Source of the DNA: a virus
IMG/VR virus record: IMGVR_UViG_3300046680_000213
Coordinates: 1-31,909 of that record
DNA length: 31,909 nucleotides
Reading direction: 5' to 3' (one strand)
Below the pieces are notes generated by a model that saw only the letters and a program-made list of their open reading frames with translations, searched no databases and was not told the DNA's origin. Below are positions 1-31,909 of this stretch, one piece after another. The stretch's first letter is position 1. Every line of letters starts with the position of its first letter. A program made the translations under genes and the position numbers.

Positions 1-90
1 AAACTCGGCGGCACCGTCATAGGTGTCCTCATCGACCGCGGTCCACTCGCCGCCACGCGGCGTAGGATGAAACTCGGTTTTGATTTTCAT
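1..90 (-). CDS. Hypothetical protein, 5' part only (runs off the left edge)
   Basis: Leftward reading frame beginning at an ATG (complement of 88-90) and open to the window edge, giving 30 residues that begin MKIKTEFHPTPRGGEW. A GGAGA ribosome site lies just upstream, inside the end of the neighbouring leftward gene, whose stop is one base away, so the two are probably translated together. The visible part is too short to assign a family and I do not recognise it. Confidence 0.6.
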   Translation of the reverse strand, partial: MKIKTEFHPTPRGGEWTAVDEDTYDGAAEF

Positions 91-91
91 G

Positions 92-331
92 TCAGTCTCC
101 CAGCAGCTCTTTCAGCGTTGCGTAAAGGTTCGCGGGATTGTCCATGCGGACGGCGACAACGCCCGCGGGCAGGTTCGCGGATGTCTCGCGGCGCTGCAGT
201 TCTTTGAGGATCGATGAGATCAGGTCGAGCCCCTGCGCGATCTCGTCCAGCGATGCGCCGTTGCGGATCAGGCCCCATGCCTCGCGGATGTGGTAGGCCA
301 GTTCGTAATCGTCTTGGCTGCGGATGGTCAT
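92..331 (-). CDS. Small hypothetical protein (79 aa), leftward early gene
   Basis: The frame is open further upstream to 406, but the ATG at 331 is the better start because GAGAGG sits five bases before it and the longer version would run through the divergent promoter. The product begins MTIRSQDDYELAYHIREAW and looks mostly helical and soluble, with no cysteines or membrane segment. It is the first gene of a leftward unit transcribed away from the XRE regulator. By position it could belong to an early or lysogeny operon, but the sequence shows no recognisable domain, so its function is unknown. Confidence 0.65.
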   Translation of the reverse strand: MTIRSQDDYELAYHIREAWGLIRNGASLDEIAQGLDLISSILKELQRRETSANLPAGVVAVRMDNPANLYATLKELLGD

Positions 332-356
332 TTTTGCCTCTCGTTGTTCATGTCGC

Positions 357-419
357 AATATGCGCCCCGCATAATCACACGTCAAGCGTATTGACGATGA
401 TTTCACAAAAATATATGCT
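357..419. promoter_or_regulatory. Divergent promoter pair sharing one palindromic -35 element
   Basis: Rightward: TTGACG (391-396), a 17-base spacer, TATGCT (414-419). Leftward, read on the other strand: TTGACG (385-380), a 17-base spacer, CATATT (362-357). The two -35 boxes are the arms of a perfect inverted repeat CGTCAA-gcgta-TTGACG at 380-396. The rightward promoter would serve the XRE gene at 450 and the leftward one the gene starting at 331. A protein bound at the central palindrome would cover both -35 boxes at once. Confidence 0.6.
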
Positions 420-428
420 TAGCGCATA
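414..428. repeat. Inverted repeat over the rightward -10 box, possible operator
   Basis: TATGC-ttagc-GCATA has perfect 5-base arms and overlaps the -10 hexamer and likely start point of the rightward promoter. Its place is right for autoregulation by the XRE protein encoded just downstream. Arms this short can arise by chance, so the regulatory role is inferred from position. Confidence 0.35.
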
Positions 429-449
429 GAGCGTAACAGGAGCACCAAT

Positions 450-662
450 ATGGCGAAGGTCGACAAAGGCCTTGCTACTGCCCTTAGGAAGGCGCGTGCG
501 AGGCTGGGCGAGACGCAGGCACAGTTCGCCGCGCGTATGGGAGTCAATCAGGCCACGATCTCACGCTGGGAGGTGGATGGGCCGCGCACCGGGCCAAGCA
601 AGGCCGCGGCGAGACACATTCTGTCCAGCGTGGAGCACATCTTCGGATCGCCAGCCCGATAG
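450..662 (+). CDS. XRE/Cro-family helix-turn-helix regulator
   Basis: A 70-residue protein made almost entirely of one XRE-type helix-turn-helix domain. The run GETQAQFAARMGVNQATISRWE (residues 20-41) has the typical helix 2, turn and recognition helix layout of lambda Cro and P22 C2 relatives. An AGGAG site lies seven bases before the ATG. It stands alone at the head of the rightward early region, facing a leftward gene across a shared promoter, where a Cro-like or repressor switch protein is expected. It has no C-terminal oligomerisation or peptidase domain, so it is nearer in size to Cro than to CI. Whether it represses left, right or both is not visible. Confidence 0.85.
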   Translation: MAKVDKGLATALRKARARLGETQAQFAARMGVNQATISRWEVDGPRTGPSKAAARHILSSVEHIFGSPAR

Positions 663-687
663 GTAAGACGGATATACAAAAAGTGTT

Positions 688-716
688 CTGACACAGTGTC
701 AGGTCCGTGACACAAT
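688..716 (+). promoter_or_regulatory. Operator-covered promoter for the DnaA-like gene
   Basis: CTGACA (688-693), a 17-base spacer and CACAAT (711-716) make a fair sigma70-type promoter ahead of the ATG at 733. The same stretch holds three TGACAC half-sites: TGACAC (689-694), GTGTCA (696-701) and TGACAC (708-713). The first two form the perfect palindrome CTGACAC-a-GTGTCAG (688-702) over the -35 box, and the third overlaps the -10 box. This is the arrangement of a repressed early promoter. Which protein binds is unknown; the XRE product next door is the obvious candidate. Confidence 0.5.
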
Positions 717-732
717 CGAATGGGGGTTTACG

Positions 733-1356
733 ATGCTGGACGACACGATCGTCTGCACGACTGCACTTGAGGTAAGGCTCCTCGCCGCGCTAGTGCAGGA
801 GCGCCGGAAGCTCTCGCGCCAGATCAAGCCGCCGGACCCAGCCCGCATCATCAAATTCCGGCCTGTGGCACATCACATCCCGCCATGGCCGCCGGCGGAT
901 TTCATCGGTCCATTGGAGCAGTACGGCCCGCCCCGTCCCGCGGGGCACGGTTGGCGCCCGGCCGAGAACGCCTCGTGCGCCGACATCCTGGCGGCGGTGG
1001 CGCAGCGGTGGCGCGTCACGGTGATGGACCTGCGTTCGGATCGGCGCTCTTGGGACATCATGGTCCCGCGCCACGTCGCGGTCATGCTGTGCAAGACGGT
1101 CACGACGTTGTCTTTCCCGACGATCGGGCGTGCCTTTGGCGGCCGCGACCACACCACGATGCTGCACGCGGCGACGCGCTACGAGTGGCTGCGGCGCGAG
1201 CTAGTCGCGATCCTTACGCCGCAGGATCCGCTGACCCTGTGGGTGCGCGAGGCCTACGATCATGCACGGCGTGGGCCTGTGCAAAACCATGAAAACCCAC
1301 GTTTTGCTGGTGACAAACCAAAGGAACAGGTTCTAGTCTGGCCCTTCGGCGGCTAG
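733..1356 (+). CDS. DnaA domain IV-like DNA-binding protein
   Basis: A 207-residue protein. Residues about 82-155 match the C-terminal DNA-binding domain of the initiator DnaA: a cysteine/alanine-rich helix, then SDRRSWDIMVPRHVAVML and SFPTIGRAFGGRDHTTMLHA. The last part contains the DnaA signature GGRDHTT (136-142) that reads the DnaA box. The AAA+ ATPase domain of real DnaA is absent. Residues 1-80 are proline-rich with no clear fold, and the tail is also unassigned. It lies just ahead of the replication genes behind an operator-covered promoter, so a role in early regulation or recruiting replication to DnaA boxes is plausible. It cannot melt an origin by itself as DnaA does. Confidence 0.8.
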   Translation: MLDDTIVCTTALEVRLLAALVQERRKLSRQIKPPDPARIIKFRPVAHHIPPWPPADFIGPLEQYGPPRPAGHGWRPAENASCADILAAVAQRWRVTVMDLRSDRRSWDIMVPRHVAVMLCKTVTTLSFPTIGRAFGGRDHTTMLHAATRYEWLRRELVAILTPQDPLTLWVREAYDHARRGPVQNHENPRFAGDKPKEQVLVWPFGG

Positions 1357-1389
1357 ACCGTCGCGCCGGGACAGCGGCTTGCTACCGTT

Positions 1390-1443
1390 GCCCGACCTTC
1401 ACGGGCTTACCGGCACCTTTCCCTCCAGCCCTTGAAGGGGGCT
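1390..1443 (+). promoter_or_regulatory. Two leader hairpins, the second covering the ribosome site of the replication gene
   Basis: GCCCG (1390-1394) pairs with CGGGC (1402-1406) around a 7-base loop. AGCCC (1427-1431) pairs with GGGCT (1439-1443) around TTGAAGG. The G-rich ribosome-binding sequence of the ATG at 1448 lies in the 3' arm of the second hairpin, so folding would hide it. Neither hairpin is followed by a U-run, which argues against an intrinsic terminator. Five-base stems are modest evidence. Confidence 0.4.
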
Positions 1444-1447
1444 CTAG

Positions 1448-2221
1448 ATGACCAAATTTCTTCGTATTAAAAATTGGCATCAATTCCAGCACTACAAGAA
1501 ACGCAACCCGCCTTGGATCAAGCTCCACGCCCGTCTCCTGCATAGTCCAGACTGGATTTGCCAGACCGATGCTGGCCGGTTGTCCATGGTATGCTGCATG
1601 CTTGTCGGGGCGATGTATGAGGGATGTGTGCCAGATGACCCCGTATTGATCAAGAATGTGTGTCACATAGACTGGCGTGTCGATTTAAAGTCATTGATAA
1701 AATGCGGCTTTTTAGAAAAAGTGCTAGCAGATGCTAGCACCGTGCAAGCAAATGCTCCCTCTAAGACAGAGACAGAGACAGAGACAGAGGAGAGACAGAG
1801 AGAGAGAGGCAAACGCGCGCAAAAATGCGCGCTCCCCGGAGACTGGCAGCCCACCGATGCCTTGGTTTCCTACGGCCTAGAAAGAGGACTTACGACGCAG
1901 CAAGTGAAAGACGCTGCCGAGACGATGAAGTCCTGGGCCAGTGAGAACTCTGAAAATCCCAAAGGCAGAAAGAAAAACTGGACGCAGGCCTTCGAAGGCT
2001 GGCTGCGCCGCGATGCTGAACGGTTGAGCAAAGGAAACGGACATGGACCAGGACGACCGCGAGCACTTCAAGACGATAGCCTCAGCGCTTCCCGCGCGGC
2101 AGCAAGACTTGCAGAAAAAGCCGAACGGGGAGAGTTCGCATTCGGGCCGCGGCCCGGCAGCGTTTTGCCTGCGCCGAGCCGAACTGATGTTGTCGTGTTA
2201 TCGAAAAGACGAGACGCATAA
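1448..2221 (+). CDS. Phage replication protein, two-domain (winged-helix N-terminus, DnaT-like C-terminus)
   Basis: A 257-residue protein. Residues 1-95, beginning MTKFLRIKNWHQFQHYKKRN, resemble the N-terminal DNA-binding domain of phage replication proteins. Residues about 130-192, with GDWQPTDALVSYGLERGL and a following WTQAFEGWLRRDAE, resemble the DnaT single-strand-binding domain that helps load helicase. Between them is a charged linker (about 97-125) rich in Thr-Glu and Arg-Glu pairs. The start is the ATG at 1448 behind a G-rich ribosome site. The last 59 codons overlap the next gene in another frame. The layout recalls lambda O, whose gene contains the origin, and the linker DNA here has matching features. 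Domain calls are by eye. Confidence 0.7.
   Translation: MTKFLRIKNWHQFQHYKKRNPPWIKLHARLLHSPDWICQTDAGRLSMVCCMLVGAMYEGCVPDDPVLIKNVCHIDWRVDLKSLIKCGFLEKVLADASTVQANAPSKTETETETEERQRERGKRAQKCALPGDWQPTDALVSYGLERGLTTQQVKDAAETMKSWASENSENPKGRKKNWTQAFEGWLRRDAERLSKGNGHGPGRPRALQDDSLSASRAAARLAEKAERGEFAFGPRPGSVLPAPSRTDVVVLSKRRDA
1679..1832. other. Candidate replication origin inside the replication gene
   Basis: Four features lie in order within the inter-domain linker of the replication gene. An A+T-rich stretch (about 1679-1720) stands out in a GC-rich genome. A near-perfect palindrome follows at 1721-1740, with 9-base arms GTGCTAGCA and TGCTAGCAC around GA. Next is an almost pure purine tract (1764-1809) starting with four tandem GACAGA units. 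Last is the GC hairpin GCGCGC-aaaaat-GCGCGC (1815-1832). Lambda and many lambdoid phages keep their origin at exactly this place in the initiator gene. Function is inferred from position and structure. Confidence 0.5.
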
Positions 2222-2555
2222 CCCAGAGATATACAGCGCAGCGATTGCTGCCGTGATGGGAGAATATTCGGAGGCAGTGGTCGAATACGTGACCGATCCA
2301 CGTACCGGCTTGCCGAGCAGGCAGAAGTTTCTGCCCAACGTGGCAGAGGTGCGCGAGGCGCTCGATGCGCGAGCAGCAATCGTTCATCGGTCGTCCACTT
2401 ACGAACAGCGTGTGGCCGAGCAATTGCGCCTGACCGAGGAATGGAAAAATCGAGTGCCCTCTGAACGGCTGAAGGCCGCCGGGCGTGCCTGGCTCGATCG
2501 CACTGACCCGAAGGCGCGGCAGTTGTCTGGGGATACGCGCCGTGAACGTCCTTGA
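2043..2555 (+). CDS. Conserved phage protein of unknown function, overlapping the replication gene
   Basis: A 170-residue protein. The middle part, from MLSCYRKDETHNPEIYSAAI through VTDPRTGLPSRQKFLPNVAEV, is a pattern I recognise from proteins encoded just after replication genes in alphaproteobacterial phages; no function is established that I know of. AGGA lies seven bases before the ATG at 2043, so that start is good, but it puts the first 179 bases inside the replication gene in a different frame. An alternative in-frame ATG at 2187 reduces the overlap and still keeps the conserved part. The C-terminal third is charged and helical. By position it may be a helicase-loading or replication accessory protein. 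Confidence 0.7.
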   Translation: MDQDDREHFKTIASALPARQQDLQKKPNGESSHSGRGPAAFCLRRAELMLSCYRKDETHNPEIYSAAIAAVMGEYSEAVVEYVTDPRTGLPSRQKFLPNVAEVREALDARAAIVHRSSTYEQRVAEQLRLTEEWKNRVPSERLKAAGRAWLDRTDPKARQLSGDTRRERP

Positions 2556-3984
2556 CCTATTCAGCGGCATAGGAGGATTTTCCCTTGGCCTCGAACGAGC
2601 CGGAATGCGCACCGTCGCCTTCTGCGAGATTGATCCCTATTGCCAGCGCGTATTGCGAAAGCACTGGCCAGATGTCCCTGTTTTCGGAGATGTACGAGAG
2701 CTCACCGGCGAAGTTATTGCCGACACCATCGGCGGTGTCTTACGGGAGCAATCAGGGCGGCGGGATGGGTCGTGTGGGGCCGGTGCGGCTGAGTTTGGAG
2801 ACGATGGCGCGGCGGCAGATGTGGCCGACACCGCAGCGGCACGATGCAACGGGAGGTCGAGGCAAGAACAATCTGTTCGCGGACGGCCACTATTATCCGC
2901 ACGATTTAGCGGATGCGGTCAAACCAGAGTGGACCTTATCTGCGGCGGCTTCCCCTGTCAGGACATCAGCGTCGCCGGAAAGGGCGCAGGCATTGCGGGC
3001 GAGCGCAGCGGCCTATGGAAGGAATACGCCAGAATTATTGGCGAAGTACGACCCAGATACGTCATCGTGGAAAACGTCGCAGCTATGCTTGGACGGGGAC
3101 TTGGCGTTGTTCTCGGAGACTTGGCCGCGCTCGGGTTTGACACGGAATGGCACTGCATACCTGCTTCCGCCGTTGGTGCGCCTCACCGACGAGACAGATT
3201 GTGGATCGTGGCGCACGCCACAAGCGCGGGATGGCGATCCGAGGGGTCAGCAGTCGCCGGAGAAACGAATGACAGGTGGGCATTCAGTGAGTTTGGCGGA
3301 ACAGGTGATATGGCCGACGCCACAAGCTCGCGACAGTCACAACCGGTCTGGTCAAGCACATCGCTACGAGGACGAAAAACGCTGGAATTTGCAGGATTGC
3401 TTAGCGAGCCGCGGTCAGAGTGGTTCGCTGAACCCGACGTTCGTAGAATTTCTGATGGGATTTTCAAGGGATTACACGGAGACTTAAATGGGCGTGACGG
3501 AATGGATACCGTGCCAAGTACGGCTGCAGAACCAGAAAATAGCTTGCGAAATATGTGGTTCTCAATCTCGGCTCGGTCTGCATCACAAGGACCGCAACCG
3601 GACAAACAACTCGCCAGAGAACTTGCAGACGCTTTGCCCAACTTGTCACACACGCTTGCATTGGGCCGAGGACAAGATGCCTTGGCGGCGGCATCCTGTT
3701 TCCTGCAGCGTATGCGGGAAGCCTGCACAGCGCTTGGGGTTGTGCGCAACCCACAACACACGACGCAAGAGGCATGGCAGTCCCTATCTGACGAAGAAGC
3801 AGAAAGGGCATTCTTGGCGGCTTGTGGACGAGCGGACTGGCGGAGCGGTGAGTGGCTAGGTGTCCCACGGGTTGCCGTAGGAGTTAAAAATCGCGTGGAC
3901 CGCCTTAGAGCATTGGGGAACGCGGTCGTCCCCCAGATCCCTGAAATCATCGGACGGGCGATAATGCAAAGCATCAAGGACTAG
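2542..3984 (+). CDS. DNA (cytosine-5) methyltransferase with two large internal insertions
   Basis: A 480-residue protein from a GTG at 2542 that overlaps the previous gene by 14 bases. The C5-methyltransferase motifs are all visible: I, DLFSGIGG (residues 5-12); IV, GGFPCQDIS with the catalytic Cys of PCQ at 138-140; VI, ENV at 177-179; VIII, RRDRLWI near 216-222; X, GNAVVP near 459-464. It would methylate cytosines in a short site, probably to shield phage DNA from host restriction. Two stretches are unusual: residues about 61-127, before motif IV, and about 226-440, the target-recognition region. Both are longer and lower in complexity than expected and coincide with genes in another frame (2585-3487 and 3488-3859). 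No restriction partner is visible. Confidence 0.9.
   Translation: MNVLDLFSGIGGFSLGLERAGMRTVAFCEIDPYCQRVLRKHWPDVPVFGDVRELTGEVIADTIGGVLREQSGRRDGSCGAGAAEFGDDGAAADVADTAAARCNGRSRQEQSVRGRPLLSARFSGCGQTRVDLICGGFPCQDISVAGKGAGIAGERSGLWKEYARIIGEVRPRYVIVENVAAMLGRGLGVVLGDLAALGFDTEWHCIPASAVGAPHRRDRLWIVAHATSAGWRSEGSAVAGETNDRWAFSEFGGTGDMADATSSRQSQPVWSSTSLRGRKTLEFAGLLSEPRSEWFAEPDVRRISDGIFKGLHGDLNGRDGMDTVPSTAAEPENSLRNMWFSISARSASQGPQPDKQLARELADALPNLSHTLALGRGQDALAAASCFLQRMREACTALGVVRNPQHTTQEAWQSLSDEEAERAFLAACGRADWRSGEWLGVPRVAVGVKNRVDRLRALGNAVVPQIPEIIGRAIMQSIKD
2585..3487 (+). CDS. WPTP-repeat protein nested out of frame inside the methyltransferase
   Basis: A 300-residue open frame lying wholly within the methyltransferase gene, in another frame. 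It carries features of a phage protein family I have seen beside or fused to cytosine methyltransferases, without known function: LLPTPSAVSYGSNQGGG (44-60), MWPTPQRHD (79-87), SWKTSQLC (161-168), SETWPRSGLTRNGTAYLLPP (177-196), WRTPQARDGD (209-218), WPTPQARDS (243-251), and the terminal LNPTFVEFLMGFS (282-294). Parts overlie unmistakable methyltransferase motifs: SWKTSQ is read from the same DNA as the ENV motif. Some of the apparent conservation may therefore be a shadow of the other frame. The stop TAA is followed at once by the ATG of the HNH gene in the same frame. Confidence 0.45.
   Translation: MASNEPECAPSPSARLIPIASAYCESTGQMSLFSEMYESSPAKLLPTPSAVSYGSNQGGGMGRVGPVRLSLETMARRQMWPTPQRHDATGGRGKNNLFADGHYYPHDLADAVKPEWTLSAAASPVRTSASPERAQALRASAAAYGRNTPELLAKYDPDTSSWKTSQLCLDGDLALFSETWPRSGLTRNGTAYLLPPLVRLTDETDCGSWRTPQARDGDPRGQQSPEKRMTGGHSVSLAEQVIWPTPQARDSHNRSGQAHRYEDEKRWNLQDCLASRGQSGSLNPTFVEFLMGFSRDYTET
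3488..3859 (+). CDS. HNH endonuclease nested out of frame inside the methyltransferase
   Basis: A 123-residue protein with a clear HNH nuclease core: CEIC (20-23), the His pair of LHHKD (32-33), Asn45 in ENLQTLC, and CPTCH (50-54), where two CxxC pairs hold structural zinc. A second zinc-binding group follows (C73, C76, C86, H89) with a basic tail ending RRKRHGSPYL, typical of small HNH homing endonucleases. The ATG directly follows the TAA of the upstream nested frame. The whole gene lies in the target-recognition part of the methyltransferase, whose own frame stays open across it. The core is too complete to be a chance shadow. Such enzymes nick DNA and can spread their own gene. Confidence 0.75.
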   Translation: MGVTEWIPCQVRLQNQKIACEICGSQSRLGLHHKDRNRTNNSPENLQTLCPTCHTRLHWAEDKMPWRRHPVSCSVCGKPAQRLGLCATHNTRRKRHGSPYLTKKQKGHSWRLVDERTGGAVSG

Positions 3985-3987
3985 GAA

Positions 3988-4152
3988 ATGCCGGAACCAA
4001 TCCAAGCACAGATAGACATGCCAAGCCAAGCAGAGATAGACCGGATTCTTTTTGCTTGGGAAACGCAATGCCGGAGGCTCTGCGATGCGGTTAGGCCATC
4101 GTTATTGATAGAGGCCGCCCGTATTGCCGCCCTCGCCGCCGCGCGGCACTAA
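3988..4152 (+). CDS. Small hypothetical protein (54 aa)
   Basis: ATG three bases after the methyltransferase stop, with AGGA seven bases upstream, reading to a TAA at 4150-4152. The product begins MPEPIQAQIDMPSQAEIDR and ends in an Ala/Arg-rich helix, with two cysteines near residues 34 and 38. It lies between the intact methyltransferase and the remnant of a second one. The tight spacing and good ribosome site support translation. There is no recognisable family. Confidence 0.55.
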   Translation: MPEPIQAQIDMPSQAEIDRILFAWETQCRRLCDAVRPSLLIEAARIAALAAARH

Positions 4153-4197
4153 CGCCCGATAAACGCCGCGCATGATGTATCCAGCAAAATCACCAGT

Positions 4198-4308
4198 CTT
4201 GCGTCGCGACTTAGGTCGCTAGGCAATGCGGTGATTCCGCAAATCCCCGAAATCATCGGACGGGCAATCATGAACCATGAAAAAACCCCAGAGCGAGAAA
4301 GTGCATGA
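4198..4308 (+). pseudogene. Remnant of a second cytosine methyltransferase (motif X end only)
   Basis: Read from 4198 this frame gives LASRLRSLGNAVIPQIPEI, then IGRAIM and a short unrelated tail to the TGA at 4306-4308. It closely parallels the end of the intact methyltransferase (LRALGNAVVPQIPEIIGRAIM), including a run of 17 identical bases around the EIIGRA codons. No start codon or other methyltransferase motif precedes it; the frame reaches a stop at 4150. It is therefore the 3' stub of a duplicated or recombined gene. Its last codons overlap the start of the gene at 4277. Confidence 0.7.
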
Positions 4309-4792
4309 TCGCCGTGCTGAGATTACGGCCATACAGGCACAGGGCACCGTTGCCGCGGTTGTTGCCGATCCCTACTCGGAGATCGGCGAGACGATCACTG
4401 TCCTGCGCGCCACCAGGGACGATCCGCTGGCCGGCATGCTGGCTCGAGGGTCGATCGATCTGGCGCAATACGCGGCTGGTCGAGAGTGGCAGCGATACTG
4501 GGAGGACGCTCAGATTGGTGCCGTGCGGGCGATAGATCCGACACGCGAGCCGGTCGACGGCAAGGGCCCTGTGCGCTCGCCCTACACGGAGAAACAGCAC
4601 AAGGCCATGGAGGAATTGCGCACCGTGACGGTGACGCTCGGCTATGAGGGCAATCGCCTGGTGCGTGACATTCTGGGCGATCGCGTGCCGCTCGAGCTGG
4701 CTGCGCAACACCGCGGCCGATCGCGCAAATACATCGGGCTGCGCTTTAGGGAAACCTTGGAGACGATGGCCAAGGTCTGGGGGTTTGCGTGA
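4277..4792 (+). CDS. DUF6456-like protein with C-terminal helix-turn-helix-like region
   Basis: A 171-residue protein. The middle reads DPYSEIGETITVLRATRDDPLAGMLARGSIDLAQYAAGREWQRYWE, a pattern I associate with DUF6456 proteins of alphaproteobacteria. The C-terminus, ELAAQHRGRSRKYIGLRFRETLETMAKVWGFA, resembles a helix-turn-helix that would contact DNA. It lies at the end of the early genes, before the packaging region, where lambdoid phages keep the late-gene activator Q. A regulatory role is plausible by position but not shown. The start overlaps the methyltransferase remnant, and no strong ribosome site is seen. Confidence 0.65.
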   Translation: MKKPQSEKVHDRRAEITAIQAQGTVAAVVADPYSEIGETITVLRATRDDPLAGMLARGSIDLAQYAAGREWQRYWEDAQIGAVRAIDPTREPVDGKGPVRSPYTEKQHKAMEELRTVTVTLGYEGNRLVRDILGDRVPLELAAQHRGRSRKYIGLRFRETLETMAKVWGFA

Positions 4793-4810
4793 ACAAGTTC
4801 CTACCAGCCG

Positions 4811-4838
4811 TTGACAGGTCCGCTCGAGCGTCTAGGTT
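4811..4838 (+). promoter_or_regulatory. Weak promoter candidate before the packaging region
   Basis: A perfect -35 hexamer TTGACA (4811-4816) is followed after 16 bases by TAGGTT (4833-4838), a poor -10 box. It lies between the end of the DUF6456-like gene and the hairpin at 4842, so any transcript would begin at that hairpin and run to the late genes. The weak -10 may indicate dependence on an activator, or mere chance. Confidence 0.25.
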
Positions 4839-4841
4839 TGG

Positions 4842-4872
4842 CACGCGCAAGAGTTAACCCCCCTTGCGTGTG
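4842..4872 (+). terminator. Stem-loop after the early genes, terminator-like but without a U-run
   Basis: CACGCGCAAG (4842-4851) pairs with CTTGCGTGTG (4863-4872), ten pairs including one G-U, around an 11-base loop. The stem is stable, but TTTGTGG follows instead of a proper U-tract, so intrinsic termination would be inefficient. The gap 4793-4948 holds this element and no gene. It may be an early-region terminator that late transcription reads through, or an RNA-processing site. Confidence 0.45.
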
Positions 4873-4948
4873 TTTGTGGTACTGAACTTCGGCGGCCGCG
4901 GATCTTGCCTCCCTCGGTCGCCGTTTTCTATAGGGATTTGGTCAAAAC

Positions 4949-5203
4949 ATGCGGGGCTTTAAGGAATTCGAGTGGCGTGGCGACAAGCTCATGCTTGGCA
5001 CGCGCAATACCGGAGCGAAGATCCTCCCTGACAGCCAGTGGCCGGGAATGTGGCGCGTTGAATATCCGCGCGGTGTGATCAGCGATATGGCCAATCTATC
5101 TCGCGCGCGCGATGCGGCTGTCCATCTCGTGATGCTCCACGTCAATAAGGACAGCCGAAAGAGGCACGCGGAGCCACCCTACAGCGATTTAAATGGAGGT
5201 TAG
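4949..5203 (+). CDS. Small hypothetical protein (84 aa)
   Basis: Begins [20 protein letters not shown] and includes a [12 protein letters not shown] segment followed by a helical, basic C-terminal half. It looks like a small folded beta-plus-alpha protein with no membrane segment and no motif I can name. It is the first gene after the 155-base gap and is followed within two bases by the next start, so it probably begins the operon leading to the terminase. Short proteins like this are common before terminase genes in alphaproteobacterial phages. Confidence 0.7.
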
Positions 5204-5204
5204 C

Positions 5205-5426
5205 ATGCCGAGTGTATCCCAAGCCCAAAGAGCGGCCATGTTCGCGGCTGCCGCGGGCAAGTCCACGCTCGGTATTTCCAAGAAGGTAGGCAAGGAATTT
5301 GCCGACGCCGACGAGGGCGGTAAACTCCCAGCCCGCAAGAAACCAAGCGCCAAGATGCAATCGGCATTCAAGCGCGGTGCGGTCAGTGCTAAGGTCATGG
5401 CAAAACGCGGCTATGACCAAGAGTAA
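5205..5426 (+). CDS. Small basic Ala/Lys-rich protein (73 aa)
   Basis: The ATG at 5205 is preferred over an in-frame start at 5193 because GGAGG (5195-5199) is correctly spaced for it. The product begins [20 protein letters not shown] and continues with [14 protein letters not shown] and a lysine-rich tail. I recognise the PSVSQAQ opening with a KKVGKEF-type helix from short phage proteins of unknown function found near terminase or replication genes. Its charge suggests it could touch nucleic acid, but nothing more can be read from it. The palindrome-rich segment starts right at its stop codon. Confidence 0.75.
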
Positions 5427-5513
5427 TTTGATTTAAATCAAAGGTACGCTAATAGGGTGGTGTTAGTGTACCGGTAGCGTACCATACACTGGTATTAGTG
5501 TAGGTGTTATGTA
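5427..5513. other. Palindrome-rich segment before the terminase: candidate cos/pac site
   Basis: This 87-base gap is unusually dense in symmetry. It holds the perfect 16-base palindrome TTTGATTTAAATCAAA (5427-5442); GGTACGCT (5443-5450) inverted at 5476-5483; the palindrome TACCGGTA (5469-5476); and TACACT-ggtatt-AGTGTA (5485-5502). It also has a 12-base direct repeat with one mismatch (5459-5470 and 5491-5502) spaced 32 bases apart. Phage packaging sites often lie directly before the small terminase gene and carry repeated terminase-binding sites, which fits here. An operator or origin cannot be excluded. Confidence 0.5.
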
Positions 5514-5894
5514 ATGCCGAGATTAAGAGAGTTTGTCACAGCACCAGTGGTGATCGCGCCGCGTGTTAAGCGTGTGCAGAGAATGATCAATGATGATGCG
5601 CGCGCAAACCTAACGAGCGAGTATTTTACTGATCTCTACCAAGCATGGCAGGCCAAGGGACAGGCGGTGCTGGAAACCGTCGCCATGTTGTATCCTGACG
5701 TCTTCCTGCGTGTGGTGTCGAGCCACATGCCACGCGAGATGCATGCGACGGTCACGAACATTAAACTTGATCGTTTGAGTAATGCTGAACTTGAACAGAT
5801 TATCGCCGCTGGTCTGGAACGCGGCTTTGATGGCGAAGAAGCGCAGGAGGATCCTGTACGGCTTCAGCAATTGGGCACGCCTGAATCAGTTTGA
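5514..5894 (+). CDS. Putative terminase small subunit
   Basis: A 126-residue protein directly before the large terminase gene and overlapping it by 113 bases. The core ANLTSEYFTDLYQAWQAKGQ, then VLETVAMLYPDVFLRVVSSHMPRE, is a helical pattern I recall from proteins at this place in alphaproteobacterial phages, some annotated as small terminase. The N-terminus is basic (VIAPRVKRVQRM), which could suit DNA binding, and the C-terminus is acidic. The assignment rests mainly on gene order; there is no unmistakable helix-turn-helix. The segment just upstream would be its binding site if this is right. Confidence 0.55.
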   Translation: MPRLREFVTAPVVIAPRVKRVQRMINDDARANLTSEYFTDLYQAWQAKGQAVLETVAMLYPDVFLRVVSSHMPREMHATVTNIKLDRLSNAELEQIIAAGLERGFDGEEAQEDPVRLQQLGTPESV

Positions 5895-7257
5895 GCCGGC
5901 GCCGCACCATCGTCTATTGATGGCCAGGTTGATTGATGTTTCACGTGGCTCGATCCAGCGCCTCGCAGTCTTCATGCCGCCCGGCTCGGCAAAGTCTACG
6001 TACGGTAGTGTGTTGTTTCCTGCTTGGTACTTGGCTCGACACCCGACGCATAGCATCCTAGCCGCCTCGCACACCACCGAGCTCGCGGAGAAATGGGGCC
6101 GGCGCGTTCGCAACCTGATTGAGGAACATGGGCCTACGCTCGACCTGGCAATCTCACCTGATAATGCGGCTGCAGGCCGTTGGGCGCTTACCTCATCCGG
6201 TGAGTACTACGCGGCTGGCGTCGGCGTTGGTATCGCTGGCTTTCGCGCTGATCTCGCTATCATTGATGATCCTGTACGATCACGCGAAGACGCTGATAGC
6301 GCTCTGGTTCGCGAGAAAACGTGGGACTGGTACAAGTCAGACTTGAGCACACGCCTGAAACCAGGCGGGCGTATTGTGCTGATCCAGACGCGGTGGAACG
6401 AGGATGATTTGGCCGGCCGGCTGCTGGTCGACATGGCTAAAGGTGGAGATTCGTGGGAGGTATTGTCGCTGCCGGCGGTTGCACAGGAAGACGATGCTCT
6501 CGGCCGCGAGGCCGGCGAGGTGCTGTGGGACGATGCCTACGGCTACGGAAACTTCCTGCGCCACGAGCAGAAGACGCAGACCGCGCGCAATTGGAGTGCG
6601 CTGTTCCAGCAGAACCCGACGCCTGAAGAAGGCAATCAATTCAAAGCCGAATGGCTGCGCCCCTACACGACCCATCCAGCTCTAGAGACGCTGTCGGTCT
6701 ACGGAGGGTCAGACTATGCCGTCACCGATGATGGAGGAGACTACACATGCCATGTTGTCATTGGCATCGACGTCGATGGCCGTACTTACCTGCTCGATCT
6801 ATGGCGCGGCCAGTCTAGTCCTGATGTTTGGGTACGCGAGTGGTGTCGCCTGGTACGAGAGTGGCGCCCTCTGGATTGGGCCGAGGAGAGCGGACAGATC
6901 ACATCTGCGCTTGGTCCCTACATCGAAGAGCAATCACGACGCAACAAGGCCTACGTGAACCGCGAGCGCTTTGCCACCAAGGGCGACAAGGCGGTGAGGT
7001 GCCAGAGCATCCGCGGGCGCATGGCGAACGATGGGCTCTATGTACCCACGCACGCCCAGTGGTACGCTGACTTCCGCGCCGAGCTCCTATCGTTCCCGGC
7101 CGGCAAGCATGACGATCAGGTTGATGCGCTCGGCCTCGTTGGCCAGTTGATCGATCGCATGATCCCTGGTCGCGCGCCCGGCAAGCCGGAGAAGGTGACG
7201 ATCAAGAGCGGCTACAAGTCCGCGGAGTTGGAGCAGGAGTCGTGGAAGGTTTATTGA
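5782..7257 (+). CDS. terL: Terminase large subunit (ATPase and nuclease)
   Basis: A 491-residue DNA-packaging motor. The N-terminal ATPase has a Walker A of the form PPGSAKST (66-73), Walker B LAIIDDP (158-164), and an RWNEDDLAGRL segment (204-213) of the kind found after the coupling motif. The C-terminal RNase H-fold nuclease shows GGSDYA with Asp311, the WAEES acidic pair (E368/E369) and KHDDQVDAL (442-450), giving the expected acidic triad. It pumps DNA into the prohead through the portal and cuts concatemers. The start is uncertain: 5782 overlaps the upstream gene by 113 bases, and an ATG at 5830 (MAKKRRRILYGF) would still overlap. Confidence 0.95.
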   Translation: MLNLNRLSPLVWNAALMAKKRRRILYGFSNWARLNQFEPAPHHRLLMARLIDVSRGSIQRLAVFMPPGSAKSTYGSVLFPAWYLARHPTHSILAASHTTELAEKWGRRVRNLIEEHGPTLDLAISPDNAAAGRWALTSSGEYYAAGVGVGIAGFRADLAIIDDPVRSREDADSALVREKTWDWYKSDLSTRLKPGGRIVLIQTRWNEDDLAGRLLVDMAKGGDSWEVLSLPAVAQEDDALGREAGEVLWDDAYGYGNFLRHEQKTQTARNWSALFQQNPTPEEGNQFKAEWLRPYTTHPALETLSVYGGSDYAVTDDGGDYTCHVVIGIDVDGRTYLLDLWRGQSSPDVWVREWCRLVREWRPLDWAEESGQITSALGPYIEEQSRRNKAYVNRERFATKGDKAVRCQSIRGRMANDGLYVPTHAQWYADFRAELLSFPAGKHDDQVDALGLVGQLIDRMIPGRAPGKPEKVTIKSGYKSAELEQESWKVY

Positions 7258-7625
7258 ACCGGCAGAATTTGGAGAAGCCGCGGTGCTTTGGGTTTTCCCC
7301 CATACCGGAGTGGACCGATGAAGAGATCTGCGCCATCGAGCGGCGAGACGTTCACGGCAGCCGATGTCGCTGCAAGTATTGCAAGGATCGATCGCATGAG
7401 CTCGAGGTGCGTCGCTCTTTTGCCGCGCAACGAAAAGCAGATAAGCAAGCCGAGGAAGATCAGGCTCGACGTCTCCCCGCGGCAGCCAAGGTCATCCTTG
7501 ACCGTGTCTTTGGAACCAGACACGAGGTCCGATACCTCACTGGAGAAGAGCTCCTCGAGTTCCTCGAGTATCGACACTCAGAGACAACCAAGTTTCAATC
7601 CACAGGAACGCTTCGATCGGCTTAG
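7242..7625 (+). CDS. Possible cysteine-containing small protein overlapping the next gene
   Basis: An open frame of up to 127 residues with a GTG at 7242 or a TTG at 7254, both close to the terminase stop. It carries a CRCKYCKD cluster that might bind metal, a charged helical stretch (AQRKADKQAEEDQARRLP), and an acidic end (GEELLEFLEYRHSE). It looks protein-like but shares about 300 bases with the better-supported gene at 7318 in another frame. There is no ATG and the ribosome-site spacing is tight. Either the two genes overlap, or this is a shadow. Confidence 0.35.
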   Translation: MEGLLNRQNLEKPRCFGFSPIPEWTDEEICAIERRDVHGSRCRCKYCKDRSHELEVRRSFAAQRKADKQAEEDQARRLPAAAKVILDRVFGTRHEVRYLTGEELLEFLEYRHSETTKFQSTGTLRSA

Positions 7626-7743
7626 GCGCGAGTGGCGCGCCGACACCACAAAAGCCCACGATTATCCACACATCTGTGGTGGCGGTGGGTTCGGCGACGA
7701 TGTCGACAAGGCCTTCGAGGAATGCTCGAACGCACCTTACTGA
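7318..7743 (+). CDS. Hypothetical protein, serine-rich middle (141 aa)
   Basis: The ATG at 7318 has GGAG seven bases upstream, a clear ribosome site, and the frame favours G or C at the third codon position more than the overlapping frame does. The protein begins MKRSAPSSGETFTAADVAA, has a low-complexity serine-rich middle including seven consecutive serines, and ends with a more ordered segment (FNPQERFDRLRREWR and HDYPHICGGGGFGDDVDK). No family is recognised. It is encoded between the terminase and the exported protein at 7755. Its coding sequence contains a perfect DnaA box (7662-7670). Confidence 0.6.
   Translation: MKRSAPSSGETFTAADVAASIARIDRMSSRCVALLPRNEKQISKPRKIRLDVSPRQPRSSLTVSLEPDTRSDTSLEKSSSSSSSIDTQRQPSFNPQERFDRLRREWRADTTKAHDYPHICGGGGFGDDVDKAFEECSNAPY
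7662..7670 (+). promoter_or_regulatory. Perfect DnaA box (TTATCCACA)
   Basis: TTATCCACA equals the strongest E. coli DnaA box, and CCACA-catc-TGTGG (7666-7679) forms an inverted repeat over its end. A second site matching TTATNCACA lies at 11143-11151 on the other strand. The phage encodes a protein with a DnaA-type box-reading domain, which gives the sites some interest. About one such 9-mer in a window this size could still occur by chance. Confidence 0.3.
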
Positions 7744-7754
7744 AAGGTTTTACA

Positions 7755-8195
7755 ATGAGACGCCTATGGCTGGCAGTGTTTCTGCTCGCGTGTTCGCCCG
7801 GCTACGCCCAGCAGGTACCGCGTGATCCCATTGCCGGCAATGTCGCTGGTGTGCCGGTGGCTGCGGTGTTTACTGGTGCCGATACCACGACACAGAACGT
7901 GGCGCTGGCCGGCGTTGCCAACAAGACCACGTACATCTGCGGTTTAGCGGTTTCAGGGCTGGGCGCGACGGCATTGACCGCCATATCCGTAACGGTAGCG
8001 AGCCTTGCACCTGGTGTGACCATGACGTTCCAGTACGTAATGCCGGCCGGTGCGACCGTGCTGTCTACCCAGTTGAACGTAAACTTTTCCATGTGCCTGC
8101 CAGCGAGTGCTACGGGCACGGCGATCACCGTCACGGTGCCAGGCGCCGCGGGCAATACGGCAACGCAGATCAACGCCTGGGGCTATCAACTATAA
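7755..8195 (+). CDS. Exported protein with signal peptide (146 aa)
   Basis: The ATG at 7755 has AAAGG seven bases upstream. The N-terminus MRRLWLAVFLLACSPGYAQQ has the three parts of a Sec signal peptide: two arginines, a hydrophobic core, and a GYA-Q cleavage site after about residue 18. The mature part is small-residue and threonine/valine-rich (TALTAISVTVASLAPGVTMT, GTAITVTVPGAAGNTAT), as in all-beta secreted or virion-surface proteins, with two cysteines that could form a disulfide in the periplasm. A Sec signal is unusual for a virion gene, so a periplasmic role such as host-surface change or exclusion is possible. No known family is recognised. Confidence 0.75.
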   Translation: MRRLWLAVFLLACSPGYAQQVPRDPIAGNVAGVPVAAVFTGADTTTQNVALAGVANKTTYICGLAVSGLGATALTAISVTVASLAPGVTMTFQYVMPAGATVLSTQLNVNFSMCLPASATGTAITVTVPGAAGNTATQINAWGYQL

Positions 8196-8323
8196 TGTTT
8201 TTTGTCGCATCATTTGTAGTTCAGGGAGATCTCTACGGCGTCTCTGATGCGAACGAGATCTGGCGCTGGGATACCGACGAGGCGAAGTGGGTCAAGGTTG
8301 GCGAGATCGATCGCGATGGCTAA
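8195..8323 (+). CDS. Small hypothetical protein (42 aa)
   Basis: The ATG overlaps the preceding TAA as TAATG (8193-8197), a classic translational-coupling junction. The product starts MFFVASFVVQGDLYGVSD and ends DEAKWVKVGEIDRDG, with an aromatic EIWRWD core resembling a short beta-hairpin or WD-like turn. It ends inside the start of the next gene. It is small, but both junctions are tight and the frame is conserved-looking. Function is unknown. Confidence 0.55.
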   Translation: MFFVASFVVQGDLYGVSDANEIWRWDTDEAKWVKVGEIDRDG

Positions 8324-8546
8324 GCGTCCCAACGTGCGCAGACCACCGGAGCGCAACGAAGCGCTCGAGCAGTGGGGCCGGGAGATTACCGGGCGTTCGA
8401 TCGCCGATAGCCTGAAAGAGGAATCCGCGGCCGATCGACTCGAGCAGCAGAGTTATCCGACGAACAATTTTGCCGTGACGGCAATTATCCTGGTGGGGCT
8501 GATCGTGGTGATCGGGCTCGCCGTAGCGTTTGGCGTGGTGAAGTGA
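8316..8546 (+). CDS. Small single-pass membrane protein (76 aa)
   Basis: Starts at the ATG at 8316, overlapping the previous gene by eight bases. Residues 1-50 are charged and soluble (RPNVRRPPERNEALEQWGRE and a following ESAADRLEQQ). Residues about 53-75 are one strong membrane helix (VTAIILVGLIVVIGLAVAF). This gives a tail-anchored protein with the N-terminus most likely in the cytoplasm. Single-pass proteins of this size can be holin- or spanin-related, but no endolysin is encoded nearby, so that stays open. Its TGA overlaps the next ATG (TGATG). Confidence 0.7.
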   Translation: MAKRPNVRRPPERNEALEQWGREITGRSIADSLKEESAADRLEQQSYPTNNFAVTAIILVGLIVVIGLAVAFGVVK

Positions 8547-8800
8547 TGCCGCGAGATGATGCCTTTGAAGTTATGATCGATGGAAATGGTCAAAGACAGA
8601 CCATTCGGTTTCTCGAAGGCTGTCTTGAGTTGATCGAGACGCAGCCGGGTGAAGGGGATAAAAAACTTCAGGCTGCGATCGCTACCGTGCTGCAGTTCAT
8701 CGATGGTGGATGGGGCGGTCACAAATGGAAATCGCTAGCCGATAAACACAAGCATTACGAAGGCAACAACACAGGAGGAGAGCATGGCAGGACCGACTGA
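8546..8800 (+). CDS. Small hypothetical protein (84 aa)
   Basis: Starts at the ATG that overlaps the preceding stop. It begins MPRDDAFEVMIDGNGQRQTI with an acidic first half, followed by a helical region (LECLELIETQ-like) and an aromatic, basic end (GGWGGHKWKSLADKHKHYEG). It overlaps the next gene by 17 bases. The pattern of stop-start overlaps from 8195 to 9119 indicates one co-translated unit. There are no membrane segments or cysteine clusters, and no family is recognised. Confidence 0.65.
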   Translation: MPRDDAFEVMIDGNGQRQTIRFLEGCLELIETQPGEGDKKLQAAIATVLQFIDGGWGGHKWKSLADKHKHYEGNNTGGEHGRTD

Positions 8801-9119
8801 TATCGCCGCGGTGATCGTGCAGGGCGGCAAACTGGTGGTGATCGATGCACGTGGCACGCCGTGGAAACTAACCGGCTACAAGAAGAAGGGCCCCGACGGC
8901 AAGGATCTGCCGGCGCCTGATGGTGTGGAGACTGCGTTCAAGCTCAACGATCGCCTGGTTGTGCTCAGTGGCGGCACGTTCTGGACCTACGCCACGGCGG
9001 ACGGCACGTGGTCGAAGGGCTATTCGCTCGAGGACAAGCCCGCGGGCGAGGACGAGGACGTAGTCTGGAGCCAGGGCCCGAGCATCGATGCCAAGGCTCC
9101 GTTAGAGAAGGCGGCATAA
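8784..9119 (+). CDS. Hypothetical protein (111 aa), beta-rich
   Basis: The ATG at 8784 has a strong AGGAGGAG ribosome site inside the end of the previous gene. The sequence alternates short beta-type stretches (AAVIVQGGKLVVIDARGTPW, DRLVVLSGGTFWTYATADG) and ends with an acidic segment (AGEDEDVVW). The repeated VIV/VVL strand plus W-containing turn pattern is shared loosely with the 42-residue protein at 8195, which has the same EIWRWD-type turn, so the two may be related folds. Possibly a small virion or assembly protein; function is unknown. Confidence 0.7.
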   Translation: MAGPTDIAAVIVQGGKLVVIDARGTPWKLTGYKKKGPDGKDLPAPDGVETAFKLNDRLVVLSGGTFWTYATADGTWSKGYSLEDKPAGEDEDVVWSQGPSIDAKAPLEKAA

Positions 9120-9120
9120 C

Positions 9121-9339
9121 ATGGCAGTCACATCACTCGCAAAGCCGGGTGACTTTGTCGCCCAGTTCTTCATGAACAACAGGACGACCGTGGATACGAT
9201 CCAGTACGGGATCACCATTGACGGCAAGATCTACCGCGCTCGCAGGGGGCACGACACGATCGGCGGTCCTGGCGGGATCGGGACGTATGTCGATACCGGG
9301 GTCGCGATCCCCGACATCACCATACTCGCGGATATGTAA
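9121..9339 (+). CDS. Small hypothetical protein (72 aa)
   Basis: Follows the previous stop by one base. The protein begins MAVTSLAKPGDFVAQFFMNN and is a compact beta-rich domain (TIQYGITIDGKIYRARRGHD and GIGTYVDTGVAIPDITI) without cysteines or membrane segments. It is the last gene of the overlapping cluster, and a strong stem-loop lies just after it at 9349-9379. No family is recognised. Confidence 0.65.
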   Translation: MAVTSLAKPGDFVAQFFMNNRTTVDTIQYGITIDGKIYRARRGHDTIGGPGGIGTYVDTGVAIPDITILADM

Positions 9340-9348
9340 CGTGAACGA

Positions 9349-9379
9349 TAGGTGCGCAGAGGCTTGGTTTGCGCACCTG
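9349..9379 (+). terminator. Strong stem-loop without U-run between two genes
   Basis: AGGTGCGCA (9350-9358) is perfectly inverted as TGCGCACCT (9370-9378), with one further T-G pair outside, around an 11-base loop. GAACACGG follows, not a U-run, so a normal intrinsic terminator is unlikely. It fills the 66-base gap before the membrane protein gene. It shares the GCGCA/TGCGC core and 11-base loop with the stem-loop at 4842-4872. An RNA-processing or mRNA-stability element is possible. Confidence 0.45.
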
Positions 9380-9405
9380 AACACGGCACAGAAGGTGAAT
9401 GAACC

Positions 9406-9642
9406 ATGATTACGACCATCATTACCTTGCTGATCTACCTATGTTTGCTCGCCCTAGTCATGTATTTGATCATCTGGGTACTGGGCGAGATCGGGTTATC
9501 ACTGCCTGCCCAAGTGATCAAAATCCTGTGGGTCATCGTGGCGCTGATCGCGCTCTTGTTGATCGTGCAGGCATTGCTCGGCCAGGGCGGCCTGCCGAAA
9601 CTGGGCCGACTGAGCCTGGTGGACCTTGCCTTCGCTGGCTGA
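9406..9642 (+). CDS. Small membrane protein with two transmembrane helices
   Basis: A 78-residue, very hydrophobic protein. Helix 1 covers about residues 2-28 (IITLLIYLCLLALVMYLIIW) and helix 2 about 37-58 (VIKILWVIVALIALLLIVQ), joined by a short LGEIGLSLPAQ loop, with a soluble C-terminal tail. Two-helix proteins of this size include class II holins, and that is the most natural guess. Small membrane proteins of unknown role with a similar layout are also common in alphaproteobacterial phages, and there is no endolysin gene beside it. The end overlaps the next gene by 17 bases. Confidence 0.75.
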   Translation: MITTIITLLIYLCLLALVMYLIIWVLGEIGLSLPAQVIKILWVIVALIALLLIVQALLGQGGLPKLGRLSLVDLAFAG

Positions 9643-10954
9643 AGTCCTGCAGGCGCAGGCTGATCCCAACGATCGGCTGGCGCAGGAAGGCGTTACGCCG
9701 GTCAACCTTGGTAACATCCTGACCAGTGCCTATGGCTCGCTCGAGGATGTTGCGCGGCGCAACATCGAGGCCTCGCGGCGGCAGGAGATCGACCCCGGCG
9801 CGTCGATCGGTGCAGTCACGTTGGCCATGGGGGCAACGCCGTTCGGGTTGCCTGGTCAGGCAGCGTTGGGTGCAGGGCCGATCATTGGTGTTGGCGGACC
9901 ACGTCGGGCAGAGAATCTCTGGCACGGTATCTCGCAAGTCAAACTTCCTAAACCGGTGTCCGAGATGCAAGCAAGCATCGAGGCGGCTCCCGTCGCGGAA
10001 CGGAAGATCACCCCGGCTGACCTGCAAGGCGGTTGGCTATTGCCGGCGATCGGTGACAGGTCGATGGCATCTGCGGAGCTAACCGGAGTTGGCGGCAACA
10101 GGTTTGCTGACCCTGTCGCGCTGCAGGGTGGCCACGGCTACATGCCGGCCAATACCGAGCGCGGCGCTATCTGGGCATCGAACAAGGGCGTGATCTCTGG
10201 CCTCGAGAAGAAGGCCGGGACATTAGCGGAGAGCGGCGACCCGGTTTACTTCCCGTACACTGCGATGGGCGAGCGGGCTGTCGATTTCTCGCACCATGTT
10301 GCCGACACGCTTGCCGAGATGCTGCCCTACTCGAAGATATCGAACGCCAGCAAAGGCGAGTTCAACATGGCGATGCGGGCCGGTGGTGGTGACTTCGGCA
10401 GCATCAGCGATTGGCCAGGACTCGGTTCGGAAGGGCTGCGTGATTACCTGTCAGGAGCATCAGGCGGTACACGCAACAAGTTCGCCAAGACGGTGGACAC
10501 CGCAAAGTTTCAGCAGATGGGTCTACCCAGTGCGGCAGAGGCTCGCTTCGCCGTTACAGATCCACGGTTGTTGGATGTGAAGACTGGAGACACTGGTCTG
10601 TCGGTGTCGCGGCTCGATCCGCAGGCACCACGGGTTGATCCTGCGCACAACACTTACGACACGGCGTTACCTGGCCAGTATGTGGGCGGCTTGGGTACAT
10701 CCGTGCCGAAGGAATTGTTCTATCCCGATCTCATACAAGCTTATGAGAAGATGGGTTATCCGCCACTGCGCCACGATTACCTCATGTCGCGATCGCCCGT
10801 AGGTGCGCCCATAGCCCAGAAGGCAGACCAGGAGTGGGTGGATATGGTTTCAGCATTCCTGCGATCGAAAGGCATTCTACCTGCACTAGTTGGCTCGATG
10901 GCTGGGCCGACCATGGGCAGCGTCCTGCAAGCGCAAGCGCCTCCACCGCAATGA
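9626..10954 (+). CDS. Large conserved phage protein of unknown function (442 aa)
   Basis: Starts at a TTG inside the end of the membrane-protein gene, after GGTGGA. Residues 1-40 (LAEVLQAQADPNDRLAQEGV) look like a helical assembly tail. Residues about 150-400 carry a pattern I recognise from many alphaproteobacterial phage proteins, sometimes as part of very large polyvalent proteins: RFADPVALQGGHGYMP, ERGAIWASNKG, DPVYFPYTAMGERAVDFSHH, AFLRSKGIL and PGQYVGGLGTSVP. No function is firmly established that I know of. Being just before the portal, it is probably carried in the virion or used in assembly. Its last 69 bases overlap the leftward gene 10886-11113. Confidence 0.8.
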   Translation: MPSLAEVLQAQADPNDRLAQEGVTPVNLGNILTSAYGSLEDVARRNIEASRRQEIDPGASIGAVTLAMGATPFGLPGQAALGAGPIIGVGGPRRAENLWHGISQVKLPKPVSEMQASIEAAPVAERKITPADLQGGWLLPAIGDRSMASAELTGVGGNRFADPVALQGGHGYMPANTERGAIWASNKGVISGLEKKAGTLAESGDPVYFPYTAMGERAVDFSHHVADTLAEMLPYSKISNASKGEFNMAMRAGGGDFGSISDWPGLGSEGLRDYLSGASGGTRNKFAKTVDTAKFQQMGLPSAAEARFAVTDPRLLDVKTGDTGLSVSRLDPQAPRVDPAHNTYDTALPGQYVGGLGTSVPKELFYPDLIQAYEKMGYPPLRHDYLMSRSPVGAPIAQKADQEWVDMVSAFLRSKGILPALVGSMAGPTMGSVLQAQAPPPQ

Positions 10955-11113
10955 TGGTGATCGATGGCTATCTTTTGGTGCAGGCTGTGAAGGAGCCCGC
11001 GCAACAGTAACCGGTGGCGCATTTATGGCGTGCGCCAGTTCATCTTCTTCCTCCGGCGTATAAGGCGGCTCATGCCACCAGCTCTCGCCGCTATCGCTGA
11101 AGCGTTTGACCAT
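10886..11113 (-). CDS. Leftward gene inside the late operon, moron-like (75 aa)
   Basis: The only gene after 331 read on the minus strand. The ATG at 11113 gives MVKRFSDSGESWWHEPPYTP, then EEEDELAHAINAPPVTVARA, an aromatic and acidic start with a basic tail. The opening (RFSDSGESWWHEPPYT) is a short family I recall from rhizobial phages, without known function. A longer in-frame start at 11134 would lie inside the -10 box, so 11113 is chosen. It has its own promoter (11134-11162) and converges on the 442-residue gene, overlapping its last 69 bases. An independent promoter within a late operon is the mark of a moron expressed in lysogens, often to benefit the host or exclude other phages. Confidence 0.65.
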   Translation of the reverse strand: MVKRFSDSGESWWHEPPYTPEEEDELAHAINAPPVTVARAPSQPAPKDSHRSPSLRWRRLRLQDAAHGRPSHRAN

Positions 11114-11133
11114 AAATATAGCCTGCTCGGTCA

Positions 11134-11162
11134 ATTATTCACTGTGCATAAAGGTATGTCAA
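11134..11162 (-). promoter_or_regulatory. Near-consensus sigma70 promoter for the leftward gene
   Basis: Read on the minus strand: TTGACA (11162-11157), a 17-base spacer, AATAAT (11139-11134). This gives 6/6 and 5/6 matches with ideal spacing, the best sigma70 promoter seen in the window. Transcription would start about 14 bases before the ATG at 11113. The spacer contains a TTATGCACA DnaA-box match (11151-11143). The promoter lies against the portal start codon (11166), so the two directions share this 200-base gap. Confidence 0.75.
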
Positions 11163-11165
11163 TCG

Positions 11166-13136
11166 ATGGCTGACTCAAATATCCCGCAGGCCAACGCGCC
11201 GATCGACACGCCGCAAGTGGATGAGGAAGGCTATTACACCGTCGAGCAATTGAAGCGGCAGTACTATGACTACGTCGGCAACAAGCGCCCGGAGATCGAG
11301 GAGGCGAAGGAGGCGCGGCGCTACTATCATGGGGCACAATGGACCGACAAGGAAATCAAAGCGCTGAAACGAAGACGGCAGCCGGTGATCACATCCAACC
11401 GTATCGTGCGCAAGGTCGATGCGGTTGTGGGATTGGTCGAGCGATTAAAACAGGATCCCAAGGCCTATCCGCGTAATCCGAATTCCGAGCAGGGCGCCGA
11501 GGTGGCAACCGCGGTGTTGCGTTATGCGGTGGATCATGTCGATTGGAATTCCAAGTCGGCACGCGCCGCGCGAATGGCCGCGGTCGATGGCTTGGGCGGG
11601 ATCGAGATTGATCTAGCCTATGGAGACCACGGCGATCCTGACATTGATTTGCATTTGGTCTACCCGGATACGTTTTTCTACGACCCGCGCTCGTATGACG
11701 ACGGCTTTACCGACGCGCGCTTTCTCGGCATCTCCAAGTGGATCGATACCGAGCAGGCGAAGGAATTGGTGCCGGCCAAGAAGGATGAAATTGGCGGGCT
11801 GAGCGAGAGCGGCACAGACCTCACATCCTATTCCGATCGCGAGATCATGTGGGTTAACACCACGGCGAAGAAATTGCGCATGGTGGACCATTGGTACATC
11901 CATGAAGGGCATTGGTGCTGGGCATTGTACGTCGGCAACACGATCCTGATGCAGGGACACAGCCCCTACATCGATGAACGGGGGAAAAGTTTCTCCAAGT
12001 TCATCATGTTTTCCGCCGCGGTCGATCATGACGGCGACCGCTATGGGTTTGTGAGAAACTTCAAGGGCCCGCAGGACGAGATCAATCATCGTCGGTCCAA
12101 GGCGCTGCACATTCTCAATTCACGTCGCTTGATCATGGACAAGGGCGCGGTCGATGACGTGGAGAAGGCGCGTATCGAATGGGCGCGGCCGGATGGATTG
12201 ATCGAAAAGAATCCCGGCAAGGAAGTGGCGCCGGAAAACCAGCAGGCGGATTTTGCCGGGCAATTGCAGATGCTGCAGGAGGCGAAGACCGAGATCGAAA
12301 ACTTCGGACCCAACCCGGCATTGCTGGGACAGGGCGTCGAGGGCTCATCAGGTCGCGCCATCAATTTGCTGCAGCAGGCGGGGATTGCCGAGCTCGGGCC
12401 CTATATCCTGGCCTATCGTACCTGGAAGATGCGGGTCTATCGCGGAATATGGAATGTCGTCTCCCGACACTGGCAGGCCGAGCGCTGGATCAGGGTCACC
12501 GACGATGAGGGCGTCGCGCAGTTCATCCAGGTTAATGGACTAACGACAGACCAGTACGGACAGCCGGCGATCGCCAACTACCTGGGGAGCCTCGACGTCG
12601 ACATCATCATCGACGAGGGCCCGGACAACATCAACATGATGGCGGATGCCTACGATACGTTGTTGGCGTTGGTGCGCGGTGGTCAATCGATCCCACCCAA
12701 TGTGCTGATCGAGCTGGCGCCGCTGCAGAACAGTGTGAAGCAGAAACTTCTCAAGCAGATGGAGGCGGCGGCGCAGGATCCGCAGCAGCAACAGGCCAAG
12801 CAAATAGCCCTGGCTGGAGAAGCAGCGAAGATCGATAAGACAAAGTCAGAGACGGTGAAGAACGTCGCGCAGACGCAGAAGTTGGGTATCGACGCACAGC
12901 TCGAGGCGGCGCAGCTCGGGATCGATGCCTTCGGTGCGGTACAACAGGCCTCCGGCGCGTCAGCTGCCCAGCCCGCGCCGAGCCCGCAGGGACCGGGCGT
13001 ACCCGTAGGCCCGACGCCCGGTTATGGTCCGGTCCCTGGCGTGGCCACGCCCGCGGGCGACGTGCCGTCCAATTTCGCAGGACAGGGCGTACTGCCATTC
13101 CCCGGCGTACCGCCGGGCGCGCGCCAGTTCGGCTGA
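11166..13136 (+). CDS. Portal protein, P22 type
   Basis: A 656-residue portal, the dodecameric ring at the capsid vertex through which DNA is packaged and ejected. The N-terminal third has a P22-like signature: EEAKEARRYYHGAQWTDKEI, RRRQPVITSNRIVRKVDAVV and an acidic PDIDLHLVYPDTFFYDPRS. RNFKGPQDEINHRRSKALH is the conserved pore-region helix. The C-terminus is a Gln/Ala helix followed by a Pro/Gly/Ala-rich tail. The frame extends upstream to 11106, but the start MADSNIPQAN at 11166 is the sensible choice. The ribosome site is AAAGG, somewhat distant. P22 gp1 is 725 residues. Confidence 0.9.
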   Translation: MADSNIPQANAPIDTPQVDEEGYYTVEQLKRQYYDYVGNKRPEIEEAKEARRYYHGAQWTDKEIKALKRRRQPVITSNRIVRKVDAVVGLVERLKQDPKAYPRNPNSEQGAEVATAVLRYAVDHVDWNSKSARAARMAAVDGLGGIEIDLAYGDHGDPDIDLHLVYPDTFFYDPRSYDDGFTDARFLGISKWIDTEQAKELVPAKKDEIGGLSESGTDLTSYSDREIMWVNTTAKKLRMVDHWYIHEGHWCWALYVGNTILMQGHSPYIDERGKSFSKFIMFSAAVDHDGDRYGFVRNFKGPQDEINHRRSKALHILNSRRLIMDKGAVDDVEKARIEWARPDGLIEKNPGKEVAPENQQADFAGQLQMLQEAKTEIENFGPNPALLGQGVEGSSGRAINLLQQAGIAELGPYILAYRTWKMRVYRGIWNVVSRHWQAERWIRVTDDEGVAQFIQVNGLTTDQYGQPAIANYLGSLDVDIIIDEGPDNINMMADAYDTLLALVRGGQSIPPNVLIELAPLQNSVKQKLLKQMEAAAQDPQQQQAKQIALAGEAAKIDKTKSETVKNVAQTQKLGIDAQLEAAQLGIDAFGAVQQASGASAAQPAPSPQGPGVPVGPTPGYGPVPGVATPAGDVPSNFAGQGVLPFPGVPPGARQFG

Positions 13137-13139
13137 TAG

Positions 13140-15626
13140 ATGCCGACACCTGACTTTACGGCATTCCCGATCCCAACTTTGCTGTTGGAGCAGGGCCTGG
13201 TCACCGCAACAGGCTCGACCACGACCAGGACACTGGCTACTCGGTTTGGCGAGCAGGTGAACGTCAAGGACTTCGGGGCCGTTGGCGACGGCATCGCCGA
13301 CGACACCGCGGCGATCCAGGCGGCGATCGACTATGCCGGCGCCAACAACAAGCAATCGATCTACATGCCGGGTGGGACATACAAGACTACGTCACCGCTC
13401 TACCTCGACCCGCCCTATATTCCACCAGGCCTGCCAGGTGGCTTGAGACAGAATCTATCCAATCCAGCCAACTATCAATTCTCGCTTTCGCTGATCGGCG
13501 AGGTTGGACAGGGTAACCAGAATAACTTCGGCACCTTCATTCGCCCGACCTTCAAGAACGACGTAGTGCTCTATGTCGGCCCCGGGCAAGGCATGACGGT
13601 GGCCAATCTCAAGATCATAGGGCAATCCATATCCTTCGATTGGCGGGGCAAACAGGATCCAAACGGCGTCGGCATTGGCCTGACCGGCACTGGAGGAGGA
13701 TCGTCGCGGGCGTGGATCGAAAATTGCGAGGTGTACGGTCTTTATACCGGGTTCAAGACCGCCGCCAATGGCAACGGAACGCTGTGCGACAGCAATACTT
13801 TCGTAAAATGCTTCACCGGGAATGTCTATTATGGGTTCTGGATTGCTGGGACACAAAATTACATCAACTCGTTCTATGACTGCAATCCGAACGAGGCCAC
13901 GGTCTGTCTATTCAACGGCTTCTCCAGTGGCTGCCGTGTCTTTGGTGGCAACTGGTCGAATAACAACAGCCTGTCGGCATGCTTCAATCTCACATCCATT
14001 CAACCCGTCACCGCAACAGCGGACGGCAATGACTTTCTCTACAGTTTCATTGCTACTGTTGTCAGCCCTGATGTCTTTGTCGGCAATGTCTACAACTCAT
14101 ATGCAATAAAAACCGCGCACTTCGGCATCATTCCGTTAACTCTGAGTGCATATAACTCCGGCACAGGTGTAGGCACTTTCCAGATGTTGCCGGTCTGGTG
14201 TCATCAATTCTTTTCACAATTCAATGCCGTCACTGGCACCGATCTTTCAGCAGAGGTGCAAGTAGTCCCGAGGGTTTATTGTGCCGAGCGTGTCACCACG
14301 TTCTGGGGCAACGGCATCCAGGTCTACGGCGCTCATAGCGAGAATGCCTACGCACCGATGACGCTTATTCGTGCCGGTGAAGGTTTTGGTGGGAAGAACC
14401 CGTCTACGTTGAATGCAATACAATTCAACGTCAATCCGTCATTGTTTGATTTGAGGGCTTCACCTGACCCGTCCGACAACATAGCGAAGTACTACATTCA
14501 GCAATCATGGCCCTTTATCTGGCTGGACGCTACGGCATCGAATGTAACCATTCAGGGCTCGCAACTGGGGCAATACATTAACGGCTTTGATCCTGTCATC
14601 GTCGATGTGGAGTCGGGCGAGGATGGGAGGTTGATTATGCGGGAGAATGCGCAGTTTGGTCCCATCAATATTCGTCGCGGAGTGAGATCACAGAATGAGA
14701 CAGATCTCGGCAGGGGGGAGTATGACGTTACGCCATTTACAAGTTACCCTAACAAATTCAATTCCGGCGACATTCTGCGCGCAAGAGAGCCGGGAAAGGC
14801 TCCGACTTGGGGCTACCGTCCTGCGCCATGGTCGCGACCGCTCATTACCCGGGACAATCTGGAAAATACTTTAGCGGTCAGTCCGTTGCCAACGATCGCC
14901 TACAGCGGCGGTAATTGGCATGTCGACTATCCAATATTGTTGGGCAACCAGATCTATACCGTTGCCGATAACTGGTTTAACGGCGTGGCGCAGTCAGCCA
15001 CCGAGATTGTCAGCAATCATCAATTCTATACCTATGGGCAAGACCTCACGACCACCAACGTCCCTTCGTTGAGTTGGAACTACAAGGGCGCAGGTTTCGC
15101 TGTCTATGCCAATGACCGGACACTCGAACTCATGTTTCCTGGCTTGGGCATCAAACTCTTCGATGGCGCGACCGATGTTTTCTACTATGTGACTGGGGTC
15201 TATAGTGGGCTCGGGTATTTTACGGTTGGCAGGGGCGATAATATAAACGCCGGTAATCTTTCCGGTAACAAGACAACTGTCTTCACTGGCGCAACGATCA
15301 AATCGCAGCCGCTCGCCATCCAGATTGTCTCCGGCGCCGCGAAGGCGGTGACAAAAACGGCGGACTTCACTGTCGGCCTGTTGGAGAATTTCATCATCGT
15401 CAACAAGGGCTCGACCTGTACGGTCACGCTGCCCTCGGCAGCGCTTTATAACGGCCGCACCATCAAGATCAAAACCATCCAGGCCTTCACGGTCGTCTCT
15501 GCATCGGCCAACGTAATCCCGCTTATCGGCGGTGCCGCCGCTACGGCAATCCTTGCTGCTACGGCTGGCAAGTGGGCCGAGTTGACGGCCAACGGCACTA
15601 CCTGGGAAATCATACAGAGCAACTAA
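13140..15626 (+). CDS. Tailspike with pectate-lyase-type beta-helix (828 aa)
   Basis: Begins three bases after the portal stop. Residues 40-63 (VNVKDFGAVGDGIADDTAAI) are the hallmark of the Pectate_lyase_3 right-handed beta-helix found in phage depolymerase spikes. The long Asn/Gly-rich body up to about residue 560 fits a trimeric beta-helix. The last 90 residues (ADFTVGLLENFIIVNKGSTC, VTLPSAALYNGRTIKIKTI) are a small beta domain often seen at fibre ends. It should bind and cut or modify host surface polysaccharide. No catalytic residues can be picked out by eye. Its place between portal and scaffold is unusual. Confidence 0.85.
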   Translation: MPTPDFTAFPIPTLLLEQGLVTATGSTTTRTLATRFGEQVNVKDFGAVGDGIADDTAAIQAAIDYAGANNKQSIYMPGGTYKTTSPLYLDPPYIPPGLPGGLRQNLSNPANYQFSLSLIGEVGQGNQNNFGTFIRPTFKNDVVLYVGPGQGMTVANLKIIGQSISFDWRGKQDPNGVGIGLTGTGGGSSRAWIENCEVYGLYTGFKTAANGNGTLCDSNTFVKCFTGNVYYGFWIAGTQNYINSFYDCNPNEATVCLFNGFSSGCRVFGGNWSNNNSLSACFNLTSIQPVTATADGNDFLYSFIATVVSPDVFVGNVYNSYAIKTAHFGIIPLTLSAYNSGTGVGTFQMLPVWCHQFFSQFNAVTGTDLSAEVQVVPRVYCAERVTTFWGNGIQVYGAHSENAYAPMTLIRAGEGFGGKNPSTLNAIQFNVNPSLFDLRASPDPSDNIAKYYIQQSWPFIWLDATASNVTIQGSQLGQYINGFDPVIVDVESGEDGRLIMRENAQFGPINIRRGVRSQNETDLGRGEYDVTPFTSYPNKFNSGDILRAREPGKAPTWGYRPAPWSRPLITRDNLENTLAVSPLPTIAYSGGNWHVDYPILLGNQIYTVADNWFNGVAQSATEIVSNHQFYTYGQDLTTTNVPSLSWNYKGAGFAVYANDRTLELMFPGLGIKLFDGATDVFYYVTGVYSGLGYFTVGRGDNINAGNLSGNKTTVFTGATIKSQPLAIQIVSGAAKAVTKTADFTVGLLENFIIVNKGSTCTVTLPSAALYNGRTIKIKTIQAFTVVSASANVIPLIGGAAATAILAATAGKWAELTANGTTWEIIQSN

Positions 15627-15872
15627 ATGGCAATGCGGGCGCTCACCGACGGCGCGGGCCGTTCGTTTGTCGATCCTGTCAGTGGCCGCATGATGGTGAC
15701 TTTGGACGCGCCGCTACAGATCGCGGCTGCATTTGCCGGCGTCGGTGGGTTGTTCGCTGTTGCCGACGTCATAGCGCGACCGCCGCCGACGCCGCCGCCG
15801 CCACCAGAGTTCGGCAAGTACGTGCCGCTCAATGCCTTCGTGCGCCGCACCATCGTGCGCAAGCGCAGATAA
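15627..15872 (+). CDS. Small protein with proline-rich segment (81 aa)
   Basis: The ATG follows the tailspike stop directly (TAAATG). The protein begins MAMRALTDGAGRSFVDPVSG, contains an Ala/Gly hydrophobic stretch (LQIAAAFAGVGGLFAVADVI), then a polyproline run (PPPTPPPPPEF) and a very basic tail ending RRTIVRKRR. The hydrophobic part could be a membrane helix, with the proline run as spacer. It is tightly linked to the tailspike and may be a spike accessory. No family is recognised. Confidence 0.6.
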   Translation: MAMRALTDGAGRSFVDPVSGRMMVTLDAPLQIAAAFAGVGGLFAVADVIARPPPTPPPPPEFGKYVPLNAFVRRTIVRKRR

Positions 15873-15877
15873 TTTTC

Positions 15878-15925
15878 GCGTCAGACCCACGAAACGGGAC
15901 AGCGTCAGACCCACGACACGGGACA
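15878..15925 (+). repeat. 24-base tandem direct repeat
   Basis: Two adjacent copies, 15878-15901 and 15902-15925, of a 24-base unit beginning GCGTCAGACCCACGA and ending ACGGGACA, differing at one base. They lie in the short gap between the small spike-associated gene and the scaffold gene, 42 bases before its ATG. Possible roles are a protein-binding site or a recent duplication; none is shown. Confidence 0.75.
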
Positions 15926-15967
15926 AGCGCCGGCACCCAGCGAGATGGGCGCAACCAGGAGATACTT

Positions 15968-16891
15968 ATGGCTGATCCAGAACAGGTAGAAGTCGAGCAG
16001 AGCGTAGTAGAAACCGAAAACGAACTGCTGAAGAGCGCGTTTGCTCCCAAAGAAGAGGCAAAAGCCGAGTCCAAGGAAGCAATACCGGAAGCACCAGCGC
16101 AGGAAGCACCGCCCGAGCCTCCGAAAGAGGGAAGGACGCGTGATCCCGAAACAGGGCGTTTTGCCGTCAAGGGACCGACTGCACCCGTAGAAACCGCAGA
16201 AACCGCCAAGGTGGAAGACGAAGTCCTGCCATCGTGGCGCGCCCGCGAGATCAACGAGGAAAGGCGCCAGGTCCAGGGCGAGTTGGAGCGGATGCGGGCC
16301 GAACACGCCCGTATGCAGGCGCACGTGGCACAACTGCAGCGGGCGCAAGCACCGGCACAGGCACCGCCGGCACCCGATCCCGTCATCGATCCCGCCGGCT
16401 ACACCAAGCACGTGCAGGAAACGCTGCGGCGCGAATTCCAGCAGCAGCAGGCTAGTGACCGTCTCAATATGAACCTCGAAATGACGCACATGCGGCATGG
16501 CGAGAAGTTCGAGAAGGCCTACGAAGCTCTATTGGTACAGGCGCAACGCGGTGACCAACGGATCGTCAACCATTTCGTGACGCAGCCCAACCCGGGCGAG
16601 GCGATCATGCGCTGGTTCACGCAGAACGAAGTTATGCGTGAGGTTGGTCAGGACATCCCCGCGTTTCGGCAAAAGACCAAAGACGAACTGCTCAAGGATC
16701 CTGAATTTCTGGCGCAGGCGGTCGAGGCGCATCGGCGCATCGCCACAGGCGTAAGTCAGCCGCAAAACACCGTAGTCAAACTGCCACCTTCGCTGTCAAA
16801 GGCGACCGGCACATCTGAGGTGTCGAATACGCACACAGACGGTTCGGAGGCGGCGTTGTTTAACTATGCCATGCAACCCAAGCGGCGCTGA
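15968..16891 (+). CDS. Capsid scaffolding protein
   Basis: A 307-residue protein directly before the major capsid gene; an AGGAGA site precedes the ATG at 15968, the sensible start although the frame is open further upstream. It has the composition of a scaffold: an acidic, Glu/Ala/Pro-rich N-terminus (EAKAESKEAIPEAPAQEAPP), a helical middle with coiled-coil character (REINEERRQVQGELERMRAE), a Gln-rich helix (REFQQQQASDRLNMNLEMTH), and a C-terminal part with NHFVTQPNPGEAIMRWFTQN. Scaffold proteins line the prohead and leave before DNA enters. The identification rests on position, charge and helix content; scaffold sequences vary greatly. Confidence 0.75.
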   Translation: MADPEQVEVEQSVVETENELLKSAFAPKEEAKAESKEAIPEAPAQEAPPEPPKEGRTRDPETGRFAVKGPTAPVETAETAKVEDEVLPSWRAREINEERRQVQGELERMRAEHARMQAHVAQLQRAQAPAQAPPAPDPVIDPAGYTKHVQETLRREFQQQQASDRLNMNLEMTHMRHGEKFEKAYEALLVQAQRGDQRIVNHFVTQPNPGEAIMRWFTQNEVMREVGQDIPAFRQKTKDELLKDPEFLAQAVEAHRRIATGVSQPQNTVVKLPPSLSKATGTSEVSNTHTDGSEAALFNYAMQPKRR

Positions 16892-16916
16892 GATCTCGGC
16901 GCCGGAGGACTAAACA

Positions 16917-18068
16917 ATGGCGCTTACTCAAGTCCAGGCTAACAATAAACTCATCGTCTTTCGCGAAGAGATAACTCGCGAATTCGTGCGGCAGAATATG
17001 TTCTCGCCGTACATGGGCTCGTCGATGAACTCGGTCATCCGCGTGCTCAATGACCTCAAATCCGGTGGCGAGCAGGTCAACGTCCCGCTCGTCAACTCGC
17101 TGCGCGCAACGGCGATTGCCAACGGCACCCTGACCGGTGCCGAAGAGGCGATCGACAACTACGGCTTCAGGATGTACATCGACTGGGCGCGCAATGCCGT
17201 GAAGACAAATCGGCAGGAAGATCACCGCGACAGTGCGGATATCTTCGATATCGCCCGGCCGCTTCTCACAGACTGGGGCAAGGAACTGATCAAGAACGAG
17301 ATCGTCGATTCGTTCTTCTCGATCCCGCTCGAAATTGCCCCCGCTGGCTTGGGTTCTGCAGCAGGTCAGCGCGTCAACGGTGTCAACTGGCAGACAGCTA
17401 CTGCAACGGCTGGTACCGGACAAAGAGACGTGTGGCTGACTGCCAATGTCGATCGTGTTCTGTTCGGCGCGTCGATCAGCAATAATACCGGTGCCACCAT
17501 CGCATCGTTGGCCAACGTCGACAACACGACGGACAAATTGACCGCAGCCTCGCTGCGGCTGATGAAACGTCGCGCCATGTTGGCGGTGCCGCGTATTCGT
17601 CCATACCAGGACAATGATGGCTACGATTATTGGATCTGTTTCTGTGATCCCAACCAATTCAGGGATTTGTCCAACGATCAGACCATCCTCAACGCCAACC
17701 TGTACTCGCGTCCGCGCGAGAACCGCTACAAGGAAAACCCGCTGTTCAATGACGGCGATATTTTGTACGACGGGATAATCGTCCGCCAAGTGCCGGAGAT
17801 GCTGACCCGACGTCCAGTCTACTTTGCCACGGCCGGCGCTGGCGGCATTGCGGTCAATATTGCCGCGCTGTGTGGACAATCGGCGGTAGCCCAGTTCTAC
17901 GGGCAGTTGCCGCGCCCGACCCAACTCGATCAGACCGACTATGGCTTCAACCGTGGCGTCGGCATCGAGATGGCCTACGGCATCGGCAAGGTTGCCAAGA
18001 ACACCTCGGCTCTGCTGAAGGACTGGGGCGTGTTCACCGGCTTCTTTGCCAGTGTCAGCGACACGTGA
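16917..18068 (+). CDS. Major capsid protein, N4-gp56/DUF4043-like
   Basis: A 383-residue protein. Conserved phrases include SPYMGSSMNSVIRVLNDLKS, GGEQVNVPLVNSLRATAIAN, LTGAEEAIDNYGFRMYIDWA and RNAVKTNRQEDHRDSADIFD, and the C-terminus has NRGVGIEMAYGIGKVAKNTS. I recognise these from the N4 gp56/DUF4043 group of HK97-fold coat proteins. A GGAGG site (16905-16909) precedes the ATG. It follows the scaffold by 25 bases. Pairing this coat family with P22-like portal and tail proteins is seen in alphaproteobacterial podoviruses and differs from P22 itself, whose coat is another family. It builds the icosahedral shell. Confidence 0.9.
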   Translation: MALTQVQANNKLIVFREEITREFVRQNMFSPYMGSSMNSVIRVLNDLKSGGEQVNVPLVNSLRATAIANGTLTGAEEAIDNYGFRMYIDWARNAVKTNRQEDHRDSADIFDIARPLLTDWGKELIKNEIVDSFFSIPLEIAPAGLGSAAGQRVNGVNWQTATATAGTGQRDVWLTANVDRVLFGASISNNTGATIASLANVDNTTDKLTAASLRLMKRRAMLAVPRIRPYQDNDGYDYWICFCDPNQFRDLSNDQTILNANLYSRPRENRYKENPLFNDGDILYDGIIVRQVPEMLTRRPVYFATAGAGGIAVNIAALCGQSAVAQFYGQLPRPTQLDQTDYGFNRGVGIEMAYGIGKVAKNTSALLKDWGVFTGFFASVSDT

Positions 18069-18087
18069 TCTGAGTTAATACTGAACC

Positions 18088-18156
18088 GGTGGGCGGTGTC
18101 GGGCCTTAACCCGTATTACCAGCGGCTGCCCCCAGCAGCACTCGGCGCCGCCCATC
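18088..18156 (+). ncRNA. Predicted three-way-junction RNA between capsid and next gene
   Basis: The outer arms 18088-18101 and 18143-18156 can form a 14-pair stem with three or four G-U pairs. Inside lie two hairpins: GGG-ccttaa-CCC (about 18101-18112, competing for its lowest pairs with the outer stem) and GCTGC-cccca-GCAGC (18125-18139). No U-run follows, so this is not a normal terminator. It lies 17 bases before the ATG at 18173, just ahead of its ribosome site. It may protect the abundant capsid message from 3' decay or control the next gene. No known RNA family is recognised. Confidence 0.5.
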
Positions 18157-18172
18157 ACTCGAAGGAGACACC

Positions 18173-18517
18173 ATGACGAAGATCATGTGGATCGGTTTCA
18201 AAAATGCCGACGATCCGCCCTTCATTGCCTGGAATGGGATCACTTTTCCGCTCAATGTCGCGGTCGAGGTTACCGACGAACACATGATCCGCAAGGCGAG
18301 AGGCAACCAGTATTTTTCCGTAGAGGAGGCAAAGCATGAAACCGAAACGAAAATCGAAGAGCAAGCCAAGATCGAAACGCAAGTCGAGCCCGCCGAGGAA
18401 ACGGATCACAGCAAAGCCGAAAAAAACAGCGGCTACTCGCCGGTCAAGAAAAAGAGCAGAAAAAGAAAAACCAAGCCAGCAGCAATTGCAGGCGGAATTC
18501 CCGCCGCAGACGCATGA
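18173..18517 (+). CDS. Small capsid-adjacent protein with charged tail (114 aa)
   Basis: GAAGGAG lies shortly before the ATG. Residues 1-55 (MTKIMWIGFKNADDPPFIAW and a following NGITFPLNVAVEVTDEHMI, then NQYFSVEE) form a compact beta-rich domain of the kind encoded right after coat genes in many phages. From residue 56 the sequence turns into a charged, low-complexity tail (KHETETKIEEQAKIETQVEP, then KKKSRKRKTK). That tail is exactly the part overlapped by the basic gene at 18336. The first half is therefore more convincing than the second. Possibly a head decoration or completion protein. Confidence 0.7.
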   Translation: MTKIMWIGFKNADDPPFIAWNGITFPLNVAVEVTDEHMIRKARGNQYFSVEEAKHETETKIEEQAKIETQVEPAEETDHSKAEKNSGYSPVKKKSRKRKTKPAAIAGGIPAADA

Positions 18518-18545
18518 CCAGGTGATCTTGCCGCATGGCAACTAG
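18336..18545 (+). CDS. Highly basic small protein overlapping the previous gene (69 aa)
   Basis: The ATG at 18336 has an excellent AGAGGAGG ribosome site with six-base spacing, better than most genes here. The product is Lys/Arg-rich from the start (MKPKRKSKSKPRSKRKSSPP) and ends QTHDQVILPHGN. About 180 bases are shared with the charged tail of the 18173 gene in another frame, and the end overlaps the start of the 18535 gene. So basic a protein would bind nucleic acid, or it may be a shadow of the charged codons in the other frame. The ribosome site is the best argument that it is real. Confidence 0.55.
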   Translation: MKPKRKSKSKPRSKRKSSPPRKRITAKPKKTAATRRSRKRAEKEKPSQQQLQAEFPPQTHDQVILPHGN

Positions 18546-18897
18546 AACCCGGCGCGAACTCGTCACTGCGGCGCTCGCCAACCTTGGCATTTTGGCGGCC
18601 GGGCAACAGCCAGACGCTGAGGACTTCGAGGCGGTGGACGATCATTTTGAGCCGCTGATCGCATGGCTCGAGGCGGCGCAGATCATCGATATGGATAACA
18701 CCATCGATGCTATCCCCGATGAATGGTTCAGCCCGCTGACGACGCTATTGGCTGATGATGCGGCATTGGAGTTCGGACTTCCGGGTGTTCCGGCGCCGCC
18801 CAATTCGCCGTCACCTGTGGCTGTGGCGATCGATCAGTTGCGGCTCGCGACATACGCGCGGCCGACGTATGAGACGCAGAAAACGGAGTACTTCTGA
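18535..18897 (+). CDS. Head-completion/connector protein, gp4-like
   Basis: A 120-residue helical protein beginning MATRTRRELVTAALANLGIL, then AAGQQPDAEDFEAVDDHFEP. The layout of an RRELV helix, an acidic linker and LIAWLEAA recalls the P22 gp4 and phage adaptor family that extends the portal and stabilises packaged DNA. It is encoded between capsid and gp10-like genes, exactly the P22 position of gene 4, which is 166 residues. It ends with the stop overlapping the next ATG (TGATG). Sequence support for the family is moderate; position supports it strongly. Confidence 0.65.
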   Translation: MATRTRRELVTAALANLGILAAGQQPDAEDFEAVDDHFEPLIAWLEAAQIIDMDNTIDAIPDEWFSPLTTLLADDAALEFGLPGVPAPPNSPSPVAVAIDQLRLATYARPTYETQKTEYF

Positions 18898-19226
18898 TGG
18901 CTGACTATGGTGGCTTAGGCGGTGGCAACTCGCTGCGCGATGCGCTCAATGCGCTCTCACCAATGAGAGGCATGGGCGAGTACGGCGCCGGCTATCCGCC
19001 GCAGATGTTCCCGCCGCAGACAGGCGCACCGCAGCCCTCGGGGCCAGTGCCGATGCCACCACCTAGACCACAGATGCCGCCGCAACTCCCGCCGGGCGCC
19101 TTAGGGATGGCACCGCCCGGCTATGGTGGCCCGCCTCAAGGGCTACCGCCGGGAGTGGGAATGCCGCAGATGCGACCTGGCATGGGGCAGGATTACGCCG
19201 CGCAGCTAGGCCTGCGCCGGTACTGA
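18897..19226 (+). CDS. Pro/Gly/Met-rich small protein (109 aa)
   Basis: Coupled to the previous gene by an overlapping stop and start. Composition is extreme: after a short helix (GGNSLRDALNALSPMRG) the rest is proline, glycine and methionine-rich (PPQMFPPQTGAPQPSG, PPRPQMPPQLPPGALG, PPGVGMPQMRPGMGQD), ending in a short AAQLGLRRY segment. Such a chain would be unfolded and flexible. Similar Pro-rich proteins occur between connector and tail genes in alphaproteobacterial podoviruses, without known function. It may act as a spacer or assembly chaperone. Confidence 0.65.
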   Translation: MADYGGLGGGNSLRDALNALSPMRGMGEYGAGYPPQMFPPQTGAPQPSGPVPMPPPRPQMPPQLPPGALGMAPPGYGGPPQGLPPGVGMPQMRPGMGQDYAAQLGLRRY

Positions 19227-19227
19227 C

Positions 19228-20667
19228 ATGCCAGAGGCCGCGATCCCCTTCCCGGTTACTTCGGCACCGGGAAAGAACGTACATGACTCGGCCGGACGCC
19301 TGATCAATTGCTACGCCGAGGATCTGGTCAATGGTGCGCGCTCGCAAACCGTGTGGCGCAGGGCGCCAGGCCTGACATCATTCAAACTCTCGACCTATAC
19401 AGGCTGGCGCGGCGGTATCGTCATCGGCTCGCTGCTCTATGCAGCGTTCACCGGCTCTGCCGGCAAGGTGGCGAGCTACACTTCGTCAGGTACCGAAACG
19501 CTGCTCGGATCGCTCGGTGGTACCAAGAAAATATTCTGGGCGCGCAATAACAAGAGCCCGCCCGACGTGGTGCTGGTCGATCCCGACAACGGCGCCTTTC
19601 AAGTGACGACGGCGCCGAGCGTGATCAACTATCCCGACGTCGATGTCGGTGCGCCTAACTCGGTGTGCTTTCTCGACGGCTATTTCTTCTTCACCAGCGG
19701 CGACGGCACCTGTATCGCATCAGCCATTAATGACACGGCGATCAACCCGCTCGATTTTATCCGCGTATTCGGCAATCCCGGTGGCCTGCTGCGCGCCATC
19801 CCGTTTGGCGAATTGTATTTGATGGGCTCGCACACCATCGAGCCGTGGCAGAATACGGCCAACCCGACGGCGTTCCCGTTCACGCGCGTCAAGGTGATCC
19901 CAAGAGGATTACTCGGGCGCTACGCCGTCACTGGCTACGAGCCCGGCTTCGGCAAGGGACTGATCTTTGTCGGCGACGATCGCAAGGTCTATGCGCTGAA
20001 CGGCTATACGCCGACGGCGATCTCGACGCCGGATGTTGATCGCGCCATCTCTTCGTTCGTCGACGGCGGCGGACTGGCTGACGATATCGAGATGTTTCCC
20101 TACGTCGCCAACGGCAATTCCTATGCCGTGCTGCGCATGCCGACAGCGACATGGGCCTTTGATGTCGATCGGTTGCGCTGGCACGAACGACAATCTTATT
20201 TGCAGCAGACGTGGCGTGCCTACGCTTCGGTTAATGCCTTCGGTAAGTGGCTGGCCGGAGATACGACCTCGGCCAATATTCTGCAGATCACCGAGCAGGT
20301 GCAGACCGAGCTCGGCCAGGACATTCCCTTCGATATCTACTCGGGGCCGGTGACGGCATTTCCCAATCGTCTGCGGGTGTCGCAGGTGACGATCGACGTA
20401 GCGCGCGGAGTAGGGCGGGCGACCGGAACGGATCCGATCCAGACCGATCCTCGGGTGTATATCTCGTGGACCGATGACGGTGGCATGAACTGGTCGACGC
20501 CGATCCAGCGTAAACTGGGACGGCAGGCAACGTCGATGTTTCCAGTGCGGGTCAATCGTGTCGGACAGACCAAGGACCAGGGACGACGTTTCCGCGTGCA
20601 GGTGTTTGATCCTGTCGACGTCGAATTGACTGGCGGCAAGATGAGCGCCGAGATCAGGAACTACTGA
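19228..20667 (+). CDS. Packaged DNA stabilisation / tail accessory protein, P22 gp10-like
   Basis: A 479-residue protein, close to P22 gp10 (472). It begins MPEAAIPFPVTSAPGKNVHD, then SAGRLINCYAEDLVNGARSQ, followed by RRAPGLTSF, the phrase that marks gp10-type proteins. Repeated propeller-like strands follow, with FLDGYFFFTSGDGT, MGSHTIEPWQNTANPTAF and GDDRKVYALNGYTPTAIS. GP10 plugs the neck below gp4 and attaches the needle and spikes. The ATG lies one base after the previous stop, and the TGA overlaps the next ATG. Family and gene order agree. Confidence 0.85.
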   Translation: MPEAAIPFPVTSAPGKNVHDSAGRLINCYAEDLVNGARSQTVWRRAPGLTSFKLSTYTGWRGGIVIGSLLYAAFTGSAGKVASYTSSGTETLLGSLGGTKKIFWARNNKSPPDVVLVDPDNGAFQVTTAPSVINYPDVDVGAPNSVCFLDGYFFFTSGDGTCIASAINDTAINPLDFIRVFGNPGGLLRAIPFGELYLMGSHTIEPWQNTANPTAFPFTRVKVIPRGLLGRYAVTGYEPGFGKGLIFVGDDRKVYALNGYTPTAISTPDVDRAISSFVDGGGLADDIEMFPYVANGNSYAVLRMPTATWAFDVDRLRWHERQSYLQQTWRAYASVNAFGKWLAGDTTSANILQITEQVQTELGQDIPFDIYSGPVTAFPNRLRVSQVTIDVARGVGRATGTDPIQTDPRVYISWTDDGGMNWSTPIQRKLGRQATSMFPVRVNRVGQTKDQGRRFRVQVFDPVDVELTGGKMSAEIRNY

Positions 20668-21890
20668 TGCTGCTGCCGCCGCCCGACATCGTCGCCAATT
20701 ACGTCGACGAAAAAACCGGCAAGCCGAGCAAGGATTTTTTTAACTGGATCAAGTCGCTCTCCGATACGGTGCGCGGAGGCGCGCCGAATATAGTAACCGG
20801 TAGCTATACGATTTCAGCCAGCGATTCCGGCTCGGTGATCGTCCTCGCCGGCAATGCCTTCTACCCATTGTTGTTTCCGAATAGTGCCATAGGAGACGGC
20901 TTTTTTATTACCGTAATTAATTCAGACGTGTACCAGGCTGGCGGGCGCGGAAAGCATCTGACGGCCGAGAATGGCGATTTTGATTTTATCCTGTGGCCTG
21001 GACAGTCAGTTGTCGTACGCAGCATAGACGATGGCTGGCGCGTATTGGGACGGACGCGCTGGAAGACGACGATCGATACGGGACCGATCACGCTCTACGT
21101 CCACCCGGTCAGCGGGAATGATGCCAACGATGGATTGGCCGCCGGTGCCGGCAATGCCCTGCAGACTATAAATTTTGCCATCACCCGGGTCGCACAGGAT
21201 CAATTCGACCTGTACGCGCAAGCCGCGCCGCAAGTGCTCGTTCAATTGGCCGACGGTACGCACAGCGGCGGCCTGCATCTGCCCGGGCCAATGGTTGGCA
21301 TGGCCGGCAATGCCACAGTGCGCGTTACCGGCAATGCCACAACACCCAGCAACGTGGTATGGGCCGGAGACAGTTCGACGCGGCCGCTTTCATTATTTGA
21401 CGGTGCGATCCTGCAAATTGAAAATCTTCTGCTGCAGGACAGTGTTGCGCCCGGGCTCGTTTCCGTTGAAAGCGGGTCCATCTTGCATCTGTTGAATGGT
21501 GTTTCCCTTGGCACCTGCGCCGCCGGTGGATTGCAGTTGCGCTCCTGGCTGGGCGGCCAGATTATCAATGGTGCGAGCGGGATTACGGTCAGCGACAGTC
21601 CCGCTGGCGGCAATGGCTATCTGTTCGCGGCGCAGGACACCGGCTACATAACCTTCCAAGGCGCGACCGTCTCGTTCTCGGCGAACGTCACCTACAATAC
21701 GGTGGCCCTCGTGCAACAGGCCGGCAGGCTGAATCTTGGCGGCGTGACATTCAATCTTGCCGGGCACACCGTCACCGGCAAGCGCTATGCTTCTGATAAT
21801 GCCGCCGACATCATGACGTTTGGCGGCGGTCCAAATTTTATTCCCGGTACCGTAGCTGGCACCACATCAAACGGCGGTACATATTTCTAG
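20667..21890 (+). CDS. Tail fibre/spike with beta-helix region (407 aa)
   Basis: Starts by stop-start overlap with the gp10-like gene. The first 40 residues (PPPDIVANYVDEKTGKPSKD, FFNWIKSLSDTVRGG) are a helical adaptor likely to dock on the tail. A small beta domain covers about 45-140. From HPVSGNDANDGLAAGAGNAL onward is a right-handed beta-helix pattern with repeated Gly/Asn turns (GGLHLPGPMVGMAGNA, TVRVTGNATTP). The NDANDGLAAG motif is common at the start of phage beta-helix repeats. It sits where P22 encodes the needle gp26, but its fold looks different. It probably binds the cell surface. Confidence 0.75.
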   Translation: MLLPPPDIVANYVDEKTGKPSKDFFNWIKSLSDTVRGGAPNIVTGSYTISASDSGSVIVLAGNAFYPLLFPNSAIGDGFFITVINSDVYQAGGRGKHLTAENGDFDFILWPGQSVVVRSIDDGWRVLGRTRWKTTIDTGPITLYVHPVSGNDANDGLAAGAGNALQTINFAITRVAQDQFDLYAQAAPQVLVQLADGTHSGGLHLPGPMVGMAGNATVRVTGNATTPSNVVWAGDSSTRPLSLFDGAILQIENLLLQDSVAPGLVSVESGSILHLLNGVSLGTCAAGGLQLRSWLGGQIINGASGITVSDSPAGGNGYLFAAQDTGYITFQGATVSFSANVTYNTVALVQQAGRLNLGGVTFNLAGHTVTGKRYASDNAADIMTFGGGPNFIPGTVAGTTSNGGTYF

Positions 21891-21898
21891 GAGGCCAA

Positions 21899-22135
21899 AT
21901 GTTCACGTTCGCGCCAGAGGTGCCGACGAGCCTCTATAACTTCCTGACCCCCTTGGTGCAGGCGTGGATCGATCGCGCCGATCATCCGCTGTTCGCCTTT
22001 GAAACCATGCGCTACGGGCTGGTGTCGTTCCGCCGCACACCGTGGCCGCTCGACGGTTCGGCTATCGTGGTGGCGCCGGCGGGAGAGGTCGACCAGGCGG
22101 CGATGGAAAACTTTGCCGCAAGTCTAACGGAGTAA
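21899..22135 (+). CDS. Small hypothetical protein (78 aa)
   Basis: AGGAGG directly precedes the ATG at 21899. The protein begins MFTFAPEVPTSLYNFLTPLV, has a helix ending WIDRADHPLFAFETM, then a beta part (GLVSFRRTPWPLDGSAIVVA) and an acidic helix at the end. It is compact, has no cysteines, and lies between the fibre and the first ejection protein. In P22 this slot holds gp14 (tail assembly). No family is recognised. Confidence 0.65.
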   Translation: MFTFAPEVPTSLYNFLTPLVQAWIDRADHPLFAFETMRYGLVSFRRTPWPLDGSAIVVAPAGEVDQAAMENFAASLTE

Positions 22136-22138
22136 CCC

Positions 22139-22906
22139 ATGGGATTATTTGACGAACTGTTCGGCGGTGGCCAAGCGGCGGCGCAGACCGCGGCCCAGCA
22201 AAAGATCCAGGGACTACAGAATGCGCAGGCCTATGCCGATCCGCTGTACTCACAGAGCCAAAACGCACTGACGTCTGGCTATGGACAGGCGCAAGGTGTT
22301 TTCCAGCCGGGCTATAACATCGGACAGGGTGGTGCGCAGGCCTACGCCGACATCACCGGAGCCGCCGGACAGGCAGGGCAGGATCGAGCTCGTGCGCTAT
22401 TCCAGACAGATCCCGGTTATCAGTTTGCCCGCGATCAAGCGCTGCAGGCAACTGAGCGTCAAAGTGGCACCGGCGGGGGACAATACTCCGGCAATGTATT
22501 GAGTGCGCTGGAGGACCGTGCCTCAGGCCTCGCCCAACAGCAATATGGAAATTACGTCCAGCGACTGGCGCCGTTCCTCCCCTATTCGCTCGGTACTGCC
22601 GGTCAATTGGGTGGTGCCTATACCGGAGAAGGGACAGCGCTGTCTGGCAATCTCACCGATCAGGCCAAGCTCGGCTACGGCACGCAGGCCGGGATTGGTT
22701 CGGCGGAAGCGGCTGGCACTCTCGGAGCGGCACAGGCGAGGACCGGTGAAATCAACAGCCTCCTCGGCCTCGGGAGCAGGCTGCTTGGATACGGCGGGGG
22801 TGGCTCTGGCGGTCTTGGCGGTCTTGGCGCTGGCGCCAATAACCTAGGCGCTGGCATCGGAAACTTATTTGGTTACACGGGCCCCGCGTACGGACCCGGA
22901 TACTAG
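22139..22906 (+). CDS. Ejection (internal virion) protein, gp7-like
   Basis: A 255-residue protein, first of three consecutive genes that match P22 gp7, gp20 and gp16 in order and size (P22 gp7: 229 aa). It begins MGLFDELFGGGQAAAQTAAQ and has an Ala/Gln/Gly-rich body with GYQFARDQALQATERQSG and VLSALEDRASGLAQQQYG, then a glycine-rich C-terminus (GGGGSGGLGGLGAGANNLGA). These are the features of small DNA-ejection proteins carried in the capsid and pushed into the cell envelope ahead of the DNA. A GGAG site precedes the ATG. Confidence 0.7.
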   Translation: MGLFDELFGGGQAAAQTAAQQKIQGLQNAQAYADPLYSQSQNALTSGYGQAQGVFQPGYNIGQGGAQAYADITGAAGQAGQDRARALFQTDPGYQFARDQALQATERQSGTGGGQYSGNVLSALEDRASGLAQQQYGNYVQRLAPFLPYSLGTAGQLGGAYTGEGTALSGNLTDQAKLGYGTQAGIGSAEAAGTLGAAQARTGEINSLLGLGSRLLGYGGGGSGGLGGLGAGANNLGAGIGNLFGYTGPAYGPGY

Positions 22907-22915
22907 GGGTAACCC

Positions 22916-24418
22916 ATGCCTGTCTCGCTCAACCTTCTGCCCGACGAGGTCATCGCCCGCGGTGTCAACGTGCCGGATTACGGTACGGCGTTCACCGGAT
23001 ATTTCGCCGGGCAGGATCAGGCGCAGAAACAGCAGTTGCAAAACCTGTTCTCGGGTGGCCTGCCGCGCACGCCGGGCGGCGACATCGACTACAATCAGAT
23101 CGCCGAGCAGCTCGCCCGCGCCTCAGGTGCCGGCGCTATTCCGACGCTAACCGCTCTGCGCTCCGCCGACATCCAGCAGCAGGCCATAAAGGGACTTGAG
23201 TCGCAGGGGCCGGCAATATTTGGTTCGCCGCTCGGACAGCCACAGCAGCCACAGCAGCCGCGGCCGCAATTGCCGCCGAGCATCAACCGCACGTCTTCGC
23301 TGCCGACGGATCAAACAGATTCAGGCGATGAGCGGCGCCTACGTCCCGATCAGCCGGGCAATTTGGGTGAAGTCACCGGGGTTGAATACGGGCAACCATC
23401 GACTTCGTATGCACCTGAACCACCTGGCGATACGCGCTATCCCTCGCAATTTAGCCAAGCCCCTGATACGGGACCGCCCACCGGGCGCTTCCAGGTGGCG
23501 CAGGCGCAGCCGGCACCGCAAACGCCCGCAGCAAGGCCGGCACCGCCGGCGATGCCGGAGCAACCATTGGCGCAGCCGGGCTCGCCCGGGTTCTTCACCG
23601 AGGCCAATGCGGCGGCCTATGAGACGGCTGCGCGCCGTGCCGGATACGCCGCAACGCAATTGGGCATCGCCAACATGGCGCCCGCTGCCGCAGCAATGGA
23701 GCGTACCGGCGCACAATATTCCGACACGGCAAAACTGATCCGCGAGCAACTCGGCAAGGCGCAAGAGAAGAGGATGGAGTACGACCTGAAGCAGCAGGGC
23801 GTGCTGCCCGAGGCCGCCGGCAAGGCCAACGTGTCCAGACTGGAGAAGGGTCAAGAGAAGGCCGAGGTGCTGGCGCAGGGCGCTGCTGTCACGCAGGATC
23901 TGGTCGATCAACTCAATTCAAAATCCGGTATCTTCGCCGGTGCGTGGGCTGAGCAGAGATTGAAATTGGCACGGATCGCCGAGCAAATTGGCTATCCGAT
24001 CGCGCCCGAGCAAATCACCTCTACGCAAACTTTCATGGCGCTGATGGGCAAGCGGGTAGCCGCAGGCGTCAAGGCCTTCGGCTCCGGCACCTCGATCACC
24101 AATCAAGACCGCGAGTACGTGAACAAGATGGAAGGCGGCGACATCTCTCTGGACGAGACATCGATCCGCCGCATCCTCGACATCAACGACAAGATCGGCA
24201 GAGAGACAATCAAGCAGCATAACTCCAATCTCGACCGCGTGATCAAGGCCAGCCCGAACGCTGCCGGTCAGCTCGAGCCGTTCAGGGTGCAAATGCCGCC
24301 ACCGATCGAGGGGCGCATGCAACAGCCCAAGCCTGGACCGGCCGGAGTTAGGCCGGAAACCTTCACTGGTCCGAGCGGTCGAACCTACAGAGTCATCAAC
24401 GGAAAATTGGTCGAATAA
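22916..24418 (+). CDS. Ejection (internal virion) protein, gp20-like
   Basis: A 500-residue protein (P22 gp20: 471 aa). The N-terminus (PVSLNLLPDEVIARGVNVPD, YGTAFTGYFAGQDQAQ) is helical and followed by a long Pro/Gln-rich linker (about 100-225). The C-terminal 250 residues are helical: NAAAYETAARRAGYAATQLG, a coiled coil (REQLGKAQEKRMEYDLKQQG), and a conserved phrase GSGTSITNQDREYVNKMEGG, then DISLDETSIRRILDINDK, that I recognise from similar phage proteins. It probably forms part of the channel through which the genome enters the host. AGGGG precedes the ATG; its stop overlaps the next start (TAATG). Confidence 0.7.
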   Translation: MPVSLNLLPDEVIARGVNVPDYGTAFTGYFAGQDQAQKQQLQNLFSGGLPRTPGGDIDYNQIAEQLARASGAGAIPTLTALRSADIQQQAIKGLESQGPAIFGSPLGQPQQPQQPRPQLPPSINRTSSLPTDQTDSGDERRLRPDQPGNLGEVTGVEYGQPSTSYAPEPPGDTRYPSQFSQAPDTGPPTGRFQVAQAQPAPQTPAARPAPPAMPEQPLAQPGSPGFFTEANAAAYETAARRAGYAATQLGIANMAPAAAAMERTGAQYSDTAKLIREQLGKAQEKRMEYDLKQQGVLPEAAGKANVSRLEKGQEKAEVLAQGAAVTQDLVDQLNSKSGIFAGAWAEQRLKLARIAEQIGYPIAPEQITSTQTFMALMGKRVAAGVKAFGSGTSITNQDREYVNKMEGGDISLDETSIRRILDINDKIGRETIKQHNSNLDRVIKASPNAAGQLEPFRVQMPPPIEGRMQQPKPGPAGVRPETFTGPSGRTYRVINGKLVE

Positions 24419-26292
24419 TGCCAATCGATCCGGCCGACCTTGCTGCATTTGAGCAGCAACAGCCGCAATCGCAGGGAATAGACCCGCGTGATGCGGCGGC
24501 GTTTGCTGCATCACGAACCCCGCAGCCGGAAGGCTTCCTGCAGAGCGCAGCTAAGGCAGTACAGGAGATCTATCCCGGCTTCATGGCGCAGCAGCAAGCG
24601 GCCGGGCAGCGAACAACGCCGGTTATTTCGGCGCAGGCGCCTAATTTTCTAGGCCCAGCCACAGAGGATGAACTGGGCAATGTCGGCTACAAGGATGCCA
24701 ACGGGCAATTCGTACTTACCGATAAGAACAAGCACGTCGTACTGACTGATCCGGCCGACAATACGCGCAAGGTCTACGCCCGCACGCCAGCGACAGATGA
24801 AGGTGTGCTGTCGGCTACCGGTCGCATGGCCGGCACCATGATGGGCCCCGGCAACATTATGGTTTCCAAGGCGGCACCTGTAGCAATCCAGGCGGCCGAG
24901 CGGCTCGGCACCGAGGTGCCGCGGGCGATCGCCACAGAAAGTCCCCTGGTCCGCTTTGCCGGTCAGGCGATTGCCAAGGTGCCAGGCGGCGGCCCCCTAC
25001 AGGAGGCAATCCCGCAGTCGATCGAGCAGCTCGGCGGTAAGGTCAGCAGTGCGGCGGATCTGGCAGGCGGTGCGGTAGATCCGGCGCTCGCCGGCCAAGG
25101 CTTTGTGCAGGGCGTCGAGAAGGTGTTCAAGCCGCGAGTGGCCGGTGAGACATCGCAAGCCTACGGCGCGGTAGAACGTCTGCTTGATCCAAACCGTACC
25201 CAGCCGCTTGAGGCCACAGGTGCTGCGGTTGCCGATATCGCCGCGCGGCGCGCGGCCGCCGGTTTGCCGGGTGCAGGACGTGCCGCTGATCTGGTCGGCG
25301 AGGCCGTCAATAGACCGGGCGGCCTGACCTACAGCGGCATCAAGGATCTACGCACGAATATAGGTGAACTGCTCGACACCGGCATTCTGCCGGAGGGTTT
25401 CTCCGAAGGTGAGCTGCGGCGGATCTACGGCACGCTGTCGGACGATCTGCGCACCTCGGTGATCAATGCCGGAGGACCACGCGCGGCAATCGCTTTCGAA
25501 CGCGCCAACAAGATGGCAGCAGGCATTGCCGACTTGAAGGAGGGACTGCGCAAGGTCGTCGGGCCAAGCACACGCTCCAGCGAGGGCGTCTATCAGGCTA
25601 TCGTGCGCATGGCGGGTACGGGGTCCAGCGCTGATCAGGCTGGCCTGGTTGCGGCCCGGGCGGCAGTGCCGCCAGAAGTGTGGCAGGATGTTGCCTCGAC
25701 CGCGATCGCAACACTAGGGCGCGATAGAAAGGGGGCCTTCAGCCCGGCCATCTTTCTCAACGACTATGCCAGGCTGAGCGATACGGGAAAGCGGGTGCTG
25801 TTCGGCAGCGTCGGCTCCGGCCAGGTCATTCAATTCCTTGACGACATTGCGCATGTAAGCGAGCGTTTCGTTCAGGCTGGGAAACTCGCAAATACATCCG
25901 GCACCGCCGGTCATCAGGTCTTCTATACGACAATAGCCTCGATCTTCGGCGGCCTGGGTGCAGTGGCGACGTTGGGTCCAAAGGCGCTCATTCCGCCGGC
26001 ACTCGCCATCGGTGGCATGGTTGGCAACAATATCATGGCCCGCATTCTGGCCGCGCCATCCACCGCTGCCTCTCTGGCGCGCTGGGCCCGCGTCTACCAG
26101 ACTGTCGCCGCACGGCCGACGCCGGCTGGACTGGCGGCGTTCCAACGCACCTCTGGTGAACTGGCCAACACCATCAACGGCACTTTGGGCACCACGTTGA
26201 CGCCGCAACAGATCATACGCTCGACGGTGGAGAGCCCATCGAATGCCCAGGCCGATGAGAACCAGCAACAGGTTCCACGGCCAGGCCGCTAA
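24418..26292 (+). CDS. Ejection (internal virion) protein, gp16-like
   Basis: A 624-residue protein (P22 gp16: 609 aa), third of the ejection set. It begins MPIDPADLAAFEQQQPQSQG. An early domain (about 75-120) has NVGYKDANGQFVLTDKNKHV, and the rest is alanine-rich and helical. A hydrophobic segment near residues 505-545 (TTIASIFGGLGAVATLGPKA, then IPPALAIGGMVGNNIM) could insert into the host membrane. The end is polar and proline-containing. No lysozyme-type catalytic site is visible, so a gp16-like membrane-passing role fits better than a murein hydrolase. Assignment is by order, size and composition. Confidence 0.7.
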   Translation: MPIDPADLAAFEQQQPQSQGIDPRDAAAFAASRTPQPEGFLQSAAKAVQEIYPGFMAQQQAAGQRTTPVISAQAPNFLGPATEDELGNVGYKDANGQFVLTDKNKHVVLTDPADNTRKVYARTPATDEGVLSATGRMAGTMMGPGNIMVSKAAPVAIQAAERLGTEVPRAIATESPLVRFAGQAIAKVPGGGPLQEAIPQSIEQLGGKVSSAADLAGGAVDPALAGQGFVQGVEKVFKPRVAGETSQAYGAVERLLDPNRTQPLEATGAAVADIAARRAAAGLPGAGRAADLVGEAVNRPGGLTYSGIKDLRTNIGELLDTGILPEGFSEGELRRIYGTLSDDLRTSVINAGGPRAAIAFERANKMAAGIADLKEGLRKVVGPSTRSSEGVYQAIVRMAGTGSSADQAGLVAARAAVPPEVWQDVASTAIATLGRDRKGAFSPAIFLNDYARLSDTGKRVLFGSVGSGQVIQFLDDIAHVSERFVQAGKLANTSGTAGHQVFYTTIASIFGGLGAVATLGPKALIPPALAIGGMVGNNIMARILAAPSTAASLARWARVYQTVAARPTPAGLAAFQRTSGELANTINGTLGTTLTPQQIIRSTVESPSNAQADENQQQVPRPGR

Positions 26293-26320
26293 CAGCATCA
26301 CGGCAGCAAGGTAGAGAACA

Positions 26321-27298
26321 ATGGCTGGCACTATTTTTGGCCTTCCGCTCTCGCAGCGTGTGGATTTAAACGGCATCCCTTCGGTAGGGTGGCTTTTATA
26401 TCTCTACCAAGCCAATACCTCGACGCCAGTCAATTCCTATCAGGACACGGCATTGACCGTGCTCAATCCCTGGCCGATCCCGGCCGACGCCTACGGGATG
26501 ATGCGGCAATTCTGGCTGGCCGACGGCTCCTACCGGGCGCGGGCCACGAGCTCAGATGGTGCGATCACCTATTTCGACCAGCAGACAATTCTGGCTCTCG
26601 GCGCCTCCGCAGGCGCGGCGCCATCCGGTGGTGTCGACGCTACCGCGATCTTCCAGACCGGCGACGTCATGTGGCTCGATCGGCAAGGTACGCGCACCGG
26701 CTGGGTACGCGACAATGGCAATACCATTGGCTCGGCCTCCTCGGGTGCAAACGAGCCCGGCGGCAACGTAGCAGCATGCCAGCCATTGTTCGAGTTTCTC
26801 TGGAATAATTTTATCGACGCAATTTGTCCGGTGGATGGTGGGCGCGGAGGATCGTCGCTATCAGACTGGACCGCCAATAAGCGCATCCACACACCCGATC
26901 GCCGCGGCGCATTTCTGGTTGGGCTCGACAATATGGGCAACAGCAGTGCTGGGCGCTTGAGTAGTGCGCCAACCATTGTAGGTGATGCACTCACGGCGGC
27001 TTCGGTAATCGGCGAGAATACGCACGTCACGACTACGGCGGAAATGCCGGCGCACGGACATACCTTTTCCGGCGATGCCCTGAGCGCCCATAGCCATGGT
27101 TTCAATTTCACTACCAATAACGCCGTGCTTGGTTCGGGCGGAACGGTCATCACGTCCGTGACATCCGGCGGCAATACATCCACCACAACTAGTGTCTCTG
27201 GCGGGACACCGAGCGGCACCATTGGTTCTAGCGGCAGCGGCAGCGCGCACAACAACGTCCCGATCTCTATTCCCGGCACGTACTACAGGAAGCTCTGA
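26321..27298 (+). CDS. Tail fibre with tail-collar-like C-terminus
   Basis: A 325-residue protein. The N-terminus (GTIFGLPLSQRVDLNGIPSV, GWLLYLYQANTSTPVNSYQD) is a beta domain common at the start of alphaproteobacterial podovirus fibres. The middle has FQTGDVMWLDRQGTRTGWVR, then RIHTPDRRGAFLVGLDNM, the tail-collar pattern. The C-terminus has AEMPAHGHTFSGDALSAHSH, where His-x-His groups bind metal in trimeric collar tips, followed by Ser/Gly/Thr repeats. It should form a trimer contacting the cell. Its stop overlaps the start of the sugar-enzyme gene (TGATG), so the two are coupled. Confidence 0.8.
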   Translation: MAGTIFGLPLSQRVDLNGIPSVGWLLYLYQANTSTPVNSYQDTALTVLNPWPIPADAYGMMRQFWLADGSYRARATSSDGAITYFDQQTILALGASAGAAPSGGVDATAIFQTGDVMWLDRQGTRTGWVRDNGNTIGSASSGANEPGGNVAACQPLFEFLWNNFIDAICPVDGGRGGSSLSDWTANKRIHTPDRRGAFLVGLDNMGNSSAGRLSSAPTIVGDALTAASVIGENTHVTTTAEMPAHGHTFSGDALSAHSHGFNFTTNNAVLGSGGTVITSVTSGGNTSTTTSVSGGTPSGTIGSSGSGSAHNNVPISIPGTYYRKL

Positions 27299-29193
27299 TG
27301 AAAAAGACGATCGACTTCAAACACGGCAAACTTACGCTGCTGGAGACAGATGCCTACAATGCAAGAGCGCTAGAACTCTACGGCGAGATCGAAGAGATCC
27401 AGACCGAATTGATGCTTTCGCTGTTCGAGGAAGGCGACACCGTCGTCGATGTCGGCGCCAACCTGGGCCGCACCGTCGTTCCTCTGGCGCGCAAGGCCGG
27501 GCATCTATACGCCTTCGAGCCGCAGTCGCGCATGTTTGAACTGCTGAAAGAGAACATCGCGCAGAATGATCTCGAGAATGTCACGGCGAAAAACATGGCG
27601 CTCGGCGCCGCCTTCGGCGCGGCCGGCGTAGCAAAAACGGATTACGAGAAGATCGGTGATTTTGGCGGCTGCACGCTGACGCTGGGCGATGACGTCAAGG
27701 TCGCTACACTCGATAGTTTCAACCTCGACAAGTGTCATTTCATCAAGGTCGACGTCGAGGGCATGGAGGCTGATGTTCTGCGCGGTGCTGCGGAGACACT
27801 TAAGCGCTGCAAGCCGATCCTGTACGTCGAGAACGACCGGCTGCAGAAATCAGTGGCGCTGATCACGCTGCTCCGCGAACTGGAATACGAGATGTATTGG
27901 CACGCGCCAAAATTATTTAACCCGAATAATTTTCGCGGCCACAAAGAGAATGTCCTGGTCGGCTGCAACACCATCAACATGCTGTGCGTGCCGATGGGCG
28001 TTACCATCAAACAAACTTCGGGCTTGCGCCGCGTGGTGTCGTCCTATGATCGTGAGGATGGCCGCGCGCAGCAACTGCCGCAGCACGTCAAACTGTGCAA
28101 CGGCTGGGCCGGCATCGCTAGATTCGGCGGTATCGGCGACAATCTGATGGCCTGCGCTGCTGCTCACGCGCTCAAGCGCAAGGGGCTCAAGGTCGAGATG
28201 ATCACCTCGCACGAAGCGGCGTGGCAGGTGTTTTTGTATAACCCAAACATCGACAAGTTGTCGGTGAAGACGCGCTCGGAGATGCCGAGTGACATGGGTG
28301 GCTGGCAGAAATGGCACAGGGGACGAGCCGACGAGTATGACGTCTATTGCCACCTGTCGCATTCCTGCGAGTCCTCACTGGCCTTCTTCCCCGAGATGAC
28401 GCAATTCCATTGGCCGGCGCACGTGCGACGCAAGATCGCCAACAAGAGTTACCTCGAGATGGTGCTCGATATCGCCGGCTGCGGCTATGATTTCGGGCCG
28501 TTGTTTTATCTGCATCCGAGCGAATACGAAGACATCATGAAGACCAAGGCCAAGGTCGGCGAACGCTGCATCGCCATCGCCATGTCGGGCTCGCGGGTCG
28601 ACAAGACACATCCCAGGCTGGGCGCGCTGGTGGCGCGCATCATCAACGAGATGGAGGTGCCTGTCGTCATGCTCGGCGATCCCGATCGCAATCTGGAAAC
28701 CGCCAGGCAGGTCGAGCAGTACATCATCAATACCAATGGCTCTTCCAAGGGCCTGCACATCGCCATCACGCATGGCAATGGCGCGATCGACTGGCCGATC
28801 CGACGCGCGCTGGCAATGTGCGCCGTCAGCGATCTGGTGATCGGTCCCGATACCGGACTGATGTGGAGCGTGGCGATGGATCCGGTGCCAAAGATCATGC
28901 TGCTCGGGCATGCCTCGCCGGAGAACACCACCAAGCACTGGATCAATACCGTGACGTTGCACGCCGATCAGCAGAAAGTCCCATGTTGGCCATGTCACTG
29001 TCTGCATAACGCAGAGAAGGGGCAATTCCCGCCCTATTGCACGCCGAATTCCGACAACACAGGAACGGCGTGCATCTCTGACATCAGCGTCGAAACCATC
29101 ATGCAGCACACCAAGGCGCTTTGGCTGCAGAACGAGGAGAGACAATGCCAGACGAAAAGCGAGGCGATACTTTCGGTGGCCGCGGAAGCCTGA
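27298..29193 (+). CDS. Fused FkbM-family methyltransferase and GT9 (heptosyltransferase-like) glycosyltransferase
   Basis: A 631-residue two-domain enzyme. Residues 1 to about 235 are an FkbM-type SAM methyltransferase: motif I VVDVGANLGRTVVPLA (49-64), FEPQ (73-76), and FIKVDVEGMEADVLRGA (148-164). FkbM enzymes O-methylate sugars or natural products. Residues about 265-605 resemble GT9: RFGGIGDNLMACAAAHALKR (275-294), a central HWPAH-rich part, LVIGPDTGLMWSVAMD (513-528), and a cysteine-rich end (CWPCHCLH, 563-570). GT9 includes LPS heptosyltransferases. Coupled to the upstream tail fibre, it may modify host LPS or virion glycans. The last 49 bases overlap the next gene. Confidence 0.85.
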   Translation: MKKTIDFKHGKLTLLETDAYNARALELYGEIEEIQTELMLSLFEEGDTVVDVGANLGRTVVPLARKAGHLYAFEPQSRMFELLKENIAQNDLENVTAKNMALGAAFGAAGVAKTDYEKIGDFGGCTLTLGDDVKVATLDSFNLDKCHFIKVDVEGMEADVLRGAAETLKRCKPILYVENDRLQKSVALITLLRELEYEMYWHAPKLFNPNNFRGHKENVLVGCNTINMLCVPMGVTIKQTSGLRRVVSSYDREDGRAQQLPQHVKLCNGWAGIARFGGIGDNLMACAAAHALKRKGLKVEMITSHEAAWQVFLYNPNIDKLSVKTRSEMPSDMGGWQKWHRGRADEYDVYCHLSHSCESSLAFFPEMTQFHWPAHVRRKIANKSYLEMVLDIAGCGYDFGPLFYLHPSEYEDIMKTKAKVGERCIAIAMSGSRVDKTHPRLGALVARIINEMEVPVVMLGDPDRNLETARQVEQYIINTNGSSKGLHIAITHGNGAIDWPIRRALAMCAVSDLVIGPDTGLMWSVAMDPVPKIMLLGHASPENTTKHWINTVTLHADQQKVPCWPCHCLHNAEKGQFPPYCTPNSDNTGTACISDISVETIMQHTKALWLQNEERQCQTKSEAILSVAAEA

Positions 29194-29306
29194 GCATCGA
29201 CGATAGCAAGGTCTACATCGTCCGCCGCAAAGCGGATGGCGACTACAAGATCTTCCATGACGGGAGAGAAGAAAAGATTGAACCCAGCAAAGCAGAGGAG
29301 AAGTAA
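29145..29306 (+). CDS. Small hypothetical protein (53 aa)
   Basis: The ATG at 29145 follows GAGGAGAG closely, a strong ribosome site, and is preferred over an upstream in-frame start at 29121. The product, MPDEKRGDTFGGRGSLSIDD and a basic/acidic remainder (SKVYIVRRKADGDYKIFHDG), is a small charged, beta-rich protein. It overlaps the sugar-enzyme gene by 49 bases in another frame and abuts the next gene (TAAATG). No family is recognised. Confidence 0.65.
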   Translation: MPDEKRGDTFGGRGSLSIDDSKVYIVRRKADGDYKIFHDGREEKIEPSKAEEK

Positions 29307-29717
29307 ATGGCTAACATAAGCTCTTATATGGCGCTCAACACCATGAACTGGTGGATGAACACTGCTGGCGCCGCCACCAGGCCGGTTGCGTGGGGCGTCG
29401 GCCTTTCGCTGGGTGCGCCAACGTCCGTATCAGGCAGCGAGATCACGCTGTCGTCGTCGAACTACAGCCGAGCCTCTGGGCTATTCCAGAACCCGGCGGT
29501 CGTCGCGGCGGGCGTGGCCACGGTCACCAACACGGCGGCGATCACCTACTCCAATCTGTCGGTGGGAACATTCTCCGGCGTGCAGGTCTGGGACACGGTG
29601 TTATCAAATAATTCCGGCAACATGCTGTGGTACGGTCCACTCTCGGTGGCCCGCATCACGCAGGCTGGTGATTCGCTGGTGTTTGCCTCGGGCGCGCTGA
29701 CCGCAGCCCTGAGCTGA
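29307..29717 (+). CDS. Virion surface/tail fibre-type protein (136 aa)
   Basis: Begins MANISSYMALNTMNWWMNTA and continues with a repetitive beta pattern: WGVGLSLGAPTSVSGSEITL, then SGLFQNPAVVAAGVATVTNT and GVQVWDTVLSNNSGNMLWYG. I recognise this from small phage tail-fibre-like proteins whose opening helix is followed by a jelly-roll-like domain. It probably sits on the virion surface; the exact place is unknown. The start follows the preceding stop directly and its TGA overlaps the next ATG. Both junctions indicate co-translation with the neighbours. Confidence 0.7.
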   Translation: MANISSYMALNTMNWWMNTAGAATRPVAWGVGLSLGAPTSVSGSEITLSSSNYSRASGLFQNPAVVAAGVATVTNTAAITYSNLSVGTFSGVQVWDTVLSNNSGNMLWYGPLSVARITQAGDSLVFASGALTAALS

Positions 29718-30097
29718 TGTTCAGCAAGAAGAGTCGAGACGGCGAGATCCTCGTCGACCATAGAGCCTCGCCCGGTATTCCCGCAGAGATTGCCCGCAGG
29801 CTTGGCTACGCTCCCGAGCAAGTCAAGGAGGGTGCCATCTTCGAGGCACCGACGCTGGGCTGTCCGCACTGCGGGTCGTGTGTCGTCATGAACCCATTGC
29901 GCACGCGCGAGCGCGCGCACTGCTACCAGTGCAATGCCTACATCTGCGACGGCTGCGATGCTGTCCGGCGTGAGCCGAATTACGTCCACATGACCATCGA
30001 GCAAATCAAGGAGATGGTGGCCAGCGGAAAGTATGTCCTGAGCGGTTCTATGCACCGCCCAACCCTAACCAGAACTGGAGGCCACTCAGATGGCTAA
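29717..30097 (+). CDS. Zinc-binding small protein with Cys clusters (126 aa)
   Basis: Coupled to the previous gene by TGATG. Cysteines fall in pairs: CPHCGSC (49, 52, 55), CYQC (69, 72) and CDGC (77, 80), enough for two zinc sites in a treble-clef or ribbon-type fold. The N-terminus SPGIPAEIARRLGYAPEQVK and the phrase EGAIFEAPTLGCPHCGS form a pattern I recall from rhizobial phages, with no known function. It ends VLSGSMHRPTLTR before the stop. Zinc fingers among tail genes are unusual; it may be an assembly factor or act in the host. It overlaps the next gene by eight bases. Confidence 0.7.
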   Translation: MFSKKSRDGEILVDHRASPGIPAEIARRLGYAPEQVKEGAIFEAPTLGCPHCGSCVVMNPLRTRERAHCYQCNAYICDGCDAVRREPNYVHMTIEQIKEMVASGKYVLSGSMHRPTLTRTGGHSDG

Positions 30098-30611
30098 AAG
30101 AGTATTCACTTCAGGCAACTTGACCTTTGCCGCGACTGCAGCCGGTTCGCAGGCCACGTCGGGCGGCTACATGGCGCTGACAGGTGCTTCAGCGACACAG
30201 ATAACCGATGTGCTGGAGGTCATGATCTCAGGCAAGGCCGGCACCGCAGCGGTATTGGCAACATATCTTGCGAGACAAGGCAGCATAGGAACCGGCACCG
30301 TCGGCGCGCTAGCAGCGCAAAATTCGGATGGTCCGATGCACTTTGCAACTGCAGCCTTGGCGGCTCCCGTGGTTCCTGCCGTGTCCTACGCAACCAACCA
30401 GGTGATTCCATCCAATGCGACCACGGATGCCAAACTTGAACTCGGGATCAACGTGTTTGGTGGCATCATCAGATGGAACGCAGCTCCCACGCAGCAATGG
30501 ACGATGGTCGGCAATACGGCTCCCGGCGGCGGCAGTATTTTGTGGAATAGTTCATCCGCAGGTGGCGTGTCCGGTCTTGCCGATGCGCACATCATCTATG
30601 AGACAACCTGA
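30090..30611 (+). CDS. Predicted virion structural protein (173 aa)
   Basis: GGAGG precedes the ATG at 30090. It is composed of small residues with repeated beta-type stretches: MAKRVFTSGNLTFAATAAGS, MALTGASATQITDVLEVMIS, SYATNQVIPSNATTDAKLEL and GGSILWNSSSAGGVSGLAD. There are no cysteines and few charges, as in all-beta capsid-decoration or fibre-like proteins. It lies in the terminal group of small surface proteins before the large lectin-like one. The family is not named. The start overlaps the zinc protein by eight bases. Confidence 0.65.
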   Translation: MAKRVFTSGNLTFAATAAGSQATSGGYMALTGASATQITDVLEVMISGKAGTAAVLATYLARQGSIGTGTVGALAAQNSDGPMHFATAALAAPVVPAVSYATNQVIPSNATTDAKLELGINVFGGIIRWNAAPTQQWTMVGNTAPGGGSILWNSSSAGGVSGLADAHIIYETT

Positions 30612-30613
30612 GC

Positions 30614-31867
30614 ATGCCCATTTCGTTTGCTTCCTCTGGGATTTTGCCGGTTCCGGTTCCAGTTCTCATTCCCCTTGCTGGGGCCGCCATCGATCTGTGG
30701 TTTGCCAACAATCAATACTATGACAGTGGGGCCGGTGGATTAGGCCAATCGGTAACCAGCTATCTATCCCTCACCCGTGCCTCCACCGCTTTTATCACAA
30801 CCGCAGCCGGGACGCTGACATCATTCGGTAGCAATACCTTGCGCATCGCCGATTCTGGATTGCTGATTGAGGGATCGCAGACCAATTATGTCCTGTTCTC
30901 ACAGGATTTCTCCAATGCTAATTGGACTAAAACCAATTCCAGCATTGGGACAACAACAACTGCACCAGACGGCACGAGCACAGCGCAAAAACTTGTCGAA
31001 GCGGCCGGAAGCGCAGAACATTATGTTACTGCCACTGTCGGTGGGACAGGGAACGATTCAAATGAATCTATATATGTCAAGGCCGCCGAACGGTCTTGGG
31101 TAGCTATAGCAAATGCTACACGGAGTGTAGTTGCCAACTTCAACGTAGGCACAGGAGTAGTCGGGACATTTACTGGATTTTCTAATACCTCGATTGAGGC
31201 ATTAGCGAACGGTTGGTATCGTTGCAAAGCATATGCCTCTGCGGGACAAACCGATCTCAGAATACAATTGGGGGATGCCGACACCGGAACGGGTGGAACC
31301 TACAGTTATACTGGAGATGGGTCGTCGGGTCTTTTCATCTGGGGCGGACAACTAGAGCGTGGCATACCAAATTTATTCACGTCGTACATTCCCACGACCA
31401 CAGTATCCGTAGCGAGGGCGGCGGATGCGATAAGTCCTATTGCTGCTTTGTTTACGGATCTATCGAATATGCCATTTTCAGTTGTTTCTGACGTCAAAGC
31501 TAGCTTCGGTCCAAGCTCTCAAGCTATCATTGCTGATTCTGCCAGCGATATAGCTACAAACAACATAGACTCCAATACAGTGGCCTCCACTTATGACGGC
31601 GTGACATTTCCCCAGGCAACTCTTGGCAATTCATTAACTTTCACCATTGGGGCCAAGGTTGGGGTCGGGATGTCCGCCGGAGGGCGGTCCATTGTAGCCG
31701 CGGGCGGAACAGTGACTACTGGAGGGGGGCCGGTAGCTCAAGAAACAACCCTGGTAATTGGGCGCGGCAATGGCGGTGGCCACCCTTTATATGCGTATCT
31801 CCGTCGCCTCACCGTCTGGACCAGCAAACTCGCCGATACCACGTTACAAGGATTTACCTATCCATGA
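30614..31867 (+). CDS. Surface protein with lectin/carbohydrate-binding-like domain (417 aa)
   Basis: Starts after the previous stop (TGAGCATG). The phrases SLTRASTAFITTAAGTLTSF, RIADSGLLIEGSQTNYVLFS and QDFSNANWTKTNSSIGTTTT form the opening of a common phage domain carried by head-spike and tail proteins, followed by a carbohydrate-binding-like beta sandwich (GWYRCKAYASAGQTDLRIQL, GLFIWGGQLERGIPNLFTSY). The C-terminus (PLYAYLRRLTVWTSKLADT) ends as lectin-like (LamG/concanavalin) domains often do. It probably binds cell-surface glycans. The codons are noticeably less GC-rich than those of the neighbouring genes, which may indicate recent acquisition. The stop overlaps the next start. Confidence 0.75.
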   Translation: MPISFASSGILPVPVPVLIPLAGAAIDLWFANNQYYDSGAGGLGQSVTSYLSLTRASTAFITTAAGTLTSFGSNTLRIADSGLLIEGSQTNYVLFSQDFSNANWTKTNSSIGTTTTAPDGTSTAQKLVEAAGSAEHYVTATVGGTGNDSNESIYVKAAERSWVAIANATRSVVANFNVGTGVVGTFTGFSNTSIEALANGWYRCKAYASAGQTDLRIQLGDADTGTGGTYSYTGDGSSGLFIWGGQLERGIPNLFTSYIPTTTVSVARAADAISPIAALFTDLSNMPFSVVSDVKASFGPSSQAIIADSASDIATNNIDSNTVASTYDGVTFPQATLGNSLTFTIGAKVGVGMSAGGRSIVAAGGTVTTGGGPVAQETTLVIGRGNGGGHPLYAYLRRLTVWTSKLADTTLQGFTYP

Positions 31868-31909
31868 TCGACTATTTCTGCCGATGGACGAGCGAAGCCG
31901 CCGCCAAGC
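31864..31909 (+). CDS. Hypothetical protein, 5' part only (runs off the right edge)
   Basis: ATG overlapping the previous stop (ATGA), reading MIDYFCRWTSEAAAK to the window edge. A short opening of this form (IDYFCRW followed by a small-residue helix) is one I recall from hypothetical proteins in alphaproteobacterial phages, but too little is visible to assign it. The coupling to the lectin-like gene supports its being real. Confidence 0.5.
   Translation, partial: MIDYFCRWTSEAAAK

Follow-up and report, generated by a model that had tools for sequence, protein, structure and literature searches.

A phage C5-cytosine methyltransferase gene enclosing an overprinted +1-frame protein, its proposed small subunit, and an HNH endonuclease gene

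Lee, Kam and Shaw are said to have found in 1995 that the small polypeptide of M.EcoHK31I, a bacterial methyltransferase with the specificity YGGCCR, is encoded inside the large gene in another frame. In PMC3404938, the larger subunit of this enzyme is described as having motifs I–VIII and X and a predicted recognition domain, which the 1995 authors, as cited there, assigned to the large polypeptide, and motif IX stands alone on the smaller subunit. The same source describes M.AquI, whose smaller subunit carries both IX and X. An HNH endonuclease hidden in phage DNA methylases has also been reported as the ShiLan domain, which is inserted out of frame; its GTG start lies in the third frame, 18 bp inside the insertion, and no RBS could be detected for it (PMC11855218, 2025). 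The text of PMC11855218 was searched for WPTP and EcoHK31I, and neither is mentioned.

Here we describe a locus in which three genes lie on one stretch of DNA, i.e., a C5-cytosine methyltransferase (alpha), a +1-frame protein (W), and then an HNH endonuclease. An annotated case is that of Paenibacillus phage Rani, in which the W frame nested inside the methyltransferase gp50 is annotated as gp51, 'g50 Internal gene'. Rani gp51 matches phrog_1008 (1.6e-74); its record gives no function beyond 'DNA methyltransferase' and notes no general pattern. The family phrog_1008 itself is named 'DNA methyltransferase', although its member W has none of the catalytic motifs. Literature searches on phage methyltransferases with nested genes gave nothing but general reviews of overlaps and unrelated papers. 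The parts each resemble known things, but the arrangement that they make together is widespread and has hardly been described so far; its breadth, frame exchange, module movement and recurrent three-gene nest are unreported as far as the open literature shows.

Layout of the nested genes

The window, by which we mean the whole stretch of DNA analysed (31,909 nucleotides), is a 31.9-kb tailed-phage contig with genes for a terminase, a portal and a major head protein. The features of the locus are as follows.

2542–3984, plus strand: alpha, the large polypeptide of the C5-cytosine methyltransferase (ORF; PF00145, phrog_363, TIGR00675)
2571–2576, plus strand: AGGAGG, a full Shine-Dalgarno (SD) match within the motif I codons of alpha, 8 nt before the TTG of W (sequence)
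2585–3487, plus strand: W, the WPTP protein overprinted in the +1 frame and proposed as the small polypeptide, beta (phrog_1008; shuffles; codon columns; SD)
2714–2833, plus strand: extra WPTP module of W, W residues 44–83 (matches in other loci)
3428–3463, plus strand: motif-IX-like block of W, LNPTFVEFLMGF (sequence, codon columns, relatives)
3478–3481, plus strand: GGAG, which overlaps the 3' end of W and precedes the HNH start codon by 6 nt (sequence)
3488–3859, plus strand: HNH endonuclease gene, in the W frame (PF01844)
3916–3936, plus strand: motif X of alpha (GNAVVPQ), the methyltransferase (MT) frame resumed after the HNH cassette (translation)
4183–4278, plus strand: a further, orphan motif X tail of the MT, RLRSLGNAVIPQIPEIIGRAIM (sequence)

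Alpha is read in frame 1 from a GTG at 2542, with GGGGA upstream, to 3984, in an ORF that starts at 2485. It was matched in profile searches to PF00145 (2.8e-41), phrog_363 (2e-79) and TIGR00675 (9e-33). This single chain carries motifs I–VIII and X, including I, IV (PCQ), VI (ENV), VIII and X, and no clear match to motif IX was found in the translation of the window methyltransferase. The earlier note had credited the methyltransferase with all canonical motifs, which has to be corrected on this point. The +1 frame is open from 2585 to 3487, where a TAA (3485–3487) is directly followed by ATG at 3488, and is then open to 3859; the reading of the ORFs agreed here with the claim of a second frame interrupted only once. 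W is a WPTP protein of 271–300 residues that matched phrog_1008 (1.4e-29), and the HNH product matched PF01844 (1.7e-5, 25.3 bits against a gathering score of 21.4). All three products match known families, and the proposal of three nested genes, with a 300-residue WPTP protein followed by an HNH nuclease in the second frame, was upheld.

The overlap is not limited to the window. W lies over a C5-methyltransferase in the same phase in 163 of 163 clean viral or phage loci, which include ones retrieved with the methyltransferase alone. The phase is also the same in all 80 bacterial loci, which are from many phyla and were retrieved with W, and W is always together with a methyltransferase there. 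In phage records, the pair commonly appears as two genes named 'DNA methyltransferase' or under the label 'internal gene'. In three viral contigs from other metagenomes (L013, L014 and L015), W is 100% identical to that of the window.

Constraint on the W frame and its translation start

As the null, the synonymous codons of the methyltransferase were permuted, with the protein and the codon usage preserved. The real +1 translation scored above every synonymous shuffle with the W profile in 137 of 137 distinct relatives, with a mean of 220 bits against 88 bits for the shuffled sequences. The 77 loci from L097 on were held out of the training of the profile, and all 77 beat all of their shuffles. 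L182, a classic one-frame methyltransferase, fails the same test. In the relatives, 3.1 stops were observed in the +1 frame versus 6.6 expected, and the +2 frame of the 137 relatives showed no depletion (12.8 observed versus 11.9 expected). W of the window scored 426 (shuffle mean 128, maximum 174), and its frame has 6 stops versus 14.5 expected. The longest +1 ORF of the window (304 codons) was matched by 0.02% of 5000 synonymous shuffles, and the identity of its W frame to L097, L099, L016, L019, L030 and L029 exceeded the null by 5 to 9 standard deviations.

Codon columns were compared in 106 methyltransferases that are less than 75% identical. W is conserved in them from just upstream of motif IV to past the motif-IX block, and it is among its most conserved over motifs VI–VIII (MT residues 169–226). 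Opposite MT residue 180, which varies between A, P and S, W has Gln in 86 of the 106, and opposite MT residue 446, which varies between D, H and N, it has Met in 95 of them. The codon of MT Gly198 is GGG in 100 of the 106 loci, which differ widely in GC. Position 3 of the MT codon is position 2 of the W codon, and its difference rate was 0.60 over MT 1–57, the stretch before W. The rate was 0.34 at MT 170–179 and 0.28 at 190–199, with 0.54 in between, and at the W tail (MT 440–449) it fell to 0.21, below the rate of position 1 there. The low rates at MT position 3 and these tell-tale columns indicate that W is real also over the strong methyltransferase motifs. In the earlier note, the second frame had been regarded as at best a shadow there, and as most protein-like where the methyltransferase looks abnormal. 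Both ideas failed, because W is conserved over motifs VI–VIII as well; the appearance of a pure shadow is limited to MT residues 1–57. The comparison of both frames among homologues, which the same note had proposed, gave several W residues that are near-invariant where the MT residues vary, and codon-position rates that are inverted at the W tail.

W is thus a true, ancient +1-frame protein under selection, and not a product of chance. The opposite explanation, that the second frame is a shadow kept open by GC-rich codon use and the conservation of the methyltransferase, can point to the shuffled methyltransferases, which still average 88 bits with the W profile. For this reason a match over the methyltransferase core only proves little, and such a match was rejected as stand-alone evidence. 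However, a shadow would have to account for 137 of 137 loci above all shuffles, including genomes of 37–44% GC, for a +2 frame without any loss of stops, and for the inverted rates at the W tail. We consider it extremely improbable.

W is probably translated in vivo by internal initiation. In the window, the AGGAGG upstream of the TTG at 2585 is encoded by the glycine codons of motif I; an alternative start is the ATG at 2672 (MSLFSEM), which is common to L097 and L099. Upstream of motif IV, the open W frame contains an ATG in 91% of the loci versus 52% of the shuffled ones, and a W start with an SD of at least 4 bases is present in 45% versus 15%. L087, L088 and L091 have the opposite of the usual arrangement, with motifs I–III encoded in the W frame and those from IV on in the other, possibly by the use of a frameshift or by a frame switch. 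A full chain of this split would need a change of frame, and programmed frameshifting from the methyltransferase N-terminus therefore stays as a minor rival for the synthesis of W. The excess of ATG codons before motif IV and of SD–start pairs, and the AGGAGG of the window, argue against it, and we hold it to be quite improbable.

Motif IX, the WPTP modules and the role of W

W ends in LNPxWVEWLMGFPxGWT, which is similar to the motif IX that classic enzymes have (for L182, KLTPKECWRLQGFPDWAF). The same DNA encodes EPDVRRISDGI in the MT frame of the window. The two frames have a common spacing of P and G at this block (EPxVGRVADGVP in alpha), and a profile made from mostly alpha sequences places the alpha EPxVGRVADGVP on the motif IX region of M.HhaI. 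Scanned with Pfam for motif IX, the W-type proteins gave no useful match, and a PDB sequence search with the W-type protein of L006 gave no match. With Pfam silent and the alpha profile aligned in this way, the assignment of motif IX rests mainly on the single-chain relatives. By its resemblance and its place in these relatives, the C-terminal block of W would correspond to motif IX, and we refer to it as motif-IX-like.

The motif-IX-like block, motif X, or both switch frame among the relatives. In L076 and L083 (B-type), alpha ends after motif VIII, and W carries the motif-IX block and motif X; L006, L008, L009 and L178 have a short alpha and a W that continues alone. The W-type proteins of L083 and L006 match C-terminal parts of C5-methyltransferase families. 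PFR1, xhp1, Tweety gp72, L092 and L089 have motifs I–VIII, a VEWMMGxP-type block and motif X in one chain, and LPTP is also included in the same frame in PFR1, Tweety gp72, xhp1 and L092. The single chain of L092 is predicted to have the full C5 methyltransferase fold; its model (pLDDT 79, pTM 0.79) was superimposed on M.HhaI over residues 1–315 with Z 22.4 and an rmsd of 4.6 for 255 aligned residues. The AlphaFold model of W alone was poor (pLDDT 57.5, pTM 0.30) and was set aside. The mixed alignment A2, into which the W tails had been entered as fragments, was dropped for folding, as MAFFT put the tails over motif IV. Two further variants were observed: in L183 (2318–3488, Mycobacterium phage Jarcob gp69/gp70), motif VIII lies in the W frame and alpha is truncated after '...GYDAQW', and in L264 (2001–2762, E. 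coli PCP07014), a prophage copy of a related methyltransferase is annotated as a pseudogene with an internal stop.

From these observations, we consider it likely that the product of the locus is a C5-cytosine methyltransferase made of two polypeptides, like M.EcoHK31I, whose subunits are encoded in overlapping frames, and that the HNH was inserted later. Alpha would provide SAM binding, catalysis (motifs I–VIII) and motif X. W, from its own internal initiation site, would contribute the motif-IX block along with the variable WPTP modules, and these may form or complete the target-recognition part; several alphas of the relatives are only about 230 residues long, which leaves little space for a recognition domain. 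The two polypeptides would assemble into one enzyme that methylates the phage DNA, probably as a counter to host restriction.

The proposed small polypeptide of the window lies in another frame of the large gene, as is said of M.EcoHK31I. Motifs I–VIII and X are on alpha, and with the motif-IX-like block on the smaller W taken as motif IX, the partition would be that of M.EcoHK31I, and the window enzyme would work like it. On the other hand, M.EcoHK31I is bacterial while the window gene is from a phage. Its recognition domain is placed in the large polypeptide, whereas W is proposed for recognition here, and neither WPTP modules nor an HNH nest, both found in the window, is described for M.EcoHK31I in the literature consulted. 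M.AquI is likewise a C5 methyltransferase divided between motifs VIII and IX, but its motif X is on the small subunit while that of the window is in the alpha frame. L076 and L083 have the IX and X partition of M.AquI, but their subunits overlap out of frame.

Alternatively, W could be a real overprinted protein outside the methyltransferase, e.g., an anti-restriction or DNA-binding accessory that travels along with it. W alone is unmatched in Pfam and NCBIfam, its N-terminal half has no assigned role, and this half, over motifs IV–VIII, persists as a shortened +1 W in single-chain relatives; these points, together with the poor model of W alone and the blindness of Pfam to motif IX in W-type proteins, speak against two polypeptides of one enzyme. 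An accessory, however, would not be expected to exchange motifs IX and X between frames with the methyltransferase, to have its C-terminus inside one C5 methyltransferase in the single-chain relatives, or to occur only alongside the methyltransferase in 80 of 80 bacterial loci. We regard the accessory as unlikely. The motif partition and the single-chain relatives point to W as a missing part of the enzyme, and not to the unrelated gene that the WPTP protein had been taken for. In L005, L010 and L180, which are single-chain, the retained W-like +1 ORF ends near the point where the W-type part resumes in the main frame.

MT residues 61–127 of the window are an insertion that is rare among the relatives. 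In the W frame it contains the extra WPTP module (W residues 44–83), for which 22 matches were found in other loci, the best ones about 60–79% identical. All 22 sit in the slot after motif VIII, in the +1 phase. The simplest reading is that the module was copied or moved within W with both frames kept open.

The HNH insertion and the wider class

The HNH cassette occupies about MT 310–435. The HNH gene would have been inserted later at the motif-IX coding site, giving W a new 3' end and stop and leaving the alpha frame open, with about 125 extra residues before motif X; it may be a homing endonuclease. The MT frame has 0 stops across the HNH of the window versus 3.8 expected (P=0.0035). The same nesting, with the HNH in the W frame and within the methyltransferase ORF, was found in five further viral contigs (L102, L112, L149, L161 and L162), where the HNH lies directly or shortly behind the W stop or, in L161, is fused to W. 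The MT frame is free of stops across the HNH in 6 of 6 contigs (the window and these five), with null probabilities for the HNH itself, where computed, of 0.0035 (window), 0.016, 0.156, 0.001 and 0.035. In L161 (2377–3615), W and HNH are one +1-frame ORF with no stop between them. Pieces of the displaced W tail recur downstream of the HNH in L149 and L102. The copy of the motif X tail in the window is separated from the end of the gene by 200 bp, in which there is a 54-aa ORF (3988–4152), and is probably the displaced original 3' end of the methyltransferase gene. No Rfam match, to a group I intron or otherwise, was obtained at the gathering threshold in 2300–4400.

The nest is present in six contigs and absent from many, with no close pair with and without it among them, and the HNH is the sole part that looks like an unrelated late arrival. 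Of the abnormal regions pointed out earlier in the methyltransferase, 61–127 (the WPTP module) and about 310–435 (the HNH) are indeed insertions; the supposed alternation with W was not found. Methyltransferases without them were sought as suggested, and both the WPTP module and the HNH cassette are absent from most relatives. The rarity of the insertions, together with the shuffles, bears out overprinting or stepwise insertion that kept both frames open, rather than simple chance.

The out-of-frame HNH in a phage methylase with an unbroken methylase frame and no known intron resembles the ShiLan domain. In contrast, the window HNH is in the second (+1) frame, and its ATG stands behind the stop of the overprinted W with GGAG present. 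With its own SD and its position directly behind the W stop, coupling to W would be a simple answer for its translation. Such coupling to an overprinted gene is a testable answer to the question raised in PMC11855218 on how the hidden HNH is translated.

More tentatively, though it is quite possible, the locus may stand for a very large class of C5 methyltransferases, of phages and prophages alike, that are split over two overlapping frames, in which W carries exchangeable WPTP recognition modules that change slots in a phase leaving both frames open, and a mobile HNH is translated via the W stop. If this is true, the movement of WPTP modules would be a natural system to re-target methylation. 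Long same-strand overlaps in phages are usually single cases, whereas this overlap is found in every cleanly resolved member sampled, from many phyla, and it therefore offers a large natural data set on codon sharing, frame change, fusion and insertion. Many genes annotated as 'DNA methyltransferase' would, if W is the missing subunit, account for only one half of an enzyme, the other half being hidden by gene callers that do not allow overlaps.
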